From positions 992,001 to 1,056,000 of the forward strand of contig NZ_CP042912.1 of NCBI RefSeq assembly GCF_008087665.1: a stretch of 64,000 bases of DNA, read 5' to 3'. Of the stretch, positions 1 to 64,000 are shown piece by piece (position 1 is the first letter of the stretch; every line of letters starts with the position of its first letter). Made by a program: the position numbers and the translations under genes. The DNA comes from Mariniblastus fucicola. GTDB lineage: Bacteria; Planctomycetota; Planctomycetia; Pirellulales; Pirellulaceae. Below the pieces are notes generated by a model. That model had not been told where the DNA came from, did not search any database, and saw only the letters and a list, made by a program, of their open reading frames with translations.

Positions 1-81
1 TCAATTTCCGCGACGGAACGCCAGGAAATGTTGCGGCTGTATCGCGAGAGCATGCAGGGCTATACGTACTTTGAAGTCTGA
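1..81 (+). CDS. C-terminal end of an unidentified protein (partial)
   Basis: An open frame runs from the first base to a TGA at 79-81 and encodes 26 residues ending in YTYFEV. The visible piece is charged and amphipathic (an RQEMLRLYRES stretch) and carries no motif that names a family. The gene begins upstream of the window, so its function cannot be assigned. It converges on the minus-strand gene ending at 128, leaving a 46-base gap with no clear terminator hairpin. The reading frame is short, so it could be chance, but it runs in cleanly from the edge and uses ordinary codons. Confidence 0.5.
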   Translation, partial: SISATERQEMLRLYRESMQGYTYFEV

Positions 82-127
82 TCCTCCTGTCAGCCGCGAG
101 AGTATGCGGTGCCTGATCGATTGCTCG

Positions 128-1780
128 CTAACGTTCGAACTCAACCGCGTATTCAAGATCCTTCTTGCTGTTGCCGGGACCGGGTGACGAGATGATCGTT
201 TCGACTTTGGAGTTGGACATCTTCAGTGGCTTGTCAGTGTACGGATCCAGCGGAACAGCTCCCGCGTCGGCGAATTCAAAGGCTTCTTCGAGCGTCGTTG
301 GAGCTTTTCCGTCGTGGTTCATTCGCCACTTTTTCACCACCGCGATGCACAGCCCTGCACGACGATAGAATCGCATTTTGATTTCGTTGTCCGTAAGTCG
401 GCTCGTGCCACTGAAGGCGAGGATGGGCGATTTCGTCCAGACTGGATTGAAAGACCAAACCACGTTCAGTTTTTCGATGTCTTCGGCGCGTTCCGCAGCG
501 GGTTTTTCGCAAGCAGCCACGATGTCGCGATAGCGATGCTGTTGTACCTCGATTTCTCTGGCAAAGTCAGCTCTCGACATCTTGTCGACAATCGCCACAA
601 AGGTTCGGTCGGTGTCGGATCCCATGGATAGATTTTGTTTCGCGTTGGCGGTCCGCTGCAATGTCTCCTCCAAAAAGCGTTTTTGCTCGTCCGTGAACTG
701 TGCAAGCTTGGTGTACTCAGGCTTCAGAAGTTCCTCCATCCGTTCAGCGATGTCGCGAGGATGGCTGCTGGTATCCCCGAACGCCTTTCTAATGAGCGCA
801 GAGATGAGACTGTCCAAGGTTCGGCCACGTATGTCAACGTTGCCGTAAGCGTAGTTCTTGTCGCGCAGGGCGATCAGGGCAGCAACCGATCTGATGAACA
901 TGTGCTTGGCTTCTTCGACGAGTTCGTCCGTCTCATTCGTTTCCGCAAGATGTTGCTTCAAAAATTCAATGCATCCGTCGACGTCTGCCTCGTCCTGCGG
1001 TTGTGAAAGCCCGGCCTGCAGAAGGTTGTTGAGCGCGAAGATTTCTGTTGATTCGATGTTGACATTGCGAAGCGGTGCGAGATCGCGTGCGAGCGCAAGA
1101 TGGATTTTGCAAAGTCGAAGATATGAGAGTCCTTCGAGCGGTTCAACGGCATAAATCACCTGCGTCAGAGAATGCAGGTCGGGATTCAAGTGTTGAGGGC
1201 TAGTGAACGGACTGGCAAAATCCTGGAGAAAGAAGCACGCTTTGCGCTGTTCCTGGGCGGTCTCCAGGTCGTCGTAGATCCACTCGAGATCCCTGATCAC
1301 ACGGATTAGCCGTACTTTGTACCGGTCGTCAATCTCGTATCGGTTTCGTCGTGTTGACCAGCGTTTGCTCTTTCTTATGAACTGGTCAATCTTTTTAAAA
1401 TTCTGGGCGGTCTTCTTTCTTTTTCTTTCGAGCGAAGAGTTTTTCAAAAACTGTTGGGCGCCAATGGGTTCAGCAAACCAGTGGTTTGGATCCGACGGCC
1501 CGACCGAATGGTGGGCGATCATAAAAAACGTGCGCAAGTAAAGCTGCTCGCGGTTGTCACGATCTTTGATCGCGTACAAAGCGTCAGTGTCAAAAGGAGT
1601 CGATTGCCTTAATTCGTCGCTTAGCTCCAGCCACGTTCCCTGGTATCGCATCGCCGGCCAGGCGAATTCGGTCTTCTTTCGCTGAGCTATTGCGGCGTCC
1701 GGAAACTGAAGGATCAACGAGGGAGTCAGAATTCCAAAAACAAGAAGTTGGGTCAGCAGTCTCAAATGAAGTTGGCGCAT
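128..1780 (-). CDS. Secreted hypothetical protein, 550 aa, planctomycete type
   Basis: The protein starts with a typical signal peptide: basic RQLHLR, a hydrophobic stretch, then an AIA cleavage site near residue 32. It should therefore be exported. The body is mostly charged and helical and has no catalytic motif I recognise. The last 70 residues (YRRAGLCIAVVKKW, then P-L-DPYTDKPL, then SPGPGNSKKD) match a C-terminal module that is common in planctomycete secreted proteins and resembles the tail of pseudopilin-like DUF1559-type proteins. That link is from memory and is weak. The gene follows the kinase operon on the same strand after a 51-base gap and may be its last member. Function is unknown. 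Confidence 0.8.
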   Translation of the reverse strand: MRQLHLRLLTQLLVFGILTPSLILQFPDAAIAQRKKTEFAWPAMRYQGTWLELSDELRQSTPFDTDALYAIKDRDNREQLYLRTFFMIAHHSVGPSDPNHWFAEPIGAQQFLKNSSLERKRKKTAQNFKKIDQFIRKSKRWSTRRNRYEIDDRYKVRLIRVIRDLEWIYDDLETAQEQRKACFFLQDFASPFTSPQHLNPDLHSLTQVIYAVEPLEGLSYLRLCKIHLALARDLAPLRNVNIESTEIFALNNLLQAGLSQPQDEADVDGCIEFLKQHLAETNETDELVEEAKHMFIRSVAALIALRDKNYAYGNVDIRGRTLDSLISALIRKAFGDTSSHPRDIAERMEELLKPEYTKLAQFTDEQKRFLEETLQRTANAKQNLSMGSDTDRTFVAIVDKMSRADFAREIEVQQHRYRDIVAACEKPAAERAEDIEKLNVVWSFNPVWTKSPILAFSGTSRLTDNEIKMRFYRRAGLCIAVVKKWRMNHDGKAPTTLEEAFEFADAGAVPLDPYTDKPLKMSNSKVETIISSPGPGNSKKDLEYAVEFER

Positions 1781-1831
1781 GATCTACAAAATGTGAAACA
1801 GTTAAAGTATCAAGTTTCACCATCCCGCGAC

Positions 1832-2461
1832 TCACAATAACATCCTGTAAACCAGATAGCAAATCAGGACCAACAAGCCCACCGATGCTCCGGCAATCCA
1901 CCGCAAGCGACTAATGTAAAACCCGCGAGTCAGTCGGCTTGAGTGCAGATAGCCATACAGAATTCCACACATTCCCAAGACAAACAGCGTCGCGATCAAG
2001 GTGCCACGGAGCCGTTTTCTCAAACGAAGCTCGGTCAACTGTTGCTTGATCCGGTCGAGGAACTGGTCATGAATTTTGACGCGAACGTAGCCGCGATAAA
2101 AATCGTCGTAGTCGGCTTCCAGTCGTTTCGCGGTCTCGGCATCGTATTCCCGTCGGAACTTGTGGATGATCTCCTGGTTCTCGTGAATGAGATCGCGAAT
2201 TTCTTCGTGAGGCATTGCTTCGATGATCGAACGACAGTCGCTGCCGAAATTGTCGGCGGCCCAATTCGACACAACGGACTTGACCGCAGGCATCAGGTTT
2301 TCAGTGGCCGCAAAGTGAGTCGAAAACTCCTTCGTTTCGACGACAAATAGGCGAGGCTCCTCTGGTGCAGAGGTCCACGACGGAAGCTCTTTTTCCTCAA
2401 GCGTCGCGGTCAGCGAAATCGAACAGCACAGAAAGCCCAGGATCAGTTTCGCAGCGAGCAT
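1832..2461 (-). CDS. Small membrane protein coupled to the kinase gene, 209 aa
   Basis: The start is placed at the ATG at 2461-2459, which shares one base with the kinase stop codon (TGATG). This implies translational coupling. The frame stays open a further 61 codons upstream, but that stretch lies inside the kinase gene. The protein begins with a signal-like segment (MLAAKLILGFLCC). A charged helical middle of about 110 residues follows, then two hydrophobic segments near residues 143-160 and 180-207 that should span the membrane. No known domain was recognised. Tight coupling to a membrane Ser/Thr kinase suggests a partner or substrate, which is inference. Confidence 0.75.
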   Translation of the reverse strand: MLAAKLILGFLCCSISLTATLEEKELPSWTSAPEEPRLFVVETKEFSTHFAATENLMPAVKSVVSNWAADNFGSDCRSIIEAMPHEEIRDLIHENQEIIHKFRREYDAETAKRLEADYDDFYRGYVRVKIHDQFLDRIKQQLTELRLRKRLRGTLIATLFVLGMCGILYGYLHSSRLTRGFYISRLRWIAGASVGLLVLICYLVYRMLL

Positions 2462-4677
2462 CAGCCAACCTTCAGCTTCTTCGCACCAAGGCAAACAAGT
2501 TCGCGCTGCGACTGGTTCAACCAAGGCGCCGCCAGTTGAACTGAAACAGAAACCACGCCCGCCAGAATGCAGGCGTTGATCAACGGAAGGCTCAACAGTT
2601 GAGACAGTGCTGCTGCGCATACGAGGCCAATGCCAACTTCCCACAACTTCAGTCGCGATTCGCGAATCGGATCAGTGATTCGCCACCACGGCAGCGATCC
2701 GAACAGGGCAAGAAAAAAGATCAGCCATGCGGGAATGACTGGCAGAGGTAGCCCAAACGCGAGCGTTGTGTCCGGACGATTGAAGTTTGCAAACGTCAGG
2801 TCAACATGGAAGATGTTGGCCGCGATAATCGAAGTTAAACCTGTCAGCAATCCAATGCCCAGCATCACCAACCGCCGTTGGGTTTGGTCAATCTCGATCT
2901 GCGTTTCCCAGTATTTGGTGGCGCACAGGATGCTCGTCGACGCCGTGGCACAGGTAATGGCCATCCACGTATAGAAAGCCCATCCTTCAACGTTGGCTGT
3001 GTCCAAAGATTGCCAAACCGCCAGGCCGAACAGGCTGACGACGACGCAGGAGAGAGTGCCAACGAGTACTGAACCCAGCCATTCGGTGAATCGGTCAGTT
3101 ACAGGTAGTTGCTCAATCCAGTTTCGAATTGCGGCCGGATGAATGCCGGTCTTTCGAACTCGTTTTTCCTGTCGCTCAATTTCCGATTTTCCGGCCCACG
3201 TTCGCATCAACATCCATGAAACCCACGCGAGTGCGAACACGACTACCAGCCACGGCAACCAGTGTGGCCATGAAACGATCATCCATGCGGCGATCGCCAG
3301 CAAGCCAATCCGAATGGGCGTCGCAAATACGTGGCTGGAAAATCGATCGTTCATGGTGTGGCATTTTCGAGCCACTTTCTTCGCCAAAATTCGTTTTCGC
3401 TGCGACAGCCGAAGCAGCTTTCCTTTGGGTTTGGCTTCGTGGACAATCGGCGAGGCACCAGAGAGCATTTCATCGAGGGCCGATACGACTTCTTCGGACC
3501 CCATCAACGCAACCGGCTCCATGCCCACGACAGTCGTCCGTCGTGCCAGCTTCTTCTTTCCCGCCGGCGGATCCAGAGCTGCGGCCATGCCGTCGTCTGG
3601 CTGCGAATCGCGCGGAGGCGTCGTCTTTCGGAGCTGGCGAAGTTTGTCCTTGTCACGCATCACCACTTCTTCCGTCGGTGCGTAGTCCGACAGCGCGCCA
3701 AAAACGATTTCTGGAGTGTGAGCAACTTCGTTTTGGTTGCTGATCAAAATTGGTTCGATCCGCGCTCCCTGCTGCGGAGACACCGCGTCGGAAGCGGATG
3801 GCGACTTGGAAGTCGCCACATTTTCCGGTCGAGGAAATACGCCAACTGAATGCAAGGAAAGAATCTTGGCGTCCTTGCCCTGAAATTCAGGCCACGGCAT
3901 TGCGGCCATTAGTTCCGCCACGTTTGAGAAACGGGTTTCCGGTTTCTTTGTCAGACAACCTTCGAGAACATCGCGATAGATCGCCGGGCATTGGTCGAAA
4001 TGGACTTCTTCCAACAAGTGCTTGTACATGATCTCCTGCGAAGTTTCACCGTTGAACGGTACGTCGCCAGTGAGCAGTTCGTACAGGATGATTCCGAGAG
4101 CATAGATGTCGATCTCTTTGCCGTAGATACCCTTCGAGATCTCGGGTGCCATATAGTGCACCGTCCCGACCGTTCCGGTTTGGCCAGACTGACGATTGCA
4201 GGAGATGAACTTTGACAGTCCGTAGTCGCCGATTTTGATCACGTGAGCATCGTCGTCACGAAACACGTTGGCGGGTTTGAGGTCGCGATGCACGATTCCG
4301 CGATGGTGCAGATAGGCGACTCCGGATGCGATTGAAGTAAACCACAGTTTCATCATCGATTCGGGGATGCCGCGCGGATGGTCGTCCAGGATGTCTCGCA
4401 GGCTTGGGCCGGGAACGTATTCCATCACCACCCAGCTTTCTTTCGAGTTGCTGGTCTGGATGTCCCAGAGAGCGATTAAATTCACGTGGCGAATGTTCAA
4501 ACACTGTCGCACGCCGCGAAGTTCAATGTCGAGGTTCCTCTGGATTTTCTTGAGGGCGACTTCTTTCCCTGCGTCGTTGAGCGCAAAGTACACCTCGCCG
4601 AAACCGCCGATACCGATTCCGCGTTTAATGGTGTATCCCTGGAGCGGTTTCGCTCCGCTAGGGTAAGAAAACTTCAT
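2461..4677 (-). CDS. Membrane Ser/Thr protein kinase (PknB-like), 738 aa
   Basis: Residues 15-275 form a Hanks-type kinase domain that phosphorylates Ser/Thr residues with ATP. The glycine loop GIGIGGFGEV (20-29), the lysine in ALKK (43), the catalytic HRDLKPAN (130-137) and the GTVHYMAPE activation-segment end (171-179) are all present. The usual DFG is DYG (151-153), which still supplies the metal-binding aspartate, so the enzyme should be active. A linker of about 140 residues follows. The C-terminal half holds six to eight hydrophobic segments, so the kinase is anchored by a polytopic membrane domain and not by one helix with PASTA repeats. No extracellular sensor was recognised. The gene is divergent from the TolC gene at 5488 across an 810-base gap. 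Confidence 0.95.
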   Translation of the reverse strand: MKFSYPSGAKPLQGYTIKRGIGIGGFGEVYFALNDAGKEVALKKIQRNLDIELRGVRQCLNIRHVNLIALWDIQTSNSKESWVVMEYVPGPSLRDILDDHPRGIPESMMKLWFTSIASGVAYLHHRGIVHRDLKPANVFRDDDAHVIKIGDYGLSKFISCNRQSGQTGTVGTVHYMAPEISKGIYGKEIDIYALGIILYELLTGDVPFNGETSQEIMYKHLLEEVHFDQCPAIYRDVLEGCLTKKPETRFSNVAELMAAMPWPEFQGKDAKILSLHSVGVFPRPENVATSKSPSASDAVSPQQGARIEPILISNQNEVAHTPEIVFGALSDYAPTEEVVMRDKDKLRQLRKTTPPRDSQPDDGMAAALDPPAGKKKLARRTTVVGMEPVALMGSEEVVSALDEMLSGASPIVHEAKPKGKLLRLSQRKRILAKKVARKCHTMNDRFSSHVFATPIRIGLLAIAAWMIVSWPHWLPWLVVVFALAWVSWMLMRTWAGKSEIERQEKRVRKTGIHPAAIRNWIEQLPVTDRFTEWLGSVLVGTLSCVVVSLFGLAVWQSLDTANVEGWAFYTWMAITCATASTSILCATKYWETQIEIDQTQRRLVMLGIGLLTGLTSIIAANIFHVDLTFANFNRPDTTLAFGLPLPVIPAWLIFFLALFGSLPWWRITDPIRESRLKLWEVGIGLVCAAALSQLLSLPLINACILAGVVSVSVQLAAPWLNQSQRELVCLGAKKLKVG

Positions 4678-5487
4678 TCAGGTTTGGATCACGAAAAAGA
4701 GGGGAGCCGGGCGCCTCCATTGTAGCCTGCTTTCGAAACCACGGGAGAGTTAGAAGGCCCGTGAGCCGTCAACGTTCACGAGAATCGTTTCGTCTTGTGT
4801 CAGGCAGAGGGCAAATGGCCTCAGAAACCGATCAGCGTCGGGAAGCTTGCCTTAAAAGAATGGCAAGCCAATTCGGTGACGGTTCCCTGCCGCTGTGGCA
4901 AGTCGATTGGGTGTTCCAATGGAGTTCCGGTTTCCGAATGGCTGCCAAAATATCTTGTTGAGGGTCGCACGCCATCCAAGTAATTGGGTTCGTCCTGTTG
5001 CGATTGTTGTCGCGGCCAATCAGCAGCGACGGATGGCGTTGGGTTAATCCCCCTTGGGTTAATCCCCCTTGGGTTAATCCCCCATAACTAGGAATCGTGA
5101 AATTTGCGGCTCGATGACACTGTATCGCAGCAACAAAGCATTGAGCCGACTGTAACGAAAATTGGCTTTCGGGATGTCGCAGCCGCTAGCGATCAATTTC
5201 GGGTGCTGTGGCTGAGAAACCGATGTCATTGTGGGGCTCACCCTCGTAGTAAGCCTGCAGGGCAATGCGTTCGCCGGTTCCATGAGTCAAAATTGTCTTT
5301 GCTGAATCATGCTTGCCCAGAATGCGATGTGAGTTGGCAATGTTTGACGATCAGCGAAAAAGTTCTGTTTGGTTGAAGACTCTTCTTTGTGACGGTTGTG
5401 TGCCTTGTTTTGGTCGCCATGGCTACGCGTTCAGGTGGTGACGATGATGAGGATAATTCAAATCTCATCCACACGTCGGTATGAACC
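4678..5487. other. Non-coding gap with a short tandem repeat
   Basis: This 810-base space separates the divergent kinase and TolC genes. Short open frames exist on both strands, but none has a ribosome binding site or a convincing composition. The only structure I see is the three-copy repeat at 5039-5083. No tRNA-like cloverleaf or clear -35/-10 pair was found. The promoters of both flanking genes should lie here. Confidence 0.5.
5039..5083. repeat. Three perfect 15-bp tandem repeats
   Basis: The unit TTGGGTTAATCCCCC occurs three times in a row with no mismatch. Each unit is itself partly self-complementary (GGGTTAATCCC, a GGG/CCC pair around TTAAT), so each copy could be a dyad binding site. 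The array is about 400 bases upstream of the TolC gene start and about 360 bases upstream of the kinase start. Confidence 0.9.
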
Positions 5488-7653
5488 ATGAAACGTCATT
5501 GGCTTTCCAATGTTGTGATCTCAAGTTTGGGATCTTTTGTATGCCTGTCATCCATCCTTTTGGTGGTTGCAGGATGTTCGACAAAGAATCGCGTCATCAT
5601 TCCAACGCAAGTCGCTGGTGTGCCGTGCACGGACCAATTGCAAAAGATCGCTGTGCCTCAATTGATGGACGAAGCGTGTCTCGAAGAAGCACCTTACACC
5701 GGTCCGCCGATTACGATTTCGAATTTCGAACAATCACAACCACTCGAAATGACCCTCGACGAGTGCGTTCGCATGGCGCTGGCAAACAGCAAGGTCATGC
5801 AGAAACTTGGTGGCGTCGTTGTTTCGTCTCCGAATGCCGTCAGCACACTCTACGATCAGGCGATTGTGGAAACCGGGTCGACCAGTGTCGAAGCCGCACT
5901 CAGTGCTTTCGACGCTCAGCTGACCTCGGCGTTCAACTACAACCGCAGCGAGCAGGTTTTCAACAACCTGTTCTTTGGTGGTGGTGCACCGTCGTTGATC
6001 AGCAACACTTCGGACTTCAGTTTTCAAGTCAGCAAACAGGCAGCCAACGGTTCCACGCTGACGATGCGGAACCTGACCAACTACGATCGCAATAATTCAC
6101 CTGCGAACCAGTTTGGTAGTGCCTACAATATGGTCAACCAACTTGAGTTCCGCCAGCCGCTTGGTCGTGGAGCAGGAACGATGGTTAATCGAATCGCCGG
6201 CCCCAACGCAGTCGCCGGTCAATACAACGGAGTTTTGATCTCTCGGATCCGTAGCGACATTTCTCTCGCAGCTTTCGAGTCGTCAGTCCGCGATCTGGTT
6301 CGAGACGTCGAGAACAACTACTGGGAGCTGTACTACTCGTACCGTAACCTTGACACAATCCTTGAGGCACGTGACTCGGCCCGTTCAACCTGGGAAAACC
6401 GCAAGCTCCGTTTGGATAATGGCGTTGGTCGGCCAGACGATGAAGCTCAGGCTCGTCAACAGTTCTTTGCTTTCGAGATTCAGGCTCAATCCGCACTTGC
6501 CGGACGTGGACAAGGGCAACTTGGAGTCCTTGGGGCAGAACGAAATCTTCGCCGTCTGATGGGAATGCCTCCAGTCGACGGGTCGGTTATTCGGCCTTCG
6601 TCAGAGCCAGTGGTTGCGCCTATCGCATTCGACTGGGAAGCCAGTCGCAGTCAGGCGTTGTCACGCCGCGTTGAGCTTCGTCAGCAAAAATGGAGCATTC
6701 GCCAACGTGAACTCGAGTTAATTGCCGCCAGGCAGCTCAATAAATGGGACTTTGATCTGGTCGGAAACTACGGCTGGAGAGGATTCGGCGACAACCTTAT
6801 CGGCAGTCGTGATCGCGTCAACGGAAGTGCCATCGAAGACCTGACCAGTGGCGACCTTGATGATTGGCAACTGGGGTTCGAGGTCAACGGGCCCCTTGGA
6901 AAACGTGCCGGCCACCTTGCCGTTCGCAACGCAGAACTGAACCTGATTCGTGCACGTACAATTCTGACCGAACAGGAACGGCAGATTCAGCATGACCTCA
7001 ACGAAGCATTCACCGAAGTCGATCGCTCGTTTGTCAGCATGAAGTCGAGCTTCAACTCTCGCATCGCGTCCCAGGATGAACTGGAACCGAAACGCAAACG
7101 CGTTGAAGAAGGTAAAGACCAGGTGTTCTTTCTGTTGGATGCCCAACAACGATTGGCGACGGCAGAAAGTACGACCCATCGATCCATCGCTGACTACAAC
7201 ATTGCGATTCTCAACTACCATTACTCAACTGGGAATCTTCTCGGACGATTCAACATTCAGTTGACGGAAGGTCCATGGTCAGAGAACGCTCAGGCACGAG
7301 CGGCTGTTAAGGCCGGACGTTTGGGCCCGGCGGAAAACTGCTGTAGCGATACCAATCCTGTGTCCGCTGGAACGTTTGCTCAAGAGTCGTCAACTGTTTC
7401 CATGATTCCAACCGATGGTACGGCGGGATACGAACAGGGTACCTCGTTCGAGCAACCTGCAGGAGAAAAATCGCAACAAACCTCACCGACGAACGTTGAA
7501 ATTTCGCCGCTGCAAAGTGACACACAGCTTGACGGATTGGACACGTCGTTCAAACTGCGAGAGCGTTCTATGTCTCGTCCTGTCGTCAATCCAAAGTCTC
7601 AAGGATTTCTGTCCGGGATTGTGGACCGAATCAATCCGAATTCCAGACGCTAG
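5488..7653 (+). CDS. TolC-family outer-membrane lipoprotein, 721 aa
   Basis: This is an outer-membrane efflux-type protein (OEP fold), expected to form a trimeric channel across the outer membrane. A lipoprotein signal ends in VVAGC, with the lipidated cysteine at 30. The TolC core starts near residue 88 with MTLDECVRMALANS and includes the LEFRQPLGRGAG segment seen in planctomycete members, long helices (DNVENNYWELYYSYRNLD type), and a second repeat ending near residue 590. The last 130 residues are Ser/Thr/Gln-rich and probably disordered. TolC itself has no such tail. No inner-membrane pump or adaptor gene lies next to it, so its partner is unknown. Confidence 0.9.
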   Translation: MKRHWLSNVVISSLGSFVCLSSILLVVAGCSTKNRVIIPTQVAGVPCTDQLQKIAVPQLMDEACLEEAPYTGPPITISNFEQSQPLEMTLDECVRMALANSKVMQKLGGVVVSSPNAVSTLYDQAIVETGSTSVEAALSAFDAQLTSAFNYNRSEQVFNNLFFGGGAPSLISNTSDFSFQVSKQAANGSTLTMRNLTNYDRNNSPANQFGSAYNMVNQLEFRQPLGRGAGTMVNRIAGPNAVAGQYNGVLISRIRSDISLAAFESSVRDLVRDVENNYWELYYSYRNLDTILEARDSARSTWENRKLRLDNGVGRPDDEAQARQQFFAFEIQAQSALAGRGQGQLGVLGAERNLRRLMGMPPVDGSVIRPSSEPVVAPIAFDWEASRSQALSRRVELRQQKWSIRQRELELIAARQLNKWDFDLVGNYGWRGFGDNLIGSRDRVNGSAIEDLTSGDLDDWQLGFEVNGPLGKRAGHLAVRNAELNLIRARTILTEQERQIQHDLNEAFTEVDRSFVSMKSSFNSRIASQDELEPKRKRVEEGKDQVFFLLDAQQRLATAESTTHRSIADYNIAILNYHYSTGNLLGRFNIQLTEGPWSENAQARAAVKAGRLGPAENCCSDTNPVSAGTFAQESSTVSMIPTDGTAGYEQGTSFEQPAGEKSQQTSPTNVEISPLQSDTQLDGLDTSFKLRERSMSRPVVNPKSQGFLSGIVDRINPNSRR

Positions 7654-7803
7654 ACTATGATGGGTGACACGCAAGTCAGCTGTTAGTTGCAAAAGTTAGT
7701 TCTAAATCTGGGTTCGAACTTCGCGGTCGTTGGAAGACTGTGAAACTCAACGTCGTGCAGTACGCTACAGGCATTACGTTGAGGCGGTCGTAATGTCGAG
7801 GTT

Positions 7804-9315
7804 TTGATTTGGCTCTGGTCGGGCAAGGGTCCGGGGAAACAGTTGACCGTTGTTAGTTTTAAGTCACGTTCTGGTGTTCTGTTGTCCGCACTTTTGAATT
7901 CCGCATTTGTTTTACTGGTGCTACTGCTGCCGCATGCTGCTCTGGATGATCTGTTTGAGACGGAAGTCCTGCCGATTTTTCGTCAGCACTGTTTCGAGTG
8001 CCACGGACTAGGTGAAACCGAAGGTGAACTGTCCCTGGAAACCGTTGCGTCACTAATGCGCGGCGGTCATACGGGAAGCGCCATGCTTTCCAGTGATCTG
8101 GAAGACAGCGAACTCTACTTGCGTATCACGTCAATGTCTGACGGTTATCGCATGCCCAAACGTGGGGAAACTCTTGACCCGCTTGAAATAGAGACGATCG
8201 CGAAATGGATCAAGCAGGCTTCCGGGAACGTCGATGTTGATCTGTTTGCTGCATCGGAGGGCTCCGCCGATGCCACAGAGTCTGTTGGACTGCGCTCAGC
8301 GGCGGAGATTCCATTTTCAACAGATCTGCTTGAAGGGAAAGAGCCGTCGCAGGTTGCGATGTTGGTGATTTCTACCGTCGTCATACTGACCCTGGTTTGT
8401 TGGATGTTCTATCGAGTATTATTCGGTGGATCTAAAAAGCGGGAAATCAAATCGCATTCAGATCGTGTTGCTGCGACGATAGCCATGCTCATCGGTGCAA
8501 TGAGTTGTTTGGTGCTGATATTTACAGGTTACTTGTATTGGCGAACCGGAGAGCTGGTGAAGGAAAACCAGTCGCTGCGAGATCGATTGCAGGCAGGCAG
8601 CATGAAAATGCCGGAAACGGTCGTCGTCAACGAGACCAATTTGCCGCTGCCTCCGCATCCGATGCATCCGCCACGGCTTGGCGGGCAATACTATCGAGGC
8701 AATGACGAACGGAGTGATTCGCTTTTCAATGGCGGGTTCTATCGCACGGCAACGATCGATCTGCACCTCGTGAACTCGCAAGGCGAACGGGTTGAGTGGG
8801 GCGACGATGGCGTCGACGATTTCAGCGTGGAGTTGGAAATCAGGCGGGCACCCGAAGCGACGAAAGAGCTGTTCTCGCAGCGGGTTCTCGATTCGATCTC
8901 GATACAGCACTTCTGCCAGAGCGTTCCCGGATTCAAACGCAATCTGACCCTGGAGGTCGTCGAAAAAGAAGACCTCTGGGCCGTCAACGTACCATTACCA
9001 AAAAGTGGTCAGTGGGACGGCAAGGAGATGCAAGGTTTGATCTATCTGATGTATGGATTTCAGCCGGGAGAAGCCCGGTTGCCACGCCCGCACTTCGCAA
9101 TTCGCTACGATTTGCAGTTTAAGAACGGTGAGATTTCTGACGATTCTGAACTTTGGATGGGATCAATGTACACGCTTGGCAATCGGGTGCTGGTTCCCGA
9201 CGATGACAAAATTCTGTTGGACCGCTGGTTCGATTGGCGTCCGATTCCCGTGATTGAAGGAAAAGGATCAAGCGATCCTGAATTGCTCGGTACTGAAGAG
9301 CACGTCGGGAAGTAG
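7804..9315 (+). CDS. Membrane protein with an N-terminal cytochrome c domain (planctomycete type), 503 aa
   Basis: The start is taken as TTG at 7804, the first possible start after an in-frame stop at 7780. No strong ribosome binding site supports it, and the true start could be downstream. A signal-like helix (about 24-43) is followed by LPIFRQHCFECHG, with one haem-c site CxxCH at 63-67. The rest of the domain (MRGGHTGSAM, then YRMPKRGETL, then IAKWIKQ) is typical of the planctomycete cytochrome C family (PF07635 type). Two membrane helices follow at about 182-205 and 220-245, then a soluble C-terminal region of 250 residues rich in beta-type sequence that I do not recognise. Electron transfer is likely; the partner is unknown. 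Confidence 0.85.
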   Translation: MIWLWSGKGPGKQLTVVSFKSRSGVLLSALLNSAFVLLVLLLPHAALDDLFETEVLPIFRQHCFECHGLGETEGELSLETVASLMRGGHTGSAMLSSDLEDSELYLRITSMSDGYRMPKRGETLDPLEIETIAKWIKQASGNVDVDLFAASEGSADATESVGLRSAAEIPFSTDLLEGKEPSQVAMLVISTVVILTLVCWMFYRVLFGGSKKREIKSHSDRVAATIAMLIGAMSCLVLIFTGYLYWRTGELVKENQSLRDRLQAGSMKMPETVVVNETNLPLPPHPMHPPRLGGQYYRGNDERSDSLFNGGFYRTATIDLHLVNSQGERVEWGDDGVDDFSVELEIRRAPEATKELFSQRVLDSISIQHFCQSVPGFKRNLTLEVVEKEDLWAVNVPLPKSGQWDGKEMQGLIYLMYGFQPGEARLPRPHFAIRYDLQFKNGEISDDSELWMGSMYTLGNRVLVPDDDKILLDRWFDWRPIPVIEGKGSSDPELLGTEEHVGK

Positions 9316-9329
9316 ACTTCCAGATTCTC

Positions 9330-9334
9330 AGGAG
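9330..9334 (+). promoter_or_regulatory. Ribosome binding site that fixes a TTG start
   Basis: AGGAG lies six bases before the TTG at 9341. It supports this start over the longer frame beginning at 9254, which would overlap the preceding gene. Confidence 0.75.
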
Positions 9335-9340
9335 CCGACT

Positions 9341-10156
9341 TTGACATCCAGTTTTCAAACGCAGCTTGCCGTCGCACTTTCTGCAGCGAACAACGCAGGG
9401 CAGATTCTTAAAGACTACTTCGAACAGGGAGTCGCCTCAGAGGTAAAGCTCGAAGGTGGCAAGAAGCAGGGTTTGGTCACCGTCGCTGACGTCGAAGCGG
9501 AAGCGGCGATCATGGAAGTGATTCGCGGTTCGTTTCCCGACCACGCGTTTCTGGCCGAGGAGTCTGCTGCGACAGGGGACAACCCGGACCATCTGTGGGT
9601 CATCGATCCGCTTGATGGGACCAATAATTTTGCTTTCGGCATTCCGCATTTTGCGGTCTCAATCGCCTACATCGAGAACGGAAAACCAGCCGTCGGCGTC
9701 GTGCTGGATCCAGTTCGGGATGAACAGTTTGTGGCTGTGCGAGACGGCGGCGCAAGCCTCAACGGCAAACCAATCCATGTATGCGAGTCCACTGGAATTG
9801 ATTCGGCGATTGTTGGGACCGGATTTTATTACGACCGCGGCGAAATGATGAGCCAAACACTGCGCTGCATTGAAACGTTATTTCGCCATGACATTCAGGG
9901 GCTCCGCCGCATGGGAGCGGCGTCACTGGACCTCGCGTACGTAGCCTGTGGAAGATTCGGTGCCTTTTTTGAGCTGACGCTTTCTCCCTGGGACTTTGCC
10001 GCGGCACAATTGATGGTCACCGAAGCCGGTGGGCAGATCACGAACTGTAGCGGGCGAGAAATTGGGCTGGAAGCGACTGATGTGCTGGCGACGAACGGTC
10101 GATTGCATGCCGAGATGATGCAGTTGCTGGCCAAAGGTGCAAACGAAAAGCCGTAA
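9341..10156 (+). CDS. Inositol-monophosphatase-family phosphatase, 271 aa
   Basis: This is a Mg-dependent, Li-sensitive phosphatase of the IMPase/histidinol-phosphatase/CysQ superfamily. The metal-binding motifs are present: LAEES near residue 70, the DPLDGTNNF signature at 89-97, and SPWDFAAA near 215-221, where the aspartate completes the metal site. Length is normal for the family (about 260-270 aa). The start is TTG, chosen because of the AGGAG at 9330. The substrate cannot be read from the motifs; inositol phosphate, histidinol phosphate and PAP are all possible. The gene begins 25 bases after the cytochrome c gene and may be cotranscribed with it. It ends inside the left arm of a hairpin that likely terminates transcription. 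Confidence 0.92.
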   Translation: MTSSFQTQLAVALSAANNAGQILKDYFEQGVASEVKLEGGKKQGLVTVADVEAEAAIMEVIRGSFPDHAFLAEESAATGDNPDHLWVIDPLDGTNNFAFGIPHFAVSIAYIENGKPAVGVVLDPVRDEQFVAVRDGGASLNGKPIHVCESTGIDSAIVGTGFYYDRGEMMSQTLRCIETLFRHDIQGLRRMGAASLDLAYVACGRFGAFFELTLSPWDFAAAQLMVTEAGGQITNCSGREIGLEATDVLATNGRLHAEMMQLLAKGANEKP

Positions 10157-10179
10157 AGCTCAAACGTGCCTACGGCTTT
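10147..10179. terminator. Hairpin terminator between convergent genes
   Basis: A 9-bp perfect inverted repeat (AAAGCCGTA and TACGGCTTT) has a 15-base loop. On the minus strand the second arm runs into TTTTCGTTT, which fits a terminator for the DUF3467 gene. On the plus strand the T run is only three bases. The left arm overlaps the last codons of the phosphatase gene. Confidence 0.55.
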
Positions 10180-10205
10180 GCGATCGCTGGGATGTCGCGA
10201 AAAAA

Positions 10206-10529
10206 TTACTCTGCCGCGGCGGCGTCAGCTTCCTTTGGCGGAAGAGCTCGCTTGCGAATGTCCGTTTCCAATTGGCCGAAAACTTCTTCATGCCGACGAA
10301 CAGAAACATGCAGAGCGTGAAGTAATCGTTTGGCAGTGTAAAAGTTCATCACGACTCGTTGCTGAACATCGACCGTCGAATCTGCGTTGTTGACGGGTTG
10401 CGTGTTCATGCCAAAATCGACAATCAGCTCTTCCGCAGAACCGGTAACGCGGCAAAAGTTCGCGTAGCACGAAACCGCATTCGAATCGTCGACTTTTGTG
10501 GGTTGAGGTTGTTTTTGCTGTTCAGCCAT
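10206..10529 (-). CDS. DUF3467 family protein, 107 aa
   Basis: This small cytosolic protein matches the DUF3467 pattern: a YANFCRVTG block, then EELIVDFG, then QRVVMNFYTAKRLLHAL, with an acidic/alanine-rich tail. Members occur widely in bacteria including planctomycetes, and their role is not known. It is a single gene flanked by convergent and divergent neighbours. A TATAAT box lies on its own strand 48 bases before the ATG. Length and composition are normal for the family. Confidence 0.9.
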   Translation of the reverse strand: MAEQQKQPQPTKVDDSNAVSCYANFCRVTGSAEELIVDFGMNTQPVNNADSTVDVQQRVVMNFYTAKRLLHALHVSVRRHEEVFGQLETDIRKRALPPKEADAAAAE

Positions 10530-10576
10530 TTTCGGATTCTCGTTTGTTCGTGTTACTTTCGAGTGAGTAGCGTGGA

Positions 10577-10582
10577 ATTATA
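10577..10582 (-). promoter_or_regulatory. Candidate -10 box for the DUF3467 gene
   Basis: A perfect TATAAT on the minus strand lies 48 bases before the ATG at 10529. No good -35 hexamer is seen at the expected spacing, so the call rests on the -10 box and its position in the divergent gap. Confidence 0.35.
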
Positions 10583-10704
10583 AAGGATCGTCGATGCGAC
10601 GCTATGTCATGTTTGAAATACAGGTTGAGCTGGATTTGTTGGTCATCCAGGGGAATTCAGGCTGCCATTTACGATACGGCAGTTTGGAAACGCACGTTGT
10701 CGTC

Positions 10705-10710
10705 TATAAT
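10705..10710 (+). promoter_or_regulatory. Candidate -10 box for the SUMF1-fold gene
   Basis: A perfect TATAAT on the plus strand lies 54 bases before the ATG at 10765. A weak -35 (TTGGAA at 10684-10689) has a 15-base spacer, shorter than usual. It mirrors the box on the other strand of the same gap. Confidence 0.4.
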
Positions 10711-10764
10711 TGAAACGCATTAAAGCAATCCGTTCTGTGAGCAACCAGTTCTTTTAGGCAAACA

Positions 10765-11997
10765 ATGATTCGATTGAGTGTGACTCTGTGCGTTCTCGCG
10801 TTGACAGTCTTTTCGCAAACCACCCATCCTGCCAATGGTCAGGAGGGCGCTGGCGATGTGCAGACTTCGGTTCAAGGCATCGTTTCTGAAAAGCCGACCG
10901 AAGGACGCTTCGTTGATCTGGGCGATGGCAAATACATGGTGCCTTACGCGACGACCATTCCGGGAACAGAGATCGAGTTCACGATGGAGCCGATCCCGGG
11001 TGGAACGTTCACGATGGGAAATGAAGACGGCGAAGACGACGAAAAACCAGCTTTCGCAGTCCAGCTCGAACCGTTTTGGATCGCCAGGCACGAAATCACG
11101 TGGGCTCAGTACAAACGCTACATGCAAATGGAGAAAGCTCTCAAAGCCCTCCAGGCGACCGGTGTCCGAATCGTCGACGACAGCAACAAGATCGACGCCG
11201 TGACCGCGCCGTCGGCACTTTACGATCCGTCGTTTACTTACAACGCCGGGCAAGAGCCTGAACAGGCAGCAGCGACGATCACTCAGTACGCGGCCAAACA
11301 GTACACGAAATGGTTGAGCCTTTCCGACGGAAACTTTTACCGGTTGCCGTATGAGTCCGAGTGGGAATACGCTTGTCGCGCCGGAACCGATACAAAGTTC
11401 TATTTTGGTGACGACGCGGACGAACTGGAAAACCACGCCTGGTTTGAGAACAATTCCGACGAAGAACGCCATGCCGTCGGTGAGCTGGAGCCGAATCCGT
11501 GGGGGCTGTATGACATGTACGGCAACGTCAGCGAATGGACGCTGGATCAATACAGCGAGGAAGGCTACGTTCAGGCCGCTTCAGCCGAAGAAGGAAAGCC
11601 GCTGAGTCTGATCGAGTCTTACAACAAACCAACCAAACTCTTTCCGCGTGTCATTCGCGGAGGAAGTTTCCTGCAGGATTCGGAAGAGTGCAACAGCTTT
11701 GCCCGCTTCCCTTCCAACAGCAAAGAATGGCGCTCAACGGATCCAAACTACCCGAAGAGCCCGTGGTGGTTTACCGATGAGCCTGCCACTGGTGTCGGCT
11801 TCAGAATCGTGCGCCAATACACGCCCGCGACGCGAGACGAAAAAGAAGCTGTCTGGCAAGCAGACGTCGCGTCGATCGAACGCGATGCCAACAATCGAAT
11901 CGAAGCCAATGGACGCGGCACTTACGGCGTCGTTGATCAGGATCTCGATGAAGAAATTGAAGAACTCGATGAAGATCTGAGCCTCGACGACGGGTAA
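10765..11997 (+). CDS. Secreted SUMF1/formylglycine-generating-enzyme-fold protein, 410 aa
   Basis: A signal peptide (hydrophobic run, cleavage near NGQ at 27) shows export. Residues about 70-355 form a SUMF1-type domain: PGGTFTMG, the FWIARHEITWAQYKRYM block, the LPYESEWEYACRAGT block, NPWGLYDMYGNVSEW, RGGSF, and GVGFRIVR at the end. True formylglycine-generating enzymes use a pair of cysteines near the C-terminal part. Here I see only one cysteine in that region (in SEECNSFAR), so sulfatase maturation is not supported. A role in protein or ligand binding, as in many bacterial members, is more likely. The tail after residue 365 is strongly acidic (ELDEDLSLDDG). Confidence 0.88.
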   Translation: MIRLSVTLCVLALTVFSQTTHPANGQEGAGDVQTSVQGIVSEKPTEGRFVDLGDGKYMVPYATTIPGTEIEFTMEPIPGGTFTMGNEDGEDDEKPAFAVQLEPFWIARHEITWAQYKRYMQMEKALKALQATGVRIVDDSNKIDAVTAPSALYDPSFTYNAGQEPEQAAATITQYAAKQYTKWLSLSDGNFYRLPYESEWEYACRAGTDTKFYFGDDADELENHAWFENNSDEERHAVGELEPNPWGLYDMYGNVSEWTLDQYSEEGYVQAASAEEGKPLSLIESYNKPTKLFPRVIRGGSFLQDSEECNSFARFPSNSKEWRSTDPNYPKSPWWFTDEPATGVGFRIVRQYTPATRDEKEAVWQADVASIERDANNRIEANGRGTYGVVDQDLDEEIEELDEDLSLDDG

Positions 11998-12015
11998 GTT
12001 CAGTGCTTCAGGTCG

Positions 12016-12282
12016 TTAAGCCGCGCGGCGCTGTTCGTCGTGCGGCGCGATGCTGACGGATTCCAGCAGAAGATCGCCACGGAGAATCGAACCGTGGCTT
12101 TCTGGGGAATTCCATTGAAGACAGATGGCGCCCAGTTCGAATTTCACGCCGGCAAGGAAATCTCCCTTAAATAGATAGCACTCTCGGATTGGGCCGCTGT
12201 CTTTGCTGTAATGCCGCAACTTTCTCGCCGCGATTTGGCGAATGACGTCGAAGTCGAACGGGATGGAGGCTTGGGCTGGCAT
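12016..12282 (-). CDS. Small hypothetical protein, 88 aa
   Basis: This compact soluble reading frame starts with ATG and has a plausible composition (FDFDVIRQIAARKLRHY, then FKGDFLAGVKFELGAICLQW, then GDLLLESVSI). It has no signal peptide or membrane helix. It is convergent with the SUMF1-fold gene, 18 bases away. Domain and function are not recognised. It reads as one small alpha/beta domain, but a chance frame cannot be fully excluded. Confidence 0.6.
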   Translation of the reverse strand: MPAQASIPFDFDVIRQIAARKLRHYSKDSGPIRECYLFKGDFLAGVKFELGAICLQWNSPESHGSILRGDLLLESVSIAPHDEQRRAA

Positions 12283-12523
12283 ATCAATTTCACGACCACG
12301 GAAACTCTATCCTTTCAGGTATCGGCGTTCATCACCGAAAACCCGAGTCATAACGAAATCAGGATTTCGCGACGCCAAGCCCCTATTTTTCCCAGTCTGC
12401 GCTTTCGTAAAAAAACATTCGATCGGCACAGATTTGTCAAACCTTAAGGTGGCCGCAAACCGAAAGATCTATGGAAGGACCGCCCCTGGGAGGTCCGCGC
12501 GTACCGTAGTCTGATTGAATCTC

Positions 12524-15211
12524 ATGCCCTCTGAAATTCAAAAATTTGCCAAAGAGCCTCTGGTTTGGGTCGGCGCTGCTCTGCTGTGCGTCCCACTGCT
12601 GGCATCCAGTTCGCTCAACCATCTCAGAGAACGGTTTACTGTTGATGCGTCTTCGGTTGCCCTGGCCGAGCCACTCGAGAAAGCTCCCGTGAACGAACCA
12701 GCACTGGGTTCGGTTGACGGTTCCAGTGCAAAAGATTGGCGACAGGACTCCGACACGCCCATCGTTGCCCTTCCACTGCCACCGTTGCCGACGAGCGAAA
12801 GTGAAGCCAGCCTTGCTGGGCCGTCGAATGTAGCAACCACGCGCACTGAATACTCTCCAATTTCATTGCCTGCAGCCGATCCAGCGACGAACTCACGGGA
12901 TCCGGGTTCGCTGCTGGAAGTCGCGGACCTCTATGAAGACAGCGACAGCGATTTTCCGGTTTCGGAATTCGGAAACTTCGAGGCTCAGGATTCCAGCCAG
13001 GCAACGCCCGCGAAGCAAAAGTCTGCGGCGAAAGATTCATCAACAGAAGAGTCGCCGGATGAGGAGTTCGACTTCCTCTTTGGCGATGATGGTCCGCAAG
13101 ACAATTCGGACAGCGACGCTGTAGAAAAAAGCCAGGAAAAACTTTCCAGCGAGAAAGCTCCACAGTCCAAGGCTGGATCTGAAAAGGCCCAACCGAAATC
13201 GAAGCCTCGCAAACTGCCGCTCAAAGTTCAGGAAGGGACTCCAAGTTGGTTGTTTCCGGAAGCTGACCGGAAGTCTGGTCGCGGCGACAAGCCGAACCGG
13301 AGTACTTGGCCGAGTGCAAATGATCGTTCAGATGCGAACGCTGATTCGGGCGCGAAATCTGAATCGGATTTGATGCCGATGGAAGAGCCGGATCTGTTCC
13401 AGCCGCCTGCTTTCGCGGATCAGCCGAATGAACAGGCTGAACCTGAATCGCTTCAATCCGTTTTCCCACAAGCCGCCGAGCCCACGTACTCGCCATTGCC
13501 AGCGACGCCGACGGAAACATTTGGCCAGCCCTTGCCTGCCCCGCAGGAAGCTCCCTCAAGCGACTACTATTTGCAAGTCGACAGCGGCCCAGATTGGTGG
13601 ACGCCGTACTGCCAACAGCCGTTCTGGCAATCCGTTCCGGCACACCAGACGGGTCTCGATGCGGTCGTGTTTACCGCGATGCAAAATTCACCCTACGTTA
13701 AATTGCTGAACACCGAACCGCAGATGGCGCAAACGGTTGTGAATGAAGCCGACGCTGTTTTCGATTGGTCAGCGTTTGTGGAAACATCGTGGCGGGACAT
13801 CGATCGACCAGTTGTTTCGTTGCTCGATACAGGAACCGCTGGCGGAAGATTCGTGCAGCAACAATTGCTCTTCGAATCCGGCGTTCAGAAGAACCTGCGA
13901 ACCGGAGGCCACCTTCGCGTCGGTCAGGCTTGGCAAACGACAGACAACAACAGTGCGTTTCTTTCGCCGCCAGACCAGGCCACAGCCCAAATTTTGTTGG
14001 ACTATCGCCAGCCGTTGCTGCGAGGTGCCGGTAAGCACGTTAACAACAGCCAGGTGCTGCTGGCTCGAATCGATGTCGATGCCTCGACCAGCAATTCACA
14101 GGCGTTGCTGCAACAGTTTTTGGTCGATGTCGTGTCGGAGTATTGGGAGTTGCACTATTCTCGCGGCGTCCTGATGCAAAAACTTCGTTCTGCGGAACGA
14201 GCTGAACAGCTGTTGAGTGAGCTTGCGAGCCTGCCGGATGCAGCGGAGCGAAAGCGAGACCTGGCTCGAATCCAGGCGATTGCGACGGCGAGACGAACTG
14301 AGCTGATTCGGGCCAAAAACGCAGTGGCGACTCATCAGGAAACATTGCTCAACCTGACTTATGGAACTGCAATGCCTGATCCGGCATCGCTTGAGGTGGT
14401 CCCGGTCGAATTGCCTGGCGTTTTTATGGTGCCCTACGATCAGAATTTCGTCACCGAGATGGCGGTTCAAAATCGCGCCGAAGTCAAAGTCGCGTTGGCC
14501 GCGATTCGTGCTTCAGCAGTTCGGCAGAATTTGGTGCTCAACGACCTCAAGCCCAAGCTTGATGCGATCGTGTCGACGTTTGTTTCCGGTTTGGACCAGG
14601 CCAAAGATGTTGGCGGAGCGGTGGGCAATGCGTTTGATTACGATCCGTCCTACGCGGTCGGGTTTAGCTTCGAAATGCCGATCGGTCGTAGAGCAGCGAA
14701 CGCACGACTGACTCGACAACAGTTGGATTATCAGCGACTGCAGTATCAGTTGGAACAGACGCTGGGCAACGTTCGCCTCGATGCCCGATTGGCTTATCGA
14801 AACGTGAGTAGTATTGCCAGCGAGATGGAGAATCATAAACTCGCCGTGCAACAGGCAGCTCAGGATTTGCATTTCGCGACCCAGCAGGCTGCTGCGGGTA
14901 TCGCCGATTCCGCCGGAAACACAAGCTTTCTGATCGACGACTTGCTGCGATCTCAGGAAGGCGTTGCGGCTGCGGAATCACGATTGCTTCGCAGTCAAAC
15001 GGATCTTTCGGTGGCGCTGGTTCAGTTGAAACGCGCGACAGGTCAGTTGCTTCAGACGGCTCCGATGCCTCAGGTCGCCGATCACGTTGTGCAAGAGGCA
15101 AGCTTCGTCCAGCAGGCAGGTTTTGATCAACAGGTGCCGGACACGCTGTGGTCCGTTCCCAACACGCAATCTGGTGCTCAGGCTGAATCGCAGAGCATCT
15201 GGGATCAGTAA
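12524..15211 (+). CDS. TolC-family protein with a long disordered N-terminal region, 895 aa
   Basis: The ATG at 12524 is preferred over the TTG three codons upstream. Residues 12-30 are hydrophobic and form a signal or membrane anchor. Residues about 30-365 are rich in Ser, Pro, Glu, Asp and Lys with repeats of low complexity, and are probably disordered. The TolC/OEP domain starts near 385 (TGLDAVVFTAMQNSPYVKLL) and includes RQPLLRGAG, YWELHYSRGVLMQKL and a second repeat up to about 840. The tail is Gln-rich. A leader of over 300 residues is unusual for TolC, where the mature core starts within about 30 residues. No lipobox is seen. No partner pump is adjacent. Confidence 0.88.
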   Translation: MPSEIQKFAKEPLVWVGAALLCVPLLASSSLNHLRERFTVDASSVALAEPLEKAPVNEPALGSVDGSSAKDWRQDSDTPIVALPLPPLPTSESEASLAGPSNVATTRTEYSPISLPAADPATNSRDPGSLLEVADLYEDSDSDFPVSEFGNFEAQDSSQATPAKQKSAAKDSSTEESPDEEFDFLFGDDGPQDNSDSDAVEKSQEKLSSEKAPQSKAGSEKAQPKSKPRKLPLKVQEGTPSWLFPEADRKSGRGDKPNRSTWPSANDRSDANADSGAKSESDLMPMEEPDLFQPPAFADQPNEQAEPESLQSVFPQAAEPTYSPLPATPTETFGQPLPAPQEAPSSDYYLQVDSGPDWWTPYCQQPFWQSVPAHQTGLDAVVFTAMQNSPYVKLLNTEPQMAQTVVNEADAVFDWSAFVETSWRDIDRPVVSLLDTGTAGGRFVQQQLLFESGVQKNLRTGGHLRVGQAWQTTDNNSAFLSPPDQATAQILLDYRQPLLRGAGKHVNNSQVLLARIDVDASTSNSQALLQQFLVDVVSEYWELHYSRGVLMQKLRSAERAEQLLSELASLPDAAERKRDLARIQAIATARRTELIRAKNAVATHQETLLNLTYGTAMPDPASLEVVPVELPGVFMVPYDQNFVTEMAVQNRAEVKVALAAIRASAVRQNLVLNDLKPKLDAIVSTFVSGLDQAKDVGGAVGNAFDYDPSYAVGFSFEMPIGRRAANARLTRQQLDYQRLQYQLEQTLGNVRLDARLAYRNVSSIASEMENHKLAVQQAAQDLHFATQQAAAGIADSAGNTSFLIDDLLRSQEGVAAAESRLLRSQTDLSVALVQLKRATGQLLQTAPMPQVADHVVQEASFVQQAGFDQQVPDTLWSVPNTQSGAQAESQSIWDQ

Positions 15212-15234
15212 ACGCTTGGGATCAGTAAACGCTT
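15201..15234. repeat. 17-bp tandem duplication spanning a stop codon
   Basis: GGGATCAGTAAACGCTT occurs twice head to tail. The first copy contains the TAA of the TolC gene (15209-15211). The duplication leaves the protein end unchanged. It looks like a recent slippage event. Confidence 0.85.
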
Positions 15235-15304
15235 GGGGTTAAAAAAGCGACTGGTTGAATGGCAACTTTGCGGTTTCCTGTTTCGGGTTCCCGATTCGGC
15301 AACT

Positions 15305-17086
15305 CTACTGCGATTGCTCATCGTCTTCCGGCTTGATCACCCAGTCGTTCGCGAAATCGTGTTTCAACCACGAATCTGCCACGTCGGTTACGACATTGTC
15401 AAAGTTGATTTTCATATCCTCAAAACGTCGCTCGTTCCGATGCCGCGCCAACCGCAGGTAGAGCATGCCGGTTGAGGTCTCATGGTCCTTTGCCGGACCG
15501 GAAATCGTCGCGTTATTAAAAACGGTCGAAAGCCGCGAATACACGCAGCTGGCCATAAAGATTTCCGTCGCGATGTCGGCCAGACGCAATTGAAGCAGCT
15601 GTTGCTCGATCGCGCCCTCACGATATTTCGCCAACACCATCTTGATCACCCAACCGAATTTTCCGATTTGAGACGCAAGCCAATTTCCGTGGTAGCGAAG
15701 ATGTTCGTGCTTCACGGGAACCTTTGCAGAACGCAAAACCGCCGCCGGGATGCTCAGCCAGCCAGCAGGTTTGAGTTTGGATTCGAGGTCTCGCGCGACA
15801 TGTCTGAATCCGACTGATGCGATGAAAGCACGCATCACATCGTTGGCACCTTCGCCAATTAAGTTCAGCCTCGCGTCCCGCATCATGCGCTCAAACGGCT
15901 GGTCAGTGAAGAAGCCTTTGCCGCCCCAAATCTGCAGGCAGTCGTTCACGATTCGCCAAAGTTGATCGCTGGCGAAGACTTTGATCATGGCTGTCTCAAC
16001 CATATAGTCTTCGGCGCCACTGTCGATCAAAGCCGCCGTGTGATACGTCGCGCTTTCCATCGCGTACGTGTCCGCAGCAGCCTCCGCAATCTTTGCCTTC
16101 ACCATCGGGAACTCGCCAAGCGTTTTTCCAAACTGCTTGCGGTGATTGGCTCTGGCAACCATTCGCTCAACACAGAACTTGGCCGCGCCCGTGCAGCAGG
16201 CTCCGAACGTCGTTCTTCCGAAATCAAGAACGGTCAACGCGACGCGCAAGCCCTTCCCTTCCGGCCCCAGAATATTTTCCTTCGGGACGAACATGTCAGT
16301 AAACTTCATCCGCCCGGTTTGCGTGCCGCGAATTCCGACTTTCTCCATTCGCGATTCAAGAACTTCAAAACCTTCCATGTCCGGCGTGACCAGGAACGCG
16401 GTGATCTTGCCCTCGGGATCCGAGGCATCTGGAGTCCTCGCCATGACCGTTAAAACGTCCGCGATGCCACCGTTGGTGATCCACCGTTTTTCCCCATTGA
16501 GAATGTAGCCGTTACCGTTTGGGCTTGGCTCAGCACGCGTTTTAACATTGCCCGCGTCGGAACCGGCATGCGGTTCGGTCAGTGCAAACGCCGCAAGTTT
16601 CTCACCGGCAGCAAGTCCTTTCATCCATCGCGTTTTCTGTTCGTCAGTGCCAAAAAGTTCGAGGGCACGCAAGCCGATCGAGTGATGAGCGTTAACGAAT
16701 ACTCCGGTCGACGCGCAATGTCCGCCGATGATTTCCATCACGCGACAGTAATTGAACTGCGATTTTCCACCGCCGCCGTACTTTGGATTGATCGTCATGC
16801 CGAGCACACCAAGGTCGCCCAGCCCTCGAATCACGCTCTGCGGAATCTCTGCGTCTCGATCGATCCTGTCCGGATCAATTTCGCTTTCGCAGAACGCTTT
16901 GACTTTGGCGATATAGGCGTCGCTTTGGTCTTTGGCTTCGGGCGACAACTCCGGGAAAGGAAAGATGGAGTCCTCGCGAAATTTTCCGTAGTAAAGATCT
17001 TTGACAAAGCCTTCTTTCTCCGGACCCGAGAAAAGAAGCTCTTCGGCTTGATCGATTTGGCGTTGAATCTCTTCCGAAACAGCCAC
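15305..17086 (-). CDS. Acyl-CoA dehydrogenase (VLCAD/ACAD9-like), 593 aa
   Basis: This FAD enzyme oxidises acyl-CoA to enoyl-CoA in fatty-acid degradation. The start is GTG at 17086, supported by GGAG seven bases upstream (17094-17097). Family blocks are clear: CASTGVFVNAHHSIG, the FAD-contact stretch FALTEPHAGSDAG, ITNGG in the core beta domain, the Arg-rich RTTFGACCTGAAK segment, the helical QIWGGKGFF, and GEGANDVMR, which carries the expected catalytic glutamate. At 593 residues it has the extra C-terminal helical domain of very-long-chain and ACAD9-type enzymes, which helps with membrane association. No electron-transfer flavoprotein gene is nearby. Confidence 0.95.
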   Translation of the reverse strand: MAVSEEIQRQIDQAEELLFSGPEKEGFVKDLYYGKFREDSIFPFPELSPEAKDQSDAYIAKVKAFCESEIDPDRIDRDAEIPQSVIRGLGDLGVLGMTINPKYGGGGKSQFNYCRVMEIIGGHCASTGVFVNAHHSIGLRALELFGTDEQKTRWMKGLAAGEKLAAFALTEPHAGSDAGNVKTRAEPSPNGNGYILNGEKRWITNGGIADVLTVMARTPDASDPEGKITAFLVTPDMEGFEVLESRMEKVGIRGTQTGRMKFTDMFVPKENILGPEGKGLRVALTVLDFGRTTFGACCTGAAKFCVERMVARANHRKQFGKTLGEFPMVKAKIAEAAADTYAMESATYHTAALIDSGAEDYMVETAMIKVFASDQLWRIVNDCLQIWGGKGFFTDQPFERMMRDARLNLIGEGANDVMRAFIASVGFRHVARDLESKLKPAGWLSIPAAVLRSAKVPVKHEHLRYHGNWLASQIGKFGWVIKMVLAKYREGAIEQQLLQLRLADIATEIFMASCVYSRLSTVFNNATISGPAKDHETSTGMLYLRLARHRNERRFEDMKINFDNVVTDVADSWLKHDFANDWVIKPEDDEQSQ

Positions 17087-17206
17087 TTTGGTTCTCCGAT
17101 TTATGCTGTGTATGCTGGAAGCCAGTTTAACGGAAGGCAGTCACAGATTCACATCGATTCCAGCGAAACCAAAGAGGTTTGTGCGACAGGCCATTGAATT
17201 ATCGGA

Positions 17207-19303
17207 CTATCCGACGTCGCTGATCTGAAGCGACTTGCCGTAGCGTCCCGTGACTAGCTGTCGAAGCCTGGTGAACTCTTCGCCGTCGAGATTTGGAGAT
17301 TCGTGAATCAGCATTCTCGCGTCGGCAAACGCACGTTGCAGTGTATCGGTGTCCCGGATCAGGTCCGCAATCATCAGCGGCGGGAATCCGGATTGCTGCG
17401 AGCTGAACAGATTTCCCGGGCCGCGAATTTCCAAGTCACGCTGCGCCAGATCGAATCCGTTCTCGGTTTCCGAAAAAGCTTTCAGGCGTTCGTTTTCCTC
17501 CGCATTGTTGTCGCTGGCGAAGAGGCAAACGTAGCCTGGATGCGAACCGCGGCTGACGCGACCTCGAAGCTGATGCAATTGCGAAAGACCGAACCGTTCC
17601 GCGGACTCAATCGTCATCACGGTTGCGTTGGGCACGTTGATTCCAACCTCCACCACCGTCGTGGCAACGATCACTTGAGTCTTGCCAGATTCGAAGTCCA
17701 GCATCGCGGCTTCTTTTTCTTCGATCGACTGCCGTCCGTGCAGAATGTCCAGCCGAAACTCTTCGAGGGGACCGTTGGAGAGTTGCTCAAAGATCCGTTC
17801 GGCGCTGCCAAGGTTCTGCTCATCGTCGCCGTCCACCAGCGGTGCGACAACAAACGCCTGGCGGCCTTCGCGAAGTTTCTTGCGAACGAACTCCATCCAC
17901 GAATCGCGATTCGAAGCATTGCCGAGATACGTGTTTACCTTTTGCCCAACTCCGCTGGTTCGCTCAAGTGTGGAAACGTCCAGGTCGCCAAACAACGTCA
18001 TCGAGACCGTCCTCGGAATTGGAGTCGCCGTCATCACGAGGTAGTGCGGATCCGGACCTGTGTGCTTCAGCCTGGCACGCTGCTTGACGCCGAACTTGTG
18101 CTGTTCGTCGATCACGACCAGTCCCAGATTCTGGAACGGCAACTGTGACGCAACAACGGCCTGAGTGCCGACAATGATATTGATTTCACCCGATTCAACG
18201 TCGGCAGCGATCTGCTTTCGCCGAGCCGTTTTGACGCTGCCGGACCACAGTTCGATTCGAACGCGGCTGCGTTGAAGCAACTCACGGATCGATCTCAAAT
18301 GTTGTCGCGCCAGGATTTCAGTCGGCGCCATCAGCACCGCTTGATGTCCATGAGCCACCGCGGTTAGCATCGCGCAGAGTGCGACGGCTGTTTTGCCGCT
18401 GCCGACCTCGCCGTGCAGCAAGCGATTCATGGGCCACGCGTTTTTCATGTCGTCGGCGATTTCCGAGAAAGCGACTTGCTGCGATTCGGTCAGTTGGAAC
18501 GGAAGCCGTCCGAGGATTCGTGACTTGATCTTCGGAGTCAGCTCAAGTGACGTTGCTACCTGCCGAGAGCGAACACGATGCCGCCGAATCGCCAACGCAA
18601 GTTGCAAAATGAACAGCTCCTGATACACCAGTCGGGCTCGCGCCTGATCGACTTCTTCCTGATTCAACGGCGAATGGATCTGCTTGATCGCTTCGGCGAT
18701 ACCGACGATGCCGGTTCGCTTGCGCAGCGATTCTGGCAACGCTTCGGTAACCAAATGAGCACATTGTTCGACGGTGCTGGCGACCAGTTTTCGCATCTGT
18801 TTCTGGTTGATGCCTTCGGTCAGGCGGTAGACCGGCAGCATCGTTTGCTGATTCTCAATCGTTTCATCATCGTCCAACAATGTGACCTTCGGGTGCGTCA
18901 TGCACTGTCGATTGTTTTGCAGACGGGACTTTCCCTGCAGCATCACTTTCTGGCCGATGCGAAACTTGTTCAGCATGAACGGTTGATTGAACCACGTGGC
19001 TCGCAGGAAGCTGTTGTCCTGCCGAAACAGCACGTAGGTGATGTGCCGGCCATTGGACCGCGATTCATCTTTGTCAGAAACTTCCGCGACAACGGTGGCT
19101 AACTGCTCCTGGCCCAGGTCTCGAATGTGGTTCAGTTGCGTGAAGTCTTCGTAGCTTCGTGGAAAGAAAAACAGAATGTCAGCGGCGGTGTGCAGTCCCA
19201 GTTTCGCTAACAGTTCGGCTCGCGCAGGTCCAACCCCTTTAATGAACTGAGTTCGCTCAGTCAGCTTGTTGAGAGGTGAATCCTGTGAGTCGCTTTCGGG
19301 CAT
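17207..19303 (-). CDS. recG: ATP-dependent DNA helicase RecG, 698 aa
   Basis: RecG remodels stalled replication forks and branch-migrates Holliday junctions. The N-terminal wedge region begins with KGVGPARAELLAKLGLHTAADILFFFPRSYED. Helicase motifs follow in order: GEVGSGKTAVA (Walker A), MAPTEILARQH (Ia), VIDEQHKFGVKQR (DExH-type Walker B), MTATPIPRT (III), then ATTVVEVGINVPNA and LHQLRGRVSRG (V and VI). Length is normal. The ATG at 19303 is used; a GTG two codons upstream is possible. It is a single gene between the acyl-CoA dehydrogenase and an unknown membrane protein on the same strand. Confidence 0.97.
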   Translation of the reverse strand: MPESDSQDSPLNKLTERTQFIKGVGPARAELLAKLGLHTAADILFFFPRSYEDFTQLNHIRDLGQEQLATVVAEVSDKDESRSNGRHITYVLFRQDNSFLRATWFNQPFMLNKFRIGQKVMLQGKSRLQNNRQCMTHPKVTLLDDDETIENQQTMLPVYRLTEGINQKQMRKLVASTVEQCAHLVTEALPESLRKRTGIVGIAEAIKQIHSPLNQEEVDQARARLVYQELFILQLALAIRRHRVRSRQVATSLELTPKIKSRILGRLPFQLTESQQVAFSEIADDMKNAWPMNRLLHGEVGSGKTAVALCAMLTAVAHGHQAVLMAPTEILARQHLRSIRELLQRSRVRIELWSGSVKTARRKQIAADVESGEINIIVGTQAVVASQLPFQNLGLVVIDEQHKFGVKQRARLKHTGPDPHYLVMTATPIPRTVSMTLFGDLDVSTLERTSGVGQKVNTYLGNASNRDSWMEFVRKKLREGRQAFVVAPLVDGDDEQNLGSAERIFEQLSNGPLEEFRLDILHGRQSIEEKEAAMLDFESGKTQVIVATTVVEVGINVPNATVMTIESAERFGLSQLHQLRGRVSRGSHPGYVCLFASDNNAEENERLKAFSETENGFDLAQRDLEIRGPGNLFSSQQSGFPPLMIADLIRDTDTLQRAFADARMLIHESPNLDGEEFTRLRQLVTGRYGKSLQISDVG

Positions 19304-19408
19304 GCCCACAGTTTAACATTGGTGGGCATTGGCAACGAGGTCCGAGCCGACGCTTCGCATGAGGGGCCGCCGTGTTGAGTTACCGCCAAAGTGAGTGTGC
19401 CAGAGAGG

Positions 19409-20086
19409 CTACGCCGAAGGCAGACCGGCCTTGTTGCTGATCTGATGATCTTCCTCATCGTCGTACCAGGGATCCCGTTCTCGAAAGATCATCGAGCCAA
19501 TCAGCTTGATGAGATAGAACGCGATAACGCAAACAATGGACAGGGTGACGCCGCCGATTCCGACGTAGATGCAGCTGTTCCCAAAGTCCGGACTTGGCGG
19601 CGGTCCACCGGATTCGCAGTGAAGGCATCGGTCGAAGTCCATGCCTCGATACTTCTGTGCCATCCGGTTGTAGACGCCTTGCGGCAGTCCCTGTTTGTTG
19701 GGCCAGTAGTAAATTTCCAGTTCACCAGCCTGCAGCAGTTTAGCCAGCTCTTCGGTCCCGCTGACGCCATCGATTTCCGCGATGATCGAAATGTAGTTTT
19801 TGCCCAGCCGAGTGGTCTCGTTGGAAAACAAACAGACGTAAACTTTCTCCCATTCGCCATCTTTCCTGGTGGGCTCGGGATAGACGCTCGCGCCGTGACG
19901 AATGTTCGTCAGCTTGTAGTGAGACGTGTCTGCGAGTCGTTTACGCGCGAACTCATCGAACGTCATCTCAACCGCCGGAGCAGAGACTTTCTCATAGTGC
20001 GCCAACGCGCGCACACCTACGGCACCGATCAGTCCACTGACGATCGCGACGCACGCTCCAAGTAAAATTGGGAGATATCGGACCAT
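19409..20086 (-). CDS. Hypothetical membrane protein, 225 aa
   Basis: One hydrophobic helix near the N-terminus (about 4-28) and a second near residues 173-196 bracket a soluble region of about 140 residues with Trp, Tyr and acidic positions (VYPEPTRKDGEWEKVYVCLFSNE). The soluble part should face the periplasm. The C-terminal 25 residues are charged and cytosolic. No family was recognised. It lies downstream of the glycosyltransferase gene on the same strand, separated by 138 bases that hold a strong palindrome. Confidence 0.75.
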   Translation of the reverse strand: MVRYLPILLGACVAIVSGLIGAVGVRALAHYEKVSAPAVEMTFDEFARKRLADTSHYKLTNIRHGASVYPEPTRKDGEWEKVYVCLFSNETTRLGKNYISIIAEIDGVSGTEELAKLLQAGELEIYYWPNKQGLPQGVYNRMAQKYRGMDFDRCLHCESGGPPPSPDFGNSCIYVGIGGVTLSIVCVIAFYLIKLIGSMIFRERDPWYDDEEDHQISNKAGLPSA

Positions 20087-20104
20087 GAAAACAGGAGTTA
20101 AAGC

Positions 20105-20132
20105 TTCTTCCGCACCACGTGGTGCTGAAGAA
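20105..20132 (-). terminator. 28-bp palindrome, candidate terminator or operator
   Basis: Two 14-base arms (TTCTTCCGCACCAC and GTGGTGCTGAAGAA) abut with one mismatch. It lies between the glycosyltransferase stop and the ATG of the next gene, 18 bases before that ATG. No T run follows on the minus strand, so it could equally be a dimeric-protein operator or a leader hairpin for the downstream gene. Confidence 0.4.
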
Positions 20133-20224
20133 ATTTAGTTCTTGCCTTGGCGATCGTGCGCGAAAATGTCCACGAACCCGCGGCTTCCCGGTCCGGTTGA
20201 GTCGGTTATTCCGGCCAACAGGGT

Positions 20225-21274
20225 TTAAGCCGATTGGCGTCGCCGTTTCCCCAGGCAGTTTTCGCATGCTTGGAAAACGTCGGCCGCGAGGATGTCCATC
20301 ATTGCATCATTTTCCGCACCGCGGCGTTTGCGACAGGAGCCCGATTGATACCACTTCTGAACAGCCACGTGTGGCGTCGGCAGTGCGTGCGGCCACGCGC
20401 CAGAGTCCTGCGGACGGGTCGTGCCGTAGAGCCCAACACATGGCGTGCCGACGGCTGCGGCGATATGCAACGGCCCGGTGTCGCAACCGACAAACAGGTC
20501 GGCCAGAGAAAGCATGGCGGCGAGTTGCGGCAGATCTGTCGACGGTGCGATCGCGAAAGCATCGGGGTCAAAGGCTGCGATTTCTTCGGCCATTGCTTTC
20601 TCTTCGGCGCCTGCCCAAGTCAGGACGCTTCGCAATCCTTGGTGACGAAACAGCCATGAGCCAACAGATCCAAACCGTTCGTTGTTCCAACGTTTGGATG
20701 CCCAGCTTGCACCCGGATTGATGATGGAGAATCGTTTCAGTTGCACCTGATCCAGGAACGATTTGCAAAAGCTGATTGCTGTTTCAGGCAACGGGAACTT
20801 GAAGCTTGCCGGTCCGGCGGGTTCGCCGAATCCTTCGATCGCACCGAGCAGTTCCATGGATCGATCAGCCAGATGAGTCGCTTGTGTCTCGACGAGCCGA
20901 TTGTTCAGCCACGGAGAGAGTTCTCTTCCCCACTGCCCCTTGATGCCGATCCGCGTTTTGGCTCCCGAGATCCACGCCAGCATCGCACTCTTGGTGATAC
21001 CTTGAGGATCAATTGCGATGTCGAAATCACGTTGTATGAATTGTCGCCGAAGTTCGCGCCAGTTTGCAGGCTTCTTCATCCACGCTTTGGGTACCACAAT
21101 GAACTCGTCGACGGAATCATGCCCGGCCAGCAGCTTTTGCGTCGGAGACTCAATCGCCCATGAGATCACGGAGTCCGGAAAACGATCCTTGATGCGGTTC
21201 ACCATCGGCAGCGTCAATACACAGTCGCCGATATGGCTGAGTCGCGTAATAAGAATCTTTGGTTGTTCATCCAT
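20225..21274 (-). CDS. Glycosyltransferase family 9 (heptosyltransferase-like), 349 aa
   Basis: This ADP-heptose:LPS heptosyltransferase-type protein adds a sugar to lipopolysaccharide core or a related glycan on the cytosolic face of the inner membrane. The N-terminal Rossmann domain begins LITRLSHIGDCVLTLPMV. The C-terminal donor-binding domain has INPGASWASKRW and the family signature CDTGPLHIAAAVGTPCVGLYG. Length is normal (about 340-360). The ATG at 21274 gives the standard N-terminus; a longer frame to 21313 adds only 13 atypical residues. The upstream small frame overlaps it by eight bases. No other LPS gene is in the window. Confidence 0.92.
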   Translation of the reverse strand: MDEQPKILITRLSHIGDCVLTLPMVNRIKDRFPDSVISWAIESPTQKLLAGHDSVDEFIVVPKAWMKKPANWRELRRQFIQRDFDIAIDPQGITKSAMLAWISGAKTRIGIKGQWGRELSPWLNNRLVETQATHLADRSMELLGAIEGFGEPAGPASFKFPLPETAISFCKSFLDQVQLKRFSIINPGASWASKRWNNERFGSVGSWLFRHQGLRSVLTWAGAEEKAMAEEIAAFDPDAFAIAPSTDLPQLAAMLSLADLFVGCDTGPLHIAAAVGTPCVGLYGTTRPQDSGAWPHALPTPHVAVQKWYQSGSCRKRRGAENDAMMDILAADVFQACENCLGKRRRQSA

Positions 21275-21602
21275 GAACGTGCCCGGTTGGAAATTGCTGT
21301 TCGATAACTGCAATGTATTCCCAATGCCAGTTCCTCAACAAGGCCAGGTTTTTTGCCAGAAACGAAACCGCTTGCCTTCCGCGACGGTCTTCGAAAAATT
21401 CCCTCAAATCGCCATCAGATTCGCCTGCGACGATTTCCATGCTGTCATGAGCGGGTTTGCCGGAGCGTTTTGTTGTCTGAAATTCGGAGAAGCGACCTTT
21501 TCCGAAAACTGATGGAAGTTGAAGCCTCGACGGGTCAGCTTGCCGTAATCTGGTGCTTCGTTCAAACTGTGCCGTTTGTTTCTTGCCGCCAGTCATTTTC
21601 AA
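21267..21602 (-). CDS. Possible small protein upstream of the glycosyltransferase, 111 aa
   Basis: The frame is open for 111 codons and its stop overlaps the start of the glycosyltransferase gene by eight bases, an arrangement typical of coupled genes. The sequence is basic at the N-terminus and ends REFFEDRRGRQAVSFL, then RNWHWEYIAVIEQQ. No family was recognised. Against it, its first codon would lie only nine bases from the GTG of the divergent MutS-like gene, leaving no room for two promoters; a later internal ATG would ease this. If it is not a gene, the 337 bases between the two flanking genes hold nothing else that I can see. Confidence 0.38.
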   Translation of the reverse strand: MKMTGGKKQTAQFERSTRLRQADPSRLQLPSVFGKGRFSEFQTTKRSGKPAHDSMEIVAGESDGDLREFFEDRRGRQAVSFLAKNLALLRNWHWEYIAVIEQQFPTGHVHG

Positions 21603-21611
21603 CAGTAAATC

Positions 21612-23498
21612 GTGTCCTCAGACAATCAGCCCAAAACTCATCTGGAAGTCGTCGATCGTTACCGCGAGAAGTTGCGGGTTCAGGAAGCCGTCGTCGACCA
21701 GTGCAACCGTCAATGGAGCAAGTTCGCCTATGCGAGAGGCGGCGTTCTGCTCCTTTTTCTGATCGTGTTGTTTCTGGCGTGGAACGGAGCGTGGGCGCCC
21801 GCGACATGGCCGTACTACATGGCGGGCGTTGTATTCTTCGTGTTTACCGCGGTGGCCTGGAAAGTTGAAACGCTCGAAAAAACGATGCGTGAATCGCGAA
21901 TGGCGGCGCGAATGTTTCGCGAATCGATCGCTCGTTGCCTGCGACAGTGGAAGGAAATCGAAGTCCCTGTCGTCAACGTTCCTGCAAAGTTGACTGCCGT
22001 ATCGACGGACCTGGACATGTTCACCGATAGCTCGATTTTCAAGCTGTTGGGCATCACGCGAACGCCGCTGGGGACAGAAACTTTGGCGCAGTGGATCTCG
22101 TCCGGAGCTTCCGCGGATGAAGTCGCGTTGCGGCAGGAGGCCGTTAAAGAACTGGCCCCGAAGCTTGAATGGCGCGAAGAATTTCAGCTTCTTTGCGAGC
22201 AACTTTCTGGAAGCCACGCGAATCCGACCAGCTTCGTTGATTGGGCGAAGAGTGGGAACTGGTTTCGCGGCCGCCAGTGGTTGCTGGTCGCGGCACGTGT
22301 GACCTCGGTCTGTTCAATTGTCCTGATCGCCTGTTTGCCATTTCAGTTGTTGCCGCTGACGATCCTCGGACCGTTGTTGATGCTGGTGATGGCCTTCAAT
22401 TTTGGGTTGGCGGTTTTCTATTCCGGATCGATCCACGAAGAGTTCAACAAGATCTCCACGCAAGCGAACGAAGCACGCGGATACGTCGAACTATTTGAAC
22501 GCGTTGCGAAATTTGAAGCCAGTTCACAGCGTTTGCAATCGTTGCAAGTTGGCTTTCGTGATTCACAAAGCGGTGCCCAGAAAGCGATCGGGCGACTTGG
22601 CGGACTCACTTCGCTGGCGATGATCCGTCGCGGCTCCGGGTTTCTGCTTTATCTGTTGCTGGAGTTTCTCTTTTTCTGGGACGCTCATGTTTTGGATTTG
22701 CTGGAGCGATGGAAAGCCAGGCATGGACAACGCGTGCCGGGTTGGTTTGGCGACCTTGGCCATTGGGAGTCGCTTTGTGCTCTGGCCAAGCTGGCTGCAG
22801 ACGAACCGCGGTGGTGCTGGCCGGAGGTGACGCATCCGAAAAGTGATGCCGCAAAAGTAATCAAGGCGAATCAGCTCGCGCATCCGTTGCTGGGGCAGGA
22901 ACGCGTTGCCAACGATGCCGAAGTCGGACCGCCGGGTAGTGTTTTGCTGGTGACCGGTTCGAATATGTCCGGGAAAAGCACGCTGTTGCGTAGCATTGGG
23001 GCGAACGCCGTTCTGGCTCAAATGGGAACCGTTGTTTGCGCCGACTCGATGAAGCTGCCGCCGCTGCAAATCGAAACCAGTATGCGAATTGCGGACTCAT
23101 TGGCTGACGGGGTTTCATTCTTTATGGCCGAGCTAAAACGACTGAAGCAAATCGTGGATTCTTCGAAAGTCATTTCGGCCTCCGACGAGAAAACGATGCT
23201 GTTTCTGTTGGATGAGATTTTGCAGGGAACAAATTCGACCGAACGACAGGTCGCGGTCAGTCGGGTCGTCCGCAAACTGATCGACAGCAAGGCCATTGGT
23301 TGTATTTCGACACACGATCTCGATCTGGCGAAAACGGATGAGTTGGCTGACGCGTGCCGAACGGTGCACTTCAGCGAGCAGTTTGTGACCGAAGACGGAC
23401 AGGAAAAGATGACGTTCGACTACGTGATGAAACAGGGGATCGCCCAAACGACGAACGCTCTGAAACTGTTGGAACTGGTTGGACTTGGCGAAGATTGA
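21612..23498 (+). CDS. Membrane-anchored MutS-family ATPase, 628 aa
   Basis: The C-terminal 200 residues are a MutS ATPase domain: Walker A TGSNMSGKSTLLRS near 447-459, the ADSMKLPPLQIETSMRIADSLADGVSFF segment, Walker B LFLLDEILQGTNS near 530-542, and the THDLDL H-loop. The N-terminal mismatch-recognition domain of MutS1 is absent. The N-terminal part instead has strongly hydrophobic segments near 38-75 and 223-275, so the protein should sit in the inner membrane with its clamp and ATPase in the cytosol. This fits membrane-linked MutS paralogues seen in some bacteria; their role is not known and classic mismatch repair is unlikely. The start is GTG at 21612 without a clear ribosome binding site. 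Confidence 0.88.
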   Translation: MSSDNQPKTHLEVVDRYREKLRVQEAVVDQCNRQWSKFAYARGGVLLLFLIVLFLAWNGAWAPATWPYYMAGVVFFVFTAVAWKVETLEKTMRESRMAARMFRESIARCLRQWKEIEVPVVNVPAKLTAVSTDLDMFTDSSIFKLLGITRTPLGTETLAQWISSGASADEVALRQEAVKELAPKLEWREEFQLLCEQLSGSHANPTSFVDWAKSGNWFRGRQWLLVAARVTSVCSIVLIACLPFQLLPLTILGPLLMLVMAFNFGLAVFYSGSIHEEFNKISTQANEARGYVELFERVAKFEASSQRLQSLQVGFRDSQSGAQKAIGRLGGLTSLAMIRRGSGFLLYLLLEFLFFWDAHVLDLLERWKARHGQRVPGWFGDLGHWESLCALAKLAADEPRWCWPEVTHPKSDAAKVIKANQLAHPLLGQERVANDAEVGPPGSVLLVTGSNMSGKSTLLRSIGANAVLAQMGTVVCADSMKLPPLQIETSMRIADSLADGVSFFMAELKRLKQIVDSSKVISASDEKTMLFLLDEILQGTNSTERQVAVSRVVRKLIDSKAIGCISTHDLDLAKTDELADACRTVHFSEQFVTEDGQEKMTFDYVMKQGIAQTTNALKLLELVGLGED

Positions 23499-23553
23499 GC
23501 ACTGTGGGAATCGTTGAATTTTCCTTCGTTGTCTCATTTCATTGAACGCAAAA

Positions 23554-24402
23554 ATGCCATTCAAGCCTCGCGAATTTCTACACGAACAGCGCCAGAAACT
23601 TCACGATCGTTTCGTCAAGGGTTGGAAAAGCCAGGCACTTTTCGAGTTCATCACTTTCGGTATCAAGCAGGCGTGGGCATGTTTGTTCGGTGCGTTGATG
23701 CTCGCGCTACTACTGCTGACGTTCTTCTTTTATCCGGCTTCATCGCCGCTGCCGCGTTACGACTTTATTGCGCTGGCGGCAATTTCGATCCAGCTTCTGA
23801 TGCTGCTGTTCAAGCTTGAAACATTCGAGGAAGCACGCATCATTCTCGTGTTCCATGTCGTTGGCACGGTCATGGAGATCTTCAAAACTCAAGTCGGTTC
23901 CTGGGTTTATCCGGAACCGGCCTACCTCAGCATCATGGGCGTACCAACGTTTTCCGGATTCATGTACGCCAGCGTTGGTAGCTACATTGCCCGCGTGTGG
24001 CGAATCTTTGATTTTCGATTCGACTCTTTTCCACCGCTGAAATGGCAAGCGTTGCTGGCCGGACTGATCTACATCAACTTTTTCTCACATCACTACATTG
24101 TCGACATTCGTTGGGCCCTGTTTGCATTCTCATTCGCGCTCTACGGTCCCGGAGTGATCTGGTTTAAAGCCGACGAAAAGCATCGTTGGATGCCGCTGCT
24201 ACTGGGGATGATCTTGTTCGCGCTGTTCATCTGGTTTGCAGAAAACATCGGAACCTTCGCCCGAGCGTGGACCTACCCGTCTCAAAAGGCTGGATGGCAT
24301 ATGGTGTCGATCCACAAGTTGGGAGCCTGGTATCTGCTGATGATTATCAGTTTCGTGCTCGTCGCCTGTGTCCACAAACCCACGAAGGACCTGCCGCAGT
24401 AG
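23554..24402 (+). CDS. DUF817 family integral membrane protein, 282 aa
   Basis: The start is the ATG at 23554; a TTG four codons upstream is possible. An N-terminal amphipathic region leads into FEFITFGIKQAWACLFGALMLALL, the characteristic opening of DUF817. Seven to eight hydrophobic segments follow, with conserved-looking blocks VGTVMEIFKTQVGSW, PEPAYLSIMGVPTFSGFMYASVGSYIARVW and FAENIGTFARAWTYP. The family has no known function. It follows the MutS-like gene by 55 bases on the same strand, so the two may be cotranscribed, but no functional tie is evident. It is convergent with the protease/HlyD gene, 11 bases away. Confidence 0.88.
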   Translation: MPFKPREFLHEQRQKLHDRFVKGWKSQALFEFITFGIKQAWACLFGALMLALLLLTFFFYPASSPLPRYDFIALAAISIQLLMLLFKLETFEEARIILVFHVVGTVMEIFKTQVGSWVYPEPAYLSIMGVPTFSGFMYASVGSYIARVWRIFDFRFDSFPPLKWQALLAGLIYINFFSHHYIVDIRWALFAFSFALYGPGVIWFKADEKHRWMPLLLGMILFALFIWFAENIGTFARAWTYPSQKAGWHMVSIHKLGAWYLLMIISFVLVACVHKPTKDLPQ

Positions 24403-24413
24403 GGGGGAGTTGC

Positions 24414-26582
24414 CTAGTGAACCTGCATCGCAAGTTCAATCTTGTTTCGCAACCACTCGCAGGAAGCCAGATACAGATAGCTGCCCATCGATTGACGACC
24501 GGTCTTGAAGAATGCGAGTCCTCGCTGTCCGCTGTGAAGCGATTGGCTGATGTCGTCTTCGAGCGAAAGCTCTGCCGTAAATCGAGGCGACAGCAGTTCA
24601 AACGACGGACCGTCTTCGGATTCGCTGCCGCTGGCTTTGACGGGTAGCGGACCACCGGCGAAAGCACACAGGCTTGGATGTGTCGGTGTGGTCGTAGCTC
24701 GCGGATTGACTCGTGTGAATCGTGATCGAAACACGGGCATTCCCGAAATCATGACTCTCAGTTCCTGGCCTTGATTTTCCTTCACCGAATCGAGGTCCCG
24801 TTGATCGATCGAAACGATGACTTCCTTGGAACGGTGACGTGCGACATTGAGCATTGGGTCGCCCTGTTCGACGAATTGACCCTGCATGTTGTGCAGCTTT
24901 CTTTGGAACACGAACCCGTCGAACGGAGCACGGATTTCAAGCGATTGGGCCATTTTTGTTTTTTCAGCCAGTTGCTTTCTCAGTCCCGCCAAATGTTCTT
25001 CCTCCACCCTTGCCAAACCAAGTTCGTCGGCCTGCTGGTGGATTCGAATCTGAATACAGGACTCATCGACATCGCAAGCCAACGCTGTGACTTCATCAAG
25101 CAGTTCCTGATTGCGAAGCCGAACCAGCAAGTCACCCTGTTTCACCTGGCTGCCTGACTCAACGAACACCTCGTCAATGAAGCCAGGTGAATCCGCACGA
25201 AGAATTGTCTCGTTGGCGAATTGTACGACGGCCGGCGCGGACTTTGTGGCTGGCGCTCCCAGCACAAAGAACAGTAAACCCGCGATCGCCGCGATCGTGC
25301 AACCGCTGATGGCCAGTCGTTTCGGCGAAACTGGGTGTTTGGCTTTGTTGCCGATGGTTTGTTGGTATTGCTGATACAGCGGCATCCCGATCCACATCGC
25401 TGCTCCAATCGCAGCCAGAAATACGCCAAAGTTTGGCAGCAGAACGCTGGCTCCGATCGTCAAACTGATTGAAATCAACAGCTTCCAGAAGAAAGCCATC
25501 GAGCCATAAATCGAGCATCGCCAAAACTCGCCTCGTGGAATCACGTTCGGTGTAGGCGGCGTTCCGAAAATGACGCTCTTGAGACGATCGCCAAACCAGC
25601 GGGTACCTTTCGGGTACAGGTTCGCCACGCCGAGCAAATCGGACAGGATGAAATATCCGTCGAACCGCATCAGAGGATTTGCGTTGAACAGAATCGTAGT
25701 CACGCTCGACATGATGAAAAGCTGAAACGCTGTATCCGCCACGATCCCTTCGGTTTGGCTCCACACGATCACGGAAATGAACGAGATGAATAGCTCAACA
25801 TACATACCGGCCGCGGCGACGACGATGCGATGCCAACGACTGGAAAAACGCCACATCGAGGTCACGTTGACGTAGGCCATTGGAGTGAACAACAGCATCA
25901 GGACGCCGGCTTCAGGAACTTCGCCACCGTATTTTCGACAGGCGATTCCGTGAGCCGCTTCGTGGACGATTTTCAGGACCAGCCAAAACGCTAACAGCCA
26001 TGCCCAACCGTATCCGGAAAGGATGCCAGTCGAAGCGCCGCCCATCGCGTCCCAGTGAGCCCAAATGGTTTTCAGACCGATTGCGGTGACAAGGCACCAA
26101 ACGACAAAAAACGGTTTCAAAAACGCAAGTCTTGCGACCGGAAAGATCGCGTCGAGTGCTTTTGTGGGATTGAACAGTTTGACTTTAAAGGAAACGGGAT
26201 TCAGTTTCCCGATCAGCCCGGCTTTTGCGATAGACTGAGCCTGTGCATTGATTCGTTTGCTGCTGTCCATCGCATCGCTGTAGGCGAGGTTCGACTGGAT
26301 CAGCCACTGACAGACCTGAACCGCGAACGATTCGCCGATGCTGTCGTCACCGATATCTGCTGCCAGTTCTCCCATCGTTCGACTGCCATCGATTGCGGAA
26401 ATCAAAGAGAACTCACGCGTTCCAATTTGAAAGAACTTGTTGCGAACCGGATCTTCGACAATGACAAAACTTTTGCCTTGTTGAGTCCGGGTTTCGAAAC
26501 GGAGTTCTTTTCGAAGTGTCAGGACGGCGCCGAGCCATTGTGCGTTCGGATCACCCATCGATTGCATTGCAGCAGCATTCAT
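24414..26582 (-). CDS. PqqD-like/site-2 protease/HlyD fusion protein, 722 aa
   Basis: The ATG at 26582 lies 7 bases after the stop of the upstream gene. Residues about 20-105 resemble a PqqD-type peptide-binding domain (VIVEDPVRNKFFQIGTREF, then WLIQSNLA). Residues 150-460 are a polytopic membrane domain of the M50 site-2 protease type: HEAAH at 207-211 and NPLMRFDGY at 302-310, whose aspartate (308) is the third zinc ligand. All catalytic residues are present. Residues about 470-700 form a HlyD/membrane-fusion adaptor with split lipoyl halves (DSPGFIDEVFVESGSQVKQGDLLVRL, then IRAPFDGFV) and a short coiled hairpin. The fusion suggests that peptides are bound, perhaps cleaved in the membrane, and passed to a periplasmic conduit. 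This role is inference. Confidence 0.9.
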   Translation of the reverse strand: MNAAAMQSMGDPNAQWLGAVLTLRKELRFETRTQQGKSFVIVEDPVRNKFFQIGTREFSLISAIDGSRTMGELAADIGDDSIGESFAVQVCQWLIQSNLAYSDAMDSSKRINAQAQSIAKAGLIGKLNPVSFKVKLFNPTKALDAIFPVARLAFLKPFFVVWCLVTAIGLKTIWAHWDAMGGASTGILSGYGWAWLLAFWLVLKIVHEAAHGIACRKYGGEVPEAGVLMLLFTPMAYVNVTSMWRFSSRWHRIVVAAAGMYVELFISFISVIVWSQTEGIVADTAFQLFIMSSVTTILFNANPLMRFDGYFILSDLLGVANLYPKGTRWFGDRLKSVIFGTPPTPNVIPRGEFWRCSIYGSMAFFWKLLISISLTIGASVLLPNFGVFLAAIGAAMWIGMPLYQQYQQTIGNKAKHPVSPKRLAISGCTIAAIAGLLFFVLGAPATKSAPAVVQFANETILRADSPGFIDEVFVESGSQVKQGDLLVRLRNQELLDEVTALACDVDESCIQIRIHQQADELGLARVEEEHLAGLRKQLAEKTKMAQSLEIRAPFDGFVFQRKLHNMQGQFVEQGDPMLNVARHRSKEVIVSIDQRDLDSVKENQGQELRVMISGMPVFRSRFTRVNPRATTTPTHPSLCAFAGGPLPVKASGSESEDGPSFELLSPRFTAELSLEDDISQSLHSGQRGLAFFKTGRQSMGSYLYLASCEWLRNKIELAMQVH

Positions 26583-26589
26583 GATGACC

Positions 26590-28506
26590 CTACCAAATCG
26601 TCCAACAGCGAACGGATTCCCATGCGTTGTGGAATAGATTCCAACCGATTGGACGCCACGACGTTTTAATCTTGGCACTTCCCTTCATGCCTGGGCGAAT
26701 AACCGACTCGTCGTCGACAAGCTTCACGTCGGCAACAAACACGGATTCGTCATTGAGCATTTCGGCGCTCGGATTGATCGTGTTGACTTCGCCGTAAAAC
26801 GTTCGGTATGGAAAAGCATTCAGCTTGATCGCGACACTGTTGGTGCCACTGACGTACTGAATTTCCGATTCCGGGATTGCGACTTCGGCCAGCATGTCGT
26901 CCAGCGGAGCAACCTCGAACAATGTCTGCCCGATTTCCATCGTCGCACCCTGGGCTTTATCCAAATCTCCGCTGATCACGATGCCGTCGTAAGGGCTGCG
27001 GATTTCGAGTCGCGAAAGCTGATCGTTGAGTGACTTGATTCGGGTTTCCAGTTTTCGCATTTCGCTGCGTGCGATCTGGGATTGAGCAACTTCGCCCTGA
27101 GCCAGTGCAGACGAATGGCGACGTCGGGCGGCTTGATGTTCTGCTTCGACTCCCGTTAGCTCCAGTTGCAACTGTCGGCCATCCATATAGGCCAACACCT
27201 GATCTTTGGAAACGACTTCTCCGGGCCGAACGACGGATCGCTCCAGCGGGCCTGTATACGGAGCCGACACGAATCGTCGGGTGACCGGTTGGATTTCGCA
27301 ATCGCAAGCCACGCGGTACGGAATCGGAATGCACATCAGTAGCGCCAGTGCCGCTGCAGCTTTCCAGCCAAACCGAAACCAGTTTTTGGACGGAATTCGC
27401 TTGATACGTTCGGCCACCAGTTCGCTTCCTTTCAGGTTGGCGCGTCGTACGACATCCAGATGAGCGCCGTTGATCGCGGCGAACTGTTGTAGCTGAGTCA
27501 GTTGTAGTTCTGAGAACGAGTCTTCGTTGCTGGCGACCAGAATCGACCCTGTCGCATTGCCTTCGTGGTCCTGCATCGGCACGCTGACGCATGAAGCGAA
27601 ACGATTGGCTTTGCAATACGCTTCCAGAACCAGCGTTTGAACCGCGTTGGCGTTGGAGACGTTGGCTATATTGGAGGCGTCGGTAGTGCCGTTCGAGTTG
27701 GGAGAAAACACGATCGGTTCCGCGGCGCCGATGCCGGTGCTGCCTGCGGACAGGATGACGCGTGATGATTCGCTGTGAGGATCAAATTGCTCGACTTCGG
27801 AGATCGCGAGCAGCCTCGATCGCTCCGGCGTCTTGCCGTCACAACAAACGACCTGGCTCACGCCAAGCAATCGACGCAAGTGATTAACGAGGTAGTTTGC
27901 GGCTTCGCGCTTCGACGTCGAACGGTCCAGCATGCCGCACAGAGAAAGTGCATCACCAACAAATTTGGCCTGTTTCTGGCTGCGACCAAGCTCGCTTTGG
28001 CGTATCCATTGCTCGATCGTCTGCGAACCGATTTTCATCATCCATTGTTGATGCCGGGTCGTGCCTGAGGTGTGCACAAAGCAACCTGTGAAGACCATGT
28101 CACAGCGTTCCGGTGTCAAGCCGACGGACGACGCGACGATGGAGTGATTTTCACTGATCTGGACCGTGCCCAGGATTCCTGTCTCAATCGTCGTGCTGAT
28201 CAGATGTGGTAACTTTTCACCAGCCACCTCTGCGACGGACGATGTGTTCTCATCAGTCAGCGGATGCGTACGTAGTTCGCCACTTTGTGGTTCGCGTTGT
28301 GAAATCCAGAGAGCCAGACATTCAGTTTCCCGGCACACGACTTCCGCGACACCGCGAATGATGTCGGTTAGCTGCCCTGATTTGGCAACCAGTTCTCGAA
28401 GCTCCAGGCCAATAGGGTTGGTTTCGATCTGGATCTCGAACTCGCGATCCTGCGCAACCGTCGGAGCGGTGGCTGGAGTTGGCGAAGTTTGGATGGACTC
28501 GGACAT
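26590..28506 (-). CDS. GAF-domain/HlyD membrane-fusion protein, 638 aa
   Basis: The cytosolic N-terminal part (1-370) has one or two GAF-like regions. The second, about 190-355, ends CVSVPMQDHEGNATGSILVASN and SELQLTQLQQFAAINGAHLD, typical of GAF folds that bind small ligands. A single membrane helix (about 376-395) follows, then a HlyD adaptor (400-630): the lipoyl half TGPLERSVVRPGEVVSKDQVLAYM, a coiled-coil hairpin, IRSPYDGIVISGD, and a beta-barrel. Adaptors normally lack cytosolic sensory domains, so export may respond to a cytosolic signal. It sits between the 277-aa adaptor gene (102-base gap) and the protease fusion gene (7 bases), surely in one operon. Confidence 0.9.
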   Translation of the reverse strand: MSESIQTSPTPATAPTVAQDREFEIQIETNPIGLELRELVAKSGQLTDIIRGVAEVVCRETECLALWISQREPQSGELRTHPLTDENTSSVAEVAGEKLPHLISTTIETGILGTVQISENHSIVASSVGLTPERCDMVFTGCFVHTSGTTRHQQWMMKIGSQTIEQWIRQSELGRSQKQAKFVGDALSLCGMLDRSTSKREAANYLVNHLRRLLGVSQVVCCDGKTPERSRLLAISEVEQFDPHSESSRVILSAGSTGIGAAEPIVFSPNSNGTTDASNIANVSNANAVQTLVLEAYCKANRFASCVSVPMQDHEGNATGSILVASNEDSFSELQLTQLQQFAAINGAHLDVVRRANLKGSELVAERIKRIPSKNWFRFGWKAAAALALLMCIPIPYRVACDCEIQPVTRRFVSAPYTGPLERSVVRPGEVVSKDQVLAYMDGRQLQLELTGVEAEHQAARRRHSSALAQGEVAQSQIARSEMRKLETRIKSLNDQLSRLEIRSPYDGIVISGDLDKAQGATMEIGQTLFEVAPLDDMLAEVAIPESEIQYVSGTNSVAIKLNAFPYRTFYGEVNTINPSAEMLNDESVFVADVKLVDDESVIRPGMKGSAKIKTSWRPIGWNLFHNAWESVRCWTIW

Positions 28507-28608
28507 GGTTGCCGACAGTTCGTTGAGGGAGCAAAATGTTGGGGATGGCGAAGGATTCGCCGACGATCACTCGTTGATCGCCGCTATCGGAGAAACGTTT
28601 TTGGGTTC

Positions 28609-29442
28609 CTAGATGTTCAGCGTGCAGATTTCTCCGGCTCGGAAGATACGGCCGCGGTTCTCGAACACCAACTTGACTTCTACCGTTTGGCTTTGAGCAT
28701 CGGTGCTTACGCTGACCGAGTGTACGGTTGCGACAACTGATTTTCCGCTTTCAAACTTCAGCTCAAATTCTTTGCCAACGCGAAATTCGTTCGCCTGGGA
28801 AACTGGAATGTTGAACGTCGACAGGAGACGATCCACCTGGATGATCGTGATAACTTCTGGACGAAGTGGTGAAAGGTATTCGCCTTCGCGGCGGTGAACA
28901 GTTGAGACGATGCCGCCCATTGGAGCCGTGATTGAGCGACGTGAGAACTGGATTTCGGCACGTTGTTTTTCCATCGCACGGATCGCAGATTCTTCGCGAG
29001 CCGCGTTGTATTTGGCTTCCGCGATTGACAGCTCCATTTCGCTGCGGATCAGTTCGCTGTCGCTGGCGTGGCCGTTGGCTTGCATTGATCGCAACCGGTC
29101 GCTGATCGTGCGTCGCTTTTCCAGTGTTTTTCTGGCCGCGTCCAACTGGCTGGTTGCGTTCGCCATCTCGGTTGCGATTTCCAGTTGAACTTGCTGTACA
29201 CGATCGTCAAGTCGAGCGATGACGTCACCTTTCTCAACGTCAAAACCTTCTTCGACTTTCAGTTCGGCAATCGCACCGGCTTCGTCGCTGGAAAGATCAA
29301 TGCTGCGATACGGTTCTGTGAAACCTTCGATCTGTCCGTGCGAAACGGCAGCAAATGTGAAGAAAGTCAGGCAGATGCCGATCGTCAGAATGATTAGTTG
29401 CTGAAGCGTTTTCGGTGATTGTTGAAACTGGTTGGTGAACAT
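28609..29442 (-). CDS. Periplasmic HlyD/RND-type adaptor, 277 aa
   Basis: A signal peptide ends near SHGQ (residue 36). The mature protein is a short membrane-fusion adaptor: the lipoyl half DEAGAIAELKVEEGFDVEKGDVIARLDD, a coiled-coil hairpin of about 80 residues, the second half ITAPMGGIVSTVHRREGEYL, then a beta-barrel ending with RIFRAGEICTLNI. It lacks the membrane-proximal domain of full RND adaptors, consistent with work alongside the two larger adaptors. It is the first gene of the minus-strand operon and is divergent from the pseudouridine synthase gene. The 171-base gap between them holds a large hairpin. Confidence 0.9.
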   Translation of the reverse strand: MFTNQFQQSPKTLQQLIILTIGICLTFFTFAAVSHGQIEGFTEPYRSIDLSSDEAGAIAELKVEEGFDVEKGDVIARLDDRVQQVQLEIATEMANATSQLDAARKTLEKRRTISDRLRSMQANGHASDSELIRSEMELSIAEAKYNAAREESAIRAMEKQRAEIQFSRRSITAPMGGIVSTVHRREGEYLSPLRPEVITIIQVDRLLSTFNIPVSQANEFRVGKEFELKFESGKSVVATVHSVSVSTDAQSQTVEVKLVFENRGRIFRAGEICTLNI

Positions 29443-29498
29443 GGTTCAATCCACGGATAATGTGTTTGCGTTTGCGGGGAGAAAACTCCACGCACAAA

Positions 29499-29539
29499 GG
29501 TTGCTTTTCCGAAACGTAGCTTACGTTCCGGGCGCAACC
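29499..29539. repeat. Long imperfect hairpin between divergent genes
   Basis: An outer stem GGTTGC/GCAACC encloses an inner stem CCGAAACGTA/TACGTTCCGG with one mismatch and a three-base loop (GCT). The total span is 41 bases. It lies 57 bases before the adaptor gene start and 75 bases before the pseudouridine synthase start. It resembles dispersed palindromic elements more than a terminator, since it is upstream of both genes. Confidence 0.6.
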
Positions 29540-29613
29540 GCTTTACCGCCAGAAAAACCGGAATGGTGTCCCAAGAGAGGCCGCAGAATTGAAAGATTCG
29601 ATACAATCGGAAC

Positions 29614-30294
29614 ATGACTGCTCTTCCACCTCCCGAAATTCTCTATGAACAACGCGGCATTGTCATTTTCAACAAGCCTCCGGGGCTTTTGACGCAAGCC
29701 CCGCCTGGGATCGATAGCCTGGAGTTGAGAGCGAGGCAATTTCTGACGAAGCGTGACGAAGCGCCGTCAAAAATCTATCTGACTCCCGTTCACCGTTTGG
29801 ATCGACCAGTATCGGGAATTGTCGTGTTCGCAAGAAATGTCCGTGCCGCAAAGCGTGTTTCAGCTCAATTTCAGAATCGATCGGTGACCAAAAAGTACCT
29901 GGCTCGCGTCGCTGGCTGCATCGATCCCGATGAAGAAATGCTGGAGGACTTCATGCGAAAGGTGCCTGATGAAGCCCGATCTGAAATCGTGCCTGAAGGC
30001 AGCGAAGGCGCGAAGAGGGCGGTGCTGAAATTCAGCGTCAAGGAACGAAGCGAGCATTGGACCTTGGTGGAGATCGAATTGCTTACTGGACGGACGCACC
30101 AGATTCGTTTGCAGTTCGCCAACCGTGGAAACGCAATTCTTGGTGACGCTTTGTATGGATCGGATTTTGAGTTCGGCGAACAGACTGTCGATTTGCGTCA
30201 GCGGCAAATTGCGCTGCACGCCTGGCAGATTGAATTCGATCACCCGATCGATGACGAGCGAGTTGAGCTTGAGGTGATGCCCGAATGGAAGTAG
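29614..30294 (+). CDS. RluA-family 23S rRNA/tRNA pseudouridine synthase, 226 aa
   Basis: The enzyme converts uridine to pseudouridine in RNA. The catalytic block HRLDRPVSGIVVFA is at 60-73, with the nucleophilic aspartate at 63. Other RluA-family motifs are FNKPPGLL (19-26), KKYLARV, LLTGRTHQIRLQFA and LGDALYG. It lacks an S4 RNA-binding domain, so it resembles the short RluA/TruC-type members; the target base cannot be named. The gene sits alone on the plus strand inside the minus-strand export locus. Its stop codon lies within a dispersed repeat copy. A TACAAT box ends seven bases before the ATG and no ribosome binding site is visible, so the mRNA may be leaderless. Confidence 0.92.
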   Translation: MTALPPPEILYEQRGIVIFNKPPGLLTQAPPGIDSLELRARQFLTKRDEAPSKIYLTPVHRLDRPVSGIVVFARNVRAAKRVSAQFQNRSVTKKYLARVAGCIDPDEEMLEDFMRKVPDEARSEIVPEGSEGAKRAVLKFSVKERSEHWTLVEIELLTGRTHQIRLQFANRGNAILGDALYGSDFEFGEQTVDLRQRQIALHAWQIEFDHPIDDERVELEVMPEWK

Positions 30295-30354
30295 CTCGGT
30301 CTGTCCCAGACCGGCATTTGCATTTACGAGTCTGAGGCAGACTCCCCTACTTGC
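30290..30354. repeat. Paired inverted copies of a dispersed 22-bp repeat
   Basis: The left copy (30290-30311, AGTAGCTCGGTCTGTCCCAGAC) and a right copy in inverse orientation (about 30330-30354, containing GAGTCTGAGGCAGACTCCCC) form a large hairpin between the convergent pseudouridine synthase and TolC genes. The left copy overlaps the TAG stop. The same sequence family occurs at 39368-39470. In this position it could act as a two-way terminator. Confidence 0.7.
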
Positions 30355-30369
30355 GCCTGGAACACTTGC

Positions 30370-31875
30370 CTATTGAAAGTTTGAAATCAGGCCACGGATT
30401 TCAACTTCATACTGCCAGCGTTGCTGAAGTTTCTGCAGGTAGCCGAGCTTGGTTTTCGCGTAGAGTTGCTGAGCCAACAAAAGCTCCAGGTACGGCGTTT
30501 CGCCCTGGCGATAGCCCTCGTTGGCAAGCTCCATCGCTTCAGCAGACTTTGGCAACAGTTCCCGGTCGAGAGTTTCCAGCTGTATGTTTGCGTCGACGTA
30601 GCTTGACCAAGCCTGCGTCAGACGGTCGCGAAGCTCGATGACTTTCTGGTCTGCTGCATGAACCGAAGTCTGGATGTTCTGTCGAGCCTGCGAAATGGCT
30701 CCCTGATTCCGGTTGAATTTTGGAATCGGCATTCCGATCTGAAAACCTCCAACCACTTCGTCGGTCGTAAAGTCGTATTGCAAATTGGTTTGCCACGTCA
30801 AATTCGGAATCGGGACAGCTCGTTGTTTCGCCAATTCACGCCGCGCCTGTTCGATGCTGGCAAAGGCCGCAGAGAGCTCTGGATGGCTGGTCAGCATTTG
30901 ATCAAATACGACCTCGAAATCACTCATTGGCGGAGCGTTTCGAACGTCGCCGGCAAGTGACTCGAAACGAACGGCAGACTCGCCAAGCAGCGCTGCGATT
31001 CGACGCAGCGATGCAGTACGCTGATTCTCCGCTTGGCTAACCATCATCTTCGCGTTCTGGTACTCGACTTGCGATCGCAACACGGGTGCTTTCGCGATCT
31101 CCTGGGCCGCGAAAAGTTTCTCGGACGTTTCGACCGATCGGAGCAGCACGTCTGCCAGTTCTTTCGTTTGTCGTACTGTTTCCTGAGCCAACAGCACGTT
31201 GTAGTATCGCTGGCGTAAATCAATCAACAGACGCTGTCGGGTCGCATTGACCTGGTTTTGAGCGACCTCTTGTTCTGCGCAAACCACAGATTGAGCAAGT
31301 GCCAGCTTGCCACCGCGGACCACCTGTTGGCTGTAGAAGACTCCGTATCGCCCCGCGCCGTCATCGGCGTTGATATCGTCTCCGATCATCCCAGCGGTCG
31401 GGTTGGGCGGAAGCGTTGCCTGCAGTTGCTTTCCCGACAACGCTGCCAATTGAGATTGAGCTTTGAGAATTTCCGGATTCGTGGAAAGCAGAATCTGCTC
31501 CAGTTCGGCCAATGTGATCGGCGAATGGCTTTCGCTCGCCAACTCGACCGCTGATGTAGCCGGAGTCGCGATGAACTCGCTCGTTTCAACGAAAGAATCA
31601 AGGTTCTCGTCGATGGAAAGCGAAATCAAACCCTCTGAAGAATCGTCGATGTCCGACTGAAACGCGACCTGCCGAGAGTCAGCTTTTTTAGTAGTCGCGA
31701 TTTTGGATTTGGGTGCCTGGCTTGAAACCGTTTCCGGCGCAAACGAAACCATTCTGGGAGCCAAGCCGGTGTTAGCCGTCGTGTGGCAACCCACAGAGCA
31801 CAAGAAGGTCAGTCCAGCCAGAGCGCTGAGACAGGCATGTGATGTTGCCAGTCGTTGAGGTTTTCTGATTGGCAT
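30370..31875 (-). CDS. TolC-family outer-membrane lipoprotein of the export locus, 501 aa
   Basis: The signal peptide ends in LCSVGC with the lipidated cysteine at 30. An acidic linker (about 31-110) precedes the TolC core, which starts at ITLAELEQILLSTNPEILKAQSQL and has the paired helical repeats, GVFYSQQVVRGGKLALAQ, and a second repeat beginning near DFEVVFDQMLTSHPELSAAFASIEQARRELAKQRA. Length and layout are close to CusC/TolC-type channels. It probably forms the outer-membrane duct for the adaptors encoded at 24.4-29.4 kb, although a plus-strand gene separates it from them. A hairpin lies just before its start codon. Confidence 0.9.
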   Translation of the reverse strand: MPIRKPQRLATSHACLSALAGLTFLCSVGCHTTANTGLAPRMVSFAPETVSSQAPKSKIATTKKADSRQVAFQSDIDDSSEGLISLSIDENLDSFVETSEFIATPATSAVELASESHSPITLAELEQILLSTNPEILKAQSQLAALSGKQLQATLPPNPTAGMIGDDINADDGAGRYGVFYSQQVVRGGKLALAQSVVCAEQEVAQNQVNATRQRLLIDLRQRYYNVLLAQETVRQTKELADVLLRSVETSEKLFAAQEIAKAPVLRSQVEYQNAKMMVSQAENQRTASLRRIAALLGESAVRFESLAGDVRNAPPMSDFEVVFDQMLTSHPELSAAFASIEQARRELAKQRAVPIPNLTWQTNLQYDFTTDEVVGGFQIGMPIPKFNRNQGAISQARQNIQTSVHAADQKVIELRDRLTQAWSSYVDANIQLETLDRELLPKSAEAMELANEGYRQGETPYLELLLAQQLYAKTKLGYLQKLQQRWQYEVEIRGLISNFQ

Positions 31876-31880
31876 GAGTC

Positions 31881-31912
31881 GCCTGACAAGGTGGTGAGTT
31901 TACCTGTCAGGC
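31881..31912 (-). promoter_or_regulatory. Hairpin overlapping the TolC ribosome-binding region
   Basis: The 8-bp arms GCCTGACA and TGTCAGGC are separated by 16 bases. The lower arm ends five bases before the ATG at 31875, so the structure covers the place where a ribosome binding site should be. It may be a translational switch or a protein operator. It could also be a chance inverted repeat. Confidence 0.35.
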
Positions 31913-32010
31913 TTTATCGGAAATTACGCTGCTTCTGATCAATCCGGATCGCCGGTTGAACGTATTAGCTGATCCCTGCGAGTCCGTATCGTTAAAGTAT
32001 TTCGATTGCG

Positions 32011-32042
32011 AAAACTCTCGGGCTGCTACAGCCTGTCGAGAG
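32011..32042 (-). terminator. Rho-independent terminator of the SbcC-like gene
   Basis: It lies directly after the stop codon at 32044. On the minus strand the stem CTCTCG-GGCTG pairs with CAGCC-CGAGAG, with a three-base bulge and a TAG loop, and is followed by TTTT. Confidence 0.65.
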
Positions 32043-32043
32043 G

Positions 32044-35000
32044 CTACCGCATGACAGCATTGCTTTGCCACCAAATCGGATCATTGCCGCCAAGCAAAAT
32101 CTCACGCTCGTGATTTGAGGGTGAAATATACACCAACTCATGCCGCAAACGATGTTCCTCCCGCTGATCCAATTCGATCGCGGACAGCTCAAACGCAAGC
32201 GCTTCATCAAAGCTTTCGGCTTGCAGATTCAATCGAGACGCCGGCGCGACATACTCGACCGGGATCGAGTACGGATCGATCGAGCTGGCTGGCTCAAGAA
32301 CAGGTTCTGGCGTTTGCATCGGAATCGGTTGCGGTCGAGGCTCCACCGGAGTTTCGCGTTGACTGACCTGAAATTCAATACGCTGACCTTCGCCCTCGTA
32401 CTTGGCAGGCTTCACCTGCGATTCGAAGACGTCTTTGTGAGCCGGCAGCACGCGGACGTCAGCACCAAGTGAATGGAAAATGTCGCGGATATGATCGTGG
32501 CAAGTGAACATCAGAATCTGATATCCGTTCCGCGAGAAATCGTAAAGCACTTCTGCCGCGTTGCGAGCACGCTGACCGTCGAAGTTCACCAGAACATCGT
32601 CCAGCACCATCGGAATCAACGCACCGCGTCGGGCGTAGGCGCCGACAAGAGCCAAGCGGAGGCTGAGGAAAACAGCCTCTCGTGTTCCGCGGCTCAATTT
32701 ATCCACAGCGATCGACTCATCATTCGCGTTGTCGACCAACAGCTCTTCGCCGGTCATTCGCGTCCAAATTCGCGTGTATTTGCCATCGCTGAGTTTCTCG
32801 AGATACTGCGAAGCCTCGCGAAGTGTTTCAGGCTGTCGTTTCGTTTCGTACGATTCGCGAATCATCTCCAGCATCTGACTGCTGGCTCCCAGTTCCTGCC
32901 ACTTGAGCTTGAGCTTACCGATTTCCGTTTCGATCGAGTTCAACTCAAGTCGAACTTCGTCCAATCGGGAATCGTCACCGAGTGCTTTGACTTCCTGCAT
33001 CAGCTCGCCGCGATGCTGCATCAAACGGTTCTGCTCTTCGCGATCAAGTTCAAGTTCCTGCTGAATCGATTCCCAGCGTTTCTCCAGTCCGCTCGAACCG
33101 TAAGTCGCGAAGATTTCCTGCATCTCCTTGTGCTCGAACTGTTTGCCGATTGACATGCGAATCTGATCGTCCAGTTCAGCACGCTTCTTTTCCAGCTTGC
33201 GACGTTGTGCGTGACGCGATGCAATCTGTCGATAGGCCTCTTCCGACTCTGCACCAACGGCTGCGAGCAGACGTTGTTTGATTCCAAGCTGCCGATCGAG
33301 TTCCCGTTTCGTTTTGTTCAGCCGTGAGCGTAGCGATTTGTACTTCGATGCCAATTCCTTGCGGGCCGAAACGTGTATCCGTTGCTCGTTGATCGCTCGC
33401 GAGATCAAACCAAGCCGATCGGAAAGTCCGGCTTCCTCGAACGGCAATCCGGTTTCGTGCAGCGTTGTTTCGATTCGCTGTTGGATCGTTGAGATCTCTT
33501 TCTGTTTTGAATCCAGTTCCGTGCGAAGCTGTTCCAGCCGCGAATTGTGTGCTGAAATTCGATCACTGCGACTGATGATTTCTTTCAATTGCTCGGGCTC
33601 GAGTGCTTCCGGCAACCCGGCAGTTCGAAGTGCCGTACGCCAGTTCTTTTCAAGCGTTTCGAGTTCGCGTTGCTTCACCGACAGATTGCGACGCGCGTCT
33701 TCCATCGACATTTTGGTATTCTCAACGCGGTGCTCAAGCGGCACCAAATCTGTCAGGCGGTTGAGCCGATTGGTGGCGTTGTCGAGTTCCAGTTCGAACT
33801 GGGCGATGGACTCAGGCGGAAGCTGTTTTTCGATTTCGTCTCGTTCGTGCTTTGCCCGTTTTAGCTGTTGGCGAACGATGTCCATTTGGTGACGGAAATC
33901 GTCCAGCTGCTCTTTGGCCATCTTCTCCCAGTGGTACTTCGTGCCGAGCGAAATCGCCAACGCTGCGGTCCCGAGAAACAGCAACAGCAGCCCACTGCTG
34001 GTGCCGCTGGCTCCCACGCCGCCAAAGCCAAAGTTGTTCGAAAAGATCCCCAACCCGATCAGGATGAAGCCCAGAATAAACACGCCGCCAATCACAGCCA
34101 GTTTCTCGACTGGCAGCACCTGTTCGGCGACCACAGAATCAATTTCACGTTCCAGCAGTGAACGCGAGCGATTCAGTTTGTCTATTTTTTCACCCAACTC
34201 AACACGACGCTTCAGCCGATTGACGTAAGCACTAGTTTCTTCCAATGATTCCGAAACGCCTAGCTCGCTTCGAGATTTTGTCAGGCGCTGATTGTGCTGT
34301 CCAAGATCGAACTGTCGTTTTTCGACATCCTGTTTGGCGACTTCGAGTGCCTCGCGTCCATCGACCAGACGATCGCCGACTGATTCGAGTTGACGGAATC
34401 CGGCTCCTCCGATGTCGCGGACGTCTTTCGCCCGAAGCTTCATCTGCGGTCCAAGACTGTTGACTTCTGCGACAAGCGTTTTCTCGATCCCGTCGATCTC
34501 GTCGCGAAGAGATTCCGTTTGGCGCTCCAGAGACTGAACCCATGGAGCATGTTCGCTGATCGCTTCCACGCGAGCTTTCTGCGACCACAAGTGGCGATTG
34601 ATCGGCAACGACATCGCTTCGGCTTTGATCGTCCGACGTTGAGTCCGGACTTGCTCGATGCGTTCTTTCTGTGTCGCAACTTTTTCGTTGATTTCGTCCA
34701 ACTTTTTGATCGAAACGTCTCGCTCGTCAGGCAAGTTCGAGTAAGCCGCGATCTGATCGCGAACAACCGTCCGGCTTTGCCACCGCTCGGCGATCTGGAT
34801 TGCGATTTCAATCAGCCGCGATTCGCGTTCCGTCTTTTTCAACTTCAGTTTCAGATCATCCAACTGGTGATTTACGTCCGTCGTTTCCGACGCGATCCGC
34901 GACCATCGCTTGGCGTTCTGTTTCAGTTCATCGATCTCACGCAGCAGTTTCTGACGTCGGTCCGATAGAACTTGCAATCGCGATTCGGCCTTTGGATTGG

Positions 35001-35544
35001 CAGACCAGATCTTTTCCCGTCGATTCTTCAGGTCACGCATCACGTCGATCAACGAAACGCGGTCCACACCGCTGGTCAACCGATAGAGATACTCCGACGC
35101 TGCCGTACTGTTGAGCGCACCAAGTTCCTGGATCTCGCGCAGACCGATTGCGAAAACATTATTGAAAATGGATTCGTCAACATCAGCCATCAGGCTGGCC
35201 AGTTGAGCACTTCCATGCACAGAGCCATCGTGTTCGTCGGTCACCGTCAGGTCACCGATCGGATCCGAGTGCCGATTCGGATCAACGTGCCGCGCGATGT
35301 CCCAGGAGCCGTTGGGAGTGCTGATGTTCATCCCGCCGCCAGCAAGCCCGCCGTAAACGGGAGGCGTGTATTTGTCCAAGCGTCCCGGCGAGAATCCGAA
35401 CATCATCGAACGGACAAACTGCATTAGCGTCGTTTTTCCGGCTTCGTTGTAGCCGTGGAAAATTGTCATGTCGCCAGACAGCGAATCGACATCCAGTCCT
35501 TTCCAGACGCCGAACCCGTCGACTTGCAAATCGGTAATTTTCAC
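32044..35544 (-). CDS. SbcC/YhaN-like SMC-type ATPase with internal membrane helices, 1166 aa
   Basis: The start is GTG at 35544, supported by GGGAG six bases upstream. The N-terminal lobe has FHGYNEAGKTTLMQFVRSMMF (Walker A near 30-40). The C-terminal lobe has LSRGTREAVFLSLR (signature, near 951) and MVLDDVLVNFD (Walker B, near 978). Between them are about 900 residues of coiled coil. The apex is not a CxxC zinc hook: residues about 478-536 hold two hydrophobic helices with a Gly/Phe turn, so the coil tip should be in the membrane, as in Bacillus YhaN-type proteins. After the ATPase a Pro-rich tail of about 150 residues is unusual. It pairs with the phosphoesterase gene just upstream and probably acts in DNA end processing. 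Confidence 0.9.
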   Translation of the reverse strand: MKITDLQVDGFGVWKGLDVDSLSGDMTIFHGYNEAGKTTLMQFVRSMMFGFSPGRLDKYTPPVYGGLAGGGMNISTPNGSWDIARHVDPNRHSDPIGDLTVTDEHDGSVHGSAQLASLMADVDESIFNNVFAIGLREIQELGALNSTAASEYLYRLTSGVDRVSLIDVMRDLKNRREKIWSANPKAESRLQVLSDRRQKLLREIDELKQNAKRWSRIASETTDVNHQLDDLKLKLKKTERESRLIEIAIQIAERWQSRTVVRDQIAAYSNLPDERDVSIKKLDEINEKVATQKERIEQVRTQRRTIKAEAMSLPINRHLWSQKARVEAISEHAPWVQSLERQTESLRDEIDGIEKTLVAEVNSLGPQMKLRAKDVRDIGGAGFRQLESVGDRLVDGREALEVAKQDVEKRQFDLGQHNQRLTKSRSELGVSESLEETSAYVNRLKRRVELGEKIDKLNRSRSLLEREIDSVVAEQVLPVEKLAVIGGVFILGFILIGLGIFSNNFGFGGVGASGTSSGLLLLFLGTAALAISLGTKYHWEKMAKEQLDDFRHQMDIVRQQLKRAKHERDEIEKQLPPESIAQFELELDNATNRLNRLTDLVPLEHRVENTKMSMEDARRNLSVKQRELETLEKNWRTALRTAGLPEALEPEQLKEIISRSDRISAHNSRLEQLRTELDSKQKEISTIQQRIETTLHETGLPFEEAGLSDRLGLISRAINEQRIHVSARKELASKYKSLRSRLNKTKRELDRQLGIKQRLLAAVGAESEEAYRQIASRHAQRRKLEKKRAELDDQIRMSIGKQFEHKEMQEIFATYGSSGLEKRWESIQQELELDREEQNRLMQHRGELMQEVKALGDDSRLDEVRLELNSIETEIGKLKLKWQELGASSQMLEMIRESYETKRQPETLREASQYLEKLSDGKYTRIWTRMTGEELLVDNANDESIAVDKLSRGTREAVFLSLRLALVGAYARRGALIPMVLDDVLVNFDGQRARNAAEVLYDFSRNGYQILMFTCHDHIRDIFHSLGADVRVLPAHKDVFESQVKPAKYEGEGQRIEFQVSQRETPVEPRPQPIPMQTPEPVLEPASSIDPYSIPVEYVAPASRLNLQAESFDEALAFELSAIELDQREEHRLRHELVYISPSNHEREILLGGNDPIWWQSNAVMR

Positions 35545-35550
35545 TTCACA

Positions 35551-35555
35551 CTCCC
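35551..35555 (-). promoter_or_regulatory. Ribosome binding site that fixes a GTG start
   Basis: GGGAG on the minus strand lies six bases before the GTG at 35544. It gives the standard N-terminus of the family and argues against the longer frame to 35589. Confidence 0.7.
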
Positions 35556-35637
35556 TGTCATGGATCGCTGTGGCTTCCAGCCGCAGCATTCGTTGTGTTG
35601 TTCGTTGTCGGTCGAGACTTCATGCCCCTATCCGCAA

Positions 35638-36912
35638 CTACGACGCCTCGCGCAAATCATCAATCTCATCGACCTCGTCATGATCGATCTCGTCGACATG
35701 TTTGTGGCTGGCCAGATAGTTCACGCCAACCATCGCCGCGCGACGCAACGTGATGTCGCGTCGTTCCCGTGTCACATGAGCCACTGATGCCATCATGTCG
35801 CCCTTGACCGTGTGCGGCATGTACTCGTGCAAATTCAGCTTCAGCGAATCGTCGCTCTGGTAGCGTCCCACTGCGCGAAGATACTCGCCAAGAATCGTGT
35901 CCTCTTCGTACCACTCCATCGGAAGCGACTTCGGAGTCTCCACATCGACCTTGGTCGACCACAGTCCTCGATCGCCACGTCCAAATTCGTCGCGCAGCCA
36001 TTCAAGAATTTCGCTGCTCCATTCTTCCTGTCGAATGCGGGGGTTGAAGTTGCCTTCCGTGTTCAATAGCCAACGGGAAAGGACGATTTGATCTGTCGTG
36101 TCGGCGATGATCTTCAACGCCCGTTCGGAAAGCACTTCTTTCAGTTCCAGGACTCCGACGTTCTCCGTGATCGCGATTTTCTGGGGGAGCCACCGCACGC
36201 GATCGCAGCTAACCGACTGGACTTTAATCTTTCCAGAAGAGTCGACTCGAATAAAATTGAAACCGCAAGCGCCCGACTCTTTCGGGTGGCGCCCCTGAGT
36301 TGTTCCCGGCCACGCGACGACCGAACCACTGCGATCCAAGCGTGTCGCTTTATGCTTGCCGCCCATCGCCCAGTAGTGAATGTTTTCCGTCTTGAGACTG
36401 GTCGACTCAAAATCGCCGTGCGTTAGCGCAATGTTTAAACCTTCGCCCGCCGGCGCTGCAAACGCATCGCCATTGCGACGTTTGGAGTCAAATCCGGATG
36501 ACAGGATCGTGGCAATTCGCTTGTCGCCGCGGAGATGTTCGACTTCTTCCACGATCGTCGACGAAAACGTGACCACGGTTTCGGGAAGCTTGATCGAACT
36601 GGGCCAGCGGTCGGGATGGTCGGTTTCGCCGGCGCACCAGTACACATGGATTCCTCGTTCAGCCAACTTCTGAAAGTTGTTCAGCAGAAACGATGGGGCT
36701 CGCGCCGAGCCCGAGTCATGATCGAACAGGTCTCCTGACAGGAGCACAAAATCGACGCGTTCAGTCAGCGCGAAATCGAACACGCGTTGGGCTGCCTCGT
36801 ACGGCGCCGACGCGAGTGTCTTGATCAGATGATTGGGGATTTCCGACAGTCCACTGATCGGTCGATCGAGGTGAAAATCGGAAGCGTGGACAAACTTGAT
36901 CGGGTCTGACAT
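35638..36912 (-). CDS. SbcD/YhaO-like metallophosphoesterase with altered motifs, 424 aa
   Basis: The ATG at 36912 has an AGGAGGG-type site just upstream; the longer frame to 37044 looks non-coding. Residues 1-260 follow the calcineurin-like nuclease fold of SbcD/Mre11: HASDFHLDRP (9-18, metal-binding D and H), then LLSGDLFDHD with the bridging aspartate. Two later motifs differ from the family: the usual GNHD reads AGETDHP, and the usual GHxH near HYWAMG reads GGKH. These changes remove residues normally used for metal binding and catalysis. The C-terminal 160 residues are a capping/partner region. It forms a pair with the YhaN-like gene 93 bases downstream. Nuclease activity is therefore in doubt. 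Confidence 0.85.
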   Translation of the reverse strand: MSDPIKFVHASDFHLDRPISGLSEIPNHLIKTLASAPYEAAQRVFDFALTERVDFVLLSGDLFDHDSGSARAPSFLLNNFQKLAERGIHVYWCAGETDHPDRWPSSIKLPETVVTFSSTIVEEVEHLRGDKRIATILSSGFDSKRRNGDAFAAPAGEGLNIALTHGDFESTSLKTENIHYWAMGGKHKATRLDRSGSVVAWPGTTQGRHPKESGACGFNFIRVDSSGKIKVQSVSCDRVRWLPQKIAITENVGVLELKEVLSERALKIIADTTDQIVLSRWLLNTEGNFNPRIRQEEWSSEILEWLRDEFGRGDRGLWSTKVDVETPKSLPMEWYEEDTILGEYLRAVGRYQSDDSLKLNLHEYMPHTVKGDMMASVAHVTRERRDITLRRAAMVGVNYLASHKHVDEIDHDEVDEIDDLREAS

Positions 36913-37169
36913 CAGGAGCCCTCCTTGCCGCCTGCATGCATGATGAAAAACGAATTTTATCCTGTTTGCCCAAACGCTCAAACACCAGTCGTCCGAGTGA
37001 CTTTCGGCTTGCGGAACGATCCGGGATGGGCCGTGATCCGGCATTCTGAATTCGCTCGCCAGGCCGCGTTTCGCCAGCGATGTCCCGGCAGGAGACTGGT
37101 CCTCCCGAGTTTCGTCGCTCCCGGGAATTCGTTGTTACGGACTTGAGCTTTCCCTGCTAGCATACCCGC

Positions 37170-38294
37170 ATGAACAACCCAGCAAACTTCATTTTTGCGG
37201 CGTGCCAGGCCGGTGCCGAAGCTGCACTCCGTAAAGAGATCCCAGAAAACCACCCTGAGCTGAAGCTCGCTTTTTCACGTCCCGGTTTCGTGACCTTCAA
37301 GGTCGATCCGAACAACCGGCTGCCCGATCGTTACTCGCTAAAGTCAACTTTGGCTCGAACCAGCGGATGGTCGCTGGGCCGCGCGGAGTCCGAGAACAGC
37401 GCTGAAATCGTGGCGTCGATTCTGGAAAACGGAGCCGAGCAACTGGCGGCTGCCGACGTGATTCACGTTTGGGAGCGGGATCGCAAAGTTCCCGGTTCGG
37501 GCGGATTTGAACCTGGCGTTTCCGTTTTGGCCAATGAAGTCGGACAGCAGGTGTTGGCGGCGATGGAAGCGTCCGGAAAGTTCAGCAACAAACCAGCACT
37601 CAATCGACTGGCGCGGCCCGATTCCGTTGTGTTCGATATCTGCGTCGTCGAACCGAATCAGTGGTGGTATGGATTTCACGAAGCCAACACTTCGGCCGGT
37701 CGCTGGCCAGGAGGCGTTCCGATGTTCGACACCGACGTTGAACCGATCAGCCGCGCATACTTCAAGCTCAAGGAGGCACTTCTGTGGTCAGGTATCCCTG
37801 TCAGCGAAGGAGACGTTTGCGCGGAACTGGGCAGCGCGCCCGGAGGAGCCTGTCAGCTATTGTTAGAGATGGGTGCTCTCGTGATTGCCATTGATCCGGC
37901 TGAACTGGAAGCCGACGTGCTGAAGCATCCGAATCTGAATCACATTCGTCGCCGCGGCCATGAAGTCAAAAAACGTGACTTTCGGGACGTGCGTTGGTTG
38001 TTCGCGGACATCAGCATGGTGCCGAACTACACGTTGGACACCGTTTCGGCGATCGTGTCGCACGACGCAGTGAATATCAAAGGCATGGCTCTAACGTTGA
38101 AGCTCACCAATTGGGAGTTGCTGGATTCCGTTCCCGCATGGATTCAACGTGTGAAGGACCTTGGGTTCAAGTATGTTCGGACTCGGCAGTTGGCTTTCAA
38201 CCGCCAGGAAATTTGTCTGATCGCCGCGAAAGACAAATTCGTTTTACGTGCCGGAAAAAAACGAGTCTCGCAACCGCCGCAATTGCAGAGCTGA
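37170..38294 (+). CDS. RlmM-like SAM-dependent rRNA 2'-O-methyltransferase, 374 aa
   Basis: The C-terminal half is an RrmJ/FtsJ-type methyltransferase: CAELGSAPGGACQLLLEMGALVIAIDPAEL is the SAM-binding motif I and its neighbour, WLFADISM carries the motif IV aspartate, and the VNIKGMALTLKL segment holds a lysine of the K-D-K type. The N-terminal half (FAACQAGAEAALRKEIPENHPELKLAFSRPGFVTFK) resembles the THUMP-like RNA-binding region of RlmM, which modifies C2498 of 23S rRNA in E. coli. Length (374) is near RlmM (366). The exact target in this organism is inferred. Confidence 0.82.
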   Translation: MNNPANFIFAACQAGAEAALRKEIPENHPELKLAFSRPGFVTFKVDPNNRLPDRYSLKSTLARTSGWSLGRAESENSAEIVASILENGAEQLAAADVIHVWERDRKVPGSGGFEPGVSVLANEVGQQVLAAMEASGKFSNKPALNRLARPDSVVFDICVVEPNQWWYGFHEANTSAGRWPGGVPMFDTDVEPISRAYFKLKEALLWSGIPVSEGDVCAELGSAPGGACQLLLEMGALVIAIDPAELEADVLKHPNLNHIRRRGHEVKKRDFRDVRWLFADISMVPNYTLDTVSAIVSHDAVNIKGMALTLKLTNWELLDSVPAWIQRVKDLGFKYVRTRQLAFNRQEICLIAAKDKFVLRAGKKRVSQPPQLQS

Positions 38295-38337
38295 TGGGCT
38301 ATGGTTTACGGACTTCAGAAAAGCTACTGAACGAAAG

Positions 38338-38790
38338 ATGAACATGACAGACAACCCCTACCAGCCGGCACCCGTTTCCAATCATCCACAAACTCCGGGG
38401 CCACATCCATCGAATCTGGTCTTTGGACCGGCGCTCGCGTTGATGATCATCACGGGGATGTGGCTTGCTGCCGTGTTACTCGGGTTGGCCGGGAACATCG
38501 TGATGTTAGCGACTGGCAATTTGGTGCCGCGTCAAGGGGTGGATATGTCGCCGACAACAATCGCATTTATCCAGATTGGTGTCGCCGTTTTCTTTTTGCT
38601 GCTTCACTCGTTGGCGATGTGGGGTGCATTCAACATGATGAAGTTGAAGAGCTACTCTTCGGCTCGATCGGCTGCGATCGTCGCAGTGATCCCATGCATC
38701 AGTCCATGCTACATTCTGGGCATCCCTTTCGGAATCTGGGCGCTGGTTGTGCTGAGCAAGCCTCACGTCAAACAGGCTTTTGAGTCTTAG
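38338..38790 (+). CDS. Small membrane protein with N-terminal NPY motif, 150 aa
   Basis: The ATG at 38338 (or the ATG two codons later) begins a Pro-rich cytosolic leader DNPYQPAPVSNH, common at the N-termini of planctomycete membrane proteins. Three hydrophobic segments follow (about 33-60, 78-100 and 116-140). The protein is short and has no catalytic motif. It lies 43 bases after the methyltransferase gene and its stop overlaps the end of apt by four bases on the opposite strand (TTAG). Function unknown. Confidence 0.78.
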   Translation: MNMTDNPYQPAPVSNHPQTPGPHPSNLVFGPALALMIITGMWLAAVLLGLAGNIVMLATGNLVPRQGVDMSPTTIAFIQIGVAVFFLLLHSLAMWGAFNMMKLKSYSSARSAAIVAVIPCISPCYILGIPFGIWALVVLSKPHVKQAFES

Positions 38791-39317
38791 TAGTCCAGCA
38801 AGCTGATGACCGGGTACGGATCCAGTTTTTTCGCTCCGTCAAGAAACGCCAAATGGATCAGGAACAGGCATCCCGTAATGTTGGCTTCGCACTTTTCAAT
38901 CATCCTGCAGCAAGCTTCAACCGTGCCGCCGGTGGCGAGCAAGTCATCGACGATCAAAACGTTCTGGCCTTTGGAGATTCCATCGACGTGCATTTCAAGC
39001 GTGTCGGTGCCGTACTCCAATTCGTAGCTGTACGAATGTTTGTCGTGAGGAAGTTTGCCGGGCTTGCGAATTGGAACCATTCCGATTCCAAGCTTCAACG
39101 CCAGCGGCGCCGCAAACAGAAAGCCACGTGCTTCGGCGGCAGCAATCACGTCGATTTCAAGGTCGCTAACCTTCTCTGCCATTTGGTTGATACATTCTTC
39201 GAACGCTGGACTGCTCAACAGCAGCGGCGTGATGTCTTTGAAAGTGATCCCCGGCTTGGGAAAATCCTGAACGTCCCGGATGAAATCATTGAGGTTAATC
39301 GGGGCATCATTCGACAT
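38787..39317 (-). CDS. apt: Adenine phosphoribosyltransferase, 176 aa
   Basis: The enzyme makes AMP from adenine and PRPP in purine salvage. The family pattern is complete: IRDVQDFPKPGITFKDITPLL at the N-terminus, AAAEARGFLFAAPLA, FVPIRKPGKLP-type loop (here VPIRKPGKLPHDKHSYSY), ELEYGTDTLEMH, and the PRPP-binding VLIVDDLLATGGT. Length is standard. It is a single gene; dispersed repeats lie upstream of its start. Confidence 0.97.
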   Translation of the reverse strand: MSNDAPINLNDFIRDVQDFPKPGITFKDITPLLLSSPAFEECINQMAEKVSDLEIDVIAAAEARGFLFAAPLALKLGIGMVPIRKPGKLPHDKHSYSYELEYGTDTLEMHVDGISKGQNVLIVDDLLATGGTVEACCRMIEKCEANITGCLFLIHLAFLDGAKKLDPYPVISLLDY

Positions 39318-39367
39318 CGGAAATCCTGAGAGTTAGCGCGAAAGCGGAACAGTATAGCAAAGGTGTC

Positions 39368-39470
39368 AAAGTAGGCGAGTCTGTCCCAGACTTGTGCTCG
39401 AGATGTTTAAAGTAGGCGAGTCTGTCCCAGAGTCGTATTTGTTTGTCAGCCTGGGACAGGCTGACCTACT
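39368..39470. repeat. Cluster of dispersed repeats: two direct 23-bp copies and one inverted
   Basis: AAAGTAGGCGAGTCTGTCCCAGA occurs exactly twice (39368-39390 and 39409-39431). A third, diverged copy in inverse orientation (about 39448-39470, CAGCCTGGGACAGGCTGACC) is internally palindromic and can pair with the second. The consensus matches the pair at 30290-30354. The cluster is upstream of apt and downstream of the cyclase-repeat gene, between two minus-strand genes. Confidence 0.85.
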
Positions 39471-39503
39471 TGCTACGCAGTCATCAGCCTTGGACCAGCG
39501 AAT

Positions 39504-41498
39504 CTACTTCTGCCGCGAAAACTCACCCTGAGCCGCGAAGCGTTCGTTCGGCTGCTGAGTCGTTGGCAAATACCGGTAGTAGACTTCCAGAATCAAAGCC
39601 GATAGCGCCGTTGAATAAACCCGGCCTCCATAGCTGGCCCACATGCCATCGGGAGCCCAACTGCCTCGGTCGTCGCCCGTATGTTTCTGACTGGAAAGCA
39701 AAACGGATTTTACGTTCTCGTTCCACTGTTCCCATTCCGGACCGCCCGCGAAATACATCGCCATCGTCCCGTAGTACCAATAGTAAAGATTTGGCTTGTG
39801 AGCCGACGGCATATCGCCGGTGATCTCAAACTTCGCTTCTCGAACAACTCGATCAGAAGGAGTCTGGCCAAGCACATAACGTCCGACCAAAGATTCCGCC
39901 GTCATCGTCGTGCTCGGTGCATGGCCTGGGCGATACGCTGCGACTCCACCACCAGATCGAACCGCACAGCGATCGATAAAGCTGTGCATCTTCGCAATCG
40001 TGTCCTGCGGAACGTCGATGCCTGCGATTTTGGCACTGTGCAACGCCAACGCCTGCCAGCCAAACTGGCTCATGTCGCCTTCGTCGCCTGGTTGATAGCG
40101 CCACCCACCGTCGTAACGATTTTGGGCTCGAACCGAATAGTCGACGCCGCGCTCAACTGCATCGCGAAGCTTCGCGTCGCCGGTCATCGCATAGGCTTCG
40201 CTAACCGCCAACAGCGACATCGAATGACAGTACATTCTGGCAAACAAACGTGCCTCGCCCGCGAACGAGCCCGCCGAATCCTGCTTGCTGATCAGGAACC
40301 CCAGTCCGTCTCGAACCGTGTCTTGCCACGGTCCTTCCATATGCGAATGTCCGCCAGCGAGAAACGCGAGCAACGCCAAACCGGTGATGCCCGTGTCCGC
40401 ATTCGCGCCGGCTCCATCGCGATTGTGACCGAAGACTTTGGTTTCCGTTCCGCCGCCATGTTTGCTTGCATCCCAGCGACCGTCGACGTCCTGATGGTTG
40501 GCCAGCCATAGCAAAGCAGCTTCGACGGATTGTTCGGTTTCGATGGAGCCTCCGCGAGCTTGCAATACCTTGAGCCGATTGGCTGCGTTTCGCAGTTCGT
40601 ACATTTTTGGGACTGGTTGCCCATCGCCAATGCGAACCGGCGAACGGGCGGTTGTCACAAAAGTCGGCTTCTGCGTGGCGGCCTGGAAATTTGCACGTTG
40701 CTGAATCGGCGGCGATGGCAGTGAACTCGACGTCGCAAGATCTGACGTCGGTGTGTTGCTCTCAAGCTTCACAACATCGGGTTGTTGCGGATTAGTGACG
40801 GCTTTGAATTCTCCCTCATGAGCAAACATTTCGTCCACAAATGCTTTGCTGGACTGAGGAATCTCGACTTCTTCCGGCTTGGACAAAACTTTCAACTGTG
40901 ACGGCGAAGGAATAGGGTCCGGCTTGGTCAGCTTTGCGAATTCATCGGGAAGCGTCGGCGCCGGAGCGGGAATTGACTGCGGCATCGGTTCAGCTTTGGG
41001 CATCGGAGCGAACCTGTCAGCAGGCGTCGACTCGACGACTTCTGCGGGTGTCTCCCGCTTGATCAGAATTTCGGAGTCAATCTTTGGCCGCGGCAACGGC
41101 TCAAGCTCCGGGAAAGGCTGATCGTTTCCGAACTCGTTCCATGACATTTTTTCAGATTCGATTCGCTCAGAAAGATCGTCGCTGCCATCTTCGTCGACAA
41201 GCTGTACGTCCATGTCGGAATCTTCGACCGGCGCGACTTTGGCCAATGATTGGTCTGGTTTGACCAAAATCAACCGCGTTCCGTAGGCGTAGCCCAGCAA
41301 AAGAATATGAGCGGTGACCGACAGAACGACGCACTTCCAAAGCGGACGCGAATGTCCCCATCGAGTCAGTGCCAGGATCAACAGGCCGACGGTTAGCAAG
41401 CCAGTTCCCACCAACAGGACCATCTGCAGATTGCTTGAGTTGAAGAACTCAAGAACCTGCCCCGATGCATTGTCGATAAATTCCAGCAGCGCGTTCAT
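39504..41498 (-). CDS. Membrane-anchored squalene-cyclase/prenyltransferase-repeat protein, 664 aa
   Basis: Two N-terminal membrane helices (about 25-44 and 53-75) are followed by a long Pro/Glu/Ser-rich periplasmic stretch (about 85-310). Residues about 315-650 hold alpha/alpha-toroid repeats of the squalene-hopene cyclase/prenyltransferase type: SVEAALLWLANHQDVDGRWD, then VRDGLGFLISKQDSAGSF, then RGVDYSVRAQNRYDGGWRYQ, each a QW-like repeat. The DxDD motif of true cyclases is missing, so a binding role is more likely than catalysis. A membrane anchor plus Pro-rich spacer is a TonB-like layout. It is the last gene of the operon with TPR, ExbB and ExbD, and may replace TonB there. This role is inference. 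Confidence 0.88.
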   Translation of the reverse strand: MNALLEFIDNASGQVLEFFNSSNLQMVLLVGTGLLTVGLLILALTRWGHSRPLWKCVVLSVTAHILLLGYAYGTRLILVKPDQSLAKVAPVEDSDMDVQLVDEDGSDDLSERIESEKMSWNEFGNDQPFPELEPLPRPKIDSEILIKRETPAEVVESTPADRFAPMPKAEPMPQSIPAPAPTLPDEFAKLTKPDPIPSPSQLKVLSKPEEVEIPQSSKAFVDEMFAHEGEFKAVTNPQQPDVVKLESNTPTSDLATSSSLPSPPIQQRANFQAATQKPTFVTTARSPVRIGDGQPVPKMYELRNAANRLKVLQARGGSIETEQSVEAALLWLANHQDVDGRWDASKHGGGTETKVFGHNRDGAGANADTGITGLALLAFLAGGHSHMEGPWQDTVRDGLGFLISKQDSAGSFAGEARLFARMYCHSMSLLAVSEAYAMTGDAKLRDAVERGVDYSVRAQNRYDGGWRYQPGDEGDMSQFGWQALALHSAKIAGIDVPQDTIAKMHSFIDRCAVRSGGGVAAYRPGHAPSTTMTAESLVGRYVLGQTPSDRVVREAKFEITGDMPSAHKPNLYYWYYGTMAMYFAGGPEWEQWNENVKSVLLSSQKHTGDDRGSWAPDGMWASYGGRVYSTALSALILEVYYRYLPTTQQPNERFAAQGEFSRQK

Positions 41499-41608
41499 GG
41501 TTGGGTCGGTGGTTGATGGTTGGGCAGGATGAGGTGAGCGTGGTTTGGTTTGAATGAGTTAATGGAAATTCCATTACTGAACGATGCGACGTCGGAGTCA
41601 GGCGATCT

Positions 41609-42043
41609 CTAGCGGTTCACCGAATCCTGATTCGATACAGCAATGTTCAGGTTCTGAATCCTGACTTTCTTACACGTGGCAATAACTTCGGCGACCCGTT
41701 CGTACTGAACTGCTCCGTCACCGCGAACGACGACGCCAAGCTGTTCATACTGCGCTCGCGCATCGGTCAGTTTCGACTCAAGCTCGGGGATGCTAACGGT
41801 GTCTTCGTCGAGCGCCACTTGTCCATCGTCGTAGATGTTGATCACGCGATGTCGCGGCGGCGCAGTTAGTGCTCCCGCGTCAGAAACCACTGGCACCTTG
41901 ATCGCGATGTCGCGTTCCTGAGTGCTGGTCTGGTTCGTGAAATGGCTGCTGACCATGAAAAAGATGATCAGCAGAAAGACGATGTCGATCATCGGCGTCA
42001 GATTGATTGCCGTTTGATCGTCGCGTTGTACTTTAAGAGGCAT
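41609..42043 (-). CDS. ExbD/TolR-family biopolymer transport protein, 144 aa
   Basis: This proton-channel subunit has one N-terminal membrane helix with the essential aspartate in NLTPMIDIVFLLIIFFMV (residue 20) and a periplasmic domain ending with RVAEVIATCKKVRIQNLNIAV. It works with the ExbB-type protein to turn the proton-motive force into movement of a partner. Its ATG shares one base with the stop codon of exbB (TAATG), so translation is coupled. Length is normal. Confidence 0.95.
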   Translation of the reverse strand: MPLKVQRDDQTAINLTPMIDIVFLLIIFFMVSSHFTNQTSTQERDIAIKVPVVSDAGALTAPPRHRVINIYDDGQVALDEDTVSIPELESKLTDARAQYEQLGVVVRGDGAVQYERVAEVIATCKKVRIQNLNIAVSNQDSVNR

Positions 42044-43014
42044 TACGCGGCCTTTCGTGTTTTCGTTCTGCTGGAAGAGCTCGTCGCACGTGACTTTTGA
42101 CTCAGTGCAATCGCTTCCGCAGAAACCAGGTTCACGACTTTCATCCCCAATGAATCCAGCTCCATGACATGTCGATCGGCACGCCCGGAAAAGAACAGGT
42201 ACGCGATCAAGGCGGGAATCGCGACGGTCAAACCTGCCGCGGTCGTCAGCAGAGCCTGGCTGATCCCGGTCGCGATCGTCATGCTTGGCTCCGACTGCAT
42301 CGGCGCCGATGCTGCAATTGCATCAAACGCGTGAATCATTCCCAAAACTGTGCCCAACATTCCCAACAGCGGGCAGACGGTCGCGACACCGTTGATCAAT
42401 CGCAAGTAGCGTCGCAAATGGTTTGATTCGCGTTCGCCTTCATCCAAAACGGCCTGTTCGATTTCTACCGAAGGTCGTCCCCATTTCGAAAAACCGGCCT
42501 TGAAGACGTTTGCAATGGCCGAACCGTTTCGCTCGCACAGTGAGATCGCTGATTCGCGATTCAGTTCGCCGCTGCGGACCTGCTCCAGGACTCGAGAGAC
42601 GAAAGGCCCCGGGATGATGCGGCCTTTGCGAAGACTGATGAAGCGTTCGAACACAAAGACCAGCAGGATCAGCGAGCAGATTCCAATCGGAATCATTAAC
42701 ACGCCGCCGCGCCGAAGAAGGTCACTCAATCGAGTCGACGCAACGACTGGAGGAACCGTAGCCTCATCTGCCGTTGCGGATTCCACAGCATCCTCGGTCG
42801 CGCTGTCGGTGACTTTGATCGGAGCAGCACCCTGCAATGAGTCGGATGCGACTTTGGGAGTCGAAACTTTTCGGTCCGGCGTTTCAAAGCCGTTTTGAAC
42901 CGGGTTCGAAAACGAGTCGAAATTCTGAGCTTTCGTCGTCGAACACGCGAACAGCGCCAAGCAGCAGGCGGCTGTAATCGTGACGGCGAATGAGCATGAT
43001 TGCAAACGGTACAT
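42043..43014 (-). CDS. ExbB/TolQ/MotA-family proton channel with a signal peptide, 323 aa
   Basis: The ATG at 43014 has GAGG nine bases upstream. A cleavable signal (LALFACSTTKAQ) and a periplasmic linker of about 70 residues precede the first channel helix (MIPIGICSLILLVFVFERF). The two later helices, with PLLGMLGTVLGMIHAFDAI and the IATGISQALLTTAAGLTVAIPALIAYLFF stretch, are typical of ExbB/TolQ. The signal peptide and periplasmic extension are absent from E. coli ExbB but known in other ExbB proteins. The gene is in an operon with TPR (upstream) and ExbD (coupled downstream). Confidence 0.94.
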   Translation of the reverse strand: MYRLQSCSFAVTITAACCLALFACSTTKAQNFDSFSNPVQNGFETPDRKVSTPKVASDSLQGAAPIKVTDSATEDAVESATADEATVPPVVASTRLSDLLRRGGVLMIPIGICSLILLVFVFERFISLRKGRIIPGPFVSRVLEQVRSGELNRESAISLCERNGSAIANVFKAGFSKWGRPSVEIEQAVLDEGERESNHLRRYLRLINGVATVCPLLGMLGTVLGMIHAFDAIAASAPMQSEPSMTIATGISQALLTTAAGLTVAIPALIAYLFFSGRADRHVMELDSLGMKVVNLVSAEAIALSQKSRATSSSSRTKTRKAA

Positions 43015-43068
43015 TTTCAAATTCCTCGGGACTTCACGCTGTCTGGGTTGGGTGAGAAAGAAATGGTG

Positions 43069-46000
43069 TTAGTGAGTCTTTGTTTCGCTGTTGGGAAGTT
43101 TTGCGAAACGATTCACGCGACCAAGCCGCTCTTTGGCGTCAGCAACGAATTCGCTTTCCGGGTGACGCTCGAGCAGTTGCGCGTACAGCGTCGCCGCGTG
43201 CTGCCAGTTGCCAAGATGCTCCTGACATTTTCCGGCCTGGATCAATGCAGCACTGCTCCAACGGCTGAAACTGTAGTCTGAGTTCGTTTTCGAATACGCC
43301 GCGATGGCTTCTTTGTGCTTGTTCTGGTGAAAGTAGGTTTCGCCAATTCGCCACTGGGAAATCGCTGCCGTTTCCGTCCCCGCTCCATCGGTCGACTCAA
43401 TGACCTGAAGGTAATGATTGCGAGCATCATCGAACATGCCGTCGTATTCGGCAGCACGTCCGAGAAGGAACCGGAATTCGTAAGCATTGGAGAACCCTTC
43501 AAAACGCTCAAGGCAATCGCGAGCCAACATGGCTGCGTTAGTCCAGCGCTGAGACTTGCCGTGGCACTGAGCCAGTCGCAACAGCAACCACGGTTCCAGG
43601 GATTCACCAATCAGGGTGGCGTTGGGTTGCATTTCGTCGAACAGCAACCCTGCTCCATCGAAATCACCGTAGCGATAAAGCGCTTCGGCCTTCCAGTACT
43701 TCGCCGTGGCGATCACAGTTTCGTCGTTTGAGCTGTCGATTAATTTTTGCATCAGGTCCGGAACTTCATCCCATCGGTCGCTTTCGGCAGCAACCTTGGA
43801 CTGCAAATACAACGTCTGAATTTTGACTTCCGGCGGCACGGTCTGCTGAGCCAGAATTTTCTTGACCATCTCCGACGCATGCTCGAACTCACCCACTTCA
43901 AGCATTGAGCTGGCCACACGGTAGGCTGCATCGGGCCAATACTTGCTTTCCGGCCGAGTCGCGACAAGATCCGAAAACGCGGTCATCGATGCTTCGGTTT
44001 CCCCGAGATCGTGGTTGACCCAACCGAGTTGATAAAGTGCTTCGCCGACGAGCGTCAGAGATTTTTGACCGCTGTCCGCCGGAGTCGCCTCTGCAACTTG
44101 CAGGAAGACTTCGATCTGAGCCCGAGCTTTGTGCAACGATTCGACGTCTCCGGCCTGTTGGTTGAACCACGCCAGTCGCAAGCGAGCGATTTGCGCCAGT
44201 TCCGTTTTGGAGAAACGGGCGACGACAGATCTGTACAGCTCACAGGCAGTTGTCGCATCATCCTGACCTTCGAGGAATTTTGCACGTGCGATCGCGGCAC
44301 GTGAAGAAAACGTACTGTCCGGATACTCGTCGACCAAGCGTTGGAAGACCTCGTTGGCTTCTGCCGAGTTGGTCTCCATCATCAACCACGACAGCCCGGC
44401 CAGTCCCTGGTTGCGGAAATGCGATTCGTTTTCTGGCATCGCGAGCGTTTTGTAGTATCGAGTCGCGACGTCAAATCGCTTCTTCTCGTACGCGTGATCC
44501 GAGACGAACTGAATCGCCTTGAGTCCCGTTTCGCGATCGCCTTCCAGCAACACGTTGATCGCTTCGTCTGCGTCTTCCCAGCGGTTCAGATTTCCGTAGC
44601 AAACCACCAGGCGAGAAAGCGCCGACATGACGTTTTCGCGATCTTCAGGTTCGGCTTTCTCCAGATAGGATTCGAATTCGACCGACGCATCGTAGTAAAG
44701 CTGCTGCCCCATCAGCGACGTCGCGATCGCCAGTTCGATCTGCGGTTGTGAGTCCGGGTTGACCATGTTTGCCTCTGCCAAACGCAGTTCGCGGATCGCA
44801 GTATCAAACTCGCCCAAACCGATGTGGCACAGTCCTTTGAGGTACAGCCACGTCGTTCGCCGTGCACGTTGGTCGGGGGCCGTTGTATCGCCATCGAACG
44901 CCGCAGAGTGCTCGGTCAGCAGCTTGTCGAACGCCTTCACGCCCAGAGCAAACTTCTTTTCCTTGTGGTGGATCCGGCCGGCAATTTCAGTCACGTTGAA
45001 TCGCAAGTCGTCCTTGGGAAAACGTTCTGCAAACTGCTTGCAATAGTCCGCAACGACCGCGTCGAGTCCTCGCTGGCGTAGCAGTTCAATTTCCAGAGCC
45101 ATCGCACGAGCGCCCAGTTGATTGGTTGGCCAGGTCGAGCGTAGTTTTGCCAGCCATTCGATCGCCAAGTCTTCGCGATCTGTTTTCCATGCCGCCACCG
45201 CTGCGTCGTAACAGATTCCTGCACCGCAGTTTTCATCCGCCGGGAGCGACTCAAGGTTAGTGAAAATTGAATTCGCTTCCTCGAACTGACCTTTTTCCAA
45301 CGCCACACGACCAAGCCAATAGTTGGCTTCGAGGCGATGTTCCGGGTCTTCCTGAGCCAGTTCTGATTTCGCTGTAGCCAAATAGGGTTGAGCTTCGTCA
45401 AGCCTGCCGTTCTCGCAGGCGAGAATTCCGAGTTGCAGTTTCGCCAGTGCGGCGTAGTCCGAGTCGTTCTCCGTTGCCACGAATTTCCAGTATCTCGCTG
45501 CCGTGTCCTTCTTGCCCAGCATGCGATAACTCTGGGCCAAACCGTAGCGGTTCTGGTCAGCGAGTTCGCTGTCGGGGAACATCTTTAGCGCTGTCGAAAA
45601 TGCTCGTTGAGCAAGTTTGGGCTCGTTGAATCCCAAACGCAATTCGCCAAGGTATGGCATTGCGTACTCAACTAACGCGTGTTGCGGATACTTTTTGATG
45701 AAAAGTTCCAGTGACTTGAGAGCGATCTTTCCTTTACCCAGCTGAAACGCTGCTTCGCCCATTCGGAACGTGGCTCGCGGAGTCAAACGGTGGTTCGGGT
45801 GCTGCGCGATGAAGGTCTGAAATCCAATCAACGCATCCGCATAGTTGCCCAATTGGATTTTGGATTCAGCCAGAAAGAAATTTGCTTCCGACGACTTTCG
45901 GTGGTCCGGGTAGCGAGACACGAAATCTTCGAACGATGCGGCCGACTGGCTCCAGTCGGATTTCTGGTAGTAGCCCGCGGCGAGTTGGTAGTCCTGTTCC

Positions 46001-46122
46001 GCAATGCTTCCGTCCTGGGCCATGGTCGCGGAGCAGGCGATCACACCGCAAATCATGGCAACGGTTGCCGTTCGCAGGACGCGTTTGCAACGGAGGATAA
46101 AGATGATCAAGGCAATGGACAT
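43069..46122 (-). CDS. Secreted large TPR-repeat protein, 1017 aa
   Basis: The ATG at 46122 is used; a GTG start at 46206 would add 28 residues. A signal peptide ends near MAQ. The rest is about 25 tetratricopeptide-like helical pairs (for example YYQKSDWSQSAASFEDFVSRYPDHRKS and NYADALIGFQTFIAQHPNHR), which build a superhelical scaffold for binding other proteins. The repeats with YPxH endings match the YbgF/CpoB class linked to the Tol system. As the first gene of the operon with ExbB, ExbD and the cyclase-repeat protein, it is probably the periplasmic partner of this machine. No enzymatic domain is seen. Confidence 0.9.
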   Translation of the reverse strand: MSIALIIFILRCKRVLRTATVAMICGVIACSATMAQDGSIAEQDYQLAAGYYQKSDWSQSAASFEDFVSRYPDHRKSSEANFFLAESKIQLGNYADALIGFQTFIAQHPNHRLTPRATFRMGEAAFQLGKGKIALKSLELFIKKYPQHALVEYAMPYLGELRLGFNEPKLAQRAFSTALKMFPDSELADQNRYGLAQSYRMLGKKDTAARYWKFVATENDSDYAALAKLQLGILACENGRLDEAQPYLATAKSELAQEDPEHRLEANYWLGRVALEKGQFEEANSIFTNLESLPADENCGAGICYDAAVAAWKTDREDLAIEWLAKLRSTWPTNQLGARAMALEIELLRQRGLDAVVADYCKQFAERFPKDDLRFNVTEIAGRIHHKEKKFALGVKAFDKLLTEHSAAFDGDTTAPDQRARRTTWLYLKGLCHIGLGEFDTAIRELRLAEANMVNPDSQPQIELAIATSLMGQQLYYDASVEFESYLEKAEPEDRENVMSALSRLVVCYGNLNRWEDADEAINVLLEGDRETGLKAIQFVSDHAYEKKRFDVATRYYKTLAMPENESHFRNQGLAGLSWLMMETNSAEANEVFQRLVDEYPDSTFSSRAAIARAKFLEGQDDATTACELYRSVVARFSKTELAQIARLRLAWFNQQAGDVESLHKARAQIEVFLQVAEATPADSGQKSLTLVGEALYQLGWVNHDLGETEASMTAFSDLVATRPESKYWPDAAYRVASSMLEVGEFEHASEMVKKILAQQTVPPEVKIQTLYLQSKVAAESDRWDEVPDLMQKLIDSSNDETVIATAKYWKAEALYRYGDFDGAGLLFDEMQPNATLIGESLEPWLLLRLAQCHGKSQRWTNAAMLARDCLERFEGFSNAYEFRFLLGRAAEYDGMFDDARNHYLQVIESTDGAGTETAAISQWRIGETYFHQNKHKEAIAAYSKTNSDYSFSRWSSAALIQAGKCQEHLGNWQHAATLYAQLLERHPESEFVADAKERLGRVNRFAKLPNSETKTH

Positions 46123-46457
46123 GGCATTTGCTAAGTTCGACACCAGACTTTCGCGCACCGGAAACGGCAGTGCAAAACGAACAGTCGTCACATTCGGTAT
46201 CGTCACCCGGCAGCCTTTAACTAAACCGGTTCGCTTGCCGCTAGCGAGGTTCCGGGATTTTCACACTTCCGAGGACTCCGGTCAGCGAGGATGGTGAAGA
46301 TGAGATCGCCGCGGGGAGCAGGCTGTTTGGGGTGACTTGGCGCCATGCCTCAGCCGTCATCATGCCGTTGGTTCGTAAAAACCAAGGAGCGGGGGCAGCC
46401 TGATCGTTTGTTCCGTCGTTCGAAGAGCCGAGTGCAGAAAACGTTACACTTATATAG

Positions 46458-47726
46458 ATGACAGAATCCAATCCCAGAAGATTTCGGCTTGGCCCTGGGC
46501 TGTTGGTCACGGCAGCATTCATCGGCCCCGGCACCGTGGTCACTGCTAGCAAAGCCGGCGCGCTCTACGGCCCATCGCTACTTTGGGCGGTCGCATTCGC
46601 TTGCTTGACCACGATCGCGTTCCAGGAAATGGCCGCCCGGATCGGAATCGTCTCCGGCCAGGGACTCGGCCAGGCCATCAGGAAACTGATCCAGTCCCCT
46701 GCCCTGCAATTCGGAATCGCAGCCTTGATCGTGGTCGCGATTCTAGTTGGCAACGCTGCCTACCAGACCGGCAACATCCTTGGTGCTGCATCCGGCGTCG
46801 AGATTTTTGCACAGTCTTCCGAAGCCAGCTACTTCCAGCCCTGGATTGTTGGAGCAATCGGAGCGTTCGCGATTGTGATCATTTACCTGAACAAATTTTC
46901 GGTGCTGCAAAACGTGCTCACGGGCCTGGTTGTCCTGTTGAGCCTGTTGTTCCTCGCGGCGGCAGCGATCAGCGCCCCTCCGATCAGCCAAATCGCCTCC
47001 GGGTTGATTCCGTCCGTCCCGAAAGGTTCGCTGTGGTTGCTGGTCGCAGTTCTGGGGACAACTGTCGTTCCTTACAATCTTTTCCTGCACGCCAGTCTCG
47101 CGGCGACGCTGTGGAACGATTGCAAAACTGACGAACAGAAATCCATCGCGATTCGCCATTCACGAATCGATACCATCCTGTCAGTCACGCTCGGCGGATT
47201 GGTGACGGCCGCGATCATGCTTTCCGGTTCAGCCGCGTTTGCCGAAGCGCGTGCCGCGGGCAATGCAGAAGCTTCCTTTTCCGGAGTCGCCAGCATCGCG
47301 ACTCAACTGCGCCCCGCCCTGGGTGATCTTTCGTCGTGGTTGTTCGGGATCGGGCTGTTTGCCGCCGGGCTCACCAGCGCGATCACGGCTCCCGTTGCCG
47401 CAGGCTTTGCCGCCGCCGGCTGTTTCGGGTGGCCAAACAAGCTGACGGACTGGAGGGTTCAAGCAGTCGCTGCAGCTGTCGTTCTGATCGGCGTTTTCGC
47501 AGCTATCTGGATGGGAGGAAGTCCACAACAAATAATCGCATTGGCTCAAGTCGCCAACGGGTTGCTGCTGCCAGTGTTGGCAATTTTCATTTTGATGATT
47601 GCCAACCAGAAAGAACTGATGTCACGATACGTGAACTCAAAACTATTCAACACGATCGCAATCGCCATGATTGTGGTTATCCTGTTGTTGGCCCTCCGTC
47701 AACTCAAAGGTGGGCTTGGGTTTTGA
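46458..47726 (+). CDS. Divergent Nramp-family divalent-metal transporter, 422 aa
   Basis: Eleven hydrophobic segments and the LGPGLLVTAAFIGPGT opening place this in the Nramp/SLC11 fold, normally a proton-coupled Mn/Fe importer. The two signature motifs are changed. In helix 1 the DPGN is GPGT (23-26), and in helix 6 the MPH is VPY (204-206). These replace the canonical metal-binding Asp, Asn and Met. The substrate may therefore not be Mn or Fe; a different cation is possible. The start ATG has no visible ribosome binding site and a TTATATAG stretch just before it, so the mRNA may be leaderless. It is divergent from the TPR gene. Confidence 0.88.
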   Translation: MTESNPRRFRLGPGLLVTAAFIGPGTVVTASKAGALYGPSLLWAVAFACLTTIAFQEMAARIGIVSGQGLGQAIRKLIQSPALQFGIAALIVVAILVGNAAYQTGNILGAASGVEIFAQSSEASYFQPWIVGAIGAFAIVIIYLNKFSVLQNVLTGLVVLLSLLFLAAAAISAPPISQIASGLIPSVPKGSLWLLVAVLGTTVVPYNLFLHASLAATLWNDCKTDEQKSIAIRHSRIDTILSVTLGGLVTAAIMLSGSAAFAEARAAGNAEASFSGVASIATQLRPALGDLSSWLFGIGLFAAGLTSAITAPVAAGFAAAGCFGWPNKLTDWRVQAVAAAVVLIGVFAAIWMGGSPQQIIALAQVANGLLLPVLAIFILMIANQKELMSRYVNSKLFNTIAIAMIVVILLLALRQLKGGLGF

Positions 47727-47748
47727 GGCTTCACTTCGGGGATGATTG

Positions 47749-50034
47749 ATGCGTTTCATAGGCTTGCTGTTTTCTACCTGGCTGCTGATTTTTACTGCTT
47801 CGGTTTACGGACAATCGTCGCCAGAGCTAGTCTGGATCGAGGATGGGCAACAGTTTCTCTACGAATCAGATGGCCAGCGATTTCTCGTCGATGTGAATTC
47901 GCGAACAAAAAAATCGATTGACGACGCCCAGCAACTTGCCGCGATCGAGTCCAATGCTCGTCTTTCGTTGCCGCCGATGTCCAGCCAAAACGGTGGCGAA
48001 TCGACATCGATCAAGGTCAAGAATCAAACGCAGCAAACGCTGACGATGTTTTGGGTCGATGCGAAACGCGGCGAGCGTTCCTATGGCGACGTCAAGCCAG
48101 GAGAGACATTTTCGCAACAAACCTATGTCGGTCACACGTGGCTGTTAAAGGCCAACGGCAAGCGGCTAGGGAGCTTTCGTTCCAGGAAGAACGAAAGCTT
48201 GGTGGTCGATGTGGAAATGCTGAAGAACGTTCGACGCAAAAAGAAACGTCGAAACAGAATCCGGTCGGTCCGCACGAGAACGGGCGCGCCAACGGTTAAA
48301 CCTCCGATCGAAGTACGCGATCACAATCTGTGGCTGCAAGGGAATCAGCTGACCGAAGACGCGACTGAAAGTCTCACGTTTCAAAACGTCGGACGCGGAA
48401 CGCATTGGTTCAAATCGCCGCGCGGCCCCGACGTCCGCTGGTCCCCCGACGCCAAGTATCTGGTCGCGTTTCAAACGGCAAACCCCGAGGAGCCGCGTGT
48501 TCATTTCGTCGAGTCGACGCCCTCCGATCAGCTTCAGCCCAAACTTGACAGCTATCAATATGCAAAGCCTGGTGATGAGCTTCCGACGAAAACGTTGCGT
48601 CTGTTTTCGGTTGAGAACAAGAAAGAAATTCCAGTCTCCAACGAACTGTTTGAGAATCCGTGGATCATTCGGTTCGTCAAGTGGACTGACGATGGCGAGA
48701 AATTTTGGTTGCACTACAACCAACGGGGCCATCAGGTCGTTCGGCTTGTCGAAGTCGACGCTTCGACCGGGAAAGTCAGAACGTTGATCGAGGAAAAAAG
48801 CGATACGTTCATTCAATACTCAAACGCCGCGAAATCGGTTTTCGAAGAGTTGGACGATCAGCAGATTCTTTGGGCCAGCGAGCGTAGTGGTTGGAATCAC
48901 CTATATCGTTTCGACGGAAAATCTGGCAAGCTCCTCAATCCGGTCACCAGCGGAAACTGGAATGTCAAACGGATCGAATGGATCGACCGCACGAACGAAG
49001 TCGTCTGGTTTTACGCCGTTGGTGTGCACGAAGATCAGGATCCCTACCACGAGCATTTTTGCAAAGCCAGTTTTGACGGCAGTCAGTTCACGATACTGAC
49101 CGACGGGGACGGCACGCACAAAGTCGAATTCGAAAACGAAGACAGGTTCCTGGTCGATACCTATTCGCGAGTCGACATGGCGCCGGTGACGGAACTTCGC
49201 GACGCGAACTCTGGCGAACTGATCGTCGAACTTGATCGGCAGGACACGACTGCAGCGTTTGGAGACCGTCCGCTTACGACGCGTTTCTCCGCAAAAGGCC
49301 GCGATGGAAAGACCGATATTTGGGGCATCATCCATTGGCCGCGTGACTTCGATTCGGAAAAATCGTATCCCGTCGTTGAAAATATCTATGCCGGACCCCA
49401 CAGTCATCACGTGCCAAAATCCTTTCGCAAAAACTTCCAACGTCAGTATCAGTTCGCGGACAGCGGAATGATTGTCGTGCAGATCGACGGGATGGGAACG
49501 GCGTGGCGGTCAAAGAAATTTCACGACGTGTGCTTCAAGAATCTCAAAGACGGTGGGTTTCCGGATCGAATCGCGTGGATGAAAGCCGCGGCGGAAAAGT
49601 ATCCTCAGATGGACCTCTCTCGCGTCGGCATTTACGGTGGGTCAGCCGGCGGCCAGAACGCCATGGCGGCTCTGTTGTGGCACAACGATTTTTACAAAGT
49701 CGCCGCTGCGGATTGCGGCTGTCACGACAACCGCATGGACAAGATTTGGTGGAACGAGCAATGGATGGGCTGGCCGGTCGACGAAAGCTACGCGGCCAAC
49801 TCAAACATGGAAAACGCTCACCTGCTAAAAGGACATTTGATACTGACCGTCGGCGAGATGGATCGCAATGTTGACCCTGCGACCACGACGCAGGTCGTCA
49901 AAAAGCTGATCGAGCACGACAAGGATTTCGAGTTCTTGCTGATTCCCGGCCGCGGTCACGGAGCCGGTGATTCACCTTGGGCGGCCAAAAAACGTTTGAA
50001 CTTTTTCAAGCAGCACTTACTGTCCGATGGTTAG
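47749..50034 (+). CDS. Secreted S9-family prolyl oligopeptidase (DPP IV-like) with a VHL-beta-like insert, 761 aa
   Basis: A signal peptide (RFIGLLFSTWLLIFTASVYGQ) leads a protein of the DPP IV class. The C-terminal alpha/beta hydrolase domain carries GIYGGSAGGQ (nucleophile serine near 631), an aspartate in GEMDRNVDP (near 704) and a histidine in PGRGHGAG (near 735). A beta-propeller (about 200-500) precedes it. An extra segment near residues 87-155 (IKVKNQTQQTLTMFWVD, then SYGDVKPGETFSQQTYVGHTWLLK) follows the pattern of the von Hippel-Lindau beta domain, which is absent from classic DPP IV. The role is peptide cleavage outside the cytosol, with substrate unknown. ATG at 47749 is used, preceded by a GGGGA stretch. 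Confidence 0.92.
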   Translation: MRFIGLLFSTWLLIFTASVYGQSSPELVWIEDGQQFLYESDGQRFLVDVNSRTKKSIDDAQQLAAIESNARLSLPPMSSQNGGESTSIKVKNQTQQTLTMFWVDAKRGERSYGDVKPGETFSQQTYVGHTWLLKANGKRLGSFRSRKNESLVVDVEMLKNVRRKKKRRNRIRSVRTRTGAPTVKPPIEVRDHNLWLQGNQLTEDATESLTFQNVGRGTHWFKSPRGPDVRWSPDAKYLVAFQTANPEEPRVHFVESTPSDQLQPKLDSYQYAKPGDELPTKTLRLFSVENKKEIPVSNELFENPWIIRFVKWTDDGEKFWLHYNQRGHQVVRLVEVDASTGKVRTLIEEKSDTFIQYSNAAKSVFEELDDQQILWASERSGWNHLYRFDGKSGKLLNPVTSGNWNVKRIEWIDRTNEVVWFYAVGVHEDQDPYHEHFCKASFDGSQFTILTDGDGTHKVEFENEDRFLVDTYSRVDMAPVTELRDANSGELIVELDRQDTTAAFGDRPLTTRFSAKGRDGKTDIWGIIHWPRDFDSEKSYPVVENIYAGPHSHHVPKSFRKNFQRQYQFADSGMIVVQIDGMGTAWRSKKFHDVCFKNLKDGGFPDRIAWMKAAAEKYPQMDLSRVGIYGGSAGGQNAMAALLWHNDFYKVAAADCGCHDNRMDKIWWNEQWMGWPVDESYAANSNMENAHLLKGHLILTVGEMDRNVDPATTTQVVKKLIEHDKDFEFLLIPGRGHGAGDSPWAAKKRLNFFKQHLLSDG

Positions 50035-50047
50035 GCGTTGCTTGAGG

Positions 50048-50749
50048 CTAGGCGACCGTTGCTTCGGGCTCAATTGTCTCCGGCTTTTCAAAGATCGCTT
50101 TAATTCCCGGCTTTGAAAGATAAGAGATGATGAACCCGTAGACGCCAAGTTTAATCAGAGCCCCGATCACGGCAAATCCGACCGCGAATCCGGTTGCCAT
50201 CGTGGCGGCACCTTCTGGCATTCCCCGAATTCCTTCGAACGAAGGCAAGGTAACCCACGTGACAACGACGGTGAGGCAGTTGTAGAAAATGGCTGCGATG
50301 CAGATGGTCGAAGCAAACGAGTTTGCGTCTTCACGACGTGTCAGCAACATGGCGCAACTTACGATGAAGCCAAGTCCGACCAGAGCACAAATGCCGTTGT
50401 GCAAGTAGATGACTGTTGAGAACTGTTTCGTTGTCTCGATGCTACGTCGGTACACCTCAGCCTGTTCGCCCATCCCCGCAGAAATCTGCGACGCGTCGAG
50501 GTTGGAGATTGTCACCTGACCCAACGCGCCAAATGCTCCGCCCATGATTCCGACAACGCCGAACAGGCCCAGCAGACATGCGATCACAGTCAGCATGGTT
50601 GTACTGGATTGTCTCTGCGTCTGAGCCGTGTATGGATTGCCGGGCGAATAGCTCGCCTGCGAATTCAGGGAAGCCTCCGATGCGACGGGTACTTCCGGTT
50701 CGTTGTATTCGGCAGGTAGATATTTGGCGGATGATAGTTCAGTAGTCAT
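50048..50749 (-). CDS. Membrane protein with NPY motif, 233 aa
   Basis: A hydrophilic N-terminal region of about 45 residues with NPYTAQTQ is followed by four hydrophobic segments (about 49-72, 105-130, 140-160 and 185-215). The NPY element is shared with the small membrane protein at 38338, which may mark a recurrent planctomycete class. No enzyme motif is seen. It is convergent with the S9 peptidase gene across 13 bases. Confidence 0.78.
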   Translation of the reverse strand: MTTELSSAKYLPAEYNEPEVPVASEASLNSQASYSPGNPYTAQTQRQSSTTMLTVIACLLGLFGVVGIMGGAFGALGQVTISNLDASQISAGMGEQAEVYRRSIETTKQFSTVIYLHNGICALVGLGFIVSCAMLLTRREDANSFASTICIAAIFYNCLTVVVTWVTLPSFEGIRGMPEGAATMATGFAVGFAVIGALIKLGVYGFIISYLSKPGIKAIFEKPETIEPEATVA

Positions 50750-50893
50750 TTCAGAATCCCAGTGGTTCGCGTCGAAAAAGTCTGGGTTACAGCAAACGAC
50801 GTGAACCGGGATTCGAGAAAAAACTGTTGCACAATATGTCCGCGCGATCCCGAGCGGTTCAACCTGGTGCGTTTGTGACGATTTCGCAGGCGG

Positions 50894-51619
50894 CTATTTA
50901 CCGAATGATGCTGCTGCTTCGTCGAGATAAAACGCAATCGGTCCTTTTGATTCGATAAGCGAAGTCGGATACGTCTCCCAATCTCCGGTTTTTCCAAAGA
51001 TCTCACCAAGCACGCTGGCCTTTCCCGCGCCGGTAACCAGAAAGTCAATTTTCTTGGCGGCGCACAGTACCGGTCCGGTCATCGAGACACGTTTCTGCCC
51101 GGATTCCGGATGCGTTGCCACGGCGCAAATCGCGTCTGACTTGAGCAGTTCGATCTGGTGCGGGAAAATCGACGCCGTGTGCCCGTCGCCGCCCATGCCC
51201 AAGATCAGCAGATCGAGCATCGGCAAACCGTCAGCGTTGAGCTCGCAGTGAGCTTTCATTTCGTCGCCGTAGCGAACGGCTTCGGCCTCAGGATCCGATT
51301 CGCCGATCACACGATGCACGTTGGATTCTGGGATGGAAACATGATCCAACAACAGCGACTTGCAAACGCCATAGTTGCTCTGCGGATCTTCTGGCGGAAC
51401 ACAACGCTCATCGCCCCAGAACAGATGGACTCGCGACCAGTCAATCTTGTCGGCGAACTGCTTGGCCAAAATCTCAAACAGCAGCGTCGGCGTGCTGCCG
51501 CCAGAAAGAGAAACGGTGACTTTTGGTTGCGACTGTGTTTCCAGCCACGCGACGAAGTCTTCTGCGAAAGCTTGAGCAACGGCTGGATTGTCGGCGAAGA
51601 TTTTCTTGTCGGCTTGCAT
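50894..51619 (-). CDS. pgl: 6-phosphogluconolactonase, 241 aa
   Basis: The enzyme hydrolyses 6-phosphogluconolactone in the oxidative pentose phosphate pathway. The glucosamine-6-P isomerase-type fold is shown by SLSGGSTPTLLFEILA (substrate phosphate loop), the VHLFWGDERCVPPEDPQSNYG block, and LLILGMGGDGHTASIFP. Later, ITGAGKA-like LVTGAGKASVL completes the pattern. The ATG at 51619 gives the standard N-terminus; a longer frame to 51658 adds 13 residues. No other pentose pathway gene (zwf, gnd) lies nearby. Confidence 0.95.
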   Translation of the reverse strand: MQADKKIFADNPAVAQAFAEDFVAWLETQSQPKVTVSLSGGSTPTLLFEILAKQFADKIDWSRVHLFWGDERCVPPEDPQSNYGVCKSLLLDHVSIPESNVHRVIGESDPEAEAVRYGDEMKAHCELNADGLPMLDLLILGMGGDGHTASIFPHQIELLKSDAICAVATHPESGQKRVSMTGPVLCAAKKIDFLVTGAGKASVLGEIFGKTGDWETYPTSLIESKGPIAFYLDEAAASFGK

Positions 51620-51684
51620 GGATCGAATCTGAACAGTTGAGAATGAAATGACAGCCACGAATCATATCAGATTGAGCACGATTT

Positions 51685-52437
51685 TCATCGCGACCCGGAT
51701 CGGGTTGTTTTGCCAGACTGCTGCTGGTTGGCTGGTTTTCCTTCATCGACTGGTTCCAGCCAGATCATAAACACTTGACGTTCGCTCATCAGCTCAGGAG
51801 GAACGCTCGCAACCGCCGACGGATGGAACTCGCTTTTTTGATACAGCACCACCGTGTCGTCTGGCTCGGAAACCAAAACCCCTTCATGACCTTCGACAAA
51901 CTGCGGTGTCGAACCCATGAACCTTGCAGGGCTACCAAGTTGTCCGTCCGTTGGAAACGCCGCCAGGTAGACCTGAATCCACGTCAGCGCGTGCGGATCG
52001 TCAAGGACGGTCGAATTAAGCGTCTGTTCGTCGATGACCTGCACCGTCCAGCGAACTCCCTGGCTGGTTAGCATTTGCTGCAGGCTGACGACCAGCGTCC
52101 CCTGAGACTCATCGTTGACAACTTCCTGATTCAGCAGATCAGGCGGACGGCCAGTGTCGGGATCCAGCACACCAGAGCCAACGTGCAATCGGTAGATCTG
52201 CTTTTCCGGCAAGTGGTACCGAAACGCGAAACTCATTTGCGGGTATCCGCCAAGTCTCCGCGTGTGCAGTTTGGAATTGTCGTCAACGTCCATGAATCCC
52301 ATTTCATGGCTATACGTTTTGAACATCTGTCGCGTGTCGGCGACTTCATTGTTCGCCTGATAAAGTGCGACAGCGATCGCCGCGATGGTGGCCAACATCA
52401 GAAACGTAAGCAGTGAAAATGAGCGACGGGTCTTCAT
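51685..52437 (-). CDS. Hypothetical membrane-anchored protein, 250 aa
   Basis: A basic start and one hydrophobic helix (FSLLTFLMLATIAAIAVALYQ, residues 7-27), in the style of planctomycete type II membrane anchors, is followed by a short coiled part and a soluble beta-rich domain of about 190 residues. No cysteines or catalytic motifs stand out. It is upstream of pgl on the same strand (65 bases) and divergent from kbl. Function unknown. Confidence 0.75.
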   Translation of the reverse strand: MKTRRSFSLLTFLMLATIAAIAVALYQANNEVADTRQMFKTYSHEMGFMDVDDNSKLHTRRLGGYPQMSFAFRYHLPEKQIYRLHVGSGVLDPDTGRPPDLLNQEVVNDESQGTLVVSLQQMLTSQGVRWTVQVIDEQTLNSTVLDDPHALTWIQVYLAAFPTDGQLGSPARFMGSTPQFVEGHEGVLVSEPDDTVVLYQKSEFHPSAVASVPPELMSERQVFMIWLEPVDEGKPANQQQSGKTTRSGSR

Positions 52438-52529
52438 GAGGAAATTTTAATGCATCGCGTACCAGGCTGCTTCAAATGGACAAAAGCCGGTAGAATACTG
52501 GTTCGTAACGCAAGAACCGGAACCCATTC

Positions 52530-53741
52530 ATGATTAAAGCAGAATTTTCAAAGCAACTCGCCACGACGCTCGACCAGATCGAACAGCAAGGACTTTATAA
52601 ACGCGAACGCCTGATCGACGGCCCACAGTCAGCCGCGATTCCCGTTCAGGATTCCGAATCCCGCAGCGAAGTCCTGAATTTTTGCGCCAACAATTACCTT
52701 GGCCTCGCCGATCATCCGGACCTCGTCGCCGCAGCGAAAGAGTCACTCGATCAGTACGGCTACGGGATGGCGTCGGTGCGATTTATCTGCGGCACGCAAA
52801 CCATCCACCGCGATCTGGAAAAGAAGATCGCCGACTGGCTGGGCTACGAAGACACGATTCTTTACGCGGCCTGCTTCGACGCCAACGGAGGGCTGTTTGA
52901 GCCGCTGCTTACTGCGGAAGACGCGATCGTTTCGGACTCACTCAACCATGCTTCGATCATCGATGGCATCCGGCTATGCAAAGCCAAACGTTTTCGGTTC
53001 GCGAACTCGGACATGGGCGACTTGAGAGCGAAACTGACCGAAGCCAAAGTGGCTGGTGCTCGCAACATCATGATTGCCACCGACGGCGTGTTTTCGATGG
53101 ACGGCTACATCGCCAAACTTCCTGAGATTTGCGATCTGGCTGACGAGTTCGAAGCTCTCGTGATGGTGGACGATTGCCACTCGACAGGCTTTCTCGGCAG
53201 CGGCGGTCGCGGAACCGCAGAGCATCACGACTGCATGGGACGTGTGGATATTCTCACAGGAACTCTGGGCAAAGCGCTCGGCGGTGCGATGGGTGGTTTC
53301 ACGTGTGCCAGCCAGGCGATCATCGATATTCTACGCCAACGTTCACGACCTTATCTGTTTTCCAACAGCCTTGCTCCGGCCCTGGTCGGTGCGTCGATGA
53401 AAGCCATCGATCTGGTCAGCAGCAAAGAAGGCGACGAGCGTCGAAAGCAACTTTTTGAGAACGCGAATCGTTTCCGTGCCGGCATGAGCGAGGCTGGCTT
53501 TACGCTTCCCGACGGCGAACATCCAATCATCCCGGTCATGTTGGGCGACGCCGAGTTGGCGCAGCGGATGTCGGCAAAGCTGCTCGAAAAAGGCATTTAT
53601 GTGGTCGGGTTCTTCTATCCGGTCGTGCCGAAAGAAACCGCTCGGATCCGTACGCAGATGTCGGCCGGGCATTCGTCGGAACAGGTTGACCAGTGCGTTC
53701 AGGCATTCATCGACGTCGGCAAAGAGCTGGGCGTCATTTGA
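52530..53741 (+). CDS. kbl: Glycine C-acetyltransferase (2-amino-3-ketobutyrate CoA ligase), 403 aa
   Basis: This PLP enzyme cleaves 2-amino-3-ketobutyrate with CoA into glycine and acetyl-CoA. The alpha-oxoamine synthase family pattern is full: [74 protein letters not shown], and the PLP lysine in [10 protein letters not shown]. Length equals the family (398-403). Gene tdh follows after 71 bases, so the pair forms a threonine-to-glycine operon. A TAGAAT box at 52491-52496 may be the -10, without a clear -35. Confidence 0.97.
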
Positions 53742-53812
53742 GTTGCCAGCCGATTTGCAACGGCATGTCACGGCACGCCGACACCGAAAGATGAACACAG
53801 AAACGAAACGTC

Positions 53813-54841
53813 ATGAAAGCTCTCGTCAAAGCAAAGTCTGAACCTGGAATCTGGATGGACGATGTCCCGATGCCGGAAATTGCTCCTAACGAAGTCCTGA
53901 TCAAAGTGCACAAGACTTCGATCTGTGGCACGGACATGCACATTTACAAATGGGACGACTGGGCTCAGGCCAACGTCCCTGTGCCGATGGTTACGGGCCA
54001 CGAATACGGTGGCGTCGTCGTCGAAGTCGGCTCTGGTGTTCGTCGTGTTGAAGTTGGACAGCGAGTTTCCGGCGAAGGTCACGTGGTCGGCAATCGCAGT
54101 CGCAATGCCAGGTCCGGTCGCTTTCACCTCGACCCGGACACGAAGGGAATCGGCGTGAACTTGCCCGGAGCGTTTGCTCAATACGTGAAGCTTCCCGAGT
54201 TCAATGTCATCCCGTTGCCGGATGACCTTCCGATGGACATCGCCGCGATTCTTGACCCGCTGGGCAACGCAGTGCATACTGCGCTAAGCTTTGACCTGGT
54301 CGCCGAAGATGTGCTGATTACGGGCGCTGGACCGATCGGAGTCATGTCAGCGGCGGTCGCGAGGAAAGCCGGAGCACGTCGGATCGTGATCACGGACATC
54401 AATCAGTGGCGGCTCGATTTCGCCAAACAGATCAATCCGGACATCCACACCGTCAACGTTGCCGACGGCGATTTGCGAGAGACGATGAAGTCGATTGGCA
54501 TGCAGGAGGGTTTCGACGTCGGCTTCGAAATGAGCGGAGCGGCTCCCGCGCTAAGCCAAATGATCGACACGATGATCATGGGTGGCAACATTGCGATGTT
54601 GGGTCTGCCGCCCAAGCCATTCCCGACCGACTGGGGCAAGATCGTGCTCAAGGCGCTCACTGTCCGCGGAATTTACGGGCGGCAAATGTACGATACCTGG
54701 TACAAAATGCTGGCGATGTTGGACAGCGGCCTGGAGATGGATGGGATGATTACGCATCGCTTCGCGGCCGACGATTTTCAGGCCGCATTTGACGTGATGC
54801 TGACGGGCGAATGTGGAAAAGTGATTCTGAACTGGGATTAG
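53813..54841 (+). CDS. tdh: L-threonine 3-dehydrogenase, 342 aa
   Basis: This zinc-dependent medium-chain dehydrogenase oxidises L-threonine to 2-amino-3-ketobutyrate with NAD+. The catalytic zinc site has CGTDMHIYKWDDWAQ and GHEYGGVVVEVG; the Rossmann nucleotide site has ITGAGPIGVMSAAVARKAGA. Note the structural-zinc region is FHLDPDTKGIG-like without the four-cysteine cluster of E. coli Tdh; SGEGHVVGNRSRNARSGRFHL appears in its place. The gene directly follows kbl, whose product uses the dehydrogenase product. Length (342) is normal. Confidence 0.96.
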   Translation: MKALVKAKSEPGIWMDDVPMPEIAPNEVLIKVHKTSICGTDMHIYKWDDWAQANVPVPMVTGHEYGGVVVEVGSGVRRVEVGQRVSGEGHVVGNRSRNARSGRFHLDPDTKGIGVNLPGAFAQYVKLPEFNVIPLPDDLPMDIAAILDPLGNAVHTALSFDLVAEDVLITGAGPIGVMSAAVARKAGARRIVITDINQWRLDFAKQINPDIHTVNVADGDLRETMKSIGMQEGFDVGFEMSGAAPALSQMIDTMIMGGNIAMLGLPPKPFPTDWGKIVLKALTVRGIYGRQMYDTWYKMLAMLDSGLEMDGMITHRFAADDFQAAFDVMLTGECGKVILNWD

Positions 54842-54944
54842 GACAAGGTTCACGCCAGTGAATTCATTCGCGCAATGTCGCGATACGCGTTGCCGCGTGC
54901 GATACTCTTACGGCGTATCTGATTTTTCGCTTCGTGAAAGAAAG

Positions 54945-55823
54945 CTACCAGATCTGAATTGCCGTTTCCAACTGGACGTCCAGTTTCTCGTGGACGCCCT
55001 TCCTTACGGTTTCAATCAGTTTGATAACGTCAGCCACCGTCGCTCCCGATTCAGTCACCAGATAGTTCGGATTCGCGTCGAACAAAGAGACGCCGCCAAC
55101 GCTGGTGCCTTTCATGCCCGCACTGTCGATCAAATCGGCTGCGGATTCGCCGAAGGGATTCTTGAACAGGTACGCGGCATTGAAGTCCGCAGGAGGACGC
55201 TTGGCTTTCTTGACCAACCACAACGTTTGCAGTTGTTTGGTCAACGCGGCAGGATCTTCTTTTTCGAACTCGGCTTCGACCGCCAGGATCACCAATTCAC
55301 TCAGACTCGATTCGCGGGAAGAGAACGTCACGTCCTCGCCGCTGTAAGTTAATTGCTCGCCCGACCGTTTCATCACGTCAACTGAGCGAACCCATGTTCC
55401 GATGTCGACGTTGGGAAAGCTGATGTTGCTGTGCAAGGCGCCGCCAATCGTTCCCGGCATGCCGACAAGATGCTGTGGCCCGTTGAGTCCTTCACGGATT
55501 GCGTTGGAAACCAGATGAGACAACCTCGCACCACCGCCGACTCGCATTCTGTTTCCATCGATTTCGATTTGACAAAACGCCGGAGCTGAAAGATGAATCA
55601 CCAAACCGGAAACGCCTGAGTCGGGAACCAGCACGTTGCTGCCAGCGCCGATCATCCGAACCGAAACGCCGGCTTCTGAAAATCGTTTGACGATGGCGGC
55701 AAGTTCCTCGACCGTGGTTGGTTCGGCAAAGTACTCCGCAGGGCCGCCAAGTCGCAAACTGGTCAAAGGTGAAAGAGGTTCGTTCTCGCGGACAAAATGT
55801 TCGAAGCCGGAAATCAGTGACAC
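54945..55823 (-). CDS. murB: UDP-N-acetylenolpyruvoylglucosamine reductase, 292 aa
   Basis: MurB makes UDP-MurNAc for peptidoglycan in the cytosol, using FAD and NADPH. Visible blocks are TSLRLGGPAEYFAEP and GAGSNVLVPDSGVSGLVIHL (FAD binding), LVGMPGTIGGALHSNIS, a serine in FSSRESSLSELV (general acid region), and the C-terminal VQLETAI glutamate. The start is a GTG at 55823 with only a weak GAGA upstream. The gene is alone in the window, with no other mur genes near it. Its presence supports that this planctomycete makes peptidoglycan. Confidence 0.94.
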   Translation of the reverse strand: MSLISGFEHFVRENEPLSPLTSLRLGGPAEYFAEPTTVEELAAIVKRFSEAGVSVRMIGAGSNVLVPDSGVSGLVIHLSAPAFCQIEIDGNRMRVGGGARLSHLVSNAIREGLNGPQHLVGMPGTIGGALHSNISFPNVDIGTWVRSVDVMKRSGEQLTYSGEDVTFSSRESSLSELVILAVEAEFEKEDPAALTKQLQTLWLVKKAKRPPADFNAAYLFKNPFGESAADLIDSAGMKGTSVGGVSLFDANPNYLVTESGATVADVIKLIETVRKGVHEKLDVQLETAIQIW

Positions 55824-55864
55824 GTCGGTATCTCGGGAGAAGGTTGGAATGTCTGGTCAAAAAA

Positions 55865-55935
55865 GGTGAGTAAAGACAGACAGAAACAGACCAGGAGGAC
55901 CAATGACTGTTCAAACAACGTCTGCTTTACTCACC
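55865..55935. repeat. 11-bp inverted repeat with a 49-base spacer
   Basis: GGTGAGTAAAG (55865-55875) and CTTTACTCACC (55925-55935) are perfect inverse copies. A strong AGGAGG site and a small open frame start inside the spacer. It lies upstream of murB (starts at 55823). It may be a regulatory dyad. Confidence 0.55.
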
Positions 55936-56052
55936 ACAGAATACCCTTTTCAGCGGGGCACTCGAAGGCCCCTGATCGCCGAAAGCAACCCGGAAACGTC
56001 GTCTACTGGCGAACTCTTCGACGAAACAGTGGCTGAATCATTCCCGTGTTGA
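55903..56052 (+). CDS. Possible small protein with a perfect ribosome binding site, 49 aa
   Basis: AGGAGG at 55893-55898 is four bases before an ATG that opens a 49-codon frame ending in TGA at 56050-56052. The peptide starts MTVQTTSALLTTEYPFQRG and is hydrophilic, with an acidic end (GELFDETVAESFPC). Its last 50 bases run antisense over the end of the HExxH gene. It is divergent from murB. No family is recognised; the near-ideal ribosome binding site is the main support. Confidence 0.4.
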   Translation: MTVQTTSALLTTEYPFQRGTRRPLIAESNPETSSTGELFDETVAESFPC

Positions 56053-56575
56053 ACGGCCGCTGGGCGACCGCATGATAGCCTCGCTTCACCGTCCGTGACC
56101 CGTCAGGACGAACCGCAACGCGAGTCCTGGCTGAGGTTCCTGCCGAAGCAACTCGGTAGGCACGCGAATTCGCCGAGCCATGTCGCCTGCTGCCTCCGCT
56201 GCCCGATTGAAAGTACCGTATCGCTGCGGCTCGGGCGGCCGGCGAAGTGTTTCGTGCCGCCCACTGATCCGCTTCGTATTCTGCCTGCCTGACCGGTGTG
56301 CCGCGTTCCAGGTGCCGCAGTGCAATGTGACCATATTCGTGCGCTCGGAAAAACGAACACAGTTCAGGCCCCAGCCTCGCGCACGTTCTCGGGTTGTACT
56401 CGACCGTCAAGGTGTTGCCGCGGTAGCCGACCGAAGCAATTCCTCGCATGCCAGGCACAGCGACTTCCCGAATCGTCTGCGCCGTCAATTCAGCGGAATG
56501 AAAAGCGATCATTCCCGAAATACTCAAAAGCATCGTCCCCAGCCCCGAAATCATCCGGGTCATTCGCCTCGTCAT
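56003..56575 (-). CDS. Secreted HExxH metallopeptidase-like protein, 190 aa
   Basis: A signal-type N-terminus (basic RRMTRM, then a hydrophobic stretch ending SAELTAQ) indicates export. FFRAHEYGHIALRHLE contains the zinc motif HEYGH near 85-89, and about 20 residues later REAEYEAD-type RQAEYEADQWAARN provides the third-ligand glutamate and a following aspartate, as in gluzincin or M48-type small peptidases. The tail is Arg/Gly/Ser-rich. It is short for a known peptidase family, so catalysis is likely but not certain. The end overlaps a small plus-strand frame. Confidence 0.8.
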   Translation of the reverse strand: MTRRMTRMISGLGTMLLSISGMIAFHSAELTAQTIREVAVPGMRGIASVGYRGNTLTVEYNPRTCARLGPELCSFFRAHEYGHIALRHLERGTPVRQAEYEADQWAARNTSPAARAAAIRYFQSGSGGSRRHGSANSRAYRVASAGTSARTRVAVRPDGSRTVKRGYHAVAQRPFNTGMIQPLFRRRVRQ

Positions 56576-57086
56576 TTTCTTCTCCCTGGAAAACAGTTTC
56601 AGTCAAAGAAGTGGTGCACGAAGTACGCAAAGTATCTCTCATTGTTTTTCCAAGTCGAGCACTTTGTCCAAAAACGGAATGCTTGCAGCGAAAGCGAAAT
56701 CGGTGATGGCACTTTCATGCTCAACGCACAAATGAAACTTGATCATTGCGGTAGTGATTGCACCCCAGTTGGATGCTACAGAATGGCAGCTTGCGATTGA
56801 TGCGAGCAAGATTCGTTGCATTGGTCAGTTAGGAACAGCATTAAGATTTGGCGAATTCTTGCATGGACTCCAGGTGGCCACTTGGTGGATGACGACGCGT
56901 GGGAGTTGGGTTGCTAGCAATCGAGTTTCATTGCTGGCAAAGTTTCCCGATTATGCCAATTCTGCTGAAGGCGAAGACCCTGCCGATCCGATCCAGCAAG
57001 AGGCTGGTCAGTCCGCGGATCCATCGGTGCGCCGGATTCACGCCAGCTATGCACCGAACATCCTTCCGATAAAACGGAGTCCTGCC
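56576..57086. other. Upstream region of the coiled-coil gene
   Basis: This 511-base gap separates the divergent HExxH and coiled-coil genes. The coiled-coil frame stays open upstream for 116 codons (from 56739), but that extension has no ribosome binding site and no family similarity. GGAG seven bases before the ATG at 57087 fixes the true start. No promoter pair, repeat or structured RNA is clear to me. Confidence 0.5.
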
Positions 57087-59504
57087 ATGAACCCAACTGA
57101 ACTCTTTACATACCTGTTTCTGGTCCTTTCTGGGTTGGTTGTCGGCTACTGGTTGTTCTACCGCGATCGCAGTCACGAAGAAGCGACTCGTGGCAAGCTG
57201 AAAAAAGAGAACAATGACTTGCAGAGATCGCTGCAGACCTCGCAGGTTGCGTTTGATTCGTTGGAAGAAAAATTTGGACGGCAGCGCGGGCAGTTGAATG
57301 TGCTGCAGCAGCTTTGCGACGATTGGTCGTCAAGTCGTGAGATCTCTGAACGCGAACGGGCTCAACTGGAAACGGATTTGAGTGCCAAAACGTCTCGAAT
57401 GTCAGAAGTCGAGAAAGAGTATCGGGATGAAAAGCGACAGCGGATTGCTCTCGAAGACAAAGTGCACAAGCTTTCCCAGGAAGTGCTGGAGAAGAAAGCC
57501 GAAGTCGAAGAGCAGTGGCGTGGCAAGTGCTCGGAAGCCGAATCTGCGCTCCACAAACGAACGGTTGATTTGGAGTCGATCAAGGTTGATCGCAAGCAGG
57601 TCTCAAAACAACTTCACTCGGCCAACGCTCGCATCGCGGAACTGGAATCGGAGATCAAATCGAGCAAAAGCCTGATCGAAACGGCGACGACTAACGCAAC
57701 CGGATTGAAGCAGGAATATGTTTCGCTTGAGTCCGGACTAAAGGCAACCAACGACCAGCTAAAACAGGCTCAGGCCGAGTTGGCCAAAACTGTGTCTGAA
57801 AAAGAAGCCGCGATCAAGGCGACCGCAGATGCGGAAAAGCAGCTCGCGGTGATGGACAAAGAAACGGAAACACTCGGCGAGCAAAACAGCACGCTGCGAC
57901 AGAAGGTGGAAACGACTCAGGCGGCATTGACGTCGACGCAGGAGCAACTGGCTCGCGTGACCGAGCAACGTGATCAGGCGATGGAGCTGGAAAAAGCGGC
58001 GGGCGTTGTTTCGTCCGGTTTGCAAAAGCGTTTGGACAATCAGGAATCTACCATCCACATGCTGCGTCAGAGTCAGGACGATGCGCTTGAGAATCTGAAG
58101 CACGAGCTGAAAGTTCGAACGGAATTGGAAGCCAAATTCGACGCTCGGGCCGAAGCGATTCGCGGCGACGCAGAGAAAATGCGAGCCGAGTACGAGGCTC
58201 AGATCGAAGCACTTCGTTCGGAAACAGGCGACTCGAAAGTCAGCTACGAGGCTCAGCTGGAGAAGGCTCGCAACGACGCAGAAGCGGCACGCGAATCCGT
58301 CGAAGCGGCTCGCAAAGAAGTCGAAACGGCACGCAAGGATGTCGAATCGGCTCGTAAGGAGGCTGAGAAAGTCAGCGTTCAACAGGCCGCGAAGTACGAG
58401 CCACAGCTGAAGGAGCTTCGTTCACAACTTGCTCGTCAGGCGGCACAGTATGCAGAGCACTCACGGGATCTACGAAACCAGCTGGCTCAACAGCGATCCG
58501 AGCTGGAGCAGGAACGCAACCGCATGACGTCGGAATCGCAATCGATGGCTTCCCGATTCAGCACTCTGGAAACCGAAGCGACGACCTACACGCAGTCGAT
58601 CGTCAAGCTTGACGCGAAACGGGAACAGCTACAACTGGAACTCGACGCGGCACGCAAACAGATGCAGGCTCAACTCAAACAGGACAGCGAAACGATTGGT
58701 GAACTGCAACGCGAACGCAATGACCTGCGAACCGAATTGGAGCAGGTCCATTTGCAGATCGTTCCCTTGCAGGAGCAAATTGACTCTCACCGTGCGTTCA
58801 CGACCGAACTGGAAATGAGCCAGTCACGAGTCGTGGAACTTGAACGTTCGTTGGTTCAACGGGATCAGGAAAGCAAACGGCTTCACGCTCAAGCCAACGA
58901 GCTCGAACGACTTCGTCAACGATATCAGGATGCACGCGAGCGGCAGGAAAAACTGCAGCTTCAGCTAGACGAAATGGTCTCTCGTCAGATCACGCGGGAG
59001 TCCGAGCGATCCATCGATCAGGCTCGCATCCACGAACTTGAGGCTCAGCTGAAAGTCAGCCTTGAGACGATCGAAGATCTCAGGAAAGAGCGTGCGTTGG
59101 TTCTGGCGACGCTTGCCGATCAGCGACAATCGCAGGAACCTGCTGCAACCGTTATTTCGTTTACGCAGTCTCTTGAGCCTCAGGACGTTTCTTCGGACGA
59201 CGACTACGATCAGGAGTACGGCGGACGGATGCGCCGCGACGCCAATCGCGGAATGGTCTTTACCGAAGCACCCGCATCCTGTGACGACCTGAAGCGAATT
59301 TCAGGCATCGCCGAAGTGCTTGAGAAACGCTTGAATGACTTCGGGATCTACACCTTCAAGCAAGTGATGGATTGGAAGCCAGAAGAGATCGAAGAGTTTT
59401 CTCGACTGCTCGCGTTCCGTGACCGAATCGAACGGGACGACTGGCAGGGCCAAGCCCGGTTCTTCTACAACCAGAAACGCAAAAGCGTTCGCGCGGTCGC
59501 GTAG
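57087..59504 (+). CDS. TM/coiled-coil protein with a C-terminal helix-hairpin-helix domain, 805 aa
   Basis: The ATG at 57087 has GGAG seven bases upstream. One N-terminal membrane helix (about 6-24, LFTYLFLVLSGLVVGYWLFY) anchors the protein, which then consists of about 660 residues of near-continuous coiled coil rich in Glu, Lys, Gln and Ala. Residues about 730-795 form a domain DDLKRISGIAEVLEKRLNDFGIYTFKQVMDW, a helix-hairpin-helix of the kind found next to coiled coils in planctomycete and other bacterial proteins (also seen in ribosomal L21-linked and NADH dehydrogenase-linked sequences), likely binding nucleic acid or protein. The layout recalls an elongated tether from the membrane to DNA. 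Confidence 0.88.
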   Translation: MNPTELFTYLFLVLSGLVVGYWLFYRDRSHEEATRGKLKKENNDLQRSLQTSQVAFDSLEEKFGRQRGQLNVLQQLCDDWSSSREISERERAQLETDLSAKTSRMSEVEKEYRDEKRQRIALEDKVHKLSQEVLEKKAEVEEQWRGKCSEAESALHKRTVDLESIKVDRKQVSKQLHSANARIAELESEIKSSKSLIETATTNATGLKQEYVSLESGLKATNDQLKQAQAELAKTVSEKEAAIKATADAEKQLAVMDKETETLGEQNSTLRQKVETTQAALTSTQEQLARVTEQRDQAMELEKAAGVVSSGLQKRLDNQESTIHMLRQSQDDALENLKHELKVRTELEAKFDARAEAIRGDAEKMRAEYEAQIEALRSETGDSKVSYEAQLEKARNDAEAARESVEAARKEVETARKDVESARKEAEKVSVQQAAKYEPQLKELRSQLARQAAQYAEHSRDLRNQLAQQRSELEQERNRMTSESQSMASRFSTLETEATTYTQSIVKLDAKREQLQLELDAARKQMQAQLKQDSETIGELQRERNDLRTELEQVHLQIVPLQEQIDSHRAFTTELEMSQSRVVELERSLVQRDQESKRLHAQANELERLRQRYQDARERQEKLQLQLDEMVSRQITRESERSIDQARIHELEAQLKVSLETIEDLRKERALVLATLADQRQSQEPAATVISFTQSLEPQDVSSDDDYDQEYGGRMRRDANRGMVFTEAPASCDDLKRISGIAEVLEKRLNDFGIYTFKQVMDWKPEEIEEFSRLLAFRDRIERDDWQGQARFFYNQKRKSVRAVA

Positions 59505-59632
59505 AGATCGCGTGGTTGTACCGGTCCGTTAGCGATAGTTGCTGCATTTACATTTCCGCAATGGCGTTGGCTGGTGCCGCAGGCGTTCTACAATGGTGGT
59601 CCCATCCCCATTGACTGTCTGTGGACAACGCC

Positions 59633-62600
59633 ATGCGCAAACGCCGCCTTTCGAGCAATCTCTCCCGCTCAGGTAAACTCAGTTACGCAACTTTGGAATC
59701 CCGGCAATTGCTTGCCGGAGTTTCGCACGCGATCAGTTCCGGGCCGTGGCATGCGGCGACGACCTGGGACAACGGCGTTCCCGATACGGCAACTCGCGCG
59801 GTCATTGATTCCGGAGTCACCGTCAACCTTGCTGGCGTTGATCATGTTGCCGAAGAGCTTGTCATCCAGGGTAACCTCGTCGTCGACGAAGGGGCTACAG
59901 CGAAGACGCTGACGACTCGCTGGATTCACGTCAACAGTGGAGGTGTTTTCCAAATCGGCACCGAAGCCGATCGCTACAATACGAATGACTTTGTGATCAC
60001 GTTGACGGGCGAAGACCCAACCGACTCGTTCGATATCGAAGGCGTCGCCGATCCCATCACCGACAACGATGCCTTCTTGATGGCCGCTGGCGGAGGGAGG
60101 TTGCAGTTCTTCGGTGAAGACAAGCTTTCGTTTACGAAACTGAAATCCACGGCAAACGTCGGCGACAATCAAATCGTTGTCGAAAAGGAAATTGATCGGG
60201 ACTTCGACGGAGACATCGATGCTGCCGACGGAGAAGTCAACTGGACGGTCGGCGACCAGATCGTCGTTGCGAGTTCCACGGGCGAGTACGCGGATGAGGA
60301 AGTCCGTACGATTTCGAACATCGTATGTCTGACCAACGGCGATGTGGTTATCACGCTCGATCAGGCGCTCAACCATCGGCATTACGGAGCGATTGAAACG
60401 TACAGCAACGATTCGCGGTCCTGGGACATCGATATGCGGGCCGAAGTCGCGTTGCTTTCGCGAAACGTTCGTATCCAGGGACTTGCTTCGCAGGATACGG
60501 ACAACTTTTTCGGTGACCGAGCTCGATACGAAGCAGGAAGCGGTGACGGCTTCGGAGCCCATACGATGATCATGGGGTCTGCAGGGCAGATTACCGTCGA
60601 CAACGTTCAGCTCGATCGGATGGGACAGACTTCGCGACTGGGCCGCTATCCGATTCACTGGCATCTGGCTGGCGATCGAAGCGGTGACGTGCTGAGAAAT
60701 GCGAGCATCACCAACTCCAACAATCGAGGCGTTACGATCCACGGGACGCACAACCTTCACATCGAAGGCGTGGTGCTTCACGACATCCACGGCCACGGCT
60801 TCTTTATGGAAGACGCCGTCGAAACGGGCAATGTCTTTCAGTCAAATATCACGTTCGGGATTCATAAAGTCGGGCGGACCGGAAACGCGGTTGATCTTGA
60901 TGACCCTTTTATTGTCGACACACACGATCACGTCGGCCAAAACGCAGAACGATTTCTCAGCTCTGCCGGCTATTGGATGACCAGCCCGGACAATACTTGG
61001 GTGGGTAACGTTTCAGCCGGATCAGAAGGGACCGGGTTCTGGTTTGTGTTTCCCAGACATGCAGTAGGAGAATCTGCCAATGATCCGCAGTACGACAATG
61101 TCGTGCCCAACGAAGTCGACCTTGGGCAATTCGACTATAACTCGTCGCACTCTTCTCCGATCGGGTTGAACTTCGATCGTGGTACCGACATCGAAGGCCC
61201 GATTGGCGATACGCTGAAAGACAATTTTGATGGGTTGGAGCATCGTCCGGACAACGAACCACAGATCAATTTTTATACGGCCTACAAACACGATACGGGA
61301 ATCTACCACCGCGGGCGCATCGGGAACTTTCACGAGAACCGGCTTGCGGACGTGGGGCGAGGCACCTTCATTACATTCACTCAGCGAATCACAGATACGC
61401 TTTACGTCGGCCACAGCCAGGGCAACAGTGATTCTTCTGAGGGGGTCGCGGGCCATACGTTTTACGACGGAGCCAACACGCTCGATGGCACGCACTTCGC
61501 GGGATTCAATGGCTCCAACGCCAACATGTTTATCGCTCATGGCGCCGCCCAGCGATTGACTCACTTTGTGATGAGCAACACCACATTCGAAGACGACGGA
61601 TCAGCCGACAATGTCCGGTTTGTGAGTCCTTCCGGGGGCACAAACTACAGTCCGGTTGGCAAGACAATGCCGTCTGTAATCTACGATGCGGACGGATCGT
61701 TCACCGGCCATGTTGGCGGCGGAGCGGGTTCAACCATCGTTCCGAACCATCCATTTTTCTACGACGCTGATGACTTTCAGCCGACGGGTTGGGAGGCGCG
61801 AGTCTCCGACGACCTGTATGCGATGTTCCGGATGAGGGCGCCGGATTCCGGCAATCCTGTTTTTCGTGTGACCAGTCCTGGCGGAGAAAGTGGCACGGCT
61901 CAACCGGGCACGGGGCAATTCAGCGGCACCAACACGCTGATGAAGCTTGATGGAGGCGGCGACTATGTGCTGGACTTCCCGGATGGACCGTCCGCCGTTG
62001 CCAGCGGATTCGATGTCACGTTCTACGCAAAAGTCGGTCCCTCGGCCGGATCGACAATCGTTCGGTTCAAGGACGTGGCCAGTTCGTTGTTGCCTCAGGA
62101 TATTCCTCGCGTCAATGGAGGTCTGACGAATCTTCGCGCTGCGACGCAGACTTCGTTTGAAGTTGTCGATGGCGATGTGTGGATGAAGCTGTTCAGTTCG
62201 GCAGACAAAATCTATTTCGAACCCGAAGCAAACTCCGCTCCGGTCGCTCTCGATGATTCCATTGTCACCAACGAAGACGTCGCCGTAAGCATTTCTGTGG
62301 TCGACAACGATAGTGATTCCGACGGAGACACAATCTACGTCAACGCCTCCCCGCTTGTGGTCGCAGACTATGTTGACGATTTCCAGTCTCCGACTGCGCC
62401 GGCCAACTGGCAGTACCTGTGGAATCAGAACAGCCAACTGGGTGACGAATCAGGCTACGTCGACATGAGCTGGTCCAACTGGCGATACCATCCTGTCGAC
62501 ATAACAAACTTTCCTTACCTCGGGCCAACGTTTGCTCATCCCGGCGATGGAACCAGCGAAGGAATCGGTGTTGAGCGATTTGCGATCGCCGCGTTTACGA

Positions 62601-63577
62601 TCCCCGTCGATGGTAACTATTCAATCGCCAACAGTTCGATCACTCCCAACGAAAACACCGTCAACGGCGTCAACGTTGCGGCTCACATTTCCGGCCAGTC
62701 AGTCATGTCATTGGGCCAGTTCGATGAATCCGACGTTGGGTCCAGTTTCGATGCTGAACTTGGCTTTGCCAACGCTGGCGATGTGATTTACGTGGCTCTC
62801 GGGGCCAACGCTTCCAAAGGAGCAGACGGAACGTCCTGGGATTTTTCGATCATAAGAGATGGCTCGCCGGAAAACGGTCAGCTGACTGTCAACGCCGACG
62901 GCACGATTACGTATACTCCCAATCCGGACTTTCATGGCACCGATTCGTTTGCCTATGAAGCCAGTGACGGCAGGGGTGGCTTCGACATTGCGACCGTGAC
63001 TGTCACGGTGAACAGCGTTCCCGATATTGCCGCACCGGTGGTCGTCGGAAATGCAACAGCATCGCGATCGATCGTGAGTCAGCTGGTGGTTGGCTTTGAC
63101 GAAATCGTTACGCTACAGCCCGGTGCGTTTACCGTAACCAACGTCGATTTGATGCAGCAAGCAACCGTCAGTGCGGCGATCGACAACTCTTCAGGCAGCT
63201 CCGTCGTGACGCTTACCTTTTCCGGTGCCGTGACCGAGTCGGCGACTGGTTCATTGGTCGACGGGAACTACCAGTTGGCCATTGATGGCTCGAAAGTCGA
63301 AGGTGCCAGTGGTCAGTTCTATGATGGCGATGGTGATGGCATCGCCGGCGGAATGTATCTGTTCGGTAATGATCCGGGACACAATTTTTTCCGGCTGTAC
63401 GGAGACGTGACTGGTGATCGAACGGTTAGCGTTTTTGATTTGCTGCAGTTTCGCCAGACGTACCTGACTTCCGTTGGCGACCCGGCATTCAACGAGCAGT
63501 TCGATGTGACGAACGATGGCTTGGTCAATGTTTTTGATTTGCTCAGGTTTCGGCAAAACTATCGCAAAGACGTTTGA
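59633..63577 (+). CDS. Secreted G8/beta-helix protein related to CEMIP-type hyaluronidases, with dockerin-like tail, 1314 aa
   Basis: The ATG at 59633 is preferred; a GTG four codons upstream is also possible. The start LESRQLLAG is the planctomycete LExRxLLA element of large secreted proteins. Residues about 30-180 form a G8 domain (TTWDNGVPDTATRAVIDSGV, then LVIQGNLVVD). Residues about 190-540 are a right-handed beta-helix whose segment RYPIHWH (338-344) and GVTIHGTHNLHIEGVVLHD, GHGFFMEDAVE closely match the catalytic region of animal CEMIP/TMEM2. A linker and a cadherin-like module follow, split by an inserted domain. The last 60 residues hold two EF-hand-type dockerin-like repeats (GDVTGDRTVSVFDLLQFRQ, DVTNDGLVNVFDLLRFRQ). 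Polysaccharide cleavage is probable; the substrate is not known. Confidence 0.88.
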   Translation: MRKRRLSSNLSRSGKLSYATLESRQLLAGVSHAISSGPWHAATTWDNGVPDTATRAVIDSGVTVNLAGVDHVAEELVIQGNLVVDEGATAKTLTTRWIHVNSGGVFQIGTEADRYNTNDFVITLTGEDPTDSFDIEGVADPITDNDAFLMAAGGGRLQFFGEDKLSFTKLKSTANVGDNQIVVEKEIDRDFDGDIDAADGEVNWTVGDQIVVASSTGEYADEEVRTISNIVCLTNGDVVITLDQALNHRHYGAIETYSNDSRSWDIDMRAEVALLSRNVRIQGLASQDTDNFFGDRARYEAGSGDGFGAHTMIMGSAGQITVDNVQLDRMGQTSRLGRYPIHWHLAGDRSGDVLRNASITNSNNRGVTIHGTHNLHIEGVVLHDIHGHGFFMEDAVETGNVFQSNITFGIHKVGRTGNAVDLDDPFIVDTHDHVGQNAERFLSSAGYWMTSPDNTWVGNVSAGSEGTGFWFVFPRHAVGESANDPQYDNVVPNEVDLGQFDYNSSHSSPIGLNFDRGTDIEGPIGDTLKDNFDGLEHRPDNEPQINFYTAYKHDTGIYHRGRIGNFHENRLADVGRGTFITFTQRITDTLYVGHSQGNSDSSEGVAGHTFYDGANTLDGTHFAGFNGSNANMFIAHGAAQRLTHFVMSNTTFEDDGSADNVRFVSPSGGTNYSPVGKTMPSVIYDADGSFTGHVGGGAGSTIVPNHPFFYDADDFQPTGWEARVSDDLYAMFRMRAPDSGNPVFRVTSPGGESGTAQPGTGQFSGTNTLMKLDGGGDYVLDFPDGPSAVASGFDVTFYAKVGPSAGSTIVRFKDVASSLLPQDIPRVNGGLTNLRAATQTSFEVVDGDVWMKLFSSADKIYFEPEANSAPVALDDSIVTNEDVAVSISVVDNDSDSDGDTIYVNASPLVVADYVDDFQSPTAPANWQYLWNQNSQLGDESGYVDMSWSNWRYHPVDITNFPYLGPTFAHPGDGTSEGIGVERFAIAAFTIPVDGNYSIANSSITPNENTVNGVNVAAHISGQSVMSLGQFDESDVGSSFDAELGFANAGDVIYVALGANASKGADGTSWDFSIIRDGSPENGQLTVNADGTITYTPNPDFHGTDSFAYEASDGRGGFDIATVTVTVNSVPDIAAPVVVGNATASRSIVSQLVVGFDEIVTLQPGAFTVTNVDLMQQATVSAAIDNSSGSSVVTLTFSGAVTESATGSLVDGNYQLAIDGSKVEGASGQFYDGDGDGIAGGMYLFGNDPGHNFFRLYGDVTGDRTVSVFDLLQFRQTYLTSVGDPAFNEQFDVTNDGLVNVFDLLRFRQNYRKDV

Positions 63578-63652
63578 ACCGGTTGGAGCAAAAGTGTCTT
63601 GAAGTAGCCTTCCTTTCAATCGGTGCGTTGTCGAATCGGCTAAGATTTTGTC

Positions 63653-64000
63653 ATGAATGAAAGACGTAAGACTTCGGGCGGCGATGGCACTTCTTCTGGT
63701 TCCGAAGGCGCTGGTGAAAGCCTGGCGAACCTCGCGAAGGCTCTCGTGCAAGCGGGAGGCGTTAGCAGTCTGTCGACGATGTCTCAAAAGCATTCAGGCT
63801 ATCCGTTTGGCTCCGTCGTGCCCTACGCAATTGACTCTGCGGGGAATCCAATTTTTTTGATGAGTCAAATGGCGACCCACACGAAAAACCTTCGTTCCCA
63901 TTCTCAGGCCACGTTGCTGGTTGCCGAGAATTCCGGTTTGCCTCTGTCCGCGGCTCGCGTTTCGTTGATCGGAGATATCGCCAAAGTTACCGACGATTCG
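63653..64000 (+). CDS. HugZ-like pyridoxamine-phosphate-oxidase-fold protein (partial)
   Basis: The frame opens at ATG 63653 and runs off the end of the window. After a Gly/Ser-rich leader of 20 residues, residues 40-116 match the start of HugZ/PPOX-fold proteins: LSTMSQKHSGYPFGSVVPYAID, FLMSQMATHTKNL, ATLLVAENSG, and LSAARVSLIGDI. HugZ-type proteins degrade haem or bind flavin/haem. The C-terminal DUF2470-like part that would separate HugZ from other family members is outside the window, so the exact role is open. Confidence 0.82.
   Translation, partial: MNERRKTSGGDGTSSGSEGAGESLANLAKALVQAGGVSSLSTMSQKHSGYPFGSVVPYAIDSAGNPIFLMSQMATHTKNLRSHSQATLLVAENSGLPLSAARVSLIGDIAKVTDDS

Follow-up and report, generated by a model that had tools for sequence, protein, structure and literature searches.

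The 722-residue protein encoded on the minus strand at positions 24414..26582 of the window (the whole 64,000-nucleotide stretch of Mariniblastus fucicola DNA that was analysed) joins a PqqD/RRE-like winged-helix domain, a site-2 protease core and a HlyD-type adaptor in one chain. The fusion probably (at a rough probability of 0.62) acts in the inner membrane as the component that processes leaders for a SecA-associated system related to type I secretion, in which the PqqD domain would bind a LEPR-XLL-like leader, the protease would cut it, and a SecA-like ATPase, adaptors and TolC would export giant surface proteins. The cassette itself has been partly described before (PMC4452313); the tie of SecA cassettes and of fusion-bearing genomes to LEPR-XLL giants is new here.

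Architecture of the fusion protein

The open reading frame runs from an ATG at 26582 to 24414, a longer frame from a GTG at 26678 being likewise open, and stop codons occur throughout the plus strand of the same interval. The original prediction had these coordinates right, leaving the strand unstated, and its PqqD-like, protease and HlyD assignments agree with the structure model, Foldseek and profile searches. In the predicted structure of the whole protein (pLDDT 89) a PqqD/RRE-like N terminus is followed by a protease core made up of helices and then by a HlyD portion resembling MacA and MexA, and the three-part architecture is confirmed. The fusion is more than a chance arrangement, because the genome holds five other paralogs (six with the window copy) and at least 578 stretches encoding relatives were confirmed in a genome scan. 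Conservation was read from alignment A2, comprising the window protein and 67 of the 80 scan loci (68 rows; 67 of 73 long fusion ORFs used), of which 58 rows make up alignment A4.

The N-terminal domain (residues 20–102, 26277..26525, minus strand) matched no Pfam family in the window protein itself; PF05402 (PqqD) was matched in 14 of the 58 aligned rows (best E 3.6e-9), the window row not among them. A profile of the 58 rows searched against PDB sequences gave PqqD (3g2b, E 0.0056), TfuB1 (6jx3, E 0.035) and PqqC/D (5sxy, E 0.08) as its best three matches. The domain was folded and searched alone because the whole-protein fold search returned HlyD-type adaptors among the 50 matches listed. 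Its predicted fold (pLDDT 88) is a winged helix of strands and three helices, in agreement with the PqqD-like winged helix on which the original prediction had hinged. Leader-bound RRE complexes (6jx3 and 5v1u) were among its best PDB matches in Foldseek, where E-values ranged from 0.008 to 0.17 with nothing at 0.001 or better, the best two matches were both to a methyltransferase, and a histone demethylase fell within the first eight. By analogy with these leader-bound kin, the domain may bind a leader peptide.

The intramembrane metalloprotease core, of the M50 or YydH–MpaP type, spans residues 140–440 (25263..26165, minus strand) and is helical in the model. The HEAAH zinc motif (residues 207–211, 25950..25964) and the NPLMRFDGY motif (residues 302–310, 25653..25679), both on the minus strand and both at the residues first reported, constitute the M50 hallmark of HExxH with a distal NP....D motif. 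H207, E208 and D308, the last of which we take to be the third zinc ligand, are invariant in 68 of 68 rows of A2, and H211 is conserved in 67 of 68. Pfam Peptidase_M50 aligned to residues 201–383 at 24.3 bits, below its cut-off of 27.2. The best NCBIfam match was the daptide protease model NF041824 (E 4.7e-46, residues 23–398), at 157.6 bits against a curated cut-off of 300; its 379 positions cover the RRE and protease, leaving the HlyD part unmatched. The YydH/LiaK epipeptide protease model NF058609, of the same M50 type, is shorter (246 positions) and matched the protease part only (E 6e-8, residues 195–319, bits far under cut-off). In the daptide system MpaP likewise has an N-terminal RRE joined to an intramembrane metalloprotease, and this RRE–S2P fusion is stated, in the sections of the report available, to remove daptide leaders (NF041824; PMC10036551).

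The C-terminal part (residues 446–693, 24504..25247, minus strand) folds as a barrel-sandwich of the HlyD type that carries a short helical hairpin (492–546), the combination that defines a periplasmic adaptor, as seen in Pfam, the model and Foldseek. HlyD_D23 (PF16576, residues 460–628, E 4e-14) and HlyD_3 (PF13437, residues 550–629, E 3e-12) were both above their Pfam cut-offs, and Foldseek of the fusion retrieved MacA, MexA and AcrA at E-values of about 1e-13 to 1e-12.

The window cassette and its relatives

The M50–HlyD, GAF–HlyD and stand-alone HlyD genes lie together at 24414–29442, the GAF and M50 Pfam scores being below cut-off. The GAF–HlyD protein (638 aa, 26590..28506, minus strand) matches PF16576 at E 8e-17 and GAF at a sub-threshold E of 0.002, and the stand-alone adaptor (277 aa, 28609..29442, minus strand) scores 125.6 bits against the RND_mfp cut-off of 94.9. 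The TolC-type outer membrane protein (501 aa, 30370..31875, minus strand; OEP, E 4e-35) is 65% identical to the TolC of the syntenic cassette L089. A second TolC-like protein of 898 aa (12515..15211, plus strand) is kin to the TolCs of SecA cassettes, with 31–32% identity to those of L018 and L020 (E about 1e-79) and E-values of about 1e-56 against those of L062 and L069, and it could be a second outlet.

Among the 80 related loci, GAF–HlyD is the most constant partner (profile matches at 74), followed by a stand-alone HlyD gene (53) and a SecA-like ATPase (37, leaving 43 without a SecA gene, some on short contigs). The single-polypeptide export route first proposed is not borne out: the fusion is no lone exporter, because TolC, HlyD and GAF–HlyD accompany it in the window and a SecA-like ATPase is added in 37 of the 80 loci. 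A separate ABC or RND pump, whose constant presence had been named as the objection to that route, is not a regular neighbour: no RND pump turned up at any of the 80 loci, and ABC genes turned up at 6 of them (the ABC profile having been made from just two E. coli proteins). No SecA or ABC match was found among the window ORFs, and the window cassette has no SecA gene and no LEPR giant as a neighbour; two of the six paralogs in the genome lie in cassettes with a SecA-like ATPase (L018 and L020). The SecA-like ATPase is likely to be the engine of export.

Classical type I secretion (HlyB–HlyD–TolC; LapB/LssB) shares the HlyD adaptor, the TolC exit and giant adhesin-like cargo with these cassettes. 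It differs in that the fusion cassette has no ABC transporter and in the position of the signal, which is C-terminal in type I secretion cargo and N-terminal in the cargo proposed here. A closer precedent is the set of secondary SecA_DEAD loci, related to type I secretion, that were described by Kamneva, Poudel and Ward in 2015 and whose broader role was called ‘completely unknown’ in the portion of the paper available (PMC4452313). As presented there, these loci, with planctomycetes among their hosts, combine M50–HlyD, GAF–HlyD, HlyD, sometimes OEP and a secondary SecA_DEAD ATPase, with no ABC transporter; the main text does not use the term PqqD, and no substrate is named in the sections available. 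Methylobacterium extorquens AM1 is among the bacteria stated there to have the four-gene locus. The window cassette differs from them in having no SecA gene in the locus. In the literature searched, this was the only paper found with both SecA_DEAD and HlyD.

Association with LEPR-XLL giant proteins

Both SecA cassettes of the genome are divergent neighbours of giant open frames, of 7,682 and 7,791 aa, that start with a LEPR-XLL-like motif (LExRVLFDG). The curated model of this motif, LEPR-8K/LEPR-XLL (NF012209), gave them 15.8 and 14.3 bits, short of the 17 that it requires, and the leader profile made here matched them at E 4e-8 and 1.5e-8; their assignment as LEPR-XLL-like was made by the motif and this profile. 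The NF012209 cut-off is exceeded in this genome by three other ORFs (24.2, 23.9 and 19.5 bits). In annotated alphaproteobacterial plasmids, the fusion adjoins a gene for a ‘LEPR-XLL domain-containing protein’ in three of eight regions and another giant gene in a further three, and a seventh, unannotated region has a 3,966-aa open frame in the same place. The motif occurs in the first 130 aa of 22 of 553 non-cassette genes from the 80 related loci, against 6 of 2006 interior windows; these genes represent 21 loci after removal of the L107 match (in what is presumably ribosomal protein S3, and discounted as chance), with the short 215-aa ORF of L074 retained. Open frames of up to about 18,000 aa bear the motif.

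The cassette is thus associated with LEPR-XLL genes physically, and it is also associated with them genome-wide. Among gammaproteobacteria the fusion was found in 22 of 26 LEPR-positive and 18 of 248 LEPR-negative genomes (p 8e-18), and in the phylum of M. fucicola in 34 of 35 leader-positive and 40 of 208 leader-negative genomes (p 1e-19), neither value being corrected for ancestry. G018 and G022, which had been picked for holding the fusion, and the M. fucicola genome (G000) were excluded from these Fisher tests, one variant of which also excluded six genomes whose matches to the fusion were no more than partial or weak. Fusion counts per genome are lower bounds because at most four candidates were scored in each. 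The two genes lie within 12 kb of each other in 12 of the 24 gammaproteobacterial genomes having both, counting fusion matches down to E 2e-81.

In many fusion-bearing genomes no leader was detected: 18 of the 42 from gammaproteobacteria, and 40 to 42 of the 74 from the M. fucicola phylum (its own genome removed). No LEPR match over cut-off was found in 7 of 30 fusion genomes hand-picked from the 80 loci to spread phyla. A loose LEPR search matched 7 of 14 control genomes, falling to 1 of 14 over cut-off and 0 of 14 at E 0.01. No link between LEPR-XLL and the fusion exporter was found in the titles and abstract openings of the literature searched, a scope that covered few subscription papers. 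Two papers there use the term LEPR-XLL, and the passage on it in one of them, PMC10868602, gives no export route.

In the tree clade of the window protein, all three visible leaders are of the LYDASP type (two of the three exporters being close kin), and the five visible in the clade to which the two SecA cassettes belong are LFD[GA] throughout; leader subtype may track exporter clade, a pattern for which the rows are too few to allow a firm claim. The likeliest client of the window cassette would be a 7,279-aa open frame to which it is not linked (G000:C1:2899103; LEARVLYDASPL). The sole motif gene in the window, about 28 kb from the cassette TolC, encodes a 1318-aa protein (59621..63577, plus strand) with G8, CEMIP beta-helix, Ig and dockerin domains and an N-terminal LESRQLLA motif. 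It is a possible, weak candidate client, and was absent from the matches of two leader models in the genome at E-values up to 1.

A putative leader-processing gate and its alternatives

The signal in the proposed pathway would be a non-hydrophobic, N-terminal, LEPR-XLL-like leader with a consensus of about L..E.LE.R[VI]L[FYL][DS][AG].P. The cytoplasmic PqqD/RRE domain would bind it, as RRE domains bind RiPP leaders, and the site-2 protease core (H207, E208, H211 and D308) would cut it at or in the membrane. A secondary SecA-like ATPase, whose gene belongs to the locus in many relatives and, for the window cassette, presumably lies elsewhere in the genome, would push the chain, which the fused HlyD, GAF–HlyD, stand-alone HlyD and TolC would carry across the periplasm and outer membrane. 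We give roughly even odds to the broader proposition that this is a distinct secretion pathway of planctomycetes, verrucomicrobia, proteobacteria, Nitrospirota and others, in which a SecA-like ATPase, with no ABC transporter, acts on an RRE–protease–HlyD gate in the inner membrane that recognises and removes the leader, so exporting some of the largest bacterial proteins, with leader subtypes (LFDG versus LYDASP) matching exporter clades within one genome. Such a pathway would join two separately described and unexplained things, the secondary-SecA secretion-like loci and the LEPR-XLL motif of giant proteins. If it exists, the proteins that a widespread secretion system carries can be predicted from a motif of 25 residues, and the leader-recognition principle of RRE domains in RiPP systems extends to protein secretion.

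The strongest alternative, which we consider unlikely, keeps LEPR-XLL proteins as the cargo and has the SecA-like ATPase or GAF–HlyD read the motif, the protease being otherwise used, for example in removing chains that have become stuck or in pump regulation. SecA-like proteins would be the natural chain-handling ATPase where they are present, GAF–HlyD is the most constant partner of the fusion, and cleavage by the fusion is something we infer. Against it, leader binding is what the RRE fold does, and structures solved with a leader bound are among the nearest matches; reading by SecA is further countered by the 43 loci in which no SecA gene was seen, and such loci (L062, L063, L069, L079 and L090, for example) also flank LEPR genes.

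Recognition by the fusion aside, the association itself could be indirect, the cassette and LEPR genes both marking large-genome, surface-living bacteria, and planctomycetes and verrucomicrobia do have both. This we judge improbable in view of the close spacing in half of the gammaproteobacterial genomes with both genes and of a control, the classical type I secretion ATPase LssB (TIGR03375). LssB passed its cut-off in 50 of the 276 genomes of the gammaproteobacterial sample and showed no association with LEPR (6 of 26 LEPR-positive versus 42 of 248 LEPR-negative, p 0.29); a permissive threshold of E 1e-50 matched 272 of the 276 and was set aside.

Even less probable is a RiPP-type system, in which the fusion would mature and export small modified peptides as in daptide and epipeptide clusters. 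Its attraction is that NF041824 is the best NCBIfam match and YydH/LiaK is also matched, and a class-III aminotransferase is encoded some 4 kb beyond the Methylosinus fusion, on the other strand. That enzyme is of a kind named for daptide clusters, where, in the sections of the report available, the setting is one of modifying enzymes and short RiPP precursors with a short N-terminal leader motif, ELExMEAP (PMC10036551). In the annotated alphaproteobacterial plasmid regions, judged by product names only, nothing else points to a RiPP-modifying enzyme, and the largest cluster obtained from 1034 small intergenic ORFs near 68 cassettes covers just 4 loci. The leader-bearing partner sought in the original prediction was found as the LEPR-XLL proteins; a small leader-peptide gene that recurs widely was not found near these cassettes. 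With NF041824 below cut-off and no recurrent small precursor genes, the RiPP reading was set aside. Least credible of all is a small-molecule or metal efflux system with a regulatory M50 part, which the resemblance of the HlyD and TolC parts to efflux adaptors and channels would suit, and which the scarcity of ABC genes, the lack of RND pumps at the 80 loci and the linkage to giant LEPR genes argue against.

A DUF3467-like small protein (E 1e-12) is encoded in the window at 10206..10529 on the minus strand. Its kin were found repeatedly beside cassettes in other genomes, and two loci of the largest small-ORF cluster (L076 and L109) have DUF3467 matches.

Domain architecture of the fusion protein

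The fusion gene proposed at 24414–26582 exists, with its strand corrected to minus: an open reading frame with an ATG start (window 26582..24414, minus strand) encodes 722 residues, and no open frame crosses the interval on the plus strand. The genome is a single contig of 6.57 Mb (window at C1:992001-1056000), and the closest kin of the fusion, among the matches listed and in the tree, are from Pirellulaceae MAGs.

The original reading of three domains, PqqD-like, protease and HlyD, was right, as judged by family models, predicted fold and profile searches. Pfam places HlyD_D23 and HlyD_3 above their cut-offs and Peptidase_M50 slightly below; NCBIfam adds the daptide RRE-protease family NF041824 (E 4.7e-46, residues 23–398, under the equivalog cut-off) and a YydH/LiaK match (residues 195–319). 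Aligning the fusion with 67 relatives taken from the matches listed in the genome scan shows no variation at H207, E208 or D308 and retains H211 in 67 of the 68 rows; the protein is therefore very likely, from these residues, an active protease.

The AlphaFold2 model (68-row alignment; mean pLDDT 89.0, pTM 0.74) starts with strands (residues 20–54), three helices up to residue 96 and a short strand (100–102), continues as a helical membrane region until about residue 440, and ends in a barrel-sandwich HlyD part with a short helical hairpin (492–546) and a C-terminal helix (699–721). It is through this HlyD end that a search with the complete model finds MacA, MexA and AcrA (E about 1e-13 to 1e-12). 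Residues 10–112, folded separately (pLDDT 88.4), match the methyltransferase 8hkr (ranks 1–2), leader-bound lasso-peptide B1 proteins (6jx3, 5v1u, 5v1v), sactipeptide enzymes (5why, 5wgg) and the demethylase NO66 (4e4h, rank 8); the first twelve PDB rows have E values of 0.008 to 0.17, none being 0.001 or lower. A 58-row N-terminal profile searched against 177,635 PDB sequences found PqqD 3g2b best (E 0.0056), followed by TfuB1 6jx3 (E 0.035) and PqqC/D 5sxy (E 0.08). The Pfam PqqD model, PF05402, matches 14 of the 58 family members scanned, the window row itself not being among them. Because these fold and profile matches are joined by existing annotations of some plasmid-borne relatives as PqqD family proteins, the domain reading holds and the PqqD part is not new by itself. 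Plasmid relatives in Escherichia, Citrobacter and Hafnia (hits H34–H58) match query residues 127–595 only, and perhaps lack the PqqD part.

A multi-gene cassette and its paralogues

Upstream of the fusion, on the same strand, lie genes for a GAF-HlyD protein (28506..26590, minus) and a stand-alone HlyD (29442..28609, minus), and a TolC gene (31875..30370, minus) follows past an opposite-strand gene (29614–30294), presumably an RluA-type pseudouridine synthase. An uncultured relative (L089) keeps this cassette, with identities of 84% (fusion), 73% (GAF-HlyD), 83% (HlyD) and 65% (TolC).

The window genome holds six fusion paralogues. Loci L018 and L020 are full cassettes in the order TolC, SecA-like ATPase, HlyD, GAF-HlyD and fusion; within 17 kb around each gene, GAF-HlyD is the sole cassette partner at L019 and L021, and none of the partner genes accompanies the L017 fusion. 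The L019 fusion gene has as its neighbour a gene (L019:756-6635, plus) whose 1,959-aa product carries LEPRQLLTAD in the N-terminal region. Besides one SecA in a 1,279-aa frame, the genome encodes four secondary SecA-like ORFs, so that the window cassette could draw on a SecA encoded elsewhere. Two secondary SecA-like ORFs lie outside fusion cassettes (L153:7727-9604, plus; L154:8044-9897, minus), the former directly downstream of a gene whose 817-aa product has the motif LEARNLLA in its N-terminal part. A second, 898-aa TolC-like protein (window 12515–15211, plus) is kin to the TolCs of the SecA cassettes (31–32% identity, E about 1e-79) and not to the TolC beside the window fusion.

Across 80 related loci, many on short contigs, the partners were GAF-HlyD (74), HlyD (53), SecA-like ATPase (37) and TolC (27), with ABC genes at 6, DUF3467 at 5 and an RND pump at none, the RND profile having been built from one E. 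coli protein and the ABC profile from two. Restricting the count to the 38 loci flanked by 6 kb or more on each side gave 35, 26, 17 and 16 for the same partners, and 3, 2 and 0 for ABC, DUF3467 and RND. DUF3467 genes repeatedly adjoin fusion cassettes in alphaproteobacteria, Nitrospirota and Thiotrichales, and the window has a small DUF3467-like protein at 10206–10529 (minus). The original prediction of an export route free of ABC transporters, carried by one polypeptide, thus stands in part: the fusion is a member of a multi-gene secretion-like module.

That module is known but unexplained. In the parts consulted, Kamneva, Poudel and Ward (2015; PMC4452313) describe loci that encode M50-HlyD, GAF-HlyD and HlyD proteins and a secondary SecA_DEAD, with no ABC transporter. 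They suggest SecA_DEAD as the source of ATPase activity and the M50 protein as a possible pore, and regard the module's wider role as completely unknown; PqqD is not mentioned in the main text.

LEPR-XLL genes beside the cassettes

Open frames of 7,682 and 7,791 aa, divergently oriented, adjoin the two SecA cassettes of the window genome; gaps of 431 and 283 bp, calculated from ORF ends, separate them from the TolC starts. Their N-termini, LFESLEERVLFDGAPDA and IVEQLEDRVLFDGVPDA, are by sequence of the LEPR-XLL kind (NF012209, LEPR-8K), a motif of giant proteins that is proposed here as an export leader; they score 15.8 and 14.3 bits, below the cut-off of 17 that three further ORFs in this genome exceed. 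DUF4347 follows the leader in both, and beyond it one giant has DUF11-type and related repeats and the other SdrD_B and GEVED repeats.

In a sample of eight alphaproteobacterial plasmid regions, a LEPR-XLL domain-containing protein is annotated beside the fusion cassette in Pseudosulfitobacter, Thalassospira and Pontibrevibacter, and other giant genes, called by size and position, take that place in Alisedimentitalea, Methylosinus and Azospirillum. An unannotated Sinorhizobium region has a 3,966-aa open frame there; the Rhizobium johnstonii stretch, which ends at the record's start, has no giant gene beside the fusion.

The pattern LExR[VILMKQATS][LMVIF][LFYM], sought within the first 130 aa of those non-cassette genes whose 5' end is visible at the 80 scan loci, occurred in 22 of 553 genes versus 6 of 2006 interior 130-aa windows. 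One match (L107) was dropped as chance. Each of the remaining 21 comes from a different locus; their alignment needs no gaps, and its constant L, E and R were demanded by the pattern. From the N-terminus to the 30th residue after the beginning of the motif, their best 12-residue Kyte–Doolittle mean has a median of 1.34 and a maximum of 2.05, compared with a median of 2.5 (17 at or below 2.05) for the first 60 residues of 71 HlyD/TolC genes of the same loci; given such weak hydrophobicity, most of the 21 probably lack a classical signal peptide. A second motif form, LExRxLLA/S, may mark clients of other fusion paralogues.

The two gene families also co-occur between genomes. Among 276 genomes from the class of Pseudomaricurvus, treated as Gammaproteobacteria in the wide sense, LEPR-8K (E 0.01) was detected in 28, the fusion (E 1e-20) in 42 and both in 24. 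With two fusion-picked genomes removed, 22 had both, 18 the fusion only, 4 LEPR only and 230 neither (Fisher p 8e-18; this and the other co-occurrence p-values treat genomes as independent although they are related). In 12 of these 24 a distance of 28 to 5,090 bp separates the genes, and in a thirteenth they share a contig at a distance of 13 kb. An LssB-type ATPase of type I secretion, used as a control in the same genomes, gave p 0.29 against LEPR. In 243 genomes of the window's own phylum (window genome removed), NF012209 gave 32 with both, 42 fusion only, 2 LEPR only and 167 neither (p 3e-17), and a leader profile from the scan loci gave 34, 40, 1 and 168 (p 1e-19); in at least 8 of the 38 genomes having both by either model, counted by hand, the genes lie within 12 kb. 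LEPR-8K scores above cut-off in 23 of 30 fusion genomes selected by hand across many phyla, some matches lying in open frames 9,000 to 18,000 aa long, but not in the other 7.

Proposed cargo, mechanism and client

This link makes LEPR-XLL proteins the likely cargo of the previously unexplained module; a literature search with limited coverage of subscription journals found no earlier paper connecting the two. The parts, the conserved catalytic residues and the linkage to LEPR-XLL genes are directly observed. RRE domains bind leader peptides. According to the part of PMC10036551 consulted, the RRE-S2P fusion MpaP removes daptide leaders. The PqqD domain of the fusion would read LEPR-XLL, the protease part would cut the leader, and SecA-like ATPases would drive export through the HlyDs and TolC. 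The daptide leader motif ELExMEAP resembles the E.LExR.L of LEPR-type leaders, a likeness that is suggestive only. Alternatively, another cassette part could read the leader. A RiPP system is a further alternative. An efflux pump would suit the MacA-like end, set beside the RND count of zero. An indirect association of cassette and LEPR genes would have to accommodate their adjacency as well as the control. Export of LEPR-XLL proteins by the module is the reading we prefer.

A leader profile built without sequences of the window genome found six ORFs there at E 4e-4 or below (2,839 to 7,791 aa; DUF4347 behind the leader in five) and six weaker ones; two of the best six are part of SecA cassettes and four lie away from fusion genes. 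The fusion tree places the window copy with six cassettes (support 100), none of which has a SecA gene in the stretches available, some of them cut short. All three visible leaders of this clade read LYDASP, and all five in the clade of the L018 and L020 SecA cassettes read LFD[GA]. A 7,279-aa open frame of the window genome, distant from any fusion gene, carries LEARVLYDASPL and is proposed, as a prediction from few rows, to be the client of the window cassette. Within the window, a G8/CEMIP beta-helix protein with cadherin/Ig and dockerin domains (59621–63577, plus) has LESRQLLAG, a weak form of the LEPR-XLL motif, near its N-terminus.
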